The position numbers and the translations under genes were made by a program. This document shows, piece by piece, positions 1-55,782 of a stretch of DNA of 55,782 nucleotides. The DNA is from Comamonadaceae bacterium (GTDB taxonomy: Bacteria > Pseudomonadota > Gammaproteobacteria > Burkholderiales > Burkholderiaceae_C): positions 1 to 55,782 of the forward strand of contig JAUMYU010000007.1 of assembly GCA_030528485.1 (NCBI GenBank), written 5' to 3'. Position 1 is the stretch's first letter. The number at the start of each line of letters is the position of its first letter. The notes beneath the pieces are model-generated. The model worked only from the letters and a program-made list of their open reading frames with translations, ran no database searches and had not been told where the DNA came from.

Positions 1-660
1 AATGCCAATGCCAATGCCAATGTGCAGGGTGCGGCCCTTGATGCAGCCTCAGCCGCCTGGGCTGATGGCTGGCAGCAACTGCTGGCCAATGGACGACGCA
101 ATGTGTGCCTGATTGGCCCCGGCGCGGGGGTGAACTGGCGCACCCGCGCGGCGGCGCTGGCGGCGCTGCAACGCGGCAAGCATGTGGTGCTGGATGCCGA
201 TGCACTCAGCGTGTTTGCCCCGGCAGAGCCAGGCGGCGCAGTGGCCGATGTGTTCGAGGCCCTGGCCGCCAGCAGCGCCCAGGCGATCTTGACGCCGCAT
301 GAGGGCGAGTTCGCCCGTCTGTTTGGCGACCTGTCTGCCGCCCTGGCAGGCGACAAACGCGCCCGCGCCGCCGCCGCCGCCCGCCGCGCAGGCGCGGTGG
401 TGGTGCTCAAGGGGGCCGATACGGTGGTGGCCGCGCCCGACGGGCGCTGCGCCATCAATGCCAACGCCCCGGCCTGGCTGGCCACCGGCGGCACGGGCGA
501 TGTGCTGGCAGGTCTTGCCGCGGGCTGGCTGGCCCAGGGTGTGCCCGCATTTGAAGCCGCCTGCGCCGCCGTCTGGCAGCACGGCGAGGCGGCGCAGCGT
601 CTGGGCGCAGGCATGGTGGCCGACGATTTGCTGCTGGCGCTCAAGGGGAGCTGGGGGTGA
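1..660 (+). CDS. nnrD: ADP-dependent NAD(P)H-hydrate dehydratase, C-terminal part (5' end outside window)
   Basis: The reading frame is open from base 1, so the gene starts before the window. The protein dehydrates the damaged S-form of NAD(P)H hydrate back to NAD(P)H in the cytoplasm. The YjeF C-terminal, ribokinase-like fold is recognisable from GPGAG early on, LDADAL, LTPHEGEF, VLKGADTV and the catalytic glycine-rich motif GGTGDVLAG. The last 200 residues match the usual length of this domain. In many proteobacteria the same polypeptide also carries the NnrE epimerase domain upstream, which cannot be checked here. The first 22 bases are a hexamer repeat (AATGCC) coding Asn-Ala. The TGA stop overlaps the GTG start of the next gene, suggesting translational coupling. 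Confidence 0.93.
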   Translation, partial: NANANANVQGAALDAASAAWADGWQQLLANGRRNVCLIGPGAGVNWRTRAAALAALQRGKHVVLDADALSVFAPAEPGGAVADVFEALAASSAQAILTPHEGEFARLFGDLSAALAGDKRARAAAAARRAGAVVVLKGADTVVAAPDGRCAINANAPAWLATGGTGDVLAGLAAGWLAQGVPAFEAACAAVWQHGEAAQRLGAGMVADDLLLALKGSWG

Positions 661-1196
661 TAGGCGCTTGTGGCTTGCGTGATTGCAGCAGGGCTTCAAA
701 TCATGGATTGGCTCGGGCCCTGTTTGGCAAATGGCTGATGGCTTTGGTCATGGCGGCTGTCTTGCATGGCTGCGCGCTTGTGCGCTATTCCCAATCGGTG
801 CGGTTAATGGAGTTTGAGCAAGGGTCTCACAGCGTGTCATTGCACCGTGATGGGCTGTACCGGGGTGAGCAGCAATTGCTGTTTGTATTCAAGAACCACG
901 ATTGCACGCAAACTGCGAAAGGCGAGGTTTGGGTGCAGCTTGCCGATCGGCAGGGCCTTGTTTTTGCAGAGGAAAAATTTGGCTTTGCCGATCTGGCCTG
1001 GGTGCAGGCTCAGCGGTGCACGCCCATCGCTTTTTTGCGCAATGAAAAAGGGCATCCCTTGAGCTTTTTCTCGAATGATGGGTTTTTGCAAATTTCTGTA
1101 GCTGTTTCCGGTTTTGAGGCAGAAGAAGGGGTTTCTCTGATGATCTGGAGTGCGGCTGAATCCCTGTTGCATCCGCAGTGGGCGGTGCGGGAGTGA
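657..1196 (+). CDS. Putative lipoprotein of unknown function
   Basis: 179 residues, family not recognised. The GTG start at 657 has a strong purine-rich ribosome site (AGGGGAG) six bases upstream and overlaps the nnrD stop, so coupling is likely. Residues 27-35 are hydrophobic and end in L-H-G-C (Cys39), a plausible lipobox, so the mature protein would be anchored by Cys39. A TTG at 708 would give a more normal signal peptide length but lacks a good ribosome site. The mature part is rich in beta-strand-like stretches and has two further Cys (near residues 83 and 120) that could form a disulfide. The function cannot be inferred from its neighbours. Confidence 0.7.
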   Translation: MIGACGLRDCSRASNHGLARALFGKWLMALVMAAVLHGCALVRYSQSVRLMEFEQGSHSVSLHRDGLYRGEQQLLFVFKNHDCTQTAKGEVWVQLADRQGLVFAEEKFGFADLAWVQAQRCTPIAFLRNEKGHPLSFFSNDGFLQISVAVSGFEAEEGVSLMIWSAAESLLHPQWAVRE

Positions 1197-1222
1197 AATT
1201 TGCCATTTCGAGAAATGAAGTC

Positions 1223-1438
1223 ATGAAACGCCAATTCGCGAAAAACACGCAGGCCAGATGCCTGGCTGCAATCGAATTGCTTGGGGCGATTGTGGGGGAG
1301 CTGGAAAACTCCGGGTGCGATGCGGCCGGTCAGGAAAAAATCAAACGTGCGGCTGGGGTCTTGATCGGAGAGATTGAAGTCGGTTTGCTTTCAATCATTT
1401 ATGAAAACCATCCGGATTTGGATGGCTTGGGTTCATGA
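1223..1438 (+). CDS. Hypothetical 71-residue protein
   Basis: A small ORF starting at ATG 1223, 26 bases after the putative lipoprotein gene. The product is predicted mostly helical (a KNTQARCLAAIELL helix, then a second helix with AGVLIGEIE) with no signal peptide or recognised motif. Base composition is lower in GC than in flanking genes. The ribosome site is weak (GAAG). A longer form from 1178 would overlap the preceding gene. It may be co-transcribed with the upstream lipoprotein gene. It could also be non-coding, since no family supports it. Confidence 0.45.
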   Translation: MKRQFAKNTQARCLAAIELLGAIVGELENSGCDAAGQEKIKRAAGVLIGEIEVGLLSIIYENHPDLDGLGS

Positions 1439-1784
1439 CTCGATGGATTGAATATCACGAGGCGGGGCGTTTTCCCGATAACCCTGCGGCCATTGCGGGG
1501 TGCAGCCCCAGTGGCCTTGGCGGCTGGTGTGGTCGATGCCGGGGTTGAAGCTGTTGGTGGGGTCGAGCGCGCGGTAGTGGGCGGCCAGGGCGGGTTTGCG
1601 GCACGCGCCATTGCTCCAGCAGGGTGCCCGGCTGCACCAGGGCCAGCACCTTGCCATCGCCGGTGCGGTGGCCTTTGCGGAAGCGGTGCGTGTCCTGCTC
1701 GCCGGTCAGGGCGTGTTGGGGGCCGACGATGGCGCGCAACCGGGCCAGCAGCGTGGCGGCATCGGGCCGGGAGGCGGCAGTCAT
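1433..1784 (-). pseudogene. dld: Remnant of quinone-dependent D-lactate dehydrogenase (dld), large internal deletion
   Basis: Reading down from ATG 1784 on the minus strand, the first 60 residues look like the N-terminus of the FAD-dependent, quinone-linked D-lactate dehydrogenase Dld (TGEQDTHRFRKGHRTG, then LVQPGTLLEQWRV). At about 1600 the similarity jumps to another frame and to the extreme C-terminus of the same family (KPALAAHYRALDPTNSFNPG). Dld is normally around 570 residues, so roughly 450 codons including the FAD and active-site regions are missing and the two ends are out of frame. The frame ends at TGA 1433-1435. This is a dead gene made by deletion. Motif recognition is by eye only. 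Confidence 0.82.
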
Positions 1785-1800
1785 GGTGGCTGCCCTGTTA

Positions 1801-1882
1801 TTTTACAAACCAAAAGTAAAATTTATTCTATTCATATCATGCCTAAACAAGGTTGTTTTTATTCCTTTTGATTTGTAATTTT
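1801..1882 (-). repeat. AT-rich intergenic repeat, copy 1 (reverse orientation)
   Basis: About 82 bp. The left arm (TTTTACAAACCAAAAG) is nearly complementary to the right arm (CCTTTTGATTTGTAATTTT). The core read on the minus strand is CCTTGTTTAGGCATGAT, one of the clearest examples of the family core. It separates the dld remnant from the 3' end of moeA. Confidence 0.85.
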
Positions 1883-1886
1883 GGGG

Positions 1887-3146
1887 TCAGAAACGCTCTG
1901 TCAGCGGATAAACCGTGAGCATTTGCCCCGGCTCAATGCGCATGCCGGGCGGGATTTCGGCCAGCGCCTGGGCAAAGGCTGCGCCGCTGAGCATGGCCGA
2001 GCCTTGCTGCCCCAAGGGCTGCACGTGGTAACCATCGGCCTGGCTTTGCAGGTTCACGCGCAGGAATTCGCGGCGCGCCTCGGCTTTTTGGCGGGTGAAG
2101 GCGGCTTTGGCCTGCAAGTGCCAGGGGCGCGCCTGTGCCTCGGGCAGGCCGGCCAGGCGTTGCAGCGCGGGCAGGGCCAGTTGCTGGAAGGTCACGAGGC
2201 TGGAGACGGGGTTGCCCGGCAGCATGAAAACGCGGCACAGGCGGCCGCCTTCTTGCGGGATATGGCCCCAGGTAAAGGGCTTGCCGGGTTTGATGAACAG
2301 CCGCCAGTGGATCAGCTCGCCCACGGCGCTGAGGGCGGTTTTGAGGTAGTCCTCCTCCCCCACGGAGACGCCGCCCGAGCACAGGATGGCATCGGCCGTG
2401 CGCGCCGCCTGCGCCAGCGCGGCCTGGGTGGGGGCGAGCTGGTCGGGCAGGATGCCGCCGTCGGTGGCGGCAAAGCCCAGCGCGCGCAGCCAGTTGAGCA
2501 ACATGAGGCGGTTGCTGTCGTAAATCTGCCCTTCGCGCAGGGGCTGGCCCGGCTCGGCCAATTCGTTGCCGCTGGAGAACACCGTCACGCGCAGTTGCGG
2601 CACGCACGGGGCCTGGGCGTAGCCCTGGGCGGCAAGCAGGCCGATGGCCGCCGGGGTGAGGCGCTGGTGGGCGGCCAGCAGCGGCGCGCCGGCGCGCAGT
2701 TCTTCGGCCTGTCGGCGGATGTTCTGCCCTTCGGCCACGGCGGGGCGCGCGCCATCGGCGCCGGGGCGCAGGCGGATGCAGGGCGGCGCGCCCTCGGCAT
2801 CCTCGCGCTCGACATGCTCTTGCATCAGCACGGCGGTAGCGCCTTGCGGCACGGGCGCGCCAGTGAAGATGCGCGCGGCCTGGCCGGGGGCCAGCCGCTG
2901 CTGTGCGCCCGCATCGCCTGCGGCAATGCGCTGCACGACTTGCCAGCTTTGGCAGTCGTTGCCGCAAATGGCGTAGCCATCCATGGCGCTGTTGTCGAAG
3001 GCGGGCACGTCGTGCTGTACGCGCACTTCGCGCGCCAGCACGCGCTGGTGCAATTGCGCCAGTGGCACGGCTTCTTCGCTTGGCAGGGGCGTGTGGGTTT
3101 GCAGCAAGGTGGCAAGGGCGTCGTGGTAGTCGAGGAGGTCGGACAT
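1887..3146 (-). CDS. moeA: Molybdopterin molybdenumtransferase MoeA
   Basis: MoeA inserts molybdate into adenylylated molybdopterin in the last step of Mo cofactor synthesis in the cytoplasm. The 419-residue length is typical (E. coli about 411). Visible motifs are VPAFDNSAMDGYA near residue 47, RIFTGAPVP, the central VFSSGNEL and IYDSN region, CSGGVSVGEEDY, and MLPGNPVSS, which together cover the linker, MoCF-binding and C-terminal domains. It lies 123 bases downstream of moaE-mobA on the same strand, separated by an intergenic repeat, in a cofactor cluster divergent from the nitrate transporters. The cofactor made here is needed by NarG, encoded 30 kb away. Confidence 0.96.
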   Translation of the reverse strand: MSDLLDYHDALATLLQTHTPLPSEEAVPLAQLHQRVLAREVRVQHDVPAFDNSAMDGYAICGNDCQSWQVVQRIAAGDAGAQQRLAPGQAARIFTGAPVPQGATAVLMQEHVEREDAEGAPPCIRLRPGADGARPAVAEGQNIRRQAEELRAGAPLLAAHQRLTPAAIGLLAAQGYAQAPCVPQLRVTVFSSGNELAEPGQPLREGQIYDSNRLMLLNWLRALGFAATDGGILPDQLAPTQAALAQAARTADAILCSGGVSVGEEDYLKTALSAVGELIHWRLFIKPGKPFTWGHIPQEGGRLCRVFMLPGNPVSSLVTFQQLALPALQRLAGLPEAQARPWHLQAKAAFTRQKAEARREFLRVNLQSQADGYHVQPLGQQGSAMLSGAAFAQALAEIPPGMRIEPGQMLTVYPLTERF

Positions 3147-3176
3147 GGCTGGGGAGCGTGAAAGGTTGCGGATTGG

Positions 3177-3258
3177 TTTTACAAATCAATGGTAAAAGTA
3201 ATTTTATGCGTATGTTACCATTAAAAGGTTATTTTATTTCCTTTTGATTTGTAATTTT
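3177..3258 (-). repeat. AT-rich intergenic repeat, copy 2 (reverse orientation)
   Basis: About 82 bp with near-perfect inverted ends: TTTTACAAATCAATGG on the left and CCTTTTGATTTGTAATTTT on the right. The inner part differs from other copies (TGTTACCATTAAAAGG). It sits between moaE-mobA and moeA. Confidence 0.85.
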
Positions 3259-3269
3259 GGTGATTTCGG

Positions 3270-4412
3270 TTACGGCTGCGATTGCAGTTGCGCCAGCGCC
3301 TGACGGTCGTTGACGTTGACGAAGGCGGCCTCGTCGTCGAAATGCACGCTGGCCCAGCCGTGTGCGCACAGCCAGGAGCGCAGGCTCAAACCGCGCTGCT
3401 CTTTGAGGTGCTGCATCAGGCCAATGCACAGGCCGGGGCGCAGCAGCGCGATGCTGGGGTGCAGCCCTTGTGCCGTGGCGGCGATGGCCACGGGCGGCGC
3501 GCCGGGGGCGAACAGGGCCTGGGCCAGGCGCGGCACGAGGTCGGCGGGCAGGCGGGGCGTGTCGCAAGGGGCGATGAGGATGGCGTCCAGATCGGGCGGC
3601 AGTTGGGCGGCGGCGCTGGCAATGCCTGCCAGCGGGCCCAGGCCCTGGTATTCGGGCGCGTCCGACGCCACGGGGTGGCCCAGGGCGCGGTAGGCGTGCA
3701 GATCGTGGTTGGCGCTGATGGCCAGGGCCTGCACTTGCGCTAGCAAGGCGTCGATGACGTGCTGTGCCAGCGGGCGGCCATCGAGCGGCTGTAAGCCTTT
3801 GTTGACATGGCCCATGCGGCTGCCCTGGCCGCCTGCAAGCACCAGCGCGCCGATGCGGCGCTGCGCCAGCGGGGCGGGGCGGCCGGCTTCGGTTTCGCTT
3901 TGGCTGTGTTGCGCCCAGCGCCGCTGCGCCTGCTGGTCGCTGGCCTTGGCCTGCACCCAGTGGGCGCTGCCGTCGGCAAAGCATTCCTGCTTCCAGAACG
4001 GGGCCTCGGTTTTGAGGTAATCCATGATGAAGACGTTGGCCTCATACGCATCGCGGCGGTGCGCGCTGTGGGTGGTGACCATCACGATGTCCTCGCCCGC
4101 CGCAATGGGGCCGACGCGGTGGGTGACGTGCGCGCCCTGCAAGGCCCAACGCTGGCGCGCCAGGGCGATGATGCGTTCGATTTCGCCCTCGGTCACGCCG
4201 GGGAAGTGCTCCAGCACCAGATGGCTGAGGGCCGCGCCGCCGCGCGCGTCGTTGCGCACTTTGCCGATGAAGCGCACTTCTGCGCCGCTGGCGTGGCCGG
4301 GCAGGGCAGGGCGGTGGGCGGCGGGGTCGAGCGGCTCGGTCTGGATGCGTACGCTGAAGGGCTGTGCCAGGGAGTGCGCCAAGGGGGGTGTCAAGGGCTG
4401 CTGTGCAGGCAT
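3270..4412 (-). CDS. moaE-mobA: Fused MoaE (molybdopterin synthase large subunit) - MobA (Mo cofactor guanylyltransferase)
   Basis: 380 residues with two domains. Residues about 18-155 are MoaE, the catalytic subunit that transfers sulfur from MoaD thiocarboxylate to precursor Z (EVRFIGKVRND, HRVGPIAAGED, KTEAPFWKQE with the conserved lysines). Residues about 186-380 are MobA, which makes the MGD form of the cofactor from GTP (LVLAGGQGSRMG then NKGLQPLDG, the nucleotide-binding loop, and IAPCDTPRLP). The linker of about 30 residues is Gln-rich. The two activities are normally separate genes; here there is no stop or frameshift between them. It follows moaD with a 4-base gap, so the two are certainly co-transcribed. 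MGD is the form used by NarG. Confidence 0.94.
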   Translation of the reverse strand: MPAQQPLTPPLAHSLAQPFSVRIQTEPLDPAAHRPALPGHASGAEVRFIGKVRNDARGGAALSHLVLEHFPGVTEGEIERIIALARQRWALQGAHVTHRVGPIAAGEDIVMVTTHSAHRRDAYEANVFIMDYLKTEAPFWKQECFADGSAHWVQAKASDQQAQRRWAQHSQSETEAGRPAPLAQRRIGALVLAGGQGSRMGHVNKGLQPLDGRPLAQHVIDALLAQVQALAISANHDLHAYRALGHPVASDAPEYQGLGPLAGIASAAAQLPPDLDAILIAPCDTPRLPADLVPRLAQALFAPGAPPVAIAATAQGLHPSIALLRPGLCIGLMQHLKEQRGLSLRSWLCAHGWASVHFDDEAAFVNVNDRQALAQLQSQP

Positions 4413-4416
4413 GCCA

Positions 4417-4665
4417 TCACCCCCCGGTCACCGGCGGCAGGATGGCGACCTGGTCGCCGTCGGCAATGGGGGCGCGCTCGTGCATCAGTTGCTGGTTGAT
4501 GGCGATCTTGAAGATGCGCTGCGGTTGCAGCGCCTGCTCCCAATCGGGGCCGCGGCGGCGCAGCAGGGCCAGCAAATCGTCGGTGGTGCCGCCGCTCCAG
4601 GGCAGGGTTTCCGTGCCTGCGGGCTGCAATTGTTTCAAAGCGCCAAAGTATTGGATGGTAATCAT
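4417..4665 (-). CDS. moaD: Molybdopterin synthase sulfur carrier subunit MoaD
   Basis: An 82-residue ubiquitin-like protein that begins MITIQYFG and ends in the essential Gly-Gly tail (PPVTGG). The tail becomes a thiocarboxylate and donates sulfur in the MoaD-MoaE complex. Length and tail fit the family exactly. A longer frame reaching 4776 exists, but the ATG at 4665 starts precisely at the family's usual N-terminus. It is first in the minus-strand cluster moaD, moaE-mobA, moeA and is divergent from narK, sharing a 180-base intergenic region with it. Confidence 0.93.
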   Translation of the reverse strand: MITIQYFGALKQLQPAGTETLPWSGGTTDDLLALLRRRGPDWEQALQPQRIFKIAINQQLMHERAPIADGDQVAILPPVTGG

Positions 4666-4744
4666 GGGGATATCCGGGGGGCCAATGGCGCGGCAGTGTA
4701 ACAAGCGGCCTTGGAGTGGCCTGCGCGCCCCGCCTTGTGCAGTG

Positions 4745-4756
4745 TGACTAGCTAAT
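4745..4756 (+). promoter_or_regulatory. 12-bp motif shared with narG promoter region
   Basis: TGACTAGCTAAT occurs here and, inverted, at 39277-39288 upstream of narG. It ends 54 bases before the -10-like hexamer of narK and 53 bases before a -10-like hexamer of narG. A binding site for a nitrate or redox regulator is inferred; the protein is not identified. Confidence 0.6.
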
Positions 4757-4781
4757 CTGGCGGGGCGTTTATCCATCAGAC

Positions 4782-4816
4782 GGGCAATTGGCAGTGTGGT
4801 TGCAAAAGCCTACGCT
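4782..4816 (+). promoter_or_regulatory. Probable sigma-70 promoter of narK
   Basis: The -35 hexamer TTGGCA (4788-4793), 17-base spacer and -10 TACGCT (4811-4816) give a start about 25 bases before the narK ATG. A heptamer GGGCAAT (4782-4788) overlaps the -35 box and recurs at exactly the same distance from the -10-like box of narG. No clear FNR site (TTGAT-N4-ATCAA) was found. Confidence 0.5.
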
Positions 4817-4847
4817 CGGCAGCGTTTTTCAACCACAAGGAGCCATG

Positions 4848-6134
4848 ATGGCCGAGACCCCAATCAGAGATTCAGGCAATGCCAAAGCCATGAGCGTGCT
4901 GATCGCCAGCACGGTCGCGTTCACCGTCTGCTTCATGGTGTGGATGGTGTTTGCCGTGCTGGGCATTCCCATCAAGAACCAGTTGAACCTGACCGAAACC
5001 CAGTTCGGCCTGCTGGCGGCCACGCCGGTGCTGACCGGCTCGCTGGTGCGCGTGCCCTTGGGGATCTGGACGGATCGCTACGGCGGGCGCATCGTGTTCT
5101 TCCTGATCATGATCGTTTCGGTCATTCCGGTGTATTTGCTGGCCTATGCCACCGAGTTCTGGCAGTTTCTGGTGCTGGGGCTGTTCGTGGGGCTGGTGGG
5201 AGGCTCCTTCTCGGTGGGCACGCCTTACGTGGCGCGCTGGTTCTCGCGCGATCGCCAGGGGTTGGCCATGGGCGTGTTCGGTGCGGGCAATGCCGGTTCG
5301 TCGCTGACCAAGATGCTGGCCCCCTGGCTGATTGCGGCGGCGGGCGGCGCGGCGGTGGCCGGTTCGTGGACGATCGTGCCCAAGGTTTATGCGGCGATCT
5401 TGCTGGGCACGGCGATTTTGTTCTGGCTGTTTTCGGCCACCAACCCCAACCACCTGGTCACGGGCAGCAAGGCCAGCTTTTCGCAGCAACTGGCGCTGCT
5501 CAAGGATCCGCGCGTGCTGCGCTACTGCCAGTATTACTCGGTGGTGTTCGGCGGCTATGTGGCTCTGGCGCTGTGGATGACCAAGTACTACATGGGCGAG
5601 TACGAGTTCTCGCTGGAGCTGGCGGCGATGCTGGCGGTGTGCTTCTCGCTGCCCGGCGGCGTGCTGCGCGCCATCGGCGGCTGGATGTCCGACCGCTATG
5701 GCGCTTACAAGACGACGTGGTGGGTGATGTGGGTGATCTGGGTGTGCTGCTTCATCCTCAGCTACCCGCCCACGGACTTCACCATGAAGGGCGTCAATGG
5801 CCCCATCACCATGCACATTGGCCTCAATGCCTGGGTGTTTACGGTGCTGCTGTTCATCGTGGGCATTGCGATGGCGATTGGCAAGGCGTCGGTGTTCAAG
5901 TTCATCTCCGATGAGTTCACCGACAACATCGGCGCGGTTTCCGGCATCGTGGGCCTGGCTGGCGGCCTGGGCGGTTTCATCCTGCCCATCATGTTCGGCG
6001 CGCTGCTGGACTGGACGGGCATTCGCTCCAGCGCCTTCATGTTGTTGTACGGCACGGTGTGCGTATCGCTGATTTGCATGCACTACAGCTTCCGCCCCGA
6101 GATCGCCCAATCCGCCGCGCAAGCCTCGGCTTGA
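4848..6134 (+). CDS. narK: MFS nitrate/nitrite transporter NarK (NarK1-type)
   Basis: A twelve-helix major facilitator of 428 residues in the nitrate/nitrite porter family. It takes up nitrate, probably by proton symport, or exchanges it with nitrite across the inner membrane. Visible are the family loop RVPLGIWTDRYGGR after helix 2 and the glycine-rich signature GVFGAGNAGSSLTK in helix 5. ATG 4848 is chosen because AAGGAG lies five bases upstream; ATG 4845 just before it is too close to that site. A second, different NarK follows after 60 bases, as in denitrifiers with paired narK1-narK2 genes. The upstream region shares sequence with that of narG. Confidence 0.95.
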   Translation: MAETPIRDSGNAKAMSVLIASTVAFTVCFMVWMVFAVLGIPIKNQLNLTETQFGLLAATPVLTGSLVRVPLGIWTDRYGGRIVFFLIMIVSVIPVYLLAYATEFWQFLVLGLFVGLVGGSFSVGTPYVARWFSRDRQGLAMGVFGAGNAGSSLTKMLAPWLIAAAGGAAVAGSWTIVPKVYAAILLGTAILFWLFSATNPNHLVTGSKASFSQQLALLKDPRVLRYCQYYSVVFGGYVALALWMTKYYMGEYEFSLELAAMLAVCFSLPGGVLRAIGGWMSDRYGAYKTTWWVMWVIWVCCFILSYPPTDFTMKGVNGPITMHIGLNAWVFTVLLFIVGIAMAIGKASVFKFISDEFTDNIGAVSGIVGLAGGLGGFILPIMFGALLDWTGIRSSAFMLLYGTVCVSLICMHYSFRPEIAQSAAQASA

Positions 6135-6194
6135 TCGACCTGGCTGCCTGCGCTGTTGCAGGCGGCCTTTTTTCCGCAAGAAAGAGCTTTCCCC

Positions 6195-7577
6195 ATGTCC
6201 TATTTGATTCAAGACTGGCGGCCCGAAGACAAGGACTTCTGGCAAGGCGCCGGCAAGAAAATCGCCAGACGCAATTTGTGGATTTCCATCCCCGCGCTGC
6301 TGCTGGCCTTTGCCGTCTGGCAGGTCTGGAGCGTGGCGGTGATCAACCTGCCCAACATCGGCTTCAAGTACACCGAAAACCAACTGTTCTGGCTGGCCGC
6401 GCTGCCTGCGCTCTCGGGCGCGACGCTGCGGATTTTCTATTCCTTCATGGTGCCCATCTTCGGCGGGCGCAAGTGGACGGCGCTGTCCACCGCCAGCTTG
6501 CTGCTGCCCGCCATCGGCCTGGGCTTTGCGGTGCAAAACCCCGATACCAGCTACGTCACCATGGTCGTGCTGGCCTTGCTGTGCGGCTTTGGCGGGGGCA
6601 ACTTCTCCTCCAGCATGGCCAACATCAGCTTCTTCTTCCCCAAGGCGGAGAAGGGCACGGCGCTGGGGCTGAACGCGGGGCTGGGCAACCTGGGCGTTTC
6701 CACCGTGCAGTTCGTGGTGCCGCTGATCATCACCGCAGGCGTGTTCGGCGCGCTCGGCGGCGAGGCGCAGACCTGGGCCAAGGGCGATGTGACCAAACAA
6801 ATCTGGCTGCAAAACGCAGGCTTTGTCTGGGCGCCCTTCATCATCGCCTCCACCCTGGCGGCCTGGTTCGGCATGAACGACCTGGCCTCGGCCAAGGCCA
6901 GTTTTGCCGAGCAGGCCATCATCTTCAAGCGCAAGCACAACTGGATCATGTGCGTGCTGTATCTGGGCACCTTCGGCTCCTTCCTGGGCTTTGCGGCGGG
7001 CTTTCCGATGCTGATCAAAAGCCAGTTCACCGGCATCGACCCGGTGAAATACGCCTTCCTCGGCCCGCTGGTGGGCGCGCTCATCCGCCCCATTGGCGGC
7101 TGGGTTTCCGACAAGATCAAAAGCGGCGCCATCGTCACGCAAATCGTCTTCATGGGCATGATCGTGGCCGTGCTGGGCGTGATCTTCTTTTTGCCCAGCA
7201 ACGGCCAGGGCGGCAACTTCTGGGGCTTTTTCGTGTGCTTTCTGGTGCTGTTTGCGCTCACGGGCATTGGCAACGGCTCGACCTTCATGCAAGTGCCGGT
7301 GATCTTCTTGAACATGCACCAGAAGTTTGCCGAGCAGGGCAAGGTTTCCGTGGAGCAAGCCCGTCTGGACGCCACCAAGGAAGGCGCGGCCGTGATCGGC
7401 TTCACCGCCGCCTTTGCAGCCTACGGCGGCTTTTTCATCCCCAAGAGCTATGGCACCTCCATCGCCGCCACGGGCAGCGTCAACGCCGCGCTCTACGGCT
7501 TCATCGCCTTCTACGCCGTCTGCGCCGCGCTGAACTGGTGGTACTACACCCGCAAGGGGGCCGAGGCGCGCTGCTGA
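6195..7577 (+). CDS. narK2: MFS nitrate/nitrite transporter NarK2-type
   Basis: 460 residues, a second nitrate/nitrite porter that resembles NarK2 nitrate/nitrite exchangers. It begins MSYLIQDWRPEDKDFW, a start typical of this subgroup, and has the RIFYSFMVPIFGGRKWT loop and the GLNAGLGNLGVSTVQF signature. The ATG at 6195 has AAGAAAGAG upstream. It lies 60 bases after narK and must be in the same transcript. In Paracoccus and others the two types are fused into one 24-helix protein; here they are separate genes. A strong intrinsic terminator follows 30 bases after the stop. Confidence 0.94.
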   Translation: MSYLIQDWRPEDKDFWQGAGKKIARRNLWISIPALLLAFAVWQVWSVAVINLPNIGFKYTENQLFWLAALPALSGATLRIFYSFMVPIFGGRKWTALSTASLLLPAIGLGFAVQNPDTSYVTMVVLALLCGFGGGNFSSSMANISFFFPKAEKGTALGLNAGLGNLGVSTVQFVVPLIITAGVFGALGGEAQTWAKGDVTKQIWLQNAGFVWAPFIIASTLAAWFGMNDLASAKASFAEQAIIFKRKHNWIMCVLYLGTFGSFLGFAAGFPMLIKSQFTGIDPVKYAFLGPLVGALIRPIGGWVSDKIKSGAIVTQIVFMGMIVAVLGVIFFLPSNGQGGNFWGFFVCFLVLFALTGIGNGSTFMQVPVIFLNMHQKFAEQGKVSVEQARLDATKEGAAVIGFTAAFAAYGGFFIPKSYGTSIAATGSVNAALYGFIAFYAVCAALNWWYYTRKGAEARC

Positions 7578-7607
7578 TGTAGCCCCCGCAGGGCGGGAGA
7601 AAGAAAG

Positions 7608-7637
7608 CCTGGGCCTTGCAAGCCCAGGATTTTTTAA
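7608..7637 (+). terminator. Intrinsic terminator after narK2
   Basis: The stem is CCTGGGC (7608-7614) with GCCCAGG (7622-7628), a seven-base loop, then ATTTTTTAA. It closes the narK-narK2 transcript. Confidence 0.88.
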
Positions 7638-7706
7638 TTCAAAAGAAATAATTTGCGCATTTTTTGGCAAATTGGATATGGATTGTATTTTTCTTTGATT
7701 TGGATT
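7636..7706 (+). repeat. AT-rich intergenic repeat, copy 3
   Basis: A copy of about 71 bp: left arm AATTCAAAAGAAATAA, right arm TATTTTTCTTTGATTTGG, core TTTTTTGGCAAATTGGATATGG. It directly abuts the narK2 terminator. Confidence 0.75.
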
Positions 7707-7788
7707 GATGTCGGTGCGTCAACCGCTTTGCCACGCCGCCTTGGCATCTTGGCTTACACTGCGCGGCTTGTTCAGTACCGCTACGCCC

Positions 7789-7811
7789 AACCGCCCCCAG
7801 GCGGTTTTTTT
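7789..7811 (+). terminator. Terminator-like hairpin immediately upstream of an ABC transporter gene
   Basis: AACCGCC (7789-7795), loop CCCA, GGCGGTT (7800-7806) and a run of Ts to 7811. Its end is only 9 bases before the ATG at 7821, leaving no room for a normal ribosome site. It may end a short RNA or act as an attenuator. A TACACT -10-like hexamer lies at 7755-7760. Confidence 0.6.
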
Positions 7812-7820
7812 GTTCCCGCC

Positions 7821-8771
7821 ATGCCAGCAGCCGTTTCCTTCCAGTCCGTCAGTAAAACCTATGCCACGCCCGCCGGGCCGTTTCAGGCGTTGCGCGACAT
7901 CAATCTGGAGGTGCGCGAGGGCGAGTTTCTCGGCCTGCTCGGCCCCAATGGGGCGGGCAAGACGTCGCTGATTGGCATTTTGGGCGGGCTGGTGCGCCCC
8001 AGCGCGGGGACGGTGCGGGTGCAGGGTTTTGACGTGCAGCGCGAGCCGGCGCAAACGCGCCAGCGCCTGGGCATCGTGCCGCAGGAGCTGGTGTTCGACC
8101 CGTTTTTCTCCGTGCGCGAAACGCTGCGCTTCCAGTCCGGCTATTTCGGCATCCGCCGCAACGACGACTGGATCGACTCCCTGCTGCACCACCTGGGGCT
8201 GACGGACAAGGCCAATGCCAACATGCGCCAGCTCTCGGGCGGCATGAAGCGGCGGGTGATGGTGGCGCAGGCGCTGGTGCACAAGCCGCCGGTGATCGTG
8301 CTCGATGAGCCGACGGCCGGGGTGGATGTGGAGCTGCGCCAGATGCTGTGGCATTTCATCGAGCAGCTCAACCGCGAGGGCCATACGGTGCTGCTGACCA
8401 CGCATTACCTTGAGGAGGCCGAGGCGCTGTGCCAGCGCATTGCCATGCTGCGCGGCGGCCGCCTGATTGCGCTGGAGGAGACGGGCGATTTGCTCGCGCG
8501 GCTGAGCCAGAGCGTGTTGCAGTTCAAGACCCAGCAGGCGCTACCGCCCGCGTTGGCCGCGCGCGCCAGGGTGACGGGGCGCACGGTGCAAATCCCCACC
8601 GGCCAGGGGCAGGGCAGCGCGCAGGCGGTGGAGGAGATCCTCAACCAGTTGCGCCAGGCGGGCGTGCAGGTCGAGGAGATGGAAATCCGCCGCGCGCATC
8701 TGGAGGATGTGTTCATCGCCCTGATGCAGCAGGAGCGCCAGGATCAGGCTGCGCCAGCGGTGCAGGGGTAA
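7821..8771 (+). CDS. ABC transporter ATP-binding protein (ABC-2 exporter, YadG/NodI type)
   Basis: A 316-residue ATPase. Walker A is GPNGAGKTSLIG, the signature is LSGGMKRRVM, and Walker B is VIVLDEPTAGVD, followed by the H-loop TTHYLEE. About 70 residues after the nucleotide-binding domain form the C-terminal extension common in NodI/YadG-type exporters. It drives the permease encoded 117 bases downstream; the substrate is unknown. The start at 7821 is dictated by the first conserved strand (VSFQSVSKTY); no ribosome site is visible because a terminator-like hairpin occupies that position. An AT-rich repeat separates it from the permease gene. Confidence 0.9.
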   Translation: MPAAVSFQSVSKTYATPAGPFQALRDINLEVREGEFLGLLGPNGAGKTSLIGILGGLVRPSAGTVRVQGFDVQREPAQTRQRLGIVPQELVFDPFFSVRETLRFQSGYFGIRRNDDWIDSLLHHLGLTDKANANMRQLSGGMKRRVMVAQALVHKPPVIVLDEPTAGVDVELRQMLWHFIEQLNREGHTVLLTTHYLEEAEALCQRIAMLRGGRLIALEETGDLLARLSQSVLQFKTQQALPPALAARARVTGRTVQIPTGQGQGSAQAVEEILNQLRQAGVQVEEMEIRRAHLEDVFIALMQQERQDQAAPAVQG

Positions 8772-8784
8772 GTGCAAGTCCGAT

Positions 8785-8866
8785 TTTTTTCCATATCAAA
8801 GGAATAAAAATAAGCCTGTTTCGGCATGATGGTATTGATGATGTATTTCTTTTGATTTGTTTAATT
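8785..8866 (+). repeat. AT-rich intergenic repeat, copy 4
   Basis: About 82 bp. Left arm CATATCAAAGGAATAAAAA, core GCCTGTTTCGGCATGATGG, right arm TATTTCTTTTGATTTG. It lies between the ATPase and permease genes of one transporter, so it may alter their expression ratio. Confidence 0.85.
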
Positions 8867-8887
8867 GGTTTTATTGGTTGAAATGCT

Positions 8888-9748
8888 ATGTCTGAGCCAG
8901 TTTTGAAGGACGATGCCGCCGCCGTCGCCGCCCAGCGGCAAGCCAGCCTGGCCCTTGCGCCCGCGCAGCGCGCCACCTCCTGGCGCGCCACGTTGTGGGG
9001 CTGGTACACCCTGTTTCTCAAGGAAATCCTGCGCTTTTGGCGCGTGGCGCTGCAAACCATTGCGGCGCCGGTGCTCTCCACCGTGCTGTATTTGCTGATC
9101 TTCAACCACGTGCTCGCTGGCCGCGCCGAGGTGTACGGCGGCATGGCCTATGCGCGCTTTCTCATCCCGGGCCTTGCGATGATGGCGATTTTGAACAACG
9201 CCTTTGCCAACAGCTCCTCCAGCCTGATCCAGAGCAAGATCACCGGCAGCCTGACGTTTTTGCTGCTCACGCCGCTGTCGCACCGCGCCTGGTTTGCCGC
9301 CTATATCGCCTCGAGCATCCTGCGCGCGCTGGTGGTGGGCGCGTGCGTGCTGCTGGTCACGCCGTTTTTCACCGAGCTGCAATTGCCCCATCCATTCTGG
9401 GCGCTGGCCTTTGCCCTCATCGGCGCGGGGCTGCTGGGCACGCTGGGGCTGATTGCCGGGCTGTGGGCGGACAAGTTCGACCAGCTCGCCGCGTTCCAGA
9501 ACTTTCTCATCATGCCCATGACGTTTCTCTCCGGCGTGTTCTATTCCATCCACTCGCTGCCCGCGCTGTGGCAGCAAATCAGCCACCTCAACCCCTTCTT
9601 CTACCTGATCGACGGCTTTCGCTACGGCTTTCTCGGCCAGGGCGATTTCTCCCCCTGGCTAAGCCTGGGCATCACGCTGGCGGTCTGGGCCGCCACGGCC
9701 GCCCTGGCCCTGGGCATGCTTCGCAATGGCTATAAGATTCGCGGCTGA
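8888..9748 (+). CDS. ABC-2 type transporter permease (YadH/NodJ type)
   Basis: A 286-residue inner membrane protein with about six hydrophobic segments: after an N-terminal cytosolic stretch of 35 residues there are helices from about residue 55 (VLSTVLYLLIFNHVLAG) to the C-terminal helix ending in RNGYKIRG. The pattern FLIMPMTFLSGVFYSI in the fifth helix is characteristic of the ABC-2 exporter family. It pairs with the ATPase gene upstream. In gammaproteobacteria a related export pair is YadGH; the substrate is unknown. The gene precedes ibaG-murA on the same strand by 35 bases, so these may be co-transcribed. Confidence 0.9.
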   Translation: MSEPVLKDDAAAVAAQRQASLALAPAQRATSWRATLWGWYTLFLKEILRFWRVALQTIAAPVLSTVLYLLIFNHVLAGRAEVYGGMAYARFLIPGLAMMAILNNAFANSSSSLIQSKITGSLTFLLLTPLSHRAWFAAYIASSILRALVVGACVLLVTPFFTELQLPHPFWALAFALIGAGLLGTLGLIAGLWADKFDQLAAFQNFLIMPMTFLSGVFYSIHSLPALWQQISHLNPFFYLIDGFRYGFLGQGDFSPWLSLGITLAVWAATAALALGMLRNGYKIRG

Positions 9749-9783
9749 TTTTTTTCTCCCCCCCACACAGACTTTCATCCCCC

Positions 9784-10026
9784 ATGACCGCAGAAGAAAT
9801 CCGCGCCCTCATCGAGCAAGGCATTGCCTGCCAGCACATCGCGCTCGAGGGCGATGGCCGCCACTGGTTTGCCACCATTGTTTCGCCCGAATTCGAGGGG
9901 CTGATGCGCATCCAGCGGCACAAAAAGGTCTATGCCACCCTGGGCAACCGCATGCATACCGACGAGCTGCACGCCCTCTCCATGAAAACCCTCACGCCCG
10001 CCGAGTGGCAAGCCCAACAGGCCTAA
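9784..10026 (+). CDS. ibaG: BolA/IbaG family protein
   Basis: An 80-residue protein with the class II KH-like BolA fold. It starts [13 protein letters not shown], then [11 protein letters not shown], and the conserved HKKVYATLG segment follows. Members bind [2Fe-2S] with monothiol glutaredoxins and affect cell shape and acid stress. The position directly before murA (22 bases) is the same as for ibaG in E. coli, which supports IbaG rather than BolA itself. The role is inferred from family and context. Confidence 0.9.
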
Positions 10027-10048
10027 CCGCCCCGGGAGTAAGCGACGC

Positions 10049-11365
<1,317 letters not shown>

Positions 11366-11424
11366 CACTGCCCAAGCGCGTGGCTGCCCAGGCGCTGGAT
11401 AGCCTGCAAGGCGGAAAGCCATTG

Positions 11425-11498
11425 GTTTTTTAATCGAAAGAAAATCGGCTTGATGCCCATCAAGCCGAAACAAGGTTGTTTTATTTCCTTTGATTTGT
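11425..11498 (-). repeat. AT-rich intergenic repeat, copy 5 (perfect inner stem)
   Basis: About 74 bp ending one base before the next ATG. It contains a perfect 10-base stem, CGGCTTGATG (11446-11455) with CATCAAGCCG (11458-11467). The right arm is TTATTTCCTTTGATTTG. Read on the minus strand it has the family core CCTTGTTTCGGC. Confidence 0.85.
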
Positions 11499-11499
11499 C

Positions 11500-12696
11500 A
11501 TGACTGCCGCCCAGCCCGCCGCCCCGGCCACCTTTTCCACCCCCGCCATTGCATCGCGTCTGCCCGGCGTGGGCACGACGATTTTTTCCGTCATGTCGGC
11601 GCTGGCCGCCCAGCATCAGGCCGTCAACCTCGGCCAGGGCTTTCCCGATTTCGATTGCGATGCGGCGCTGGTCGATGCCGTGGCCCAGGCCATGCGCGAC
11701 GGGCACAACCAATACCCGCCCATGCCCGGCGTGCCCGCCCTGCGCCAGGCCATCGCCGCCCAAATGCAGGCGCTCTACGGCCATGCGTACGACGCCGAGC
11801 GCGAGATCACCATCACCGCCGGGGCCACGCAAGCCATCCTCACCACCTTGCTCTGCTGCGCCGGGCCGGGCGATGAAGTCATCGTGCTCGAACCCTGCTA
11901 CGACTGCTACCTGCCCGCCATCGCCCTGGCCGGGGCCACCGCCGTGCGCGTGCCGCTCACGCCCGGGAGTTTTCGGCCCGATTTCGACCGCATCGCCGCC
12001 GCGCTGGGGTCGCGCACGCGCGCGCTCATCCTCAACACCCCGCACAACCCCAGCGGCACCGTCTGGAGCGCGGCCGACATGCAGCGCCTGGCCGAGCTGC
12101 TGGCGCCCACCAATGCGCTGCTCATCAGCGACGAGGTGTACGAGCACATGGTGTACGCCCCGCTGCGGCACGAAAGCGTGGCGCGCCACTCGGCGCTGGC
12201 CGCGCGCGCGTTCGTGATTGGCAGCTTTGGCAAGACTTTTCACGTCACCGGCTGGAAGGTGGGCTACGTCGCCGCCCCCGCGCCCCTGAGCGCGGAGCTG
12301 CGCAAAGTGCACCAGTTCAACGTCTTTACCGTCAACACCCCCATGCAGCACGGGCTGGCGGCGTATTTGCGCGATCCGGCCCCGTATCTGAACCTGCCCG
12401 CGTTTTACGCCGCCAAGCGCGATGCCTTCCGCGCCGGGCTGGCGCAAACGCGCTTTCGCCTGCTGCCCTGCGAGGGCACTTACTTCCAGTGCGCCAGCAT
12501 CGCCGAGCTGGCCGTGCCCGAGCGCGACTTGCCCGAAGACCAGTTCTGCCAATGGCTGACGTGCGAAATCGGCGTGGCGGCCATCCCCCTTTCGGCCTTT
12601 TACGCCGATGGCTTCGACCAGAAAGTGGTGCGCTTTTGCTTTGCCAAGCAAGAGGCCACGCTGGCCGAGGCGCTGCGGCGCCTGGCGCGCTTGTAA
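11500..12696 (+). CDS. Class I/II PLP-dependent aminotransferase (methionine aminotransferase-like)
   Basis: 398 residues, fold type I aminotransferase. The PLP lysine is Lys245 in GSFGKTFHVTGWKVGY; other landmarks are NLGQGFPDFD (43-52), NTPHNPSG (179-186) and DEVYEHM (211-217). The pattern resembles E. coli YbdL (MtnE-like), which prefers methionine, His and Phe, and the kynurenine aminotransferase group, so a keto-methylthiobutyrate/methionine reaction is a reasonable guess. The start ATG follows an AT-rich repeat with no obvious ribosome site, only TTTGATTTG, so this leader may be weak or the messenger may start close to the ATG. Confidence 0.88.
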   Translation: MTAAQPAAPATFSTPAIASRLPGVGTTIFSVMSALAAQHQAVNLGQGFPDFDCDAALVDAVAQAMRDGHNQYPPMPGVPALRQAIAAQMQALYGHAYDAEREITITAGATQAILTTLLCCAGPGDEVIVLEPCYDCYLPAIALAGATAVRVPLTPGSFRPDFDRIAAALGSRTRALILNTPHNPSGTVWSAADMQRLAELLAPTNALLISDEVYEHMVYAPLRHESVARHSALAARAFVIGSFGKTFHVTGWKVGYVAAPAPLSAELRKVHQFNVFTVNTPMQHGLAAYLRDPAPYLNLPAFYAAKRDAFRAGLAQTRFRLLPCEGTYFQCASIAELAVPERDLPEDQFCQWLTCEIGVAAIPLSAFYADGFDQKVVRFCFAKQEATLAEALRRLARL

Positions 12697-12714
12697 AAAG
12701 CGCGGCCATGCTTT

Positions 12715-12794
12715 TATTTCTATTTCAAGAGAAATAAATCATGCCTGTTTCGGCATGATGGTATTGAAGTTGATTTTCTTTTGATTGGATATTT
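12715..12794 (+). repeat. AT-rich intergenic repeat, copy 6
   Basis: About 80 bp between the convergent aminotransferase and glpK genes. Left arm TATTTCAAGAGAAATAAA, stem CATGCC (12740-12745) with GGCATG (12752-12757), right arm TGATTTTCTTTTGATTGG. Confidence 0.85.
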
Positions 12795-12811
12795 GGCGGC
12801 CAAGGCCACGC

Positions 12812-14308
<1,497 letters not shown>

Positions 14309-14333
14309 GCAACGGGCGGTGGGCTTGTTGGTT

Positions 14334-14876
14334 TTATTTCTTGACGGGAATGGGCATGGCGCGGTCGATGGGCACGGCGGTGACGCTGTTTTGCGGCGAG
14401 CCGTCGATCAGCTTGTCCGAATAGGTCAGATAGACCAGGGTGTTGCGATCGACGTCGACCATGCGCACGACGCGCAGGCGCTTGAACAGGATGGACATGC
14501 GCTCGCTGAACACCTGCTCTTGCAGCGGCAGCTCCTTGTCGATGCGCACGGGGCCGACCTGGCGGCAGGAGATGGAGGCTTCGGCGCGGTCTTCGGCCAG
14601 GCCCAGCGAGCCTTTGATGCCGCCGGTGCGCGCGCGCGAGACGTAGCAGCTCACGCCTTGCACGGCGGGGTCGTCATAGGCCTCCACCGCAATATCGTGG
14701 TCGCGCCCGATGAGGATGAAAGCGGTATCCACCGTGCCGATGAGCTGGCCCTTGGCCTGGGCGGCGGCGGGGGCGGTGAAGGTCGCTGCGCCCAGCGCGA
14801 GGCACAGCGCGCCAGCGGCCAGCGCGAAGGGGCGGCGGCAAAGCGGGGAAAGCAAGGGAAGGGCGGACAGGGGCAT
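14334..14876 (-). CDS. creA: CreA family exported protein
   Basis: 180 residues from ATG 14876. It has a long N-terminal signal region with the hydrophobic stretch [17 protein letters not shown] and an A-A-A-Q cleavage site near residue 40. The mature part matches the CreA family: [28 protein letters not shown], then [26 protein letters not shown], and it ends PVKK. The family is widespread in proteobacteria but its function is not known. The two cysteines in VSCYVS and SISCRQ may form a disulfide in the periplasm. The stop is 25 bases upstream of the glpK start, so co-transcription is likely. Confidence 0.9.
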
Positions 14877-15099
14877 GGGGTAGGGCCTTTGAAATTGCAA
14901 AGCCCGCCATCGTAGCGGCCCTGCGGGCCAGTCGCATGCGCTGCCGCGCGCCATCGGGGCGTTCAATGGCCCAATCGCAGTTCTTGCATACACTTGCCGT
15001 TGTCGTTGGTGGTGGATGGATGGCGTTGCTTGTCCATCATGAAGGGCAGGGTTTTTTCAGCTCTGGCCCGTGCCTGCCCGGATGTTGTTGACTGCATTT

Positions 15100-16152
15100 A
15101 TGTCCCCGTCGCCCGATTATTCCTTCGCCTATGCCAGCCCGCGCCAGCGGGCGTGGCGCCGATTCAAGCGCAACCGCCTGGGGTATGGGAGCTTTGTGCT
15201 GTTTGCCCTGATGCTGGCGCTCAGCCTGATGGCGGAGCTGCTCTCCAACGACAAGCCTTTGCTGATGCGCTATGAGGGCCAGTATTACTTTCCCGTGTTC
15301 CAGACCTACCCGGAGACGCAGTTTGGCGGGCAGTTCGATACCGAGGCCGATTACCTCGACCCCTTCATCGCGCAGCGCATCCACAGCGGCAGCAACTGGG
15401 CCATTTTTCCGCCCAATCGTTACGGCGCGGGCACCATCAACTACCACAGCAGCGCGCCCGACCCGGCGCCCCCCTCGCGCCAGAACTGGCTGGGCACGGA
15501 CGACCGCGGCCGCGACTTGCTGGCGCAATTGCTCTACGGCTTTCGCATCAGCGTGCTGTTCGCCCTGGCGCTGACGGCCATTGGCGTGCTGCTCGGGGTG
15601 CTGGCCGGGGCGGTGCAGGGCTTTTTTGCGGGCAAGGTGGATTTGGCGGGGCAGCGCTTTATCGAGGTTTGGGGCTCCATGCCCGAGCTGTATTTGCTCA
15701 TCACCCTCAGCGCGATTTTTCAGCCCAGCGTGGGCTTGCTGCTGCTGATCCTCAGCCTGTTTGGCTGGATGGGGTTGTCGGACTACGTGCGCGCCGAATT
15801 CTTGCGCAACCGCCAACTCGATTACGTGCGCGCGGCGCGGGCGCTGGGCGTGGGCAACTGGCGCCTCATGACGCGCCACATCCTGCCCAACAGCATGACG
15901 CCGGTGGTGACGTTTCTGCCCTTTCGCATGGGCGCGGCCATCACCTCTTTGGTGGCGCTGGATTTTCTGGGCCTGGGCGTGCCGCCGGGCACGCCGTCGC
16001 TGGGCGCGCTGCTCAACCAGGGCAAAAGCAATCTGGACGCCTGGTGGATTGGCGTTTTCACCTTCGCCGTCATGGTGTTGACGCTGCTGCTGCTGACGCT
16101 GATGGGCGATGCGCTGCGCGACGCGCTCGATCCCCGCAAGGCCGATGCGTAA
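15100..16152 (+). CDS. yejE: Peptide ABC transporter permease YejE
   Basis: A 350-residue inner membrane permease of the dipeptide/oligopeptide family. It has an N-terminal cytosolic part (SPRQRAWRRFKRNR, the typical start of YejE and OppC), helix 1, a long periplasmic loop (residues about 50-140, NYHSSAPDPAPPSRQNWLG), and then the core with the EAA-type loop EFLRNRQLDYVRAARALG. YejABEF takes up peptides such as microcin C in E. coli. Here only yejE and yejF are present; yejA and yejB are not upstream. ATG 15100 (MSPSPDYSF) fits the family N-terminus; an in-frame ATG at 15070 is possible. Confidence 0.92.
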   Translation: MSPSPDYSFAYASPRQRAWRRFKRNRLGYGSFVLFALMLALSLMAELLSNDKPLLMRYEGQYYFPVFQTYPETQFGGQFDTEADYLDPFIAQRIHSGSNWAIFPPNRYGAGTINYHSSAPDPAPPSRQNWLGTDDRGRDLLAQLLYGFRISVLFALALTAIGVLLGVLAGAVQGFFAGKVDLAGQRFIEVWGSMPELYLLITLSAIFQPSVGLLLLILSLFGWMGLSDYVRAEFLRNRQLDYVRAARALGVGNWRLMTRHILPNSMTPVVTFLPFRMGAAITSLVALDFLGLGVPPGTPSLGALLNQGKSNLDAWWIGVFTFAVMVLTLLLLTLMGDALRDALDPRKADA

Positions 16153-16156
16153 GCTC

Positions 16157-16235
16157 AATTTCATATCAAGGGAAAACGCAAACAATGCCTGTATTGCCGA
16201 AAACGGGTGGTATTTTTTCTTATTGAATTGTAATA
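16157..16235 (-). repeat. AT-rich intergenic repeat, copy 7a (reverse orientation)
   Basis: First of two tandem copies between yejE and yejF. Left arm CATATCAAGGGAAAAC, right arm TTTTCTTATTGAATTGTAAT. The core on the minus strand is CCGTTTTCGGCAATACAGG. Confidence 0.75.
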
Positions 16236-16315
16236 TGATTGCATATCAAGCGAAATTCAATGCTCCAGCCATCATGCCGAAAACCGGCTTTTTTGTTTCT
16301 TTTGATCTGCAATCA
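16236..16315 (-). repeat. AT-rich intergenic repeat, copy 7b (reverse orientation)
   Basis: Second tandem copy, same orientation as 7a. Left arm TTGCATATCAAGCGAAATT, right arm GTTTCTTTTGATCTGCAAT. The core on the minus strand is CCGGTTTTCGGCATGATGG. Confidence 0.8.
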
Positions 16316-16365
16316 AGCCATCTTCACCCAGGCGGAGCAGGCGCTTGGCTGCCAGTGAGGTCGGC

Positions 16366-17997
<1,632 letters not shown>

Positions 17998-18006
<9 letters not shown>

Positions 18007-18525
18007 GCCAAGCCGCTTGGCAAAGGCGTCAACGCGCTGCCAATCGGTGAATTCCGCAGTGGTGCGCAAGTCCGTCGGGCCGTTGGTCATCCACATGATG
18101 AAGCGGATGATGAGCTTGTCGGCCAGGCGATAGCGGGGGTAGTCGATCTTGCCCGCAAACACATCCGTCAATTGCGGGCGCCATGCCGTTTGGGCGAAAA
18201 ACTTGCGCACGTAAGGGTTGGTTTCGGCCTGGTTTTTCTCGGGCTTGCGCGCGACGAGGTTGACGGAAAAAAACGCGCTGGGCACGCGTTCGAGCGCGTC
18301 CAGATGGCGCGCAACAAACTCGAACACCGAGCGGCGGTGCTTGCCGTAGCGGATGCTGGCGGCGATGGCGATGGCGTCGAATGCGGCCAAATCCGGCAGC
18401 GGTTCGGCCGTGATGCTGGCCAGCGTGGCGCTGTGCCCCTGGGCCTGGAGCCGGGCCTGGATGTGGCGGCAGATGTGCAGGGTGTGCCCATCAACGGTGG
18501 AGTAAAGCAAAAGAATGGCGGCCAT
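17998..18525 (-). CDS. hemG: Protoporphyrinogen IX dehydrogenase (menaquinone/flavodoxin-type) HemG
   Basis: A 175-residue flavodoxin-like protein. HemG oxidises protoporphyrinogen IX to protoporphyrin IX with quinone as acceptor, so haem can be made without oxygen, which fits a nitrate-respiring cell. The FMN-binding loop is at the start (YSTVDGHTLHIC), followed by AIAASIRYGKH and the extended insertion FFAQTAWRPQLTDVFAGKIDYPRY, which distinguishes HemG from short flavodoxins. ATG 18525 gives the family N-terminus; a longer frame to 18582 is possible. The 3' end overlaps yejF on the other strand by 9 bases. Confidence 0.92.
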
Positions 18526-18571
18526 GCGAGAGGGGGGCGAGGCAGGGGCTGCAACAGGGCGGATGCGTTGT

Positions 18572-18653
18572 TTTTTTATCAATCAATAGGAAACAAAATA
18601 ACCTTGTTTTGGCAATATGGATATGGTTTTTATTTTCCTTTGATTGGTTGTTT
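18572..18653 (+). repeat. AT-rich intergenic repeat, copy 8
   Basis: About 82 bp. Left arm TTATCAATCAATAGGAAAC, core CCTTGTTTTGGCAATATGG, right arm TTATTTTCCTTTGATTGG. It lies between two minus-strand genes. Confidence 0.85.
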
Positions 18654-18668
18654 CGGGTTTTTGGCTGA

Positions 18669-20642
18669 TTACTGCCGGGCATATTCGCGGATGGCTTCGT
18701 AAAAGACGTTGGAGCCATCGGCGCTGTTGCCTGCCTCCAGGCGCATGCGCGCCACGGCGTTGGAGGTGGGATCCTGCAAATACTGCGGCGGGATGATGGA
18801 GAAGTAATACGGGCTGAGGAAATGCGCCCCCGCGTTGTAGTGGTGGGCGATGGCGGCGCGGGCGCTGCGGGCGTCTTTCCACTGCTGGGGGTGGAACTCG
18901 GGGATGCCGTAGCCGCCCTCCTGTGGCGCCAGGCGCTGGAGGAAGTCCTGCGTCCAGGGCGACCAGGCGCCTGCGCCGTAGAGGTTGAAGCCGGGCTTCC
19001 AAGGCGTATCGGCGGCTACGCTGCCTTGCGTGGCAAAGAGGTTTTCGTTCCAGCTTGAGTTGAGCTCGGGCACGATCTGGTGCGAGAACAGCAGGCTGGC
19101 GTCGTAGCCAATCTCCACCGCCCAGTCGTAGATCTGCTGCATGTACGCGCGCACCTGTGCCTGGCGAAAGAGGTTCCAGTCCCGCGCGGCGGGGTTGAAG
19201 GCCACCTTCATGTCCCAGGCGGGGCTGTCGAGGTAATGGCGCTTGCCGGCCTTGGCCCGCTGTGGGCAGCGCAGGGGTTTGTCGCGCATGCTGGTGAACA
19301 CGCGGTGCTTGTCGCTGAAATCCAGCGGCGCATCGGCCCCGGCAGCGGGCGCGGGGCGCAGCACTTCGATCACGCGCTCGTCCATCAGGCACTCATGCGC
19401 GCCCTGGGCGTGGGTGATGCTGACCATGTGCCGCCCGGCGGGCAGGCGGTCAAAGGGCAAATTCATGCGAAAGCCCACGGCAGGGGTGGCAATGTCCTCC
19501 ACGGCGCGGTACACATCCAGCCGGTTCAGGCCCCATTGGGCGGGGCCGATGTATTGCCCGTCCAGGTACACGCGCAGGGCTTCGGTCGTGCCGCTGGCGT
19601 CCCAGAACCAGCCGTGCACGGGCACGCTGCCCTGGGCATAGCCGTCGTAATGGGCCAAAAGCGGCGTTTGCGGCTGGGCGCGGAAGTTGCCCGCTGGCGC
19701 GGCAACGGCGTCAAAGGAAGGCAAGGCGCTGCCCCAGGCCTGGTTGAGTGCATCAATGCTGCCGTAGCGCCGGGCCAGCCAGGCGCGAAACTGCTGCTGG
19801 GAGGCGGGGCTGTAATCGGTTACCACGGGCTGGGCGAATTCGCCCATGCCATCTTCAAAGCCCTGGTAGAACTGGTGCGTTTCGCCGCCCAGAAAGATGG
19901 CGACGATCTTGCGCCGGTGCTCGGGCGCCAGCGCCTGCACCATCTGGTGGATGTGCGCCAGGGCCTGGCGTTTGTAGTGGTTGACGGCAATGGCCCCATC
20001 CGTTTGCAGGGTGTAGGGGACGATGGGGTAGGAGAAATAGCTCAGCGTGGCGGGCTTGAGGTCGGGGAACAGGGCCAGGTTGGCCGCCTCCTGGCTCAGC
20101 TTCTGGGGCAGCGTGCCTTGGGTATCGAAGTGGGTGGAGGACAGGTACAAGGCCACGGGGCGGTCGAGCTTTTCCACCAGGCGCAGTTGGCAGGCAAAGC
20201 CCCCCGCATCGAAAGCCCAGCCCTGGCCGTCACTTTCGGGTTTGAACAGGCTCAGCAGCTTGGTGGTAATGACATAGCCGGCCTGGATTTTCCCTTGCGC
20301 GCCGCCAGGCTCAATGGATTCGAGCAAATGCTGGAGATGGGTGGCGTTGTCGAAGTTCTGGCGCACCAAATCGGCCTTGAGGGCATCGCTGGTGTCGTTT
20401 TCGGGACAGTAATCCAGCCCCTCAACCGTCAGCAGCAGATACATCGGCTGCGCGCGCTCTGCCAGGGCGGGGATGGGGACGGACTTGGCTGGATTCTCTG
20501 AAACCGCAACGGGCCGCTGTGGCGCAGCATGGTGATCGGAGGCGGGAATGACTTTCAGCCAGCCCCAGGCTGAAAGGCCGACCAGGGCCGATGTGGCAAG
20601 GGCGAGCAAGGAGAGGCGGCAAGCGGGGGCGCAGTGGGACAT
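18669..20642 (-). CDS. Membrane-anchored protein resembling GH42-type glycoside hydrolases
   Basis: 657 residues from ATG 20642. Residues about 10-27 are a hydrophobic signal or anchor (LSLLALATSALVGLSAWGW). The core has a TIM-barrel-like region: a stretch near residue 275 reads YSPASQQQFRAWLARRYG, followed by DALNQAWG, a signature seen in GH42 beta-galactosidases next to the acid/base residue. A probable beta-sandwich insert of about 100 residues (LRVYLDGQYIGPAQWGLNRL, then LPAGRHMVSITHAQG) splits the barrel. The catalytic glutamates cannot be assigned with confidence; GGETHQF and VPELNSSWNEN are candidates. It is not a normal beta-galactosidase and may act on a surface glycan. No sugar transporter is nearby. 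Confidence 0.6.
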   Translation of the reverse strand: MSHCAPACRLSLLALATSALVGLSAWGWLKVIPASDHHAAPQRPVAVSENPAKSVPIPALAERAQPMYLLLTVEGLDYCPENDTSDALKADLVRQNFDNATHLQHLLESIEPGGAQGKIQAGYVITTKLLSLFKPESDGQGWAFDAGGFACQLRLVEKLDRPVALYLSSTHFDTQGTLPQKLSQEAANLALFPDLKPATLSYFSYPIVPYTLQTDGAIAVNHYKRQALAHIHQMVQALAPEHRRKIVAIFLGGETHQFYQGFEDGMGEFAQPVVTDYSPASQQQFRAWLARRYGSIDALNQAWGSALPSFDAVAAPAGNFRAQPQTPLLAHYDGYAQGSVPVHGWFWDASGTTEALRVYLDGQYIGPAQWGLNRLDVYRAVEDIATPAVGFRMNLPFDRLPAGRHMVSITHAQGAHECLMDERVIEVLRPAPAAGADAPLDFSDKHRVFTSMRDKPLRCPQRAKAGKRHYLDSPAWDMKVAFNPAARDWNLFRQAQVRAYMQQIYDWAVEIGYDASLLFSHQIVPELNSSWNENLFATQGSVAADTPWKPGFNLYGAGAWSPWTQDFLQRLAPQEGGYGIPEFHPQQWKDARSARAAIAHHYNAGAHFLSPYYFSIIPPQYLQDPTSNAVARMRLEAGNSADGSNVFYEAIREYARQ

Positions 20643-20750
20643 GGCAAGAGGCAGGCAAAGGCTGAAAACGAGAAGGCGGCGATTGTCCCCCCAAACACGA
20701 TTGCGCCAGAGCGCGGCCAAGGCCGTGGACAGGCCCTTGGCCTCTCAGCG

Positions 20751-20905
20751 CCTGTTCAAAATCTCTGCACGGTGTTCAAGAAAGCGGATTTGGGCGGTCT
20801 GCGGCGTTGCAAAGCCTCGCCATAGCTGCGGCTATGGCTGTGTTTTGCGCCTTGCAGCCCATTCCAAACCGCTTCTTGTCCACTCGCGCCGAGATTTTGA
20901 ACAGG
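20751..20905. mobile_element. 155-bp palindromic MITE-like element with IS5-type ends
   Basis: It has perfect 15-base inverted ends, CCTGTTCAAAATCTC (20751-20765) and GAGATTTTGAACAGG (20891-20905). The interior continues as a long imperfect palindrome centred on CCATAGC-TGCG-GCTATGG (20820-20837). The end sequence CCTGTTCAAAATCT also begins the decayed IS5-family element at 55293, so it is probably a non-autonomous relative. It fills the 393-base gap between the GH42-like gene and bamD. CTCTCAG occurs on both sides (20742-20748, 20906-20912), perhaps by chance. The rest of the gap shows nothing else. Confidence 0.8.
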
Positions 20906-21035
20906 CTCTCAGCAACGGCAGTGGGCATGGCTACAATGGCCGCCCATTGTTTTTTGGCCTTTTTTGCCTGCCTCTTTCTGCCTGCCTTTTGGGGCGTTTT
21001 CTCCCTGTATTGCCCGGTTGCACGGCCCTTGGTTT

Positions 21036-21833
21036 ATGCGAATTCACACCTCACCCCTGCTTTGTGGCGCGCTGGCGCTTGTGCTTGCGGCTTGTTCCAG
21101 CACTTCCAAAGATCGCACGGAAAACTGGTCGGCCGACCGGCTCTACAGCGAAGCGCGTGGCGAACTCAATTCCGCCAATTTCGAGAAAGCCGTGCCGCTG
21201 CTCGAGCGTCTGGAAGGGCGCGCTGCGGGCACCACGCTGGCGCAGCAGGCCCAGATCGACAAGGCTTATGCCCAGTACAAGGATGGCAAGGGGGCGGAGG
21301 CGATTGCCACGTTGGATCGCTTCATGCAGTTGCACCCCACCAGCGAGGCGGTGGATTACGCGCTGTATCTCAAGGGCCTGATCAACTTCAGCGATAACCC
21401 GGGGCTGTTTTCGTGGCTGTCGCCGCAAGACCTGTCCGAGCGCGATCAGCGCGCGGCCAAGGAGTCGTTCGAGGCGTTCAAGGAGCTGACCGACCGCTAC
21501 CCCCAATCGCGCTATGCGCCCGATGCGGCTCAGCGCATGCTGTATATCGTGAATGCCTTGGCGGCCTATGAGGTGCATGTGGCGCGCTATTACTACTCGC
21601 GCGGGGCTTACGTGGCGGCCATCAACCGCGCGCAGATGGCCATTGGTGACTACAAGGAGGCCCCGGCGCTGGCCGAGGCGCTGGAGATTCTGGAAAAGTC
21701 CTACGACAAGCTGGGCATGACGGATTTGCGCGACGACACGCGCCGGGTGCGTCAGGCGTCTTTCCCGCAAGGCGGGCAGGGCGGCGCGGCAGCGCCGGAG
21801 GCTAAACCAGCTTGGTGGAAGTTCTGGAAGTAG
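21036..21833 (+). CDS. bamD: Outer membrane assembly lipoprotein BamD
   Basis: A 265-residue lipoprotein with lipobox LAAC (Cys20), so it is anchored in the outer membrane. It is an essential partner of BamA in beta-barrel insertion. The TPR-like helical repeats are visible (DRLYSEARGELNSANFEKAVPLLERLEGR, here shortened: SEARGELNSANFEKAV; then HPTSEAVDYALYLKG and DRYPQSRYAPDAAQRM). The ATG at 21036 is chosen because the lipoprotein signal starts there. The C-terminal tail is AAPEAKPAWWKFWK. It is followed by a strong hairpin inside an AT-rich repeat that separates it from the convergent map gene. Confidence 0.94.
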   Translation: MRIHTSPLLCGALALVLAACSSTSKDRTENWSADRLYSEARGELNSANFEKAVPLLERLEGRAAGTTLAQQAQIDKAYAQYKDGKGAEAIATLDRFMQLHPTSEAVDYALYLKGLINFSDNPGLFSWLSPQDLSERDQRAAKESFEAFKELTDRYPQSRYAPDAAQRMLYIVNALAAYEVHVARYYYSRGAYVAAINRAQMAIGDYKEAPALAEALEILEKSYDKLGMTDLRDDTRRVRQASFPQGGQGGAAAPEAKPAWWKFWK

Positions 21834-21849
21834 CGCCTGGCCGTACACC

Positions 21850-21929
21850 GATTGCAGATCAATAAAAACACCGCTTTAGGCCAGTTGTGCCGAAAGCGGT
21901 GTTTTTTATTTCGGTTGATTTGTAAAAAT
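21850..21929 (+). repeat. AT-rich intergenic repeat, copy 9, forming a bidirectional terminator
   Basis: About 80 bp between convergent bamD and map. Left arm GATTGCAGATCAATAAAAA, right arm TTATTTCGGTTGATTTGTAA. The inner stem AACACCGCTTT (21867-21877) with AAAGCGGTGTT (21893-21903) followed by T-rich sequence is a convincing terminator in both directions. The stem differs from that of other copies. Confidence 0.88.
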
Positions 21930-22745
21930 TCAGGTCCTGGTGGCCTGCACGAAGTCGGGCAGGGCGGGCGAGCCTTGCGAGAGGGTGAGCACTTCGTAGC
22001 CCGTGGGGGTGACCAGCACCTGGTGCTCCCATTGGGCGGTGAGGCTGTGGTCTTTGGTCACGACCGTCCAGCCGTCGTGGCCGAGGTGTTTGATTTCGGG
22101 GCGGCCCAGGTTGAGCATGGGTTCGACGGTGAAGACCATGCCTGGCTCCAGCCGCTCGCCTGTGCCGGGGCGGCCGTAGTGCAGCACCTGGGGTTCTTCG
22201 TGGAAGGCGCGGCCGATGCCGTGGCCGCAGTATTCGCGCACGACGGAAAGGCCATTGCCTTCGGCGAATTTCTGGATGGCGTGGCCCACATCGCCCAGGC
22301 GGTTGCCGGGCTTGATTTGCAAGATGCCGTGCCACATGGCCTCGAAAGTGAGGCGGCACAGCCGCCGCGCGGCGATGGAGACTGCGCCGATTTCGAACAT
22401 GCGGCTGTTGTCGCCAAACCAGCCATCGGGGGTGATGACGGTGACGTCCACATTGAGGATGTCGCCTTTTTTCAGCGGCTTGTCGTTGGGGATGCCGTGG
22501 CAGACGACGTGGTTGGGCGAGGTGCAGACCGAGCCGGGGTAGGGCGGATAGCCCTCGGGCTGGTAGCCCAGCGTGGCCGAGCGCGTGCCTTGCTGGGCCA
22601 TGCACTGGGCGGCGAGGCGGTCGATCTCGCGCGTGGTGATGCCGGGTTTGATGTGGGGGGTGAGGTAATCGAGAACTTCCGAAGCCAGGCGGCAGGCGTT
22701 GCGCAGGCCGGGCAAATCGGCTTCTGTTTTGAGCGTGATAGACAT
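21930..22745 (-). CDS. map: Methionine aminopeptidase, type I
   Basis: A 271-residue dinuclear metalloprotease that removes initiator methionine from nascent proteins. The metal and substrate residues are recognisable: CHGIPNDKPL, NVDVTVITPDGWFGDNSR (two Asp ligands), GHGIGRAFHEEPQ (His ligand), FTVEPM and EHQVLV (Glu ligands). The length matches the E. coli enzyme plus a few residues. It is transcribed alone; the previous minus gene (rsmA) is separated from it by an AT-rich repeat. Confidence 0.97.
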   Translation of the reverse strand: MSITLKTEADLPGLRNACRLASEVLDYLTPHIKPGITTREIDRLAAQCMAQQGTRSATLGYQPEGYPPYPGSVCTSPNHVVCHGIPNDKPLKKGDILNVDVTVITPDGWFGDNSRMFEIGAVSIAARRLCRLTFEAMWHGILQIKPGNRLGDVGHAIQKFAEGNGLSVVREYCGHGIGRAFHEEPQVLHYGRPGTGERLEPGMVFTVEPMLNLGRPEIKHLGHDGWTVVTKDHSLTAQWEHQVLVTPTGYEVLTLSQGSPALPDFVQATRT

Positions 22746-22814
22746 GGCTAGGGATTATCCCTGAATTAGCCTTGGCTTAAGAGCTCCGAAAGGTCGCGAC
22801 TTGCGGGGTATTGG

Positions 22815-22900
22815 CTTTTTTATTCTATTTCATTGGCAAAAAAATACCCATTTTTAGGCATGATGGGTATTGGGTTTATTTTCTTTTTGATTGGTAGATT
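22815..22900 (+). repeat. AT-rich intergenic repeat, copy 10
   Basis: About 86 bp between rsmA and map. The inner stem is AATACCCAT with ATGGGTATT; the core is CATTTTTAGGCATGATGGG; the right arm is TTTTCTTTTTGATTGG. The stem again differs from other copies but stays self-complementary. Confidence 0.85.
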
Positions 22901-22928
22901 GTTGGTGGGGCGGGCGTGCGCCAAAACC

Positions 22929-23753
22929 TCATGCCTGGCCTGGCGCTGCCGCATGCAGTTGCGCGGCCAGGGCGGTGTATTCATGCGTGGGGATTTCCTC
23001 GGCGCGGCGCTGGGTGTCGAAGTGGCCGGCAAAGCCGCGCGCCTCCAGCCACTTGCCCAGAGTGTGGCGCACGAGTTTGCGTTTTTGGCTGAAGGCGACT
23101 TTGACCAGCTCCTCCAGCAAGGGCTGGGGCACGCGCACCCAATCGGCCAGGGGCTGCATGCGCACGACGGCGCTATCGACTTTGGGCGGCGGATCGAAGG
23201 CTTCGGGCGGCACGTTGAGCACGCGCTCCATCGCATAGCGCCATTGCAGCATGACCGACAGGCGCCCGAAGGCGGAGCTGCCCGGCTCGGCCAGCATGCG
23301 GTCGATGACTTCTTTTTGCAGCATGAAGTGCTGGTCTTGCACCACGTCGATGGCTTGCAGCAGGTGAAACAGCAGCGGGGTGGAGATGTTGTAGGGCAGG
23401 TTGCCCACCACGCGCAGCTTGGGGGCGGGAGCGCCTGGCTCGACGCCGTGCTGCGCGGCCAGTTGTGCCGAAAGTTGCGCCGAAAGCTGCACGAAATCGA
23501 CTTGCAGCACGTCGCTGGCGATGACGTGCAGGCGCGGGTTCTGGCGCAGCCGGGCGATGAGGTCGCGGTCCAGCTCGATGACGCACAGGCGATCGATGCG
23601 CTCGAGCAAGGGCGCGGTCAGGGCGGCCATGCCGGGGCCGATTTCCACCAGCAGTTGGCCGGGGCGGGGGGCGATGGCTTTGACGATGTGCTCAATGATG
23701 GCGTCGTCCACCAGAAAATGCTGGCCGAAACGTTTGCGGGGAATGTGGCGCAC
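22929..23753 (-). CDS. rsmA: 16S rRNA dimethyladenosine transferase RsmA (KsgA)
   Basis: A 274-residue SAM-dependent enzyme that dimethylates A1518 and A1519 of 16S rRNA late in 30S assembly. Motifs: [11 protein letters not shown] at the start, the SAM loop [11 protein letters not shown], the acidic end of the second strand IELDRDLI, and the catalytic NLPYNIS near residue 127. The C-terminal helical domain is present. A possible operon partner, the PACE-type gene, begins downstream on the minus strand at a higher coordinate, ending 36 bases before the rsmA start. Confidence 0.97.
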
Positions 23754-23789
23754 GGGGGGCTTTCTGTTTCTGTGATGGGGTGAGAGGGT

Positions 23790-24221
23790 TTACCCGGCGG
23801 CGGCGCTTTGGGGCAGGCCAAAAATGCGGTCAAAGCACCAGGTGAAAACAAAGGTGTAGATGAGAAAGAAGATCAGCAGCCCGAAATCCATCACAAACGC
23901 TTGCCACAAGCTCACTTGCAACTGCCAGGCGAACAGGGGCACGAGAAACACCAGCAAACCGCCCTCGAAGCCGATGGCGTGGGCAATGCGGCGCTTGAGG
24001 CTGCGGCCTTTGATGGGCTGGCGCGCTTCCCAGCGTTCGAAAAAGGTGTTGAAGATGTAATTCCAGGCAATGGCCGTGGCCGATGCCAGCGTGGCGGCCA
24101 CCAGCGATTGCTGCATATCGCGCCCGCTGGCGAGCATCAAGCCCAGGCCCGAGACGGCGATGGCGATCAGTTCGTAAATGGTGACGTACACAATCCGGCG
24201 GCGGATGCCTTGTAACTTCAT
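23790..24221 (-). CDS. PACE-family small efflux protein (AceI-like, bacterial transmembrane pair domain)
   Basis: 143 residues with four hydrophobic helices and duplicated two-helix halves. The conserved acidic residue in helix 1 is Glu17 (IYELIAI); the paired motif WNYIFNTFFERWE (residues 53-65) and the second-half FVFTWCFDRIF are hallmarks of the proteobacterial antimicrobial compound efflux family, whose founder AceI exports chlorhexidine. The start is ATG 24221 (MKLQGIRRRIVYV), the family N-terminus. It precedes rsmA by 36 bases. The substrate is not shown by sequence. Confidence 0.88.
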   Translation of the reverse strand: MKLQGIRRRIVYVTIYELIAIAVSGLGLMLASGRDMQQSLVAATLASATAIAWNYIFNTFFERWEARQPIKGRSLKRRIAHAIGFEGGLLVFLVPLFAWQLQVSLWQAFVMDFGLLIFFLIYTFVFTWCFDRIFGLPQSAAAG

Positions 24222-24366
24222 GGGCGGGGGCGGTTGGCGGCAAAGCCCGCGAGTGTAGCGCCCGCCCGCGGCGGTATGCGCCCGCTGGCGGGCTGCTGGC
24301 GTGCTGTGGGCGAAAATGCCGGCCCGCGCGGCCGCCCTGGCCGCAGCCCGATTGCCATTGCTTTGT

Positions 24367-25314
24367 ATGCCCCGCCAAGATTCCCCATCGCGTCCGCAGC
24401 CTCGCTCCAACCCTCGCCGCGCCGAGTCTGCCGCCAGCACCCCAGCCGACAAAGCCCGCCAGGCCCTGGCCGAGCTGGGGCTGGCGCAAGATGTTTCTGT
24501 CGAACTGCTGCAAGCACTGCACATCCTCACCCGCGAAGGGCGGCTCAATCAGGATTCGCGCCGCAAACTCAAGCAAGTGCTGCATTTGGTGCAATTCATC
24601 GAGCCGCTGATTCGGGAGGCGGCCCAGGCCACGCCCGCCGATGGCGCACCGCCCGATGCAGGCCCCGTGCTGGTGGACCACGGCGCGGGCAAGTCCTACC
24701 TGGGCTTTGTGCTGTACGACCTGGTGTTGCGCCCGTTGGGGCGCGGGCGTGTGGTGAGCGTGGAATGGCGGCCCGAGCTGATCGCCCGCTCGCAAGCGTT
24801 GGCCCAGCGCCTGGGCTTTGCGCGCATGGCCTTTTTGCCCCTGGCCGTGGCCGAGGCGCAAAACGCCCCCGAGTTGCCCGCACGGGTGGACATCGTCACC
24901 GCCTTGCACGCCTGCGACAGCGCCACCGACGATGCCATCGCCTTCGGCCTGGCCAAGCGCGCACGGGCGATGGCGCTGGTGCCCTGCTGCCAGGCCGAGG
25001 CCGCCGCCCATCTGCGCATGAACAAAGCCCTGGCGCTGGCGCGCACGCCCCTGGCCGAGCTGTGGCGCCACCCGCTGCACACGCGCGAGCTGGGCAGCCA
25101 TCTCACTAACGTCATGCGCTGCCTGTATCTGGAGGCCCAGGGCTACCAGGTCAGTGTGACCGAACTCACCGGCTGGGAGCACAGCATGAAAAACGAACTC
25201 ATCATCGCCCGCTACACCGGCCACAAAAAACGCAGCGCGCGCCAGCGGCTGGAGGCCATCGCTGTCGAAATGGGCTTGCAGGAGCTGCTGGCGCTGCGCT
25301 TTCCCGTGCGCTGA
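24367..25314 (+). CDS. Class I SAM-dependent methyltransferase of the PF13679 type
   Basis: 315 residues. The N-terminal 60 residues are basic, then helical (ALHILTREGRLNQDSRRKLKQ). The catalytic domain shows the nucleotide loop VDHGAGKSYLGFVLYD, VVSVEWRPEL, the distinctive LHACDSATDDAI and PCCQAEAA. This Cys-Cys motif and the DxGxGKxxL loop occur in the methyltransferase family related to human GSTCD and bacterial RNA-type enzymes. The substrate is unknown. ATG 24367 is chosen; a 22-residue longer form from 24301 is possible. It is divergent from the PACE gene and marks the left edge of the AT-rich island. Confidence 0.85.
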   Translation: MPRQDSPSRPQPRSNPRRAESAASTPADKARQALAELGLAQDVSVELLQALHILTREGRLNQDSRRKLKQVLHLVQFIEPLIREAAQATPADGAPPDAGPVLVDHGAGKSYLGFVLYDLVLRPLGRGRVVSVEWRPELIARSQALAQRLGFARMAFLPLAVAEAQNAPELPARVDIVTALHACDSATDDAIAFGLAKRARAMALVPCCQAEAAAHLRMNKALALARTPLAELWRHPLHTRELGSHLTNVMRCLYLEAQGYQVSVTELTGWEHSMKNELIIARYTGHKKRSARQRLEAIAVEMGLQELLALRFPVR

Positions 25315-25427
25315 TCTGTTCTGTTGCGTCAATGACTTCTCAGGTCGGTGAAGCCGAAGGCGTGCTTGATCATTTCGCAGTTGATCTGCATTCCCTTTGA
25401 TGAGTAATGGAATTCCCCCGCAGCAAA

Positions 25428-25468
25428 TTGACAATGATAGAATAAATGATCATGAGATTTGTTCTCAT
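25428..25468 (+). promoter_or_regulatory. Promoter and possible operator of the RiPP cluster
   Basis: An extended -10 element TG-A-TAGAAT (25435-25443) is the best promoter candidate; a TTGACA (25428-25433) lies just upstream but is too close to be its -35. Around the predicted start, ATGAGA (25452-25457) and TCTCAT (25463-25468) form a perfect 6-base inverted repeat with a TTTGT spacer, a plausible operator. The ribosome site AAAGGAG follows seven bases before the ATG. Confidence 0.5.
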
Positions 25469-25488
25469 TCGTATGAAAGGAGTTTTCT

Positions 25489-25779
25489 ATGAGTTCTGTT
25501 GAGACGGCATTTGCGGCTATTGCACTTTCTTTTGTGGGAGGAAATTCAAGCAATCTACCTCTGGATCAGATTTTAATTAATAAGCCGGTTCCAGATCCTA
25601 TAAGTGAAAGCGTTTTTCAGTTTCTTCCAATCGATTTAAATGAAATAAGGGCGATCGAAGACAGGGCTGTTTTGGCTATGGGGACAACAAAATGCTGCGG
25701 CTCAGGAACTTGCGATATTATAAGTCATGAAGAAATGATGCGTTTATGCCAATTGCCTAATGGTTCTGCGTGTCCTTGA
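25489..25779 (+). CDS. Putative RiPP precursor peptide (Cys-rich C-terminus)
   Basis: A 96-residue peptide with a strong AAAGGAG site seven bases before ATG 25489. Residues 1-64 are Cys-free and end in a helical acidic stretch (IDLNEIRAIEDRAVLAM), like a leader. All five Cys (69, 70, 75, 87, 95) lie in the last 28 residues, mixed with Thr66, Thr67, Ser72, Thr74, Ser79 and Ser93; the core opens GTTKCCGSGTCD. This is the layout of lanthipeptide-type precursors, and the next genes encode a GNAT enzyme and a LanM-type dehydratase. The leader/core boundary is not certain; the GG at 17-18 is far too early. A terminator-like hairpin follows the stop. Low GC compared with flanking genes suggests transfer. 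Confidence 0.72.
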   Translation: MSSVETAFAAIALSFVGGNSSNLPLDQILINKPVPDPISESVFQFLPIDLNEIRAIEDRAVLAMGTTKCCGSGTCDIISHEEMMRLCQLPNGSACP

Positions 25780-25796
25780 TCATGAGTTTGAAATTC

Positions 25797-25835
25797 AAAA
25801 GCCATGCTTCGAGTCTGGGTTCGTGCATGGCTTTT
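25797..25835 (+). terminator. Hairpin between precursor gene and modification genes
   Basis: AAAAGCCATGC (25797-25807) pairs perfectly with GCATGGCTTTT (25825-25835), with a 17-base loop. It probably acts as a leaky terminator, so more precursor than enzyme mRNA would be made, as is common in RiPP operons. Confidence 0.75.
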
Positions 25836-25888
25836 AATTTGGTTTCAGGATTTGTTGTGTGATTTCATTTTATGGTATTGGATAGGTA

Positions 25889-26317
25889 ATGGAATTGATG
25901 AAAAATGGAGAGCCATTTTTTTTGGTGACATCCCCGCATGGTATAGAGTCATATCTTCCGAGCATAGGCGATGTGTATTTGAAGAGTGGGTGGGGAACTG
26001 CATATAGTCTGAGTATGCTGCGAAAAATGTTTCGTGGAGCTTATTATGTTGTGGCGATTTCTTCTGTCTCGGTTATGGGGTTCATTAGGGCGTTCACAGA
26101 TGGTGTGTGCGTGACTCACTTGTCTGAAATTCTCGTGCATCCTGACTATCGAGGGAAGGGGGTTGGTGAAGTTATGATGAAGAAAATGCTTGGAGATTTA
26201 TCTCATACAACCATGTACGCAGAGGTTATGCGAGGTAGGTCTGAGCGATTTTTTGAAAAAAATGAATTTAGTCAAAAAATGCAGTTGAGGGCGTATGCAA
26301 GAAAAAAACAAATATGA
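25889..26317 (+). CDS. GNAT family acyl/acetyltransferase in RiPP cluster
   Basis: 142 residues. The acetyl-CoA binding motif A is clear: VHPDYRGKGVGE (residues 83-94), with the preceding strand CVTHLSEIL. The C-terminal half ends in the usual FFEKNEF-type strand and helix. The single-domain GNAT length fits. In a RiPP cluster such an enzyme may acylate the peptide N-terminus or a Lys, as in GNAT-modified RiPPs, or may protect the host; the core has one Lys (68). The gene overlaps the start of the dehydratase by 23 bases, so the two are translationally coupled. It is AT-rich like its neighbours. Confidence 0.82.
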   Translation: MELMKNGEPFFLVTSPHGIESYLPSIGDVYLKSGWGTAYSLSMLRKMFRGAYYVVAISSVSVMGFIRAFTDGVCVTHLSEILVHPDYRGKGVGEVMMKKMLGDLSHTTMYAEVMRGRSERFFEKNEFSQKMQLRAYARKKQI

Positions 26318-27743
26318 TTTTAATAATGCTTTGGGTGATTTTAGGTTTAGAATGGGGGAGCTTGCTCGTGGCTTTTTGAGGGTATCAATAGAGGATTCGA
26401 TTTTTGATGAAAAAATCGAAAAAGTGATTTCTGATGAGGTTGTTGAGGAGTCTTGGGTGGCCGCGGAAGAAATGCTGATGCCGGCGCTTGTGTCTTTTGG
26501 TGCAAATTTTGGAAAATTAAATACTGAAAATTTATACAAATCATTTATGTTTGAGGCTTTTGATCGGTGGAGAGTTTGGGTGGAGTGCAGGCATGATGCG
26601 CTAAAAAAACAAGTAATTAATGCCAAAAATATGATGGGTGGAAAAATGGTTTCCGTTAACTCTATGAATGGGGATTTGCATAATGGGCTTAAGAGGCTAT
26701 TGAAGATAAAAATTGTTGACAGCGATTCGAAAGAGAAGTGTTTTGTTTATAAGTCGGTGAGTTCTTTTCCTCAGAAATTAGTTTTTTCTGTTGGAAAGGT
26801 GGTGTCTTCGAGGTTAGGTATTGATGATATTACTTCTCCGGTTTTTTGTGAGGGTGTAGATGGCTACTTAAGGGAGTTCGTTGAGTGTTGTGGTAATAAG
26901 CCGGTTGGGGATGTGTCTGGGTATTTTTATAATTTTGGCGTCATTTGTTCTATTGCGTCTTTTTTAGAGATTGTGGATTTGCATCATGAGAATATTATTG
27001 TGGCAAATAATGGTGTTCCAAAAATAATCGATATCGAATTAATCTTAGCATCTGCCTTGAAAAATGATTTTGTCTGGAGTTGCATAAATTCGGGATTGTT
27101 TGATTATTCAAGCTCTCCGATAGGGCAAAAAAACAGACACAGGTATCTGAATCCATCGGTGGCGTTGAATGGGCGTGATGTTTGTTTTTCTGTTGGGCGG
27201 GATCAATACAGTTTGGATCATATACTGAGGAGTGGGGATGGCGTTATTGTTGATCCCAGGGATTATGCGAGTTATATTCAGCGTGGCGCGAAAGATGCGG
27301 ATGATGTTATTCGCTCTGGCGGATGCGAATTGTTGAATCTTATTGATGTTGGTGAGGGTGGTGCTGTTAGGGTTTTATTTAGAAGTACTGCGTATTATAA
27401 GATATTGCAAATTCAAATTTGGTTGCCATGTGGGGATTTGGATGAAAATATTTCCGCGATCAGGAAAAAGTTGATTGGTTGTGCGCTGGGTAACGATAGG
27501 GTTGATGAGAAAACGAAAAATGCTATAATTGATGCAGAGATTTCCGATATTGTGCGGGGTGATATACCATATTTTTGGGTGGACTGCCGGAGGGGTGATT
27601 TGATGCACTCAAGTGGGGTAATTAAAAAACACTTTGCTCCTGATTTTTTTGAAAGTTTTTCAAAGCGTGTGAAAAAATGGGTTCTTAAAGATAGTTCCAG
27701 AGATATGAGCAGGGTGCTTGGTAGGATTTTTTCTGTTTCTTGA
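26295..27743 (+). CDS. Stand-alone LanM-type lanthipeptide dehydratase (DUF4135), no cyclase domain
   Basis: 482 residues, recognisable as the dehydratase half of class II LanM synthetases, which phosphorylates Ser/Thr with ATP and then eliminates phosphate to give Dha/Dhb. The kinase-type residues are kept: GDLHN (Asp127, His129), VYK (Lys153), DLHHEN (Asp228, His230, Asn233) and IDIE (Asp246, Glu248). The elimination region has LFRSTAYY (Arg363, Thr365, Tyr368) and the GDIPYF motif (422-427). The usual YKPR has become YKSV, and RPT has become RST. LanM proteins run to about 900-1000 residues with a C-terminal zinc LanC domain; this one stops right after the dehydratase, with no Cys-His zinc motifs. 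It follows the GNAT gene with overlap. Confidence 0.88.
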   Translation: MQEKNKYDFNNALGDFRFRMGELARGFLRVSIEDSIFDEKIEKVISDEVVEESWVAAEEMLMPALVSFGANFGKLNTENLYKSFMFEAFDRWRVWVECRHDALKKQVINAKNMMGGKMVSVNSMNGDLHNGLKRLLKIKIVDSDSKEKCFVYKSVSSFPQKLVFSVGKVVSSRLGIDDITSPVFCEGVDGYLREFVECCGNKPVGDVSGYFYNFGVICSIASFLEIVDLHHENIIVANNGVPKIIDIELILASALKNDFVWSCINSGLFDYSSSPIGQKNRHRYLNPSVALNGRDVCFSVGRDQYSLDHILRSGDGVIVDPRDYASYIQRGAKDADDVIRSGGCELLNLIDVGEGGAVRVLFRSTAYYKILQIQIWLPCGDLDENISAIRKKLIGCALGNDRVDEKTKNAIIDAEISDIVRGDIPYFWVDCRRGDLMHSSGVIKKHFAPDFFESFSKRVKKWVLKDSSRDMSRVLGRIFSVS

Positions 27744-27954
27744 TTTTTAAGGCCACCCGGCGGCATATGGAATTTTGCGTTGCTGTCACTTATCAGTCTT
27801 CTTGCCTGTTTTCAAGGTTGTTTGCATAGAGGCCACTTCAGATCGCTTGACTCTGGGGAGCAACGCAAGTAGCGGAGCGTCGGATTCAGGCACCACGAAG
27901 ATGCCTAGGGTTAGTGCTAACATCACCGCTTTTTTTCGCCTGCCCCCGACCATC

Positions 27955-29181
27955 ATGAGCAAGACATCGCTGGACAAAAGCAAGATCAAATTCGTTCTGT
28001 TCGAAGGCATCCACCCCTCTGCGGTGCAGGTGCTGGAGCAGGATGGTTACACCAATGTGGAAGTGCTGCCCGGTGCCATGCAGGGGCAGGAGCTGGCGGA
28101 GAAAATCGCCGATGCGCACTTTGTGGGCATTCGCTCGCGCACGCAGGTGACGGCCGAGGTGCTGGAGTCGGCCAGGAAACTGGTGGCCGTGGGCTGTTTT
28201 TGCATTGGCACCAACCAGATCGATCTGGAAGCGGCGCGCCGCAAGGGCGTGGCGGTGTTCAACGCGCCGTATTCCAACACTCGCTCGGTCGCCGAGCTGG
28301 TGCTGGGCGAGGCGATTTTGCTGCTGCGCGGCATCCCCGAAAAAAACGCCGTGGCGCACCGTGGCGGCTGGCTGAAGTCGGCCACCAATGCGTATGAAAC
28401 GCGCGGCAAGACGCTGGGCATCATCGGCTACGGCTCCATCGGTTCGCAGTTGTCGGTGCTGGCCGAGTCGCTGGGCATGCATGTGCTGTTTTCCGATGTG
28501 GTCACCAAGCTGCCGCTGGGCAACGCCCAGCAGGTGGGCATGGATGAGCTGTTGGCCAGGAGCGATATCGTGACGCTGCACGTGCCCGAGCTGCCCTCGA
28601 CCAAGTGGATGATTGGCGCCAAGCAAATCGCGGCGATGAAGGATGGCGCCATCCTCATCAACGCCTCGCGCGGCACGGTGGTCGATATCGATGCCCTGGC
28701 CGAAGCCTTGCGCAGCAAGAAATTGCTGGGCGCGGCGGTGGATGTGTTCCCCGTTGAACCCAAATCCAATAGCGAGGAGTTCCTCTCGCCCCTGCGCGGC
28801 ATGGACAACGTCATCATCACCCCGCACATCGGCGGCTCGACGATGGAGGCGCAGGCCAATATTGGCCTGGAGGTGGCGGAAAAGCTGGTGCGCTACTCGG
28901 ACAACGGCACGACGACGACTTCGGTCAACTTCCCCGAGGCTGCGCTGCCCGCCCACCCGGGGCGTGACCGCATCTTGCACATCCACCAGAATGTGCCGGG
29001 CGTGATGTCGGCCATCAACCAGGTGTTTTCGGACGCCCAAATCAACGTGGCCGCGCAATATCTGCAAACCGACGAGGCGGTGGGCTATGTGGTGATCGAT
29101 ACGGAGGCTGGCGCTGCCGCCAAGGTAATCGAGGCGCTGCGCAAGGTGCCCGGCACCATCCGCGCGCGCGTGCTGTTCTGA
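27955..29181 (+). CDS. serA: D-3-phosphoglycerate dehydrogenase SerA
   Basis: A 408-residue enzyme for the first step of serine synthesis, 3-phosphoglycerate to 3-phosphohydroxypyruvate with NAD. Landmarks: FVGIRSRTQVT, CIGTNQIDL, the NAD loop GIIGYGSIGSQ, INASRGTVVD, and the catalytic dyad region DVFPVEP with ITPHIGGSTMEAQ. A C-terminal ACT domain (residues about 335-408, VPGVMSAINQVFSD) gives serine feedback control, as in the E. coli type. ATG 27955 fits the family N-terminus MSKTSLDKSKIKF. The upstream 211 bases mark the right edge of the AT-rich island. Confidence 0.97.
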   Translation: MSKTSLDKSKIKFVLFEGIHPSAVQVLEQDGYTNVEVLPGAMQGQELAEKIADAHFVGIRSRTQVTAEVLESARKLVAVGCFCIGTNQIDLEAARRKGVAVFNAPYSNTRSVAELVLGEAILLLRGIPEKNAVAHRGGWLKSATNAYETRGKTLGIIGYGSIGSQLSVLAESLGMHVLFSDVVTKLPLGNAQQVGMDELLARSDIVTLHVPELPSTKWMIGAKQIAAMKDGAILINASRGTVVDIDALAEALRSKKLLGAAVDVFPVEPKSNSEEFLSPLRGMDNVIITPHIGGSTMEAQANIGLEVAEKLVRYSDNGTTTTSVNFPEAALPAHPGRDRILHIHQNVPGVMSAINQVFSDAQINVAAQYLQTDEAVGYVVIDTEAGAAAKVIEALRKVPGTIRARVLF

Positions 29182-29189
29182 TGGCCTGA

Positions 29190-29273
29190 AATAAAATCCA
29201 TTTCAAAAGGATAAAAAACCCGCCTTTCATGGCTTGATGGGCGGGTTTTTTGTTTTCCTTTGAATGAAATATT
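29190..29273 (+). repeat. AT-rich intergenic repeat, copy 11, forming a bidirectional terminator
   Basis: About 84 bp between convergent serA and the carbonic anhydrase. The inner stem AAAAAACCCGCC (29213-29224) with GGCGGGTTTTTT (29240-29251) is a strong terminator in both directions. Outer arms are ATTTCAAAAGGATAAAA and GTTTTCCTTTGAATGAAAT. Confidence 0.88.
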
Positions 29274-29319
29274 GAAGGACTTGGGGTGGCCGGGCGTTGG
29301 CGAAGCGATGACGACCCGG

Positions 29320-29979
29320 TTACGACCCGATGGGGCAGAACAGGGGCAGAAAGGCGTCGGCGCGATCGGAGTAGGCCAGCAGGCTGCCGGTGTGCAGGTC
29401 GAAGTACCAGCCGTGCAGGGTGAGGGTGCCGTTGTCGAGCCGTTCCTTGACGCAGGCCATTTTTTCCAGATTCTTGAGCGAGATGAGGATGGAGGCTTGC
29501 TCGCAGGCGTGCAGGCGCTCTTGCTCGGTGTGTAGCGAGGGGCTTTTCATCACCAGCTCGCGGGCGGGCCAGGCCACGTCCATCCAGCGGCGCACATGGT
29601 CGTCTTCGGCGATGTCGCCCTGGTTGGGTTCGGCCTGCATCAGGGCGCGGATGCCGCCGCAACTGGCGTGACCGAGGATGATGATGCGATCGACTTGCAG
29701 CACTTGCACGGCGTATTGCACGGCGGCGAGCACGGCTTGCGGCCCCATGCCGCTGGAGGGGGGGACGAGGTTGGCGATGTTGCGCACGGTGAAGATGTCG
29801 CCGGGGTCGCAGTCCAGCAGCAGGGCCGGGTCCACGCGAGAGTCGCAGCAGCCAATGAGCAAGGTGCTGGGGTGCTGGCCTTCTTGCAAGTCGCTGTAGA
29901 GCTGGGGCGATTCCTCAAAGTAGCGTTGCTGAAAGCGCGCAAAACCGTTGATGAGGTTGGCAATGTCTTCGATGGGCAT
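29320..29979 (-). CDS. can: Beta-class carbonic anhydrase
   Basis: A 219-residue zinc enzyme that interconverts CO2 and bicarbonate. Zinc ligands are Cys45 in CCDSRVDP and the HASCGG pair (about residues 106 and 109); the Asp-Arg dyad is in CDSR. Length and the motif GHASCGGIRAL fit plant-type/bacterial beta-CA. ATG 29979 is preceded by an AGGAGTGAG site. It lies 129 bases downstream of moaA on the same strand and might be read through from the nar operon, but a specific link to nitrate reduction is not evident. Confidence 0.94.
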   Translation of the reverse strand: MPIEDIANLINGFARFQQRYFEESPQLYSDLQEGQHPSTLLIGCCDSRVDPALLLDCDPGDIFTVRNIANLVPPSSGMGPQAVLAAVQYAVQVLQVDRIIILGHASCGGIRALMQAEPNQGDIAEDDHVRRWMDVAWPARELVMKSPSLHTEQERLHACEQASILISLKNLEKMACVKERLDNGTLTLHGWYFDLHTGSLLAYSDRADAFLPLFCPIGS

Positions 29980-30108
29980 AAGACGCTCACTCCTGTAGGG
30001 ATCAATGCAGAGGTGCGGCTTTTTCTGCGCGCAGGACAGCCCGCAACGACCCCGGGGAGGAGGGGTCGCCGTCAAAAGCGGCAGCAAGCCGAGATGGGGG
30101 AAGCGCCC

Positions 30109-31107
30109 TTAGCCGCCTGTTTGGGACATGAAGCGCACGATGCGCTCAGGCGCGGTGTTGAATTCGTGGCGCTCGGGCTTGGCGGCGATGCCGGCGAGGA
30201 TGTGCTGGCGCAGGGTGTCGTCGTCGGCGCCTTCGCGCAGGTATCGGCCCAGCGGGACGCGGTCTTCCTGGCCCAGGCACAAATGCAGGGTGCCGTCCAC
30301 AGTCAGGCGCACGCGGTTGCAGCTTTCGCAAAAGTGTTGCGACATGGGGGTGATGACGCCCAGGGCGGGGGCGCCTTCGCCCGCCGTCCAGTAGCGTGCG
30401 GGGCCGCTGTCACTGGTGTCCAGGGCGGGGACGAGGCCAAACCGCTCGGCAATGCGGGCGCCGGTTTTGGTGAGGTTGGCGGCCTGGAATTGCCGCCCGG
30501 CGCTGCCCATGGGCATGGTTTCGATCAGGCGCAGGATGAAGCCGCTGGCCAGCGAGTAGCTCAACAGGCGTGCCAGCTCGGCCTCGCTGGTTTCGCTGTT
30601 GACGACGCAGTTGAGCTTGATGGGGGCAAAGCCGACGCGGCGCGCTTCGGCCAGGCCGTCGAGCACGTCTTGCAGGCGGTCACGGCCGGTGATTTCCCGG
30701 AATTTGATGGCGTCGATGGTGTCCAGGCTGACGTTGAGGCGTTTGACGCCTGCGGCTTTGAGGCCAGCGGCATGACGCGCCAGCATGGTGCCGTTGGTGG
30801 ACAGGGAGATGTCTTGCACGCCGGGCATGGAGGTGATGCGCCCGACAAGCTCGGCCAGGTTGCGGCGCGTGAGCGGCTCGCCGCCGGTCAGGCGCACTTT
30901 TTTCACGCCCATGCCAACGAACAGGCCAACCAAACGCGCCATTTCTGCATGGGTAAGCCAGTTGGCTGGTTCCTCAAAGCCTTTGAAGTCTTTGGGCATG
31001 CAGTAGGTGCAGCGCAGATCGCAGCGGTCGGTGACCGAGACGCGCAAGTAGCTGATGCGGCGGTTGAAGCGGTCGATCAGTTGGAGTGGGTGGCCTTGTT
31101 CTTTCAT
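30109..31107 (-). CDS. moaA: GTP 3',8-cyclase MoaA
   Basis: A 332-residue radical SAM enzyme that starts molybdopterin synthesis by rearranging GTP. The N-terminal [4Fe-4S] cluster is CDLRCTYC (Cys29, 33, 36); the C-terminal cluster includes CESCNR and a later Cys in LHLC. The RLTGGEPLTR and the final Gly-Gly (TGG end) are typical. It is the last nar-operon gene: its ATG shares one base with the stop (TGATG) of the preceding PPIase gene. The moaC gene is not in the window. It complements moaD, moaE-mobA and moeA at 1.9-4.7 kb. Confidence 0.97.
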   Translation of the reverse strand: MKEQGHPLQLIDRFNRRISYLRVSVTDRCDLRCTYCMPKDFKGFEEPANWLTHAEMARLVGLFVGMGVKKVRLTGGEPLTRRNLAELVGRITSMPGVQDISLSTNGTMLARHAAGLKAAGVKRLNVSLDTIDAIKFREITGRDRLQDVLDGLAEARRVGFAPIKLNCVVNSETSEAELARLLSYSLASGFILRLIETMPMGSAGRQFQAANLTKTGARIAERFGLVPALDTSDSGPARYWTAGEGAPALGVITPMSQHFCESCNRVRLTVDGTLHLCLGQEDRVPLGRYLREGADDDTLRQHILAGIAAKPERHEFNTAPERIVRFMSQTGG

Positions 31108-31958
31108 CAGTTTCCTCCTGCGCAGGTGCAGACGTGCCCGCCGCAGCCGCTGCCTGCCGGTTCCGGCAGCGGTTGTGCAGGGGCGCTGGCGCGTTTGCCC
31201 TCGTTGGGGTCGAGCAGCAAACGGTCGGCGTTGTCGTCACCCAGGTCGATGCCGGTGATGTCGGCGCGTGAAACCAGCACTTTGGCGTATTGGCGCCAGG
31301 CGGTGTCGCGGCCCAGCGCGCCCAGGGCCTGGGCGATTTCGCTGGCGACGTCCTCATAGGGACGCAGCTTGCCTTCACTGCGGCGGTTGACGCGGATGAT
31401 GTGCAGCCCGTGGCGGCTGTGCACCAGTTGGGGGTGGATGGTACCTGCGGCGATGCTGAATGCCACGCGCTCGAATTCGGGCACGGTGTCGCCACGGCTG
31501 AGCTGGCCGAGGTTGCCGCCCAGGGCGGCGGAGGGGCAGTTGGAGTAGTGGCGGGCGAATTCGGCAAAACGTTCGGGCTGCTCTTGCAGGCGTGCGAGCA
31601 CGTCTTCGGCTTGCAGGATCAGCCCTTGCAGATTGACGCCGGGGGTGACCTGGAAAAGGATGTGGTCGGCTTCGATGCATTCGCCGACGATGTAGCGGGC
31701 CTGGTTGGCGGCATAGAAGCGGCGGCAGGCGTCGTCATCGGGGGTGGGGTAGGGCGCTTGCTGCTCGAGCAGGTCGGAGACGGCCTGCTCCTCATCGGCG
31801 GTGTCGATGCCCAGGCGGGCGGCTTCGTCGAGCATGACGCGCCGCAGGATGCGCGCGATGACGGCCTGGTGCAGGGGGTTGTCGGCGTCCTGGTGCCTGG
31901 GCAGTTCCTGCTCGACCTCGGCATCGCACAGCTCTACGCCGTTGACTGTGATGGGCAT
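31107..31958 (-). CDS. Peptidyl-prolyl cis-trans isomerase (parvulin/NifM type) in nar operon
   Basis: 283 residues. A helical N-terminal part (about 1-105) is followed by a PpiC rotamase domain: EADHILFQVTPG, FAEFARHYSNCPSA, GGNLGQLSRGDTVPEFE and HSRHGLHIIRV are classic parvulin segments. The tail is Cys-rich (SGCGGHVCTCAGG). No signal peptide, so it acts in the cytoplasm, probably in folding or maturation of NarG, as reported for similar genes after narI in other betaproteobacteria. The stop overlaps the moaA start. It follows narI by 80 bases. Confidence 0.9.
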   Translation of the reverse strand: MPITVNGVELCDAEVEQELPRHQDADNPLHQAVIARILRRVMLDEAARLGIDTADEEQAVSDLLEQQAPYPTPDDDACRRFYAANQARYIVGECIEADHILFQVTPGVNLQGLILQAEDVLARLQEQPERFAEFARHYSNCPSAALGGNLGQLSRGDTVPEFERVAFSIAAGTIHPQLVHSRHGLHIIRVNRRSEGKLRPYEDVASEIAQALGALGRDTAWRQYAKVLVSRADITGIDLGDDNADRLLLDPNEGKRASAPAQPLPEPAGSGCGGHVCTCAGGN

Positions 31959-32038
31959 GGCTTATTCCTCCGTCATGGCCTGGGGGTGAAGGCGCCGCGC
32001 CGCCCCCGCGTTGGGGCAGGGGCACGGCGCACGGGGCA

Positions 32039-32725
32039 TCAGGCGCGTGGGCGCACCAGTTGCCATGCGCGGGTGACGTAGGCGGCGCTGGCAAAGCCGC
32101 TCCACACGTGCACCATGCGGGTGAAGGGGAAGATCAGGAAGAAGGTCATGCCCATGAAGATGTGCAGCTTGAACAGCACATGGGTGTTTTGCAGGAAATC
32201 TGCCGCGCCACCCCGGAAGGTGACGATGTGCTGCGCCCACTGCATGAACAGCACCATTTCATGGCCGTCGAGGTGGCCCATGCTCACGAAGATGGTGGAC
32301 AGGCCCAGCAGCAAGGTGATGAGCAGCCACACCAGCACGAGTTTGTCGCGCCAGGTGCTGTTGACGTGAATGCGGCTGATGGTGAAGCGGCGGTGGATCA
32401 GGATGAGCAAGCCCACCAGCGCCATGGTGCCGAAGATGCCGCCCATGACCATGGCGAAGATTTGCTTGGCGCCGTGGCTGACGCCCAGCACGTGCCAGAA
32501 CCACAGCGGCGTGAGCAGGCCAACCAGGTGACCAAAGAACACGGCCAGCACGCCGATGTGAAAGAGGATGCTGCCCAAGCGCAATTGGCCGCGGTGCAGC
32601 AGCTCGCTGGAATCGGCCTTCCAGGAGTACTGTTCGCGGTCGAAACGCACCAAGCTGCCAAAGAGGAAGATCGAGAGGCAAATGTAGGGATAGATGCCGA
32701 AGAAGAATTGGTTAAAGGTGTTCAT
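32039..32725 (-). CDS. narI: Respiratory nitrate reductase gamma subunit NarI
   Basis: A 228-residue integral membrane cytochrome b with five helices. It takes electrons from quinol and passes them via two haems to NarH. The haem ligands match E. coli in number and spacing: His56 and His66 (LFHIGVLAVFFGH) and His188 and His206 (KLHIF and MVHVW). The N-terminus MNTFNQFFFGIYPYI is the family start. It follows narJ with 12 bases between. The start is clear. Confidence 0.97.
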   Translation of the reverse strand: MNTFNQFFFGIYPYICLSIFLFGSLVRFDREQYSWKADSSELLHRGQLRLGSILFHIGVLAVFFGHLVGLLTPLWFWHVLGVSHGAKQIFAMVMGGIFGTMALVGLLILIHRRFTISRIHVNSTWRDKLVLVWLLITLLLGLSTIFVSMGHLDGHEMVLFMQWAQHIVTFRGGAADFLQNTHVLFKLHIFMGMTFFLIFPFTRMVHVWSGFASAAYVTRAWQLVRPRA

Positions 32726-32737
32726 GGCGGGGCTTCC

Positions 32738-33400
32738 TTACTGTGATGCGGGCAGGCTTGCCTTGGGGTAGAACTTGATGACGTTTTCCAGGCTGGGCTT
32801 GAGCAGCGGCTCCAGACCGGCGAGGTCGGGGCCAAAGGTTTCCATGGCCTCATCCATGTCGCGCACAGGCGGTACGGTCAGCGGCTGGGGCTGTACGGGG
32901 CTGAGCGCGACGACGGCATGGAGCACGGCGGCGTAGGGCGACTGGGCCTGCTCGAGCTGCCGGGCGATGTGGGCGATGACGTGCACGGCATCGCCCAGCA
33001 GCTTTTGCGCTTGCTCTGAAGGGATGTGGGCAAAAAACTCCAGCAGCGCGGGCAGGTAGTCGGGCAATTCGCCATCGCCCAGCTCGTAGCCGTATTTGCG
33101 GTATTCCTCCAGCAGATCGACCATGGCGGCGCCGCGGTCGCGGTCTTCGCCATAGACGTGCTCGAAGATGTACATGGCGTTGGTGCGGCTGCGGTCGAAG
33201 GTCAGGACGTACTTCTCTTGCAGCGTGCGCAGGCTTTGGCTTTGCAGGTAGTCCAGAAAGCCTTGCAGGCTCTGGCGGCTGCTGGCCAGCTCGGGCCATT
33301 GGTGCAGAGCGGCCTCGAATTCGGGCAGTGCTTGCAGCAAATCGGCCTCCGGATAGCACAGCAGGGCCGAAAGCCATTTATAGACGGGGTGGCCTTGCAT
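32738..33400 (-). CDS. narJ: Nitrate reductase molybdenum cofactor assembly chaperone NarJ
   Basis: A 220-residue TorD-family chaperone that binds the NarG N-terminus and helps insert the cofactor before membrane docking. It is mostly helical; the core motif LQEKYVLTFDRSRTNAMYIFEHVYGED (shortened here: YVLTFDRSRTNAMYIFEHVY) and the LPDYLPALLEFFA stretch are typical. The ATG at 33400 shares one base with the narH stop (TGATG). A longer upstream frame overlapping narH is not needed. Confidence 0.95.
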   Translation of the reverse strand: MQGHPVYKWLSALLCYPEADLLQALPEFEAALHQWPELASSRQSLQGFLDYLQSQSLRTLQEKYVLTFDRSRTNAMYIFEHVYGEDRDRGAAMVDLLEEYRKYGYELGDGELPDYLPALLEFFAHIPSEQAQKLLGDAVHVIAHIARQLEQAQSPYAAVLHAVVALSPVQPQPLTVPPVRDMDEAMETFGPDLAGLEPLLKPSLENVIKFYPKASLPASQ

Positions 33401-34959
33401 CAGTGCACCCCTTTCTCCCGGTTGGCCCGGATGTCTTTGCGGCGCTCGAAGAAGATGACAGGGGACTCCTTGCGCTTGCCAAACAGGTTTTCTGTTGTGG
33501 CTCCGCCCGAGCAGCCGTTGCCGAAGGTGAAGCCGCAAGCGCCTTTTTCGTCAAAGCTGTCTTCCACCATCTCTTTATGGCTGGAGGGGATCACGAAGCG
33601 ATCCTCATAGTTGGCGATGGCCATGATTTGGTACATGTCCTCCACCATGGCGGGCGTGAGGCCCGTGCCTGCGAGCACTTGCTCCTGCTGCTGGCCGTGC
33701 ACGACTTCGCCACGCTTGAAGCGGCGCATGGCGATCATGCGCTCCAGGGCAAGCTGGATCGGCTCGACCTTGCCTGCGGTCAGCAAGTTGGCCAGATAGC
33801 GCAGCGGGATGCGCATTTCGTCCACGTTGGGGATGATGCCGTTAGCGCCGATGCGCCCGCTCTCCAGCGCCGATTGGATGGGCGAGAGTGGCGGGATGTA
33901 CCAGACCATGGGCAGCGTGCGGTACTCGGGGTGCAGGGGGAAGGCGACCTTCCATTCCATCGCCATTTTGTAGATGGGCGACTGCTTGGCCGCATCCAGC
34001 CAGGACTGGCTGATGCCTTGCTTGAGGGCTTCGCGCTGCACGGCAGGGTCGTGCGGGTTCAGGAAGATGTCGAGCTGGGCTTCGTACAGGTCTTGCGGGT
34101 TTTCAATGCCCGCAGCGGCTTCGATCTTGTCGGCGTCGTAAAGCAGCACGCCCAGATAGCGGATGCGGCCCACGCAGGTTTCGGAGCAGACGGTGGGCTG
34201 GCCCGATTCGATACGCGGATAGCAGAAGATGCATTTCTCGGCTTTGCCGGAAGTCCAGTTGTAGTAAATCTTTTTGTAAGGGCAGCCAGAGATGCACATG
34301 CGCCAGCCGCGGCATTTGTCCTGGTCGATGAGGACGATGCCGTCGTCTTCGCGCTTGTAGATGCTGCCCGAGGGGCAGGAGGCAACGCAGGCGGGGTTGA
34401 GGCAGTGCTCGCACAGGCGCGGCAGATACATCATGAAGGTGTTTTCAAAGGCGGCGAGCATTTCTTTCTGCACGCCTTCAAACAGCATGTCCTTGCTGCG
34501 TTTTTCAAATTCGCCGGCGAGGTCGTCCTCCCAGTTGGGGCCCCATTCGACCTTGTCCATTTTTTGGCCTGTGAGTACGGAGATGGGGCGCGCGGTCGGC
34601 GCAGTTTTCATGCGCGGGGCGTTTTGCAGGTGCTCGTAGTCGTAGGTGAACGGCTCGTAGTAATCGTCGATTTGTGGCAGGTTGGGGTTGGCAAAGATAT
34701 TGGCCAGGATTTGCAGCTTGCCGCCTTGCTTGGGTACGAGCTTGCCACTGGACTTGCGTACCCAGCCGCCCTTCCATTTGTCCTGGTTTTCCCACTCCTT
34801 GGGGTAGCCGATGCCGGGCTTTGTCTCGACGTTGTTGAACCAGGCGTATTCCACGCCATCGCGTGAAGTCCAGACGTTTTTGCAAGTCACGGAACAGGTG
34901 TGGCAGCCGATGCATTTGTCCAGGTTCAGAACCATGCCGACTTGTGCTCTGATTTTCAT
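33400..34959 (-). CDS. narH: Respiratory nitrate reductase beta subunit NarH
   Basis: A 519-residue iron-sulfur subunit that carries electrons from NarI to NarG. Four clusters are seen: CIGCHTCSVTC (from Cys16), CEHCLNPACVASCPSG, CRGWRMCISGCP and KCIFCYPR with CSETC. The Trp in CRGWRMC replaces the Cys of a [4Fe-4S] motif and gives the [3Fe-4S] centre, as in E. coli NarH. Length is normal. A cupin gene separates it from narG, which is unusual. Confidence 0.97.
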   Translation of the reverse strand: MKIRAQVGMVLNLDKCIGCHTCSVTCKNVWTSRDGVEYAWFNNVETKPGIGYPKEWENQDKWKGGWVRKSSGKLVPKQGGKLQILANIFANPNLPQIDDYYEPFTYDYEHLQNAPRMKTAPTARPISVLTGQKMDKVEWGPNWEDDLAGEFEKRSKDMLFEGVQKEMLAAFENTFMMYLPRLCEHCLNPACVASCPSGSIYKREDDGIVLIDQDKCRGWRMCISGCPYKKIYYNWTSGKAEKCIFCYPRIESGQPTVCSETCVGRIRYLGVLLYDADKIEAAAGIENPQDLYEAQLDIFLNPHDPAVQREALKQGISQSWLDAAKQSPIYKMAMEWKVAFPLHPEYRTLPMVWYIPPLSPIQSALESGRIGANGIIPNVDEMRIPLRYLANLLTAGKVEPIQLALERMIAMRRFKRGEVVHGQQQEQVLAGTGLTPAMVEDMYQIMAIANYEDRFVIPSSHKEMVEDSFDEKGACGFTFGNGCSGGATTENLFGKRKESPVIFFERRKDIRANREKGVH

Positions 34960-35022
34960 GGGGGTGTTCCTTTTGGTGGTTATCTGGGGGATTGACGAAA
35001 TCGCTTGAGCGAGGGCCTCAAT

Positions 35023-35388
35023 TCAATGGCTCAAAGCCTCAAAGCCTGCACTGACTGGGATCACGGACACCAGCACGCAGTCTTGCTGGGCTGTGTTGCG
35101 CACGCCGTGGCACTGGTGGCGTCCAATGAGGACGATGTGCCCGGCATGCACGGTGCGGTGGCTTTGAGCGTCGTCGAGCAGCTCGGCGCTGCCTTGCAGC
35201 ACAAACCAGATGTCTGTGCCGTGTGGGTGGCGGTGCGGCGGCAGACTGGCCCCAGGGGGGATCTGCCATAGCACCAGGTTGATGCCATCCACGGTTTGCA
35301 ACAAGGTGCGCACCGACTGCTGGGGCTGGGCCTGAAGGTGGGTCGCAATATCCAGCACATAAGGTAGGGCAGGTATTGGGTGATCCAT
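35023..35388 (-). CDS. Small cupin-domain protein inserted between narG and narH
   Basis: 121 residues, a single cupin barrel. The first metal motif is PHRHPHGTD (His52, His54, Asp59 in the position of the usual Glu), then WFVLQGSAE; the second motif ends in HQCHGVRN with His94. The metal-binding set is therefore complete and a metal-bound cupin is expected. The ATG at 35388 has AAGGA eight bases upstream; ATG 35397 is too close to that site. It lies 63 bases before narH and 53 after narG in the same transcript. The role is unknown; sensing or tuning of nitrate respiration, or cofactor handling, are possible. Confidence 0.85.
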   Translation of the reverse strand: MDHPIPALPYVLDIATHLQAQPQQSVRTLLQTVDGINLVLWQIPPGASLPPHRHPHGTDIWFVLQGSAELLDDAQSHRTVHAGHIVLIGRHQCHGVRNTAQQDCVLVSVIPVSAGFEALSH

Positions 35389-35441
35389 GGCGTGCATCCT
35401 TGTCAGTCGGCTCTCAAGCAATCTGTCTTTCGCGGTGCTTG

Positions 35442-38400
35442 TCAATGTTGGCTGGCGTGCTCGACGTGCTTGGGCGCGTCGGCAGGCTCGTCCATCCAGT
35501 CGATCTTGCTCATCTTGCGCACGATCACCCATTCGTCACGGTTGCAACCGACGGTGCCGTAGTAGTTGAAGCCGTAAGCAAGCTGGGCATAGCCGCCAAT
35601 CATGTGGGTGGGGTTGAGCACGGCTTTGGTGACGGAGTTGTGAATGCCGCCACGGATGCCGGTGCTTTCGGCTACCGGGGTGTGCACCAGTTTTTCCTGT
35701 GCGTGGTACATCAGGATCATGGTTTCAGGGATGCGCTGGCTGACGATCACACGGCAGGCGATGGCACCGTTGGTGTTGAACACCTCTACCCAGTCGTTAT
35801 CCACCAAACCGGCCCTTTGCGCATCGGCTTCGGAGATCCACACGTGCGGGCCGCCGCGCGAGAGCGTGAGCATGCGCAGGTTTTCCGAGTAGGTGCTGTG
35901 GATGCCCCATTTCTGGTGCGGGGTGAGGAAGTTGAGCGTGATCTCGGGGTTGCCGTTGGGTTTTTTGCCCAGCAGTTTTTGCGTCGTCTTGGTGTCCACC
36001 GCAGGGCGGTACACGCAGAAGCTGACACCGAAGTCGCGCATCCACTTGTGGTCCTGGTAGAACTGCTGGCGGCCTGTGAGCGTGCGCCATGGGATCAGCT
36101 CATGCACGTTGGTGTAACCGGCGTTGTAGCAAACGGTTTCGCTCTCCACGCCCGACCAGATCGGCGAGGTGACGATCTTGCGTGGCTGGGCCACGATGTC
36201 GTGGAAGCGAATTTGCGTGTGCTCGCTGGAGGCAATCAAATGCGTATGGTCGCGCCCGGTGGCCTTGCCCAACGCTTGCCAGGCTTTCATGGCCACGTGG
36301 CCGTTGGTTTCCGGCGCCAGCGTCAAAATCATTTCGGCAGCGTCAATGGCTGTGTCGATTTTGGGCTGGCCTTTGCCCGCGCCTTCGGGCTGCACGCCGT
36401 TGAGTTTGCGCAGGTATTCCACCTCGTGCTTGGTGTCCCAAGCCATGCCTTTGCCGTTGTTGTTGACTTTTTCCAGCAACGGGCCAACAGAGGTGAATTT
36501 TTCGTAGATGGCGCCATAGTCGCGCTCGACCACCGTCATGGCGGGCATGGTCTTGCCGGGGATGGGGTCGCACTCGCCCAGCTTCCAGTCCTTGGGGTCG
36601 AAGGGTTGGCCCATTTCCTGCGGGCTGTCGTGCATCAGCGGGGTCAGCACCAGGTCTTTGCGCACACCCAGGTAATCCTTGGCCAGCTCGCTGAATTTCT
36701 TGGCCAGGCCCTTGTAAATCTCCCAGTCCGAACGGCTTTGCCACAGCGGCTGCACGGCTTCGGTGAGCGGGTGGATGAAGGGGTGCATGTCGGAGGTGTT
36801 GAGATCGTCCTTCTCGTACCAGGTAGCGGTGGGGAAGATCACGTCCGCATACAGGCAGGTGGTGTTCATGCGGAAGTCCAGCAGCGTGAACAAGTCCAGC
36901 TTGCCTTCGGCGGCAGGGCGCACCTTGACTTCGACGGGCTTGATGCAATCGGCCTCATCGCTCATCAGGCCGCTTTGCGTGCCCAGCAGGTACTTGAGCA
37001 GGTATTCCGTGCCTTTGCCCGAGGAGCCCAACAGGTTGGAGCGCCAGATGAACATGTTGCGCGGGAAGTTCTTGGGGTTGTCCGGGTCTTCGCACGACAT
37101 GTGCAGCGAGCCTTCTTTCAGCCCCTTGACCACGTATTCGACGGGATCCATACCGGCAGCAGCGGCCTGGTCGGTCAAATCCAGCGGGTTGGTTTCCAAC
37201 TGCGGCGCACTGGGCAGCCAGCCCATGCGCTCGGCCTTGGCGTTGTAGTCGATCATGGCCATGCGGCGCATGCTGTTGTCGGCATTGCGGTTGAGCAGCT
37301 CGTCGGCGCTGAGCTTTTCATGGCGCCACTGGCTGGAGTGGGCGTACCAGAACGAAGTGCCGTTCATCTGCCGCACAGGGCGATGCCAGTCGGTGGCGAA
37401 CGCCAGCGGCACCCAGCCCGATTGGGGGCGCAGCTTTTCCTGACCCACGTAATGGCACCAGCCGCCGCCGGATTTGCCGATGGAGCCGACCATCATCAGC
37501 ATGTTGATGATGCCGCGGTAGTTCATGTCCAGGTAATACCAGTGGTTCACGCCAGCGCCCAGGATCACCATGCTGCGGCCCTGTGTGTCGTGCGCGTTCT
37601 GGGCGAACTCGCGCGCCACCTGAATGACCAGCTCGGGCTTGACGCCTGTGTGCTTTTCCTGCCACTTGGGCGTGTAGGGTTTGTCGTCGTAGTAATCCTT
37701 GGCGACGTTGTCGTCGTCCAGGCCGTGGTCAACGCCGTATTGCGCCACCAGCAAGTCGAACACGGTGGCTACCAGTTGTTCGCTGCCGTCAGCGAGCCTG
37801 ACGCGCTTGACGGGCACCTTGCGGTAAAGCATCTCGTCGTGTTCGCCGCCGTAATAGCCAAAGCCCACGCGCACGATGTCATCGGCACGGCCTTTGAGCG
37901 TCATGGCTGCGCGCACGTCCTTGTCTTGCGCGCGCGTTTCCAGGTTCCATTTGCCGCTGCCATCCCAGCGAAAGCCCACGGAGCCGTTGGCAACGGCCAG
38001 GCTTTCGGCCAGCTCGTCCCAAATCAGCGTTTTCCATTCCGCATTCTTTTCTTCGCCCTGGTTGCCTTCCAGTTGCGAAGCGCGCAGCGTGTATTCGGGC
38101 ACATAGCCTTTTTCATCGGACTTGAGACACACCAGCACAGGCATGTCCGTGAGGCGGCGGCAGTAGTCCCGGAAGTAGTCCGAAGGATTGTCGATGTGGA
38201 ATTCCTTGAGGATCACATGCCCCATGGCCATCGCCAGCGCAGCATCCGTGCCTTGGCGCGGGGCCAGCCAGATGTCGCCGAACTTGGCCATTTCGCCAAA
38301 GTCGGAGGACACGGCCACCGTCTTCGTGCCTTTGTAGCGAACCTCTGTATAGAAGTGGGCGTCGGGCGTGCGGGTCATGGGCACGTTCGAGCCCCAGACC

Positions 38401-39149
38401 AGCAGGTAGTTGGAGTTGTACCAATCGGCCGCTTCGGCCACGTCGGTCTGCTCGCCCCAGGTCTGCGGGCTGGCGGGCGGCAAGTCGCAATACCAGTCGT
38501 AGAACGACAGCGGCACACCGCCGATCAGCCCCAGATAGCGTGCGCCCGAGGCGTAGCTGACCATGGACATGGCCGGAATGGGCGAGAAGCCGATCACACG
38601 GTCAGGCCCGTAGTTCTTGATGGTGTAGGCATTGGCGGCAGCCACCATTTCATAGGCTTCGTCCCAGTTGGTGCGCACGAAGCCGCCCATGCCGCGCTGC
38701 GTCTTGTAGGACTTGGCGCGTTCGGGGTCTTCCACAATCCAGGCCCAGGCCTCAATGGGGGACATGGTCTTGCGCGCCTGACGCCACAGTTCGGCCAGTG
38801 CGCCGCGCATCATGGGGTATTTGATGCGTTGGGCGGAATAGACGTACCAGCTATAAGAGGCCCCGCGCGGGCAGCCGCGCGGCTCGTGATTGGGCAGATC
38901 GGGGCGCGTGCGCGGGTAGTCGGTCTGCTGGGTTTCCCAAGTGATGATGCCGTTCTTGACGTAAATCTTCCAACTGCACGAGCCGGTGCAGTTCACGCCG
39001 TGGGTGGAGCGGGCAACCTTGTCGTGCTGCCAGCGGCTGCGGTAGGCGTTCTCCCATTGCCTGTCCTCGCCGACCAGCACGCCGTGGCCGTCGGAAAAAG
39101 GTTCGTGTCGTCTTTTGAAAAACGTGAGGCGGTCCAGAAAGTGACTCAT
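35442..39149 (-). CDS. narG: Respiratory nitrate reductase alpha subunit NarG
   Basis: A 1235-residue catalytic subunit that reduces nitrate to nitrite at a Mo-bisMGD site on the cytoplasmic face. The N-terminal cluster FS0 is bound by the HGVNCTGSCSW motif and the Cys in EPRGCPRG; the Mo ligand Asp is in TRTPDAHF, where Asp replaces the Cys or Ser found in NapA-like enzymes. The N-terminus MSHFLDRLTFFKRR resembles a NarG remnant twin-arginine region. ATG 39149 has a GGAGA site. Length fits. It is first in the operon and faces an exported protein gene on the other strand. Confidence 0.98.
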   Translation of the reverse strand: MSHFLDRLTFFKRRHEPFSDGHGVLVGEDRQWENAYRSRWQHDKVARSTHGVNCTGSCSWKIYVKNGIITWETQQTDYPRTRPDLPNHEPRGCPRGASYSWYVYSAQRIKYPMMRGALAELWRQARKTMSPIEAWAWIVEDPERAKSYKTQRGMGGFVRTNWDEAYEMVAAANAYTIKNYGPDRVIGFSPIPAMSMVSYASGARYLGLIGGVPLSFYDWYCDLPPASPQTWGEQTDVAEAADWYNSNYLLVWGSNVPMTRTPDAHFYTEVRYKGTKTVAVSSDFGEMAKFGDIWLAPRQGTDAALAMAMGHVILKEFHIDNPSDYFRDYCRRLTDMPVLVCLKSDEKGYVPEYTLRASQLEGNQGEEKNAEWKTLIWDELAESLAVANGSVGFRWDGSGKWNLETRAQDKDVRAAMTLKGRADDIVRVGFGYYGGEHDEMLYRKVPVKRVRLADGSEQLVATVFDLLVAQYGVDHGLDDDNVAKDYYDDKPYTPKWQEKHTGVKPELVIQVAREFAQNAHDTQGRSMVILGAGVNHWYYLDMNYRGIINMLMMVGSIGKSGGGWCHYVGQEKLRPQSGWVPLAFATDWHRPVRQMNGTSFWYAHSSQWRHEKLSADELLNRNADNSMRRMAMIDYNAKAERMGWLPSAPQLETNPLDLTDQAAAAGMDPVEYVVKGLKEGSLHMSCEDPDNPKNFPRNMFIWRSNLLGSSGKGTEYLLKYLLGTQSGLMSDEADCIKPVEVKVRPAAEGKLDLFTLLDFRMNTTCLYADVIFPTATWYEKDDLNTSDMHPFIHPLTEAVQPLWQSRSDWEIYKGLAKKFSELAKDYLGVRKDLVLTPLMHDSPQEMGQPFDPKDWKLGECDPIPGKTMPAMTVVERDYGAIYEKFTSVGPLLEKVNNNGKGMAWDTKHEVEYLRKLNGVQPEGAGKGQPKIDTAIDAAEMILTLAPETNGHVAMKAWQALGKATGRDHTHLIASSEHTQIRFHDIVAQPRKIVTSPIWSGVESETVCYNAGYTNVHELIPWRTLTGRQQFYQDHKWMRDFGVSFCVYRPAVDTKTTQKLLGKKPNGNPEITLNFLTPHQKWGIHSTYSENLRMLTLSRGGPHVWISEADAQRAGLVDNDWVEVFNTNGAIACRVIVSQRIPETMILMYHAQEKLVHTPVAESTGIRGGIHNSVTKAVLNPTHMIGGYAQLAYGFNYYGTVGCNRDEWVIVRKMSKIDWMDEPADAPKHVEHASQH

Positions 39150-39217
39150 TGTGTTTTCTCCATGCACGCCAGAAGATCTGGCTTGGGGCTGCTCTGATGG
39201 CTGTCGAAGCAGGATGG

Positions 39218-39288
39218 ACTGTAGAAGCCCTGCCCACCGCAAACCATTGCCCAGTGGCACAGGTCGCGGCAATCAAATTAGCTAGTCA
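39218..39288 (-). promoter_or_regulatory. Regulatory region of narG sharing architecture with narK
   Basis: On the minus strand: TGACTAGCTAAT (39288-39277), GGGCAAT (39252-39246) and a -10-like TACAGT (39223-39218). GGGCAAT starts exactly 29 bases before the -10-like hexamer, as in narK, and the 12-mer ends 53 bases before it (54 in narK). No good -35 box was found, fitting activator dependence. The leader to the ATG is about 60 bases. Confidence 0.55.
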
Positions 39289-39397
39289 TTCTGGTTGGAT
39301 GCAGGCGCTGCAAAAAATGCGGAGCAAGCGAAAACAAACGCGCTTTTTCGGATAAAACCTACGCTTTCGTCTGCTTGATTCAATGAAAGGCACTTCC

Positions 39398-40978
39398 ATG
39401 CGTATCAATCCCCGTCCTCCGGGTGGCCTGCGTCCGGCCTTGCTGCTGTTGGCTGTGCTGACAGCCAGTACCGGCGCGTTGGCCTCCGGCCCCGTTTTGA
39501 TCGACTATTACCGAGGCTGGGGCGACAACAGCCCCATGCAGCCAGCGGACAGCAACACGGTTGCCAATCCGCGCTGGCTGCCCAACAAGGCTGTGGGGCC
39601 TTATTACGACAGCACGCCCCGCCTGAACCCATCGGATCCCATTGCCAGTGGGGCCATGCCAGGCGAGCATCGCTACGCAGCCGTGCAGCGACTGCTGGCA
39701 TTCGCCACGCCCGCCACTGCTGTGGGCGGCTCCGGCGCACCGCTGGTGGGTACGGTCCCTTTGCCGCCAAGCCGCGCCAATCTGACGATTCCGGAAAACT
39801 CGCATGTGCTATGCGAATATGACCGCGCAACCCCTTCCTATGCGCCCAATGCCACGACCCCGGCTTGCGTCAACAATGTCGAAGGCGCGGTGATGTACGT
39901 GGCCGTGCTGGTGCCCACCAGTGGCTACAAGCTGGAATTGGGCTTGCAGGATAACGATGGCGTTATCGTGGATGCAGCCAGCCCCGCAGGGACGGACTAC
40001 CGCAATCTGAGCTACGCCACCAAGGTCATGCTGGGCGGGCATATCGATTTGGCAACAGCGCAGGCGGCGGGTTATGGCAATGAAAACGCACGCCGCGCGC
40101 CTTTGGCGACGACAGGCTCCAATACTCTGGTCAACCTGCGCGTGGCCTGGAACAACTGGGGATCTGAAGCACGGTTAAACCTGCGCTGGATTCCTCCCGG
40201 ATCGTCAACGGCGGTGGACATCCCTGCCGGCAACCTGTTCGATCCCAGCAAGACCGAAACCTACGTTGATGCCGTGAATGACGACTTCAGCGCCAGCCCC
40301 TTCACCTATGGCACAGGCGGCACGACGGCAGCATTGATCCAGAACGACACCATCAACAGCGCCGCTGCGACGCCAGCCCAGATCGACAGCTTGAGTGCAG
40401 TAGGCGCCTGGCCCGCGGGCATCACACTGGATGCTGCCACGAGAGCCATTACCGTGGCTGGTAACGCAGCGCCAGGCGTCCACACCGTGCGCTACAAGCT
40501 GTGCAGCAGCCCAACGCTGTGCGATGAGGCAGAGGCGACTGTCAAAATCAACGCCACGGTGACGGCGACGGACGACCTCAACTTCTTGAGTATCGCTCAG
40601 GGTAGCTCGGGTACTTCGGCCAACCCGGTTACGCACAACGACTCTATCCAGGGCAAGCCAGTGGTGCTTGACGGCGCAGACAAAAATGCCACCGTGGCGC
40701 AAGAGGGGGCTTGGCCTGCGGGCATTACGCTTGATCCGCTCACTGGCAAGATCACGGTGGCCGGTACCGTTGCTGCCAATACTTACAACCTGGAATATAA
40801 ACTCTGTTCAACAGGGGGAGTGTGCGACACGGCGCGAGTCCACCTTTCCATTGCCGCTGGGGGCAGAAGCAGCGCTGCTCCTGTGCCTGTGAGCGGCCCC
40901 TGGGCCTTGCTGCTCCTGGGGGTGGCGCTGGCGGGTTCGTTATGGCGTCGTCGAGCGCATCCTGCCGGGAGGTCTTGA
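39398..40978 (+). CDS. Exported protein with two tandem repeats and an IPTL-CTERM-like tail
   Basis: 526 residues from ATG 39398, which has AAAGG seven bases upstream (an ATG at 39383 is an alternative). A Sec signal ends near ALA-SGP (residue about 31). The N-terminal half has PA14-like features (YYRGWGDNS; LGLQDNDGVIVDAAS; NLRVAWNNWGSEARLNLRW). Two repeats of about 100 residues follow, each with GAWPAGITLD (336-345, 437-446), TVAG and YKLCS; each carries a Cys pair. The C-terminus VPVSGPWALLLLGVALAGSL followed by basic WRRR resembles IPTL-CTERM sorting signals. Probably a surface protein; the binding partner is unknown. It is divergent from narG. Confidence 0.75.
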   Translation: MRINPRPPGGLRPALLLLAVLTASTGALASGPVLIDYYRGWGDNSPMQPADSNTVANPRWLPNKAVGPYYDSTPRLNPSDPIASGAMPGEHRYAAVQRLLAFATPATAVGGSGAPLVGTVPLPPSRANLTIPENSHVLCEYDRATPSYAPNATTPACVNNVEGAVMYVAVLVPTSGYKLELGLQDNDGVIVDAASPAGTDYRNLSYATKVMLGGHIDLATAQAAGYGNENARRAPLATTGSNTLVNLRVAWNNWGSEARLNLRWIPPGSSTAVDIPAGNLFDPSKTETYVDAVNDDFSASPFTYGTGGTTAALIQNDTINSAAATPAQIDSLSAVGAWPAGITLDAATRAITVAGNAAPGVHTVRYKLCSSPTLCDEAEATVKINATVTATDDLNFLSIAQGSSGTSANPVTHNDSIQGKPVVLDGADKNATVAQEGAWPAGITLDPLTGKITVAGTVAANTYNLEYKLCSTGGVCDTARVHLSIAAGGRSSAAPVPVSGPWALLLLGVALAGSLWRRRAHPAGRS

Positions 40979-41055
40979 TTTCATATCAAAGGCAATTAGA
41001 TTTGTTGCTGATATTGCCAAAAAAGCTTAATTTATTTCTTTTGATCTGTAATAAT
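40978..41055 (-). repeat. AT-rich intergenic repeat, copy 12 (reverse orientation)
   Basis: About 78 bp after the exported protein gene. Left arm TTTCATATCAAAGGCAATTA, right arm TTTATTTCTTTTGATCTGTA. The inner part is less palindromic than others. A separate terminator follows directly. Confidence 0.78.
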
Positions 41056-41056
41056 G

Positions 41057-41089
41057 AAAAGCCCGTTTCGGTAACGAAACGGGCTTTTT
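41057..41089 (+). terminator. Intrinsic terminator downstream of the exported protein gene
   Basis: GCCCGTTTCG (41061-41070), loop GTAA, CGAAACGGGC (41075-41084), then TTTTT, with AAAA before the stem. Perfect 10-base stem. Confidence 0.92.
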
Positions 41090-41227
41090 CAATGGGGAAG
41101 GTATGTCTTGTTTTGGGCGTCGTGTTTTTTTGCGGTCGTTTCGGCTGTGTTTTCAGTTACGATCTGCCCCTTTTCTTCCCCAACTTCACGCATCCCCACA
41201 ACACCACAACAGCCAAAGGAGCTATAC

Positions 41228-42205
41228 ATGCACGCATCATCCACCCGTCGCCATTTGCTCAACGCCACTGCGGCCGCCCTGTTGGGGCTTGGCTTGTTGG
41301 CAGGCGCGCAGGCGCAGGTCAAATCCGTGGCCGTGACGGCCATTGTTGAGCATCCTTCGCTGGATGCGATCCGCGATGGCGTGAAGGCGGTACTGGAGGA
41401 AAACGGCTTCAAGGGCGACAAGCTCAAGTGGCAATACCAAAGCGCCCAGGGCAACACCGCCACGGCTGCGCAAATTGCGCGCAAATTCATTGGCGAAAAA
41501 CCTGATGTGATCGTGCCCATCGCCACGCCTTCGGCCCAGGCTGTTGTCTCGGCCACCAAAGAGATTGCCGTGGTGTATTCGGGCGTGACCGACCCTGTCG
41601 CGGCGCAACTGGTGAAAAGCATGGATGCCAGCGGCACCAACGTCACCGGTGTGTCGGACGCCGTGGCGCTGGCCGACCAAATCGAGCTGATCAAGAAAAT
41701 CGTGCCCAATGCCAAGCGCGTGGGCATGGTTTACAACCCGGGCGAGGCCAACTCGGTTTCCGTGGCGCAAGAACTCAAGCGCCTGCTGCCCCAATACGGC
41801 CTGGAGCTGGTGGAGTCCAACGCGCCGCGCACGGTGGACATCACCGCCGCTACACGCAACTTGGTGGGCAAGGTCGATGTGATCTACACCAACTCCGACA
41901 ACAACGTTTTCTCCGCGCTGGAGGCGCTGATCAAGGTGGCCAACGAGGCCAGGATCCCCGTGATTTCCTCGGTGACGGACGCTGTCAAGCGCGGTGCCAC
42001 GGCAGCGCTGGGAATTGACTATTACGACCTGGGCCGCCAAAGCGGCCAGATGGTGGTGCGCATCCTCAACGGTGAGCAACCCGGCGCCATCCCCTCTGAA
42101 ACGGGCAAGAAGCTGGAGCTGTTCATCAACCCGGGCGCAGCCAAGAACCAGGGCGCGACCCTGCCTGAAGACTTGCTCAAGTCGGCCAAGGAAGTGGTGC
42201 AGTAA
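41228..42205 (+). CDS. ABC transporter substrate-binding protein (PF04392 type), first paralogue
   Basis: A 325-residue periplasmic binding protein with a Sec signal (LLNATAAALLGLGLLAGAQAQ, cut after AQA). The mature part starts VKSVAVTAIVEHPSLDAIRDG, then WQYQSAQGNTATAAQIARKF, IATPSAQAV, VTDPVAAQLV, and a closing region with YTNSDNNVFSALEAL, all typical of the family often called TrpX-like, linked in some bacteria to aromatic amino acids. ATG 41228 has an AAAGGAGC site. It is the first gene of a four-gene operon (two binding proteins, permease, ATPase). Confidence 0.9.
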   Translation: MHASSTRRHLLNATAAALLGLGLLAGAQAQVKSVAVTAIVEHPSLDAIRDGVKAVLEENGFKGDKLKWQYQSAQGNTATAAQIARKFIGEKPDVIVPIATPSAQAVVSATKEIAVVYSGVTDPVAAQLVKSMDASGTNVTGVSDAVALADQIELIKKIVPNAKRVGMVYNPGEANSVSVAQELKRLLPQYGLELVESNAPRTVDITAATRNLVGKVDVIYTNSDNNVFSALEALIKVANEARIPVISSVTDAVKRGATAALGIDYYDLGRQSGQMVVRILNGEQPGAIPSETGKKLELFINPGAAKNQGATLPEDLLKSAKEVVQ

Positions 42206-42235
42206 GCCCATCAAGGGCAACAAGGAGACAACACG

Positions 42236-43225
42236 ATGATTCAAAAGACTTTTCTGACCTCGGTCACGCGCCGCGCCGTGCTGTGCACGGCTGCTGCGGC
42301 TGCATTGCTGGGTGCCACGGCGACGGCCTACGCGCAAAGCCACTCCGTGGCCGTTACGGCAATCGTGGAACATCCCGCGCTGGATGCCGTTCGCGATGGC
42401 GCCAAGGCGGCGCTGGAGGCTGCTGGCTTTTCCGGCGATCAGCTCAAGTGGCAGTACCAAAGCGCCCAAGGCAACACCGCTACGGCTGCGCAGATTGCGC
42501 GCAAATTCATTGGTGAAAAGCCCAGCGCCATCATCGCCATCGCCACGCCGTCGGCCCAGGCGGTCGTTGCCGCGACGAAGGACATTCCTGTGGTGTACGC
42601 CGCCGTGACCGATCCCGTGGCAGCGCAACTGGTCAAGAGCTGGGAGCCTGCCGGCGGCAACGTCACCGGCGTGTCGGACGCCCTGGAGCTGGAAGACCAG
42701 ATCGCGCTGATCAAGAAAATCGTGCCCAATGCCAAGCGCGTGGGCATTGTTTACAACCCCGGCGAAGCCAACTCCAACGCCGTGGCCGAGCAGCTCAGGC
42801 AAGTGCTGCCCAAGCACGGCATGGAGCTGGTGGAGTCCAGCGCACCGCGCACGGTGGATGTGACTTCGGCCGCGCGCAAGCTCGCTGGCAAGGTGGACGT
42901 GATTTACACCAACACGGATAACAACGTGATCTCCGCCTACGAGGCACTGGCCAAGGTTGCCAACGAAGCCAAGATCCCCCTGATCGCCTCCGATACCGAG
43001 GCGGTGCGCCGTGGTGCGATTGCCGCTTTGGGGGTGGACTACAAAGTCATTGGCCGCCAAACGGGCGAGCTGGTGGCCCGCATCCTCAAGGGTGAAAAGC
43101 CTGGCGAAATCGCTTCGCAGCGCGCGGCCAGCCTGGAGCTGTTTGTCAGCACCAAAGCCGCAGCGGCGCAAGGCGTGACTTTGTCCCAGGAGCTGATCCA
43201 GTCGGCCAAGGAAGTGATCCAGTAA
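42236..43225 (+). CDS. ABC transporter substrate-binding protein, second paralogue
   Basis: 329 residues, strikingly similar to the preceding protein along its whole length (both have VTAIVEHP, WQYQSAQGNTATAAQIARKFIGEKP and IVPNAKRVGMVYNPGEANS-type segments). It has its own signal peptide (LGATATAYAQ) and an ACAAGGAGAC ribosome site. The genes are 30 bases apart and arose by tandem duplication. Differences cluster in the ligand-facing segments (for example DTEAVRRGAIAALGVDYKV against VTDAVKRGATAALGIDYYD), so the two could bind different ligands for one importer. Confidence 0.9.
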   Translation: MIQKTFLTSVTRRAVLCTAAAAALLGATATAYAQSHSVAVTAIVEHPALDAVRDGAKAALEAAGFSGDQLKWQYQSAQGNTATAAQIARKFIGEKPSAIIAIATPSAQAVVAATKDIPVVYAAVTDPVAAQLVKSWEPAGGNVTGVSDALELEDQIALIKKIVPNAKRVGIVYNPGEANSNAVAEQLRQVLPKHGMELVESSAPRTVDVTSAARKLAGKVDVIYTNTDNNVISAYEALAKVANEAKIPLIASDTEAVRRGAIAALGVDYKVIGRQTGELVARILKGEKPGEIASQRAASLELFVSTKAAAAQGVTLSQELIQSAKEVIQ

Positions 43226-43388
43226 TGGCTGGGTTGGCCCCGCTGCCCAACACAAGGGGATAGCGGGTAGTGTGCGGGCGCGTTGAGCGCCCGCTGGCGC
43301 ATGCGCGCCGCCGGGGCGGGGCTTGAGAGCAACCACAGCCTTCTCCTGTCTCCGTTTTCAGACGTCATCGTTTTCATTACACCGCGAC

Positions 43389-44276
43389 ATGTCCTTCTAC
43401 GCATTCATGGGCGCCATGGAAATCGGGCTGATTTTTGGCCTGGTCGCCCTGGGCGTGTTGATTTCCTTCCGAATCCTCAACTTCCCCGACCTTACGGTAG
43501 ATGGCTCCTTCCCGCTGGGCGGCGCCGTGGCGGCGATCCTGATCGCCAACGGGCGAGACCCCTTTATTGCCACGGCCCTTGCGGCTGCGGCGGGGGCGGC
43601 TGCGGGGTTTGTCACGGGATGGCTGAACGTACGCTTGAAGATCATGGATCTGCTCGCGGGCATTTTGATGATGGGGGCGCTGTACTCCATCAACCTGCGC
43701 GTGATGGGGCGACCCAACGTCCCGCTGATCAGCGAGCCGACGGTTTTCAGCGTACTGATGCCGGGCTGGCAGCCTGAATACATCGAAAAACCGTTCATCC
43801 TCCTGGTCATCGTGCTGCTGTGCAAATTGCTGCTGGATGCGTATTTCTCCACAGAGCGCGGTCTGGCCATGCGCGCCACGGGCGCCAACGCCCGCATGGC
43901 CAGCGCCCAGGGCGTGGCCACCAACCGGGCCAAGCTGGTGGGGCTGGCCATTTCCAACGCGCTGGTGGCTTTGGGCGGCGCCTTGTTTGCGCAAAGCCAG
44001 GGCGGGGCTGATATCTCCATGGGCATTGGCACCATCGTGATCGGCTTGGCCGCCGTCATCATCGGCGAGAGCGTGCTGCCCTCGCGGCGCATCCTCTGGG
44101 CCACCCTGGCGGTGGTGATTGGCGCGGTGCTCTACCGCTTGTTCATCGCCTTGGCGCTGGAGAGCGGGGAGTGGACGGGCCTGCAATCGCAGGACTTGAA
44201 CCTGATTGCCTCTGCCTTGGTGGTGCTGGTGCTGGTGCTGCCGCTGATCAAGCGCGGCCTGCGCGCGCGCAAGTGA
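43389..44276 (+). CDS. ABC transporter permease of the BPD_transp_2 family
   Basis: 295 residues, about eight to nine hydrophobic segments, resembling the branched-chain amino acid/ribose permease superfamily. It begins MSFYAFMGAMEIGLIFGLVALGV and has the conserved loop FSTERGLAMRATGANARMASAQGV, which contacts the ATPase. ATG 43389 is chosen because the hydrophobic N-terminus begins there. It follows the second binding protein by 163 bases and precedes the ATPase by 51. Confidence 0.9.
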   Translation: MSFYAFMGAMEIGLIFGLVALGVLISFRILNFPDLTVDGSFPLGGAVAAILIANGRDPFIATALAAAAGAAAGFVTGWLNVRLKIMDLLAGILMMGALYSINLRVMGRPNVPLISEPTVFSVLMPGWQPEYIEKPFILLVIVLLCKLLLDAYFSTERGLAMRATGANARMASAQGVATNRAKLVGLAISNALVALGGALFAQSQGGADISMGIGTIVIGLAAVIIGESVLPSRRILWATLAVVIGAVLYRLFIALALESGEWTGLQSQDLNLIASALVVLVLVLPLIKRGLRARK

Positions 44277-44327
44277 CGCAGGCCGCCGAGAACCCCTGTC
44301 GAGAAGTCGAACGAGAAGTCGCAAACG

Positions 44328-45122
44328 ATGCTCAAAGCCACCGACCTGCACATCACCTTCAACCCCGGCACCCCGATCGAAAACCCCGCCTTGCGCGGGG
44401 CGGGGCTGGAAATCCCCTCGGGCCAGTTCGTCTCCGTCATCGGCTCCAACGGCGCGGGCAAATCCACCTTTCTCAACGCCATCGCAGGCGATGTGATGGT
44501 CGATGGCGGGCGCATTGAAATCGATGGCGTGGATGTCACCCACAAGCCCGCTTGGCAGCGCGCCAACATGGTGGCGCGCGTATTCCAGGACCCCATGGCG
44601 GGCACTTGCGAAGCCTTGACCATCGAGGAAAACATGGCCCTGGCCATGCGCCGGGGGCATAAGCGCGGCTTGGCGATGGCCCTTAAACGCTCCGACCGCG
44701 AGCTGTTTCGCGAGCGCCTGGCCAGCCTGGGCCTGGGGCTGGAGAAACGCTTGACCGATCGCATCGGCTTGCTCTCTGGCGGCCAACGCCAGGCTGTCAG
44801 CCTGCTCATGGCGGCGTTGCAGCCCTCGCGCATCCTGCTGCTCGATGAGCACACCGCCGCGCTGGATCCCAAAACCGCCTCCTTCGTGATGGAGCTGACC
44901 GCCCGCATCGTGGAGGAAAACCGCCTCACCACCATGATGGTCACGCACAGCATGCGCCAGGCGCTGGATTACGGCAGCCGCACCGTCATGCTGCACCAGG
45001 GCCGCGTGGTGCTCGACGTCAGCGGCCAGCAGCGCCAGGGCATGGACGTGCCGGATTTGCTGCATTTGTTCGAGCGCACGCGCGGCGAAGTGCTGGCCGA
45101 CGATGCCCTGCTGCTCAGTTAA
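44328..45122 (+). CDS. ABC transporter ATP-binding protein
   Basis: 264 residues with complete motifs: Walker A GSNGAGKSTFLNAI, signature LLSGGQRQAVSL, Walker B ILLLDEHTAALD, and H-loop VTHSM. It works with the permease upstream and the two binding proteins. Together this is a TrpXYZ-like importer whose ligand is not certain. It is the last gene of the operon; 155 bases follow without a gene before the yggS-type gene. Confidence 0.92.
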   Translation: MLKATDLHITFNPGTPIENPALRGAGLEIPSGQFVSVIGSNGAGKSTFLNAIAGDVMVDGGRIEIDGVDVTHKPAWQRANMVARVFQDPMAGTCEALTIEENMALAMRRGHKRGLAMALKRSDRELFRERLASLGLGLEKRLTDRIGLLSGGQRQAVSLLMAALQPSRILLLDEHTAALDPKTASFVMELTARIVEENRLTTMMVTHSMRQALDYGSRTVMLHQGRVVLDVSGQQRQGMDVPDLLHLFERTRGEVLADDALLLS

Positions 45123-45277
45123 GGCTTGGCACGCATCGCAGCGCCCACGCTCGGCCGGGCGCATTTCCGGGCCAAACGGCGGCCTGGGCGCAAAAGCTGC
45201 GTTGCGATGGCCGCAGGCTTTGCGCCGGCTTTCACGCTTGGCTGCCAGGCCCATTCCGCTTTTCTTTCCCCCGCGCC

Positions 45278-46045
45278 ATGACTGCGTTCCAACCCGCCTT
45301 GACTGAAGAAGACCTGCGCCGCAACCTGGCGGCCATTCGCGCGCGCATTGATGCGGCCTGCGCCCGCAGTGGGCGTGACCCGCAGGAAGTGCGCTTGTTG
45401 CCCGTGAGCAAAACGGTGGAAGTCGGGCGCCTGCGCCTGGCTTACGCCGCCGGTGTGCGGGAGATGGGCGAAAACAAAGTGCAGGAAGCCCACGGCAAAT
45501 GGCAGGCCATGCGCGAAACCATGCCCGATTTGCGCTGGTGCCTGATCGGCCATTTGCAAACCAACAAAGCCAGGTTCGTGGCCGAATTCGCCAGCGAATT
45601 CCACGCGCTGGACAGCCTGCGCGTGGCCCAGGCGCTGGATACGCGCTTGCAGGCGCTGGGGCGCAGCCTGGATGTGCTGGTGCAGGTCAACACCTCGGGC
45701 GAGGCAAGCAAATTCGGCTTGGAGCCGGCCGAAGTGCTGCCATTTGTGCAGGCCCTGCCGGCGTTTGGCGCGCTCAAGGTGCGCGGGCTGATGACGCTGG
45801 CCATGCACACCACCGAAGAAGCCCAGGTGCGCCGCTGCTTTGTGCTGCTGCGCCAATTGCGCGAACGCTTGCAGCAAGAGACGGCTTATGGCGGCGCCAT
45901 TGCGCAGCTCTCCATGGGCATGTCGGGCGATTTCGAGTGGGCGGTGGAAGAAGGCTCTACCACCGTGCGCGTGGGCCAGGCCATCTTCGGCGCGCGCGCA
46001 CTGCCCGATTCGCATTACTGGCCCGAAGGCAGCGCGCCAGCCTGA
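45278..46045 (+). CDS. yggS: YggS-family PLP homeostasis protein (PLPBP)
   Basis: A 255-residue single TIM-barrel protein that binds pyridoxal phosphate and maintains PLP and amino acid balance. The PLP lysine is in LLPVSKTVEVG; other landmarks are REMGENKVQEA, LIGHLQTNKA, VQVNTSGEASKFG and the closing SMGMSGDFEWAVEEGST and VRVGQAIFG. The length is normal (E. coli 234). The yggS-yggT-proC association seen elsewhere is not conserved here. Confidence 0.94.
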   Translation: MTAFQPALTEEDLRRNLAAIRARIDAACARSGRDPQEVRLLPVSKTVEVGRLRLAYAAGVREMGENKVQEAHGKWQAMRETMPDLRWCLIGHLQTNKARFVAEFASEFHALDSLRVAQALDTRLQALGRSLDVLVQVNTSGEASKFGLEPAEVLPFVQALPAFGALKVRGLMTLAMHTTEEAQVRRCFVLLRQLRERLQQETAYGGAIAQLSMGMSGDFEWAVEEGSTTVRVGQAIFGARALPDSHYWPEGSAPA

Positions 46046-46066
46046 GCAAAAAGGCCTTTGCATGCT

Positions 46067-46149
46067 TTAAATTGCAATTCAAAAAGAAATAAAATAGCCA
46101 TTTTTAGGCATGATAGTATTGAAGTTGAATTCATATTGATATGTAATTT
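46067..46149 (+). repeat. AT-rich intergenic repeat, copy 13
   Basis: About 83 bp. Left arm AAATTGCAATTCAAAAAGAA, core CATTTTTAGGCATGATAGT, right arm GAATTCATATTGATATGTAA. Located between the yggS-type gene and the MFS gene. Confidence 0.85.
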
Positions 46150-46184
46150 GCTGCATTGGCCAAGCCCGCCGACAACCCGATGCC

Positions 46185-47534
46185 ATGAACGCCCCCAGCT
46201 CCCAATACCTCAGCCCCGCAGCCACCGTGCGCGTGTTCTGCGTGTTTGCGCTGGTGTATTTCCTCTCCACCATGGTGCGGGCCATCATGGCCACGCTGGC
46301 GCCCGAACTCACCGCCGCTTTCGCGCTCGACGATGCGCAACTGGGCCTGCTGGCGGGCAGCTATTTCGTCGGCTTTTCGCTGATGCAAATCCCGCTGGGC
46401 ATGGCGCTTGATCGCTTTGGCCCGCCGCGCACCGCCGTCGTGTTCCTGCTGGTGGCCCTGGCGGGCGGGGTGTTGACCGCCACCGCCCAATCCTTTGCCG
46501 CCATGCTGGCTGGCCGAACCTTGCTGGGACTGGGCCTGGCTGCCGGACTGATGGCGCCCATGGCGGCTTACCGCCGCTGGTTTCGCCCCGCCGCGCAGGT
46601 GCGCTCCAACGCCTGGATGCTCACCGTCGGCTCGCTGGGCATGCTGGCCTCCACCGTCCCGGTGCAATGGCTGCTGCCCCAAATCGGCTGGCGCGGCGTG
46701 TTCTGGTTGTGGACGGGGCTGGCGCTGCTGGCCTGGCTGGGCTTGCTGCTGTGGATTCCGCGTTGGCAGCACAACGCAGTGGCAGATCACGCAGCAGTGG
46801 GTAGCAGGGCAGCGGGCAACGGAGCTGTGGGCAATGGGGCAGGGCAGGGCGGCGCTGCGGCAGGCGAGGCCACGCCGCCTGCTGCGCCGCGCCCGCCCAC
46901 GCTGCGCGCCATCCTCAAAGGCTATGGCACGGTGCTGCTGGACAAACGCTTTCTCAGCGTCGCGCCAGTGGGCTTTTTTGGCTACGGCGCGATGTTTGCC
47001 ATGCTGACGCTGTGGATCGGCCCCTGGCTGCGCGAGGTGCATGGCGCCAATGCGCAGCAAGTGGCCTCCGGCCTGTTTGCGATCAATATGGGCATGATGG
47101 CGGCCTTTTTCCTCTGGGGCGTCATGGCGCCCAGGCTGGAGCGGCGCGGCTTGCAACTGGAGCCGCTGGTGCTGGTGACCATGCTCACCGGGCTGGCGCT
47201 GTTGCCGCTGGTGTTGTGGCAGGGCGAGCGCGCGGGCTGGCTGCATTGGGCGGTGTATTGCATGAGCCTGTCGGGCTTTTCGCTGGTGCAGCCCAAGCTG
47301 GCCCAGCACTTTCCCGGCCATTTGGCGGGCCGGGCGCTGACGGCGTTCAATCTGACGATTTTTGCTGGCGGCTTTTTCCTGCAATGGGGCGTAGGCGCAG
47401 CCATCAATGCCTTTGGCCAGGCGGGGTTTGAGCGCGTGGCCGCGTTCCAAATCGCGCTGATGCTGATGTGGGCATGCAAGCTGGCCGCGCTGGGGTGGTT
47501 TTTGCGCTTTCGCCATGTGGCAGCGCAGCCATAA
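46185..47534 (+). CDS. MFS transporter
   Basis: A 449-residue major facilitator with 12 predicted helices. Motif A-like loop GMALDRFGPPRTA follows helix 2; TLLGLGLAAGLMAPMAAYRRW in helix 4-5 resembles anion/sugar-phosphate antiporters. A central loop of about 40 residues (GNGAVGNGAGQGGAAAGEA) is Gly/Ala-rich and low complexity. The substrate cannot be assigned. ATG 46185 follows an AT-rich repeat; the ribosome site is weak. It precedes the PTS EIIA gene by 9 bases, so the two may be co-transcribed. Confidence 0.88.
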   Translation: MNAPSSQYLSPAATVRVFCVFALVYFLSTMVRAIMATLAPELTAAFALDDAQLGLLAGSYFVGFSLMQIPLGMALDRFGPPRTAVVFLLVALAGGVLTATAQSFAAMLAGRTLLGLGLAAGLMAPMAAYRRWFRPAAQVRSNAWMLTVGSLGMLASTVPVQWLLPQIGWRGVFWLWTGLALLAWLGLLLWIPRWQHNAVADHAAVGSRAAGNGAVGNGAGQGGAAAGEATPPAAPRPPTLRAILKGYGTVLLDKRFLSVAPVGFFGYGAMFAMLTLWIGPWLREVHGANAQQVASGLFAINMGMMAAFFLWGVMAPRLERRGLQLEPLVLVTMLTGLALLPLVLWQGERAGWLHWAVYCMSLSGFSLVQPKLAQHFPGHLAGRALTAFNLTIFAGGFFLQWGVGAAINAFGQAGFERVAAFQIALMLMWACKLAALGWFLRFRHVAAQP

Positions 47535-47543
47535 TCGCCCGCC

Positions 47544-47954
47544 ATGACCCTTTGCCGTATTTTCATCGTCGCCCATGCGCCGCTGGCCTCGGCGCTCAAA
47601 GCCTGCGCAGAACATGTGTTCCCTGACGCGGCCGCCGATGTGCGGGCGCTAGACGTGCTGCCCGGGCACGACGCCACCTTCTGGCAGGCGCAGGCCGATG
47701 CCCTGCTGGGGCTGGGCCAGCCTGGGCCTGCACCCGTTTTGCTGCTCACCGACATCATTGGCGCTACGCCGTACAACGTGGCGTGCGCCCTGGCGGCGCA
47801 TGCGGCTCAGGCGGGCCTGCTTGCCTGCGTGCTCACGGGCGCCAACCTGCCCATGCTGCTGCGCGCCATCACCTACCGGCACGAAAGCCTGCCCGATTTG
47901 GCCGAGCGCGCCAGCAGCGGGGCCGTGCAAGCCATTACCTGCATCCAGCCATGA
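47544..47954 (+). CDS. PTS EIIA component of the mannose family (soluble, regulatory)
   Basis: 136 residues, a single EIIA-Man fold. The phosphorylated His is His11 in FIVAHAPLASAL, then DIIGATPYNVACAL near the middle. There is no EIIB, EIIC or EIID in the window, so this is a soluble phosphorelay partner, as in Cupriavidus, where EIIA-HPr-EI controls polymer and carbon storage. The stop overlaps the HPr start by four bases (ATGA), showing tight coupling. Confidence 0.9.
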   Translation: MTLCRIFIVAHAPLASALKACAEHVFPDAAADVRALDVLPGHDATFWQAQADALLGLGQPGPAPVLLLTDIIGATPYNVACALAAHAAQAGLLACVLTGANLPMLLRAITYRHESLPDLAERASSGAVQAITCIQP

Positions 47955-48220
47955 TCCAAACCCAAACCACCATCGTCAACAAACTGGGCCTGCACGCGCG
48001 CGCTTCGGCCAAGCTGACCAAACTGGCGGGCAGCTTCGAGAGCCAGGTGTGGATGAGCCGCAATGGCCGCCGCGTCAATGCCAAAAGCATCATGGGCGTG
48101 ATGATGCTGGCCGCGGGCAAGGGCGCTGAAGTCGGGCTGGAAACCGATGGCCCCGACGAGGCCCAGGCCATGCAGGCGCTGCTGGAGCTGATTGCCGACC
48201 GCTTCGGGGAGGGCGAATGA
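47951..48220 (+). CDS. ptsH: Phosphocarrier protein HPr
   Basis: 89 residues. The catalytic His15 is in LGLHARASAKL and the regulatory Ser46 in NAKSIMGVMML, so both the phosphotransfer and the HprK site are present. It receives phosphate from EI and passes it to EIIA. The ATG overlaps the EIIA stop. EI follows 79 bases downstream, starting a normal EIIA-HPr-EI order. Confidence 0.95.
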   Translation: MIQTQTTIVNKLGLHARASAKLTKLAGSFESQVWMSRNGRRVNAKSIMGVMMLAAGKGAEVGLETDGPDEAQAMQALLELIADRFGEGE

Positions 48221-48299
48221 TGGCGGCCCCCACCCGTTGCCTTGCTCCCCTTGTTCCCTTCGGGCGGCCTGCGTGCGGCACACGCTCCAAGGGGTTGCC

Positions 48300-50108
48300 A
48301 TGAGTGCGCACAACATCCGCCTGGCAGGCATTGCCGTTTCGCGCGGCATCGTCATTGGCCGCGCGTTGACGCTGGCGCGCGCGCCCTTGCAGGTTGAGCA
48401 CCACATCATCCCCGGCGCGCAGGTGCCTGCCGAGCTGGAACGCTTGCAGCGCGGCTTTGACCTGGCCATTGGCGAGTTGCGGCGCGTGCAGCAGGGTCTT
48501 GCCGATGAGGCCGCCTACGCCGACTTGCACACCTTGCTGGACGCCCACGCCATGCTGCTGGAGGACGAAACCTTGCAGCAAGGCGCGGCCCACTATGTGC
48601 GCGAACGCCACTACAACGCCGAATGGGCCTTGATGGAGCAATTGGCCGAACTCTCGCGCGATTTCGACGCCATGGACGACAGCTACCTGCGCGAGCGCAA
48701 GGCCGATCTGGAGCAGCTCGTGGCGCGCGTGCTGCAATGCATGCGCCTGGCCCCCGGCGTGGCGCCGCCGCCCATGACGGTGCTGCCCAGCGGCGCCGAT
48801 GCCAGCCTGGATGTCACCAGCCTGCCGCCCCGGCCGCGCGATGCGCTACCGCAAATCGTCGTCGCCCACGATTTGGCGCCTGCGGACATGCTGCACTTTC
48901 GCCGGGGCATGTTTGCAGGCTTTGTCACCGATGCGGGCAGCAAAGCCTCGCACACCGCCATCGTGGCGCGCAGCCTGGATATTCCCGCCGTCGTCGGCAT
49001 GAAAGACGCCAGCGCGCGCATCGCCCACAACGATTTGCTCATCGTGCATGCCGATGCGGGCCTGGTTATCCTCAATCCCGATGAAGCCACCCTGCAAACC
49101 TACCGCGGCTTGCAGGCGCAGATGCTCCAGGAGCGCCAGCGCCAGCAGCGCCTGCGTTACACCCCCGCCATCACCCGCGATGGCTGCCAGATCGAGCTGC
49201 TGGCCAACGTCGAGCTGCCCGCCGATTGCGAAGCCGCCGTGGCCGCCGGGGCTGTGGGGGTGGGGCTGTTTCGCAGCGAATTTCTTTTTCTGGGCCGCCA
49301 CGACAGCCTGCCCGGCGAGGAGGAGCAATACCGCGCCTATCGCGCCGCCATCCAGGCCATGCAGGGCCTGCCGGTCACCATCCGCACCATCGATATTGGC
49401 GCGGACAAGCTGCTGGAGGTCTGCGGCCACGCACTGCCCAGCCAGGAGCAATCTGCGCTCGGGCTGCGCGCCATCCGCTGGAGTCTGGCCAACCCCGAGC
49501 TGTTTCGCACCCAGTTGCGCGCCCTGTTGCGCGCCGCCATGCACGGGCCGCTGAACATCCTGTTCCCCATGCTGTCCCAAATGGGCGAAGTGCGCCAGAC
49601 GCTGGAGCTGCTGGAGCAAGCCCGCGAGGAGCTGCGCGCGCGCAACGTGGAATTTGGCCCCGTGCGCCTGGGCGCGATGGTGGAGGTGCCCGCCGCCGCC
49701 CTGATGCTGCGGCAGTTTTTGCCGCACTTCGACTTCATCTCCATCGGCAGCAACGATCTGGCCCAATACACCCTTGCGGTCGATCGCGCCCAGGCCAGCG
49801 TGGCGCATTTGTTTGATGCCACCCACCCCGCCGTGCTGCATCTGATCGCCAACGTCATCGCCCAATGCAAGGCCGAGGGCAAATCCGTCTGCCTGTGCGG
49901 CGAAATCGCGGGTGATCCGCACATCACCCACCTGCTGCTGGGCCTGGGCTTGCAATCCTTCTCCATGAACCCGGCCCAACTGCTGGCCGTCAAGGAGCGC
50001 ATTCTCCAGGCCGATACCGGCGTGCTCGCGCCCTGGGCGCAGCAGGTGCTGGAGCTGGAGGACACCCAGGCGGCGCTGGAGCCATCTGGCCAGTGGGTAA
50101 CTTTTTGA
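48300..50108 (+). CDS. ptsI: PTS enzyme I
   Basis: A 602-residue PEP-protein phosphotransferase that starts the phosphorelay. The phospho-His is His218 in GSKASHTAIVARS; the HPr-binding helical domain occupies residues about 20-150; the C-terminal PEP-binding barrel has GLFRSEFLFL, ALGLRAIRWSL, GAMVEVPAAAL, SIGSNDLAQYT and the active Cys in VCLCGEIAGD. The ATG at 48300 fits the family N-terminus. Length is slightly above E. coli (575). An AT-rich repeat follows. Confidence 0.95.
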   Translation: MSAHNIRLAGIAVSRGIVIGRALTLARAPLQVEHHIIPGAQVPAELERLQRGFDLAIGELRRVQQGLADEAAYADLHTLLDAHAMLLEDETLQQGAAHYVRERHYNAEWALMEQLAELSRDFDAMDDSYLRERKADLEQLVARVLQCMRLAPGVAPPPMTVLPSGADASLDVTSLPPRPRDALPQIVVAHDLAPADMLHFRRGMFAGFVTDAGSKASHTAIVARSLDIPAVVGMKDASARIAHNDLLIVHADAGLVILNPDEATLQTYRGLQAQMLQERQRQQRLRYTPAITRDGCQIELLANVELPADCEAAVAAGAVGVGLFRSEFLFLGRHDSLPGEEEQYRAYRAAIQAMQGLPVTIRTIDIGADKLLEVCGHALPSQEQSALGLRAIRWSLANPELFRTQLRALLRAAMHGPLNILFPMLSQMGEVRQTLELLEQAREELRARNVEFGPVRLGAMVEVPAAALMLRQFLPHFDFISIGSNDLAQYTLAVDRAQASVAHLFDATHPAVLHLIANVIAQCKAEGKSVCLCGEIAGDPHITHLLLGLGLQSFSMNPAQLLAVKERILQADTGVLAPWAQQVLELEDTQAALEPSGQWVTF

Positions 50109-50110
50109 AG

Positions 50111-50191
50111 TTTTTATCAATCAATAGGCAAAAAAACTACCTTGTTTAGGCAAGTGTATCAATAAGGTGATTTTACATTGATTTGTAAAAT
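50111..50191 (+). repeat. AT-rich intergenic repeat, copy 14
   Basis: About 81 bp between convergent ptsI and pabBC. Left arm TTTATCAATCAATAGGCAAA, core CCTTGTTTAGGCAAGTGTATC, right arm ATTTTACATTGATTTGTAAA. Confidence 0.88.
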
Positions 50192-50215
50192 ATGTTGCGC
50201 GCCCTTTGGTGGAAT

Positions 50216-52123
50216 TTAGGGCATGGCATGGCGGCCGGGCGTGCACTGCGCGGGTAGCAACCCCTGGAAGGCGTTGGTGACGGCGATGGCTTCGGCGCGG
50301 GCCAGGTCCTGGCGGGTCAGGCGTGCGGTGCGGACGCTGTTGGCGCCCAGATAGGCGGCGGGGTCGGCCAGGACGGCGCGGCGCATCACGCCGTCGAGGA
50401 TGTCCAGCTCCAGCGCGGGCGTGTGCCATTGGCCGTCCAGGCGCACAAAGACGTTGCAAATGCCCCCTTCGAGCAGGTGGCCGCTGGTGTTGAAAAACAG
50501 GCTGTCGAAAGCGCCCTGGGCCGTGGCGTTTTGGCGGCCCAGGTCGTAGTGGGCGCGGTGGGAGGTTTTGAAGCGGCGCAAGAAATCGCGCTCGGGCAGC
50601 GGCTCGGGGGCGATCAGCAGGCGCACGGGGCGTTGCGTGCTGGCGCTGGCCAGAGTGGCGGGGCGAAAGCGCAGTTCGTAGCGGCCATCAGGGAAGTATT
50701 CGATACGCAGGGCTTGCGGCGTTTGCGGCGCGGGCGCGCTGGCGGCGAGGCTTTGGGCTTGTTCCCACAGGTGCGGCGGCACAGGGGGGAACCGCAGGGC
50801 GCGGGCGCTGTCCGCCAGCCGCTGGCGGTGCAGGGGCAGCAGGGGGCAATGGCCGTGCTCGGCGCGCAGGGTTTCGATCAGGCTGAACTGGGGCGGCAGC
50901 TCGCGCAGAAAGCGGCTTTTCCATTGGCATTCGCGCCATTCGTCGGCGGGGTCGCTGTCGGCGACGATGCCGCTGCCAACGCCGAAATCGCCTTCATACA
51001 GGCCATCGGCGCGCGGGTGCAGTTGCAAGGTGCGGATGGCGACGTTGAGCGCGCCCTGGCAGCCCAGCGGGTTGTCGGCAGGGGCCAGATGCCCGACGCT
51101 GCCGGTGTAAATGCCGCGCGGGGCGGCTTCGAGGGCGCGGATTTTCTCCATGCTCATGCGCTTGGGCGCGCCGGTGATGGAGCCACAGGGGAAGGTGGCG
51201 CGCAGCAGCTCGGCCAAGCGCGTGCCGGGGCGCGGGCGGGCCTGGATGCGGCTGGTCATTTGCCAGACGGGGCCGTAGGGGGCGACGTGAAAGAGCAGGG
51301 GCGCGGCGACGCTGCCGTATTCGGCGATGCGGCCCAGGTCGTTGCGCAGCAAGTCCACGATCATGACGTTTTCGGCGCGGTTTTTGCTGTCTTGCGCCAG
51401 GGTCTGGGCGTGTTGCCGGTCGCGCTCGGGGTCGTGCAAATCGCGCGCGGCCGTGCCTTTCATCGGCTCGGTTTCGATCAGGCCGTCGGGCTGGATGCGC
51501 AGAAACAGCTCAGGGGAAAAGCCCAGCGTCCACACCGGCGGGGCGGGTTGCAAGGGGGCTTGTGCGCAGGCTTGCGCAGCGCCGGGCAGGCGGGCGAGCA
51601 GCCCATAGGGCACGGGTTGCTGCTGGCGCAGGCGGCGGTAGAGGGCGGCGGGATGGCCGTAGCTGCGCACCTGGGCGCGGGTGGTGTAGTTGATTTGATA
51701 AACCTCGCCTTGCGCAATGGCGGCTTGCACCTGGGCGACGTGGGCGCGATAGCTGGCTTCGTCGATGCCATCGGCCCAGGCGCACAGGCCCGCCGGGGCA
51801 TGGCCGCCAGCTTGCTCCAGCCACTGCGCGAGGGCGGCATGCTGAAGCGGACTGGCCTGGGCGAACCAGTGGAGCTGGGCGCAGACGTGGCTGTCTGGCA
51901 GGTGTTGCAGGGCCTGGCCCCATTCGTAGGGCAGCCAGAGAAAGGCGTGCCAGCCTTGCGCCCAGCCGTGGTGCAGTTGGGCATCCAGGCCGTCCAGCTC
52001 CGCCGCGCCGAAGGTGTGCGTGCTGCGCCAATCCCATAGCAGGCGGGCCTGGTTGCAGGTGGCGTCGTCGAGCAAGACGAAGGGCGTGGCATCGGGCAGG
52101 GCCGGGGTTTGCAGATTTTCCAT
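50216..52123 (-). CDS. pabBC: Aminodeoxychorismate synthase component I fused to aminodeoxychorismate lyase
   Basis: 635 residues with two folate-pathway activities. Residues about 1-380 are PabB (DEASYRAHVAQVQAAIAQGEVY, here shortened: VAQVQAAIAQGEVYQINYT; PMKGTAARD; NRAENVMIVDLLRNDLGRI; FPCGSITGAPKRM; GDFGVGSGIVADS). Residues about 400-635 are PabC, a PLP lyase, with the lysine in RFKTSHRAHYD, LFFNTSGHLLEGGICNVF and the ending DGVMRRAVL. Together they turn chorismate and glutamine-derived ammonia into p-aminobenzoate. Such fusions are common in betaproteobacteria. PabA is not in the window. The start ATG (52123) abuts an AT-rich repeat. Confidence 0.95.
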   Translation of the reverse strand: MENLQTPALPDATPFVLLDDATCNQARLLWDWRSTHTFGAAELDGLDAQLHHGWAQGWHAFLWLPYEWGQALQHLPDSHVCAQLHWFAQASPLQHAALAQWLEQAGGHAPAGLCAWADGIDEASYRAHVAQVQAAIAQGEVYQINYTTRAQVRSYGHPAALYRRLRQQQPVPYGLLARLPGAAQACAQAPLQPAPPVWTLGFSPELFLRIQPDGLIETEPMKGTAARDLHDPERDRQHAQTLAQDSKNRAENVMIVDLLRNDLGRIAEYGSVAAPLLFHVAPYGPVWQMTSRIQARPRPGTRLAELLRATFPCGSITGAPKRMSMEKIRALEAAPRGIYTGSVGHLAPADNPLGCQGALNVAIRTLQLHPRADGLYEGDFGVGSGIVADSDPADEWRECQWKSRFLRELPPQFSLIETLRAEHGHCPLLPLHRQRLADSARALRFPPVPPHLWEQAQSLAASAPAPQTPQALRIEYFPDGRYELRFRPATLASASTQRPVRLLIAPEPLPERDFLRRFKTSHRAHYDLGRQNATAQGAFDSLFFNTSGHLLEGGICNVFVRLDGQWHTPALELDILDGVMRRAVLADPAAYLGANSVRTARLTRQDLARAEAIAVTNAFQGLLPAQCTPGRHAMP

Positions 52124-52196
52124 TTCAATGTATTTTTCGTTTTATTTGTATGTTGCCGAAATGGGTTGATTTTGTTTCTTTTGATTGGTTATTTAT
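52124..52196 (-). repeat. AT-rich intergenic repeat, copy 15 (reverse orientation)
   Basis: About 73 bp. Left arm ATTTCAATGTATTTTTCG, right arm TTGTTTCTTTTGATTGGTTA. The core on the minus strand is CCCATTTCGGCAACATAC. It starts next to the pabBC start codon and lies just below the yidC terminator. Confidence 0.72.
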
Positions 52197-52198
52197 AG

Positions 52199-52221
52199 AA
52201 AAAAGCCGCCTGGCAGGCGGC
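52199..52221 (-). terminator. yidC: Intrinsic terminator of the yidC transcript
   Basis: On the minus strand, GCCGCC and GGCGGC flank a five-base loop and are followed by TTTTTT (52204-52199). The stem lies at 52205-52221, 22 bases after the yidC stop. Confidence 0.88.
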
Positions 52222-52242
52222 TTCGGGTAGGGCGCAGGGCGT

Positions 52243-53925
52243 TTATTTGAACTTGGGCAGGTTGAACTGCGGCGGCACGCCCATGCGGGTGTTGATGATC
52301 CACTGCTGCACGATGGAGAGGATGTTGTTGGTCAACCAGTACAGCACCAGGCCCGCCGGGAAGAAGAAGAACATCACGCTGAATGCCAGCGGCATGATCC
52401 ACATCATCTTGGCCTGCATGGGGTCGGGCGGGACGGGGTTGAGCGCCACTTGCAGCAGGGACGAAACCGTCATCAGCAGCGGCAGGATGAAGTACGGATC
52501 GGGCGCGGCCAGATCGTTCACCCAGCCAATCCAGGGCGCATGGCGCATTTCCACGCTGGAGAGCAGCACCCAGTACAGGGCGATGAAGAAGGGCATCTGG
52601 ATAAGGATGGGCAGGCAGCCGCCGAAGGGGTTGACCTTCTCCTCGCGGTAGATGCGCATCATCTCCACCTGCATTTGCTGGGGGTTGTCCTTGTAGCGTT
52701 CGCGCAGTTGCTGGATGCGCGGGCCGATGGCCTTCATCTTGGCCATGCTGGCGTAGGCTTTGGCGTTGAGCCAGTAGAAGGCGATCTTGAGCACCACCAC
52801 CAGCGCGACGATGGCCCAGCCCCAGTTGCCCAGCAGGTTGTGCAACTGGTCCAGCAGCCAGTACAGCGGCTTGGCCAGCACCTTGAACATGCCGTAGTCC
52901 TTGACCAGCTCCAGGCCGGGGGTGATGCCTTCGAGGTTTTTCTCGATCTGCGGGCCCGCGTAGAAGATGGATTCAACCGCTTGCGATTGCCCGGGCGCAA
53001 CGGTGGCAAAGGGGGTGGTCTGCCCGACGGAATACAAATTCGGGCCCAGGCGGTTGACGTAGTTGGTGCGCTGGATGCCGTCGCGCAAGATCCAGGCGGA
53101 GGCAAAGTAGTGCTGCACCATGGCCACGTAGCCCGTGTCGGTGGTTTTCTCGAAGTTGTCTTTCTTGTTGTTGATGTCTTCGAAGCTGACTTTCTGGAAC
53201 TTCTCCGCATCGCTGTAAACCGCCGGCCCGGTGTAGGTGCCCGCAAACATCACACCGCCATCGACCAGGCCGCCATCGCGGGTGATCTGCTCGTAAAGCT
53301 GGGTGGTGACGGGCGCTTGGCTATGGTTGATGACTTCATGGCGCACATGCGCGTCGTAATGGCCGCGCTTGAACGTCCAGGTCTTCACGAGCCGGACGCC
53401 GTTTTGCACGGGCGATTCAAAGCGCACTTGCAGCTCGTTTTGCCCGTCCGCCAAGCTCAAAGGGCCTTCAGCCAGCGTCATCAAAGTCTGATGGTTGGGC
53501 AGGCTGCCGCCAGTCAAGCCGGTCTCGGCCACATAGGTGTGGTCGCCACGGCGGTCGAGCAACACGACATTGCCATCACGCGCATCGTTGTCGTATTGCA
53601 GCAATTGCACACGGTTGAGCGAGCCGCCCTGGGTGCTGAACGTCAAGCGCAGCACATCGGTGCTCACCACCACATCCTCAGCGCCCGCCACGGGCGCTTG
53701 GGCGCTGGCAGGCGGGGCGCTTGTGGCAGCAGCGGCAGGCACGCCAGCGGGAACGGCGCCTTCAGAGGCGGCCGGAGTGGCTTCGGCGCTGGCGGAGGCC
53801 GGGGCCGGGGCCGGCTGCGGGAAAAACAGCGCCGGATTGCCGTTATGGATTTGCCAGCGATCCCACAGCATGATGAGGGAGAAGACAAAAACCACCCACA
53901 AAATGGAGCGACGGATATCGTTCAT
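52243..53925 (-). CDS. yidC: Membrane protein insertase YidC
   Basis: 560 residues, inner membrane insertase that works alone or with SecYEG. The N-terminal helix ([21 protein letters not shown]) is followed by a long periplasmic beta-sandwich domain with an Ala/Pro-rich linker of about 60 residues ([13 protein letters not shown]). The core five helices are at the C-terminus ([19 protein letters not shown], then [21 protein letters not shown], a conserved hydrophilic-groove element, and [14 protein letters not shown]). ATG 53925 fits the family; the stop of yidD overlaps it (ATGA). Confidence 0.96.
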
Positions 53926-54257
53926 GAAGACTTCTCGGACGAGGGGGAAGAAGGGAGGCAATCCTTGCTCTCGGAGGCGAGCAAGCGCGTAAACAGGCGG
54001 CGGTGGCCTCCGGCAGATGGCGTTGCGGGCGGGGGGACAGGATCGCAGCCGCCTTCGCACCAAGGATGACAGCGCGCCAGACGGCACACGGTCAGCCAAC
54101 TGCCACGCGCGGCGCCGTGCTGTTGCAAAGCGTCAATGGCGTACAGAGAGCAAGTAGGCTCAAACCGGCAGCCGCTGCCCAGCCAAGGACTAAGCAGCAG
54201 GCGATAAAGCTTGACCAAGCCGATCAGCCCATCACGGAAGAAGGTGTTAAGCGTCAT
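53922..54257 (-). CDS. yidD: Membrane protein insertion efficiency factor YidD
   Basis: A 111-residue protein, a small amphipathic membrane-associated factor that assists YidC. Family pattern: [33 protein letters not shown], and [16 protein letters not shown], with conserved Cys residues. ATG 54257 overlaps the rnpA stop by four bases. The C-terminal 30 residues are variable. The order rpmH-rnpA-yidD-yidC is conserved in most bacteria. Confidence 0.95.
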
Positions 54258-54841
54258 GGCAGTGGAGCTGTGTGCTGTGAAGGGTCTGGACCAGCTTGAG
54301 GCACGCTTGGGCAAGCAGCAGGAGGCGCAGACGCGAAAGCGCGCGTGAACAGCCGCTGCAATTGCCCACGCACCTGCACGCGCAGCGCATCCGAGGCGGC
54401 GCTGCGCAAAGGCGCGGGCGTTTGGCGGGCTGTGCCGGTTGCTGCTTGCAGGAGGGCGGAGCTGGCTGCTGGCCTGTGCCGCTGGCGCGGGGGGAGCGCC
54501 GGTTCGCGCGGGGCATGAAAGCTCCCGCGCAAGCGCACCAAAATGGCCTGGGCCGGGATAGAGCCAGCGCCATCGCTGCGGCAGTGCTCCAGCGCCACCG
54601 CATAGACCTGCCGACGAATCAGGTTGCGGGTGACCGCGTGGCGCGCCCAACGCTTGGGCAATAAAACCCCCACCCAAAGCGCATCGCGGCGTGCCCCCGC
54701 ACCCCCTGCCAACTGTGCAGCGGGCAAGCTGTGCAGGCAGAAATGAGAGGTCTTGGCCACAGGAAAAACAGCCAGCAGTTGTTGAAACTGCTGGCGTTTT
54801 TTCAAATGGCGCAGGGCCCTGGGCTGTGATGCCTGAGGCAT
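54254..54841 (-). CDS. rnpA: RNase P protein component RnpA (long form)
   Basis: 195 residues, protein subunit of RNase P that binds pre-tRNA 5' leaders. The conserved [19 protein letters not shown] region is present. Family members are usually 110-150 residues; this one carries a Pro/Arg/Ala-rich segment of about 55 residues after [14 protein letters not shown] and a long C-terminal tail. The extra parts lie outside the conserved fold and may be disordered. It overlaps yidD by four bases. The start ATG 54841 fits the family. Confidence 0.88.
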
Positions 54842-54868
54842 GCGGTAGCACCTCTCCCTGCGTCACCC

Positions 54869-54877
54869 TGTGGATAC
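54869..54877. promoter_or_regulatory. DnaA-box-like site between rnpA and rpmH
   Basis: TGTGGATAC, one mismatch from the DnaA box TGTGGATAA. A single site; chance cannot be excluded. Confidence 0.3.
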
Positions 54878-54917
54878 GATGCGGGATGCGCGCGGTAGGG
54901 GCAGCAAGGGCAACGGC

Positions 54918-55055
54918 TTATGCCAGGCCCAGACGCTTGCGGCCTTTGGCGCGGCGAGCGTTGATAACGGCGCGACCACCCCGTGTTTTCATGCGCACGA
55001 GAAAGCCATGAGTGCGGGCGCGGCGGATTTTGGAGGGCTGATAGGTGCGTTTCAT
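54918..55055 (-). CDS. rpmH: 50S ribosomal protein L34
   Basis: A 45-residue protein, too short for most automated ORF tracks: [18 protein letters not shown], then [20 protein letters not shown], ending KRLGLA. The sequence is nearly identical to L34 of other bacteria. It is the first gene of the rpmH-rnpA-yidD-yidC operon. The family position next to dnaA suggests the origin lies just beyond, towards the window end. Confidence 0.97.
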
Positions 55056-55075
55056 AAGAATGACCTCTGGGAAGT

Positions 55076-55084
55076 TTTGGATAA
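55076..55084. promoter_or_regulatory. DnaA-box-like site upstream of rpmH
   Basis: TTTGGATAA, one mismatch from the DnaA box TGTGGATAA. It is 21 bases upstream of rpmH in a 233-base region where no gene is seen. In many bacteria this region next to dnaA is the origin; dnaA itself is not in the window. Confidence 0.3.
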
Positions 55085-55288
55085 ATCTGCGGAGTTTCGA
55101 CGGGCTGTAACAAGAGCCTTGAAATAGGCTTTAAACCAGGCCGACGAGTCGAGAAGGCGAAAGTCCGCAAAACCGAGCATGGGGTTGTGCTTGCGCAAAA
55201 ACCAGCGCTCGATCCCTAACGGCTTAGGCCCCGTAAAGCAAACCGCGAATTATCGCACATGATGGCGTTGTTGTTGCCAGTGGCCCTC

Positions 55289-55329
55289 AGAACCTGTTCA
55301 AAATCTTTTTGTTTATTTTGCTATGCTCT
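55289..55329 (+). mobile_element. Left end of an IS5-family insertion element
   Basis: The segment begins with GAACCTGTTCAAAATCT (55290-55306), whose inner 14 bases equal the end of the palindromic element at 20751. It is followed after 24 bases by the transposase frame. The right end lies outside the window. Confidence 0.65.
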
Positions 55330-55782
55330 TTGAAATACCCAAGCGACATTAGCCCGGAGCAATTTGAGCGTGTACCTCCTTTGCTGGGGAGCGCACGCAA
55401 GAGCACCCGCCCACGCACAGCACCTTCTTGATCGTGGACGCGCAGAGCGTGAAGAACAGTGATACTGCCGGTCATAAAGGCTATGACGCAGGCAAGAAAG
55501 TCTCGGGTATCAAACGTCACATCGCCGTCGATAGCCAAGGCCTACCCCACGCCATTGCTGTGACCACAGCCAATGTGACGGATCGCCAAGGCGCGCTACA
55601 GGCGCTCATGCGTTGTAGCCCCGCACTCAAGCGCGTACAAAGTTTGCTGTGTGACAGTGGCTACGTGGGCAAACCTTTTGCACAGGGTGTGCAAGCCATT
55701 TTGGGAGAGCGCGTCAACGTGCAGATCGCCAAGCGCAGCGAGCTGCATACCTTCAAAGTCATGCCAAAACGCTGGATCGTCG
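55330..55782 (+). pseudogene. IS5-family transposase, internally deleted and frameshifted, cut by window end
   Basis: From TTG 55330 the frame reads KYPSDISPEQFERVPPLLGS, then RKSTRPRT, the usual N-terminus of this transposase group, and hits TGA at 55429-55431. From 55419 another frame gives STFLIVDAQSVKNSDTAG, then GYDAGKKVSGIKRHIAVDSQ, LLCDSGYVGKPF and AKRSELHTFKVMPKRW, the DDE catalytic region (Asp in VDAQS and CDSGY). About 70 codons normally between these parts are missing and the frame is shifted, so the gene is dead. The final DDE Glu would lie beyond the window. Confidence 0.85.

Follow-up and report, generated by a model that had tools for sequence, protein, structure and literature searches.

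A Cyclase-less Class II Dehydratase and a Recurrent Cysteine Core Suggest an Unnoticed Family of Possibly Self-Cyclizing Peptides

The window (the whole 55,782-nucleotide stretch analyzed here) contains a small AT-rich island that encodes a Cys-rich peptide, a GNAT enzyme, and a LanM-type dehydratase lacking a cyclase domain. Its genes seem to produce a small modified peptide with just the dehydration half of a lanthipeptide synthetase. Near-identical cores paired with similar enzymes in very distant bacteria suggest a family of peptides that has gone unnoticed and may be able to cyclize unaided.

Results

The island and its genes

The island lies between a methyltransferase gene and serA and is delimited by a step in GC content (Table 1). 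A first-pass annotation placed three consecutive plus strand genes of low GC here, and the ORF coordinates and base composition bear this out. The GC/GC3 values are 41/31% for the precursor gene, 42/41% for the GNAT gene, and 39/36% for the dehydratase gene, compared to 68/83% for the methyltransferase gene and 63/84% for serA. A genome of the same genus (G1078) has an empty site: the flanks are 96–97% identical to those of the window and lie 108 nt apart versus 2637 nt in the window. The island seems to have been acquired. By Pfam, the three island genes are neighbored by the methyltransferase and serA, and there is no YcaO. The island was said to be transporter-free, which is true of it, although a related branch carries an ABC exporter. 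Models of anti-phage defense gave no match among five proteins.

Table 1. Features of the island in the window
Feature	Position	Strand	Basis
Island, AT-rich insertion	25312..27948	.	GC step; 108 nt at the matching place in G1078
Shine-Dalgarno-like AAAGGAG, six bases upstream of the precursor start	25476..25482	+	Read from sequence
Precursor peptide gene, 96 aa	25489..25779	+	ORF; core common to other clusters
Conserved core TTKCCGSGTCD, residues 66–76	25684..25716	+	Site match; family consensus
Hairpin between precursor and GNAT, possible attenuator	25792..25840	+	Inverted repeat; fold z −3.2
GNAT acyl/acetyltransferase, 142 aa, RxxGxG motif (RGKGVG)	25889..26317	+	Pfam; best match in three related genomes is the cluster GNAT
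Standalone LanM-type dehydratase (DUF4135), 482 aa, without LanC domain	26295..27743	+	Pfam, NCBIfam; catalytic residues

The precursor matches no Pfam or NCBIfam family at E values up to 1. The first-pass count of five Cys in the last 28 residues is correct, but only three of them sit in the conserved core, and other cores contain nothing equivalent to the last two. A Ser or Thr is placed three residues ahead of every core Cys, and core positions 1–5 match a known self-cyclizing motif. Position 1 of the window's core is Thr rather than Ser. The adjacent Cys pair is present in 10 of 11 cores; the STKDCATGTCD member lacks the first Cys of the pair (Cys4). The hairpin downstream of the precursor gene has arms at 25792–25807 and 25825–25840, and its 3′ arm closes with TTTT and a few more bases. 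It is absent from the output of a consensus terminator scan.

The second gene was annotated as a GNAT transferase, in agreement with its match to Pfam Acetyltransf_7 (2.7e-9). Its ORF shares a 23 nt overlap with the dehydratase ORF. Three other clusters have a window-like GNAT at the corresponding position, and Arg replaces the core Lys in one GNAT-bearing cluster. The GNAT model had no match on two whole Helicobacter plasmids or at the six Chlamydiota loci tried. In one cluster, an HlyC-type acyltransferase gene overlaps the dehydratase gene, and a GNAT and an exporter are both present there.

The dehydratase

The dehydratase matches Pfam DUF4135 across residues 109–428 (8.5e-24). TIGR03897 (LanM) scores 82 bits against a cut-off of 304, and there is no LANC_like (PF05147) match in the 482 residues. 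The residues D127, H129, K153, D228, H230, N233, D246, R359, and T365 are the catalytic residues of the window enzyme. Alignment of 11 single-frame standalone enzymes showed that the nine residues that CylM requires for phosphorylation and phosphate elimination are invariant in all 11, including the equivalents of CylM D252, H254, R506, and T512, which serve elimination. The first-pass description of a cyclase-less LanM-type dehydratase stands: the DUF4135 match and the kinase and elimination residues are present, and the LanC domain is missing. The search for a LanC-like gene (PF05147) covered six genomes outside Helicobacter and Chlamydiota, one of them titled a complete genome, and found none in any of the six. 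In the window's genome, which is 80.5% complete, no LanC-like gene was found. Identity among the first seven standalone enzymes is mostly 14–25%, and their average identity to 14 LanM domains is 16–22%. The standalone enzymes are not clearly a single clade, and the actinobacterial one clusters with LanMs. An AlphaFold model of the dehydratase built from four sequences had a mean pLDDT of 41.5 and was set aside.

The core recurs beside standalone dehydratases

The family search began from two Helicobacter pylori plasmids, p1HPAKL117 and pHPPC4, on which STACCASGTCD peptides lie directly upstream of a standalone DUF4135 gene. A scan of genome_contigs with the pattern T-x-C-C-x-[ST]-G-T-C-D returned 43 loci. 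A standalone DUF4135 gene (open frames of 480–576 aa) accompanies the peptide in 5 of the 43 genomes, in one of them across a contig break. Core conservation is biased for these five members because positions 2, 4, 5, and 7–11 were in the search pattern. Position 1 was outside it and is Ser or Thr in 5/5 DUF4135-linked cores versus 4/38 others (p 1.3e-4). Ser/Thr1, Lys/Arg3, and Ser/Thr7 combine in 5/5 linked cores versus 0/38 (p 1e-6), in a test whose positions were picked after viewing the family and that counted L070, probably a decayed member, in the 38. A Chlamydiota search led by the enzyme rather than the core recovered TTRCCATGTCE and STKDCATGTCD, plus STKCCATGTRD at a broken enzyme.

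Across five phyla (Campylobacterota, Patescibacteria, Pseudomonadota, Actinobacteria, and Chlamydiota), DUF4135 genes without a cyclase part are accompanied by the core [ST]-T-x-C-C-[AGS]-[ST]-G-T-C-[DE]. Membership is defined by a [ST]-T-x-x-C-x-[ST]-G-T-C-[DE] peptide adjoining a standalone DUF4135 enzyme, and the window has both. The first-pass proposal hinged on peptide homologs lying next to dehydratase homologs, and such pairs exist in several phyla. The three-gene order recurs as well: three further genomes have a GNAT between the peptide and the cyclase-less dehydratase, although in one of them a contig break interrupts the series. The Helicobacter/Chlamydiota branch has the order peptide–dehydratase–ABC exporter.

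In Chlamydiota, 23 of 232 genomes match the enzyme, and the core was found in three (L102, L104, and L107). It was not seen in the other 20 within flanks of ~1.5 kb, some of which were ended by contig ends. One locus, L105, has an intact-looking enzyme with all nine residues and a precursor-like ORF without the core. Another genome (G1608) carries three full LanMs. Most other Chlamydiota matches are weak, divergent frames of ~440–610 aa without a core and were excluded from the members. Decayed copies are found in G1476 (two in-frame TAG codons), L070, and L107.

Other samples added few members. A protein scan of genome_contigs confirmed none of 19 pattern stretches as close relatives. A sample of the window's taxonomic order gave 1 of 399 genomes, the window's own, and a sample of its taxonomic family gave 3 of 399, the window's own and two weak matches within 989- and 994-aa frames. 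DUF4135 occurred in 9 of 398 genomes of the phylum sample: the window's, seven in frames of 870–1117 aa, and a 496-aa frame (L009 in G639) whose flanks do not contain the core. The Patescibacteria sample gave 1/239, an already known member; the family of G1171 gave 2/48, the known member and the decayed copy in G1476; and the family of G1183 gave 1/2, the known member. Plasmids had no tblastn match to the window's precursor, and phages had no match to the dehydratase. Among viral contigs, none of 348 stretches was confirmed by alignment, and none of 15 core-pattern loci had a significant dehydratase match. A Salmonella plasmid was rejected as a member; its standalone DUF4135 comes with LanC as a gene of its own and without the core. 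An Azospirillum plasmid match was a 1016-aa frame without a core.

Discussion

Proposed pathway

The three genes probably form a minimal biosynthetic cluster, yielding a lanthipeptide-like RiPP in which ring closure follows unaided once the core is dehydrated. We infer dehydration of the peptide strongly, ring closure moderately, and acylation by the GNAT weakly. The 96-aa peptide would be the precursor and the 11-residue core its product-forming part, an assignment strongly supported by recurrence. Because the full catalytic set is present, the DUF4135 protein is predicted to phosphorylate core Ser/Thr with ATP and then eliminate phosphate to give Dha/Dhb. No cyclase would be needed because the dehydrated core contains Dhx-Dhx-Xxx-Xxx-Cys at positions 1–5, a known self-closing motif. 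A second small ring probably joins position 7 and Cys10. The GNAT may acylate the peptide, perhaps at Lys3 or the freed N terminus, which is the weakest step. Leader removal and export would fall to general host functions in the window, whereas the Helicobacter/Chlamydiota branch would rely on its ABC exporter. The STKDCATGTCD member also fits a self-closing core.

Published work bears on these steps in both directions. Dehydration domains excised from CylM, HalM2, and NukM suffice for dehydration (PMC10676384). The same paper describes the CcaM DUF4135 domain as inactive when separated from its cyclase, which counts against the proposal, as does enzyme-free MeLan formation being much slower than that of Lan (PMC13060208), given the Thr at position 1 of the window's core.

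The core is near-invariant, yet the standalone enzymes differ among themselves nearly as much as they differ from LanMs, a pattern that suggests a constrained target or function. A broader proposal, which we put forward tentatively, is a separate lanthipeptide class in at least five phyla, with a class II dehydratase alone and a self-cyclizing, near-invariant 11-residue core. The fixed core would then suggest a role as signal or metal carrier, or a target, that is conserved, rather than a fast-evolving antibiotic.

Alternative explanations

An unlikely alternative is a linear product, a dehydrated peptide whose free Cys thiols serve metal binding or redox chemistry. The absence of LanC-like genes from the six genomes and the frequency of the Cys pair would fit, and conservation across phyla would suit a metallophore or cofactor. 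The Ser/Thr spacing ahead of each core Cys, the self-cyclizing motif, and the member without Cys4 argue for rings instead. Rings might be closed by a non-LanC cyclase acting in trans, and kinase-fold cyclases are known for AviCys rings (PMC12291118). The cyclase search covered only PF05147, in six genomes; however, no further gene was seen common to all clusters and the core motif requires no cyclase, which makes a trans-acting enzyme improbable. We consider it more improbable still that the DUF4135 protein only phosphorylates, like EmbM in phospeptin, and yields a phosphopeptide. EmbM is likewise LanM-like without a cyclase (PMC9505594), but it lacks the elimination residues that are invariant in the standalone enzymes, and the core here is Cys-rich. 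A phospeptin-type kinase was rejected because the elimination residues are present.

The least credible explanation is chance neighborhood, or decay of an ordinary lanthipeptide cluster that lost its LanC half. The island is small and decayed copies exist elsewhere, but recurrence of the same core by the same cyclase-less enzyme type in several phyla largely contradicts this reading, and the window's catalytic residues are intact. A separate matter, independent of how rings form, is whether the GNAT inactivates the product as a self-resistance enzyme rather than maturing it. The Helicobacter plasmids that carry an exporter yielded no GNAT, so immunity might come from the exporter in some clusters and from the GNAT in others, and such GNAT roles are mentioned in PMC13060382. 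That paper also reports that GNATs acylate some lanthipeptides, and the cluster with the HlyC-type gene has GNAT and exporter together. Self-resistance is a possible role, though a rather unlikely one.

Relation to known systems

If the self-closing pathway is correct, a class II dehydratase alone supplies a whole lanthipeptide pathway, with the ring chemistry encoded in the substrate. The core plus a standalone DUF4135 gene is a search handle for a family that cyclase-based mining would miss, with members on H. pylori plasmids and in Chlamydiota. Core conservation across phyla raises the direct question of its target. The first-pass annotation knew of no described system with exactly these three parts, and open-access full text yielded no such description.

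The island resembles class II lanthipeptide (LanM) clusters in its DUF4135 dehydratase with a full kinase and elimination set and its Ser/Thr and Cys core; it differs in lacking the LanC domain, any LanC-like gene found, and a transporter. PoyF (polytheonamide) and EmbM are also LanM-like enzymes without a cyclization domain (PMC9505594). PoyF dehydrates just one residue, an N-terminal Thr, amid many other modifications, and the EmbM precursor has no Cys, unlike the three core Cys here. Class V peptides (rosin A1, cacaoidin) differ in that rosin is dehydrated by the two-protein complex RosK–RosY, not DUF4135, and no complex of this type is among the island products. Dehydrazoles (CcaM) share DUF4135 dehydration without lanthionine rings (PMC10676384), but occur with a YcaO and with a class III cyclase domain fused to the enzyme, and the island has neither; a dehydrazole was rejected because the island has no YcaO.

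Selidamides and nostolysamides also combine a precursor, a LanM, and a GNAT, the last of which attaches acyl groups to side chains of Lys or ornithine (PMC13060382 and PMC9505594). They have a full class II synthetase and NHLP or Nif11 leaders, which the island precursor does not match. NpuN has tandem GNAT architecture, unlike the single GNAT of the window, and the Rhodospirillaceae cluster of the present family carries a tandem GNAT.

A low-GC insertion encoding a standalone dehydratase

Three island genes, encoding a precursor peptide, a GNAT and a DUF4135 protein, are flanked by a methyltransferase gene and serA. Their GC content is 39–42% (GC3 31–41%) compared to 63–68% (GC3 83–84%) for the neighbours, and the ORFs and GC agree with the low-GC, plus-strand, three-gene island described in the first-pass annotation. 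The flanks are 96–97% identical to those of G1078, a genome of the same genus. The gap between the flanking alignments is 108 nt there versus 2637 nt in the window, which makes the island an insertion relative to G1078. A hairpin between the precursor and GNAT genes is possibly an attenuator yielding precursor in excess of enzyme. The DUF4135 protein is single-copy in the window's genome, an assembly of 132 contigs that is 80.5% complete. The dehydratase was detected in 1 of 399 genomes in the order sample, the window's own, and in 3 of 399 in the family sample, the other two being weak matches within 989- and 994-aa frames.

Features of the island and of loci discussed in the text
Feature	Sequence	Position	Strand	Basis
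Precursor peptide, 96 aa	window	25489-25779	+	ORF
Hairpin, precursor-GNAT gap	window	25792-25840		
GNAT	window	25889-26317	+	ORF, Pfam
DUF4135 protein, 482 aa	window	26295-27743	+	ORF, Pfam
HlyC-type acyltransferase gene	L085	1858-2364		
RiPP precursor	L086	5834-6313		PF01471, 2e-8
DUF4135 and LanC genes	L093 (Salmonella plasmid pRSE21)	3575-6092		
Decayed GNAT and DUF4135 copy	L095 (G1476)	5007-7075		
SagB dehydrogenase and YcaO genes	L131 (H. pylori p1HPAKL117)	2569-4724		annotation

The DUF4135 protein matches PF13575 at 8.5e-24, and Pfam and NCBIfam profile searches found no LanC part in it. LanC_like proteins were absent from all six genomes tested, a set outside Helicobacter and Chlamydiota that includes KatS3mg097 (titled complete) and the window's (incomplete), in line with the proposed lack of a local cyclase. 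According to PMC4550811, CylM phosphorylation needs K274, D347, H349, N352 and D364, and phosphate elimination needs D252, H254, R506 and T512. R506 and T512 were located through a LanM alignment without the CylM sequence and their six-residue spacing; the other seven were located by pairwise CylM alignment. The nine counterparts in the window's enzyme are D127, H129, K153, D228, H230, N233, D246, R359 and T365. They are invariant in 14 of 14 aligned sequences (ten standalone, four LanM) and in 11 of 11 standalone enzymes once the Chlamydiota locus L105 is included. EmbM is described as missing the elimination residues (PMC9505594), whereas the window's enzyme has them. These intact phosphorylation and elimination residues suggest that, unlike EmbM, it should dehydrate its peptide.

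Recurrence of the core beside standalone enzymes

In a plasmid search, standalone DUF4135 genes encoding 518 aa came up on two plasmids of H. pylori. On both, STACCASGTCD, close to the window's TTKCCGSGTCD, lies inside a 40-codon ORF directly 5' of the DUF4135 gene. A genome_contigs scan with T-x-C-C-x-[ST]-G-T-C-D gave 43 loci, and 8 of the 43 genomes had a DUF4135 match. A standalone enzyme accompanies the peptide in five: Rhodospirillaceae BH24, KatS3mg097 (Parcubacteria), Bacterium HR35 (whose enzyme shares 43% identity with the Parcubacteria enzyme), and two MAGs, one actinobacterial and one gammaproteobacterial (in the latter, peptide and enzyme are at the ends of two contigs). The other three carry full-length LanMs away from the peptide. 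The remaining 38 loci look like chance, with L070 a probable exception (STLCCASGTCD, a shortened enzyme start with blastp 9e-6, and an ABC transporter). Peptide homologues occur beside dehydratase homologues, the opposite of the outcome that the first-pass annotation named as refuting its reading. This is a real, recurrent RiPP family, a new variant within lanthipeptide-like biosynthesis and apparently undescribed so far. Among the papers listed by searches of open-access full text, which leaves subscription papers mostly outside, none described the core or the three-gene set, in line with the earlier suggestion that the system is undescribed.

Position 1, left free in the scan, holds Ser or Thr in all 5 family loci and in 4 of the 38 others. 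S/T1, K/R3 and S/T7 occur jointly in 5 of 5 versus 0 of 38, positions picked after the family was seen. In the reverse approach, 232 Chlamydiota genomes were searched with the enzyme alignment, not the core, and 23 matched. TTRCCATGTCE precedes a 535-aa frame (L102), STKDCATGTCD lies shortly after a 547-aa frame (L104), and STKCCATGTRD precedes an enzyme interrupted by a stop (L107). Two further matches were high-scoring and single-frame. L103 reaches the contig end on its upstream side. L105 keeps the nine residues and has a precursor-like ORF in which the core was not found, which weakens a strict core-enzyme rule. In a six-frame search of 863 kb from 131 loci, the pattern [ST][ST]..C.[ST]G[ST]C, which misses L107 (Arg at position 10), hit only family places and L041, L045 and L067, themselves chosen by the earlier core pattern.

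Seven standalone enzymes entered the tree. Their pairwise identity is 14–25%, except in two closer pairs (43 and 49%); they average 16–22% identity to 14 LanM domains and do not all fall within one clade. Leaders appear unrelated across phyla; that of the L086 precursor matches a peptidoglycan-binding domain. In contrast, the 11 cores are near-identical. Strong constraint on the core is the simplest reading of these comparisons; the other readings of the likeness are convergence and a shared recognition need.

Proposed chemistry and partner genes

The family core layout is [ST]1-T2-x3-x4-C5, then [ST]7-G8-T9-C10. Position 1 is Ser in 8 of 11 cores and Thr in the window's; Ser there would give Dha, the more reactive residue. 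Because of this layout, and because the D4 variant (STKDCATGTCD) retains C5 and C10, we infer that ring 1 would join position 1 to Cys5 and ring 2 position 7 to Cys10, with Cys4 spare outside both. Nisin has small rings with this spacing. Self-cyclisation of the dehydrated core is predicted, and its positions 1-5 would form a Dhx-Dhx-Xxx-Xxx-Cys motif. Such motifs are reported to favour LL-MeLan (PMC11343131), with one exception described in PMC13060208, which also gives enzyme-free MeLan formation as far slower than that of Lan.

By similarity search, a GNAT resembling the window's, and the best match to it in each genome, precedes the dehydratase in G1183, G1171 and G1165. For KatS3mg097 and HR35 the GNAT is more distant, and its transcription runs away from the peptide. 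Acylation of the peptide, like its function, is predicted. In one cluster, that of G1165, a HlyC-type acyltransferase gene (PF02794, 1.7e-24; L085 in the table) overlaps the dehydratase gene at its end. A GNAT model, not exhaustive since it also missed the KatS3mg097 GNAT detected by Pfam, found none on two whole Helicobacter plasmids or at six Chlamydiota loci (3–8 kb). The plasmids and four Chlamydiota loci (L070, L102, L103, L105) have an ABC exporter in place of the GNAT. These exporters align with the G1165 exporter over most of their available length; for two control ABC proteins the alignments were shorter. Pfam found no C39 peptidase in the five exporters scanned; those of L102 and L103 stop at or near the locus end. 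No exporter was seen in the window's island, as first described.

Related loci outside the family

The DUF4135 and LanC genes of pRSE21 adjoin with slight overlap and form a split class II system that lacks the family core. Many Chlamydiota (L108-L124) have divergent DUF4135-like frames of about 440–610 aa without the core; when L108 and L109 were aligned, L109 lacked the R359 and T365 equivalents. The decayed copy in G1476 has two in-frame TAG codons in its DUF4135 frame and no recognisable core peptide at the locus. SagB and YcaO, not annotated on pHPPC4, indicate that p1HPAKL117 probably carries a second, different RiPP cluster.
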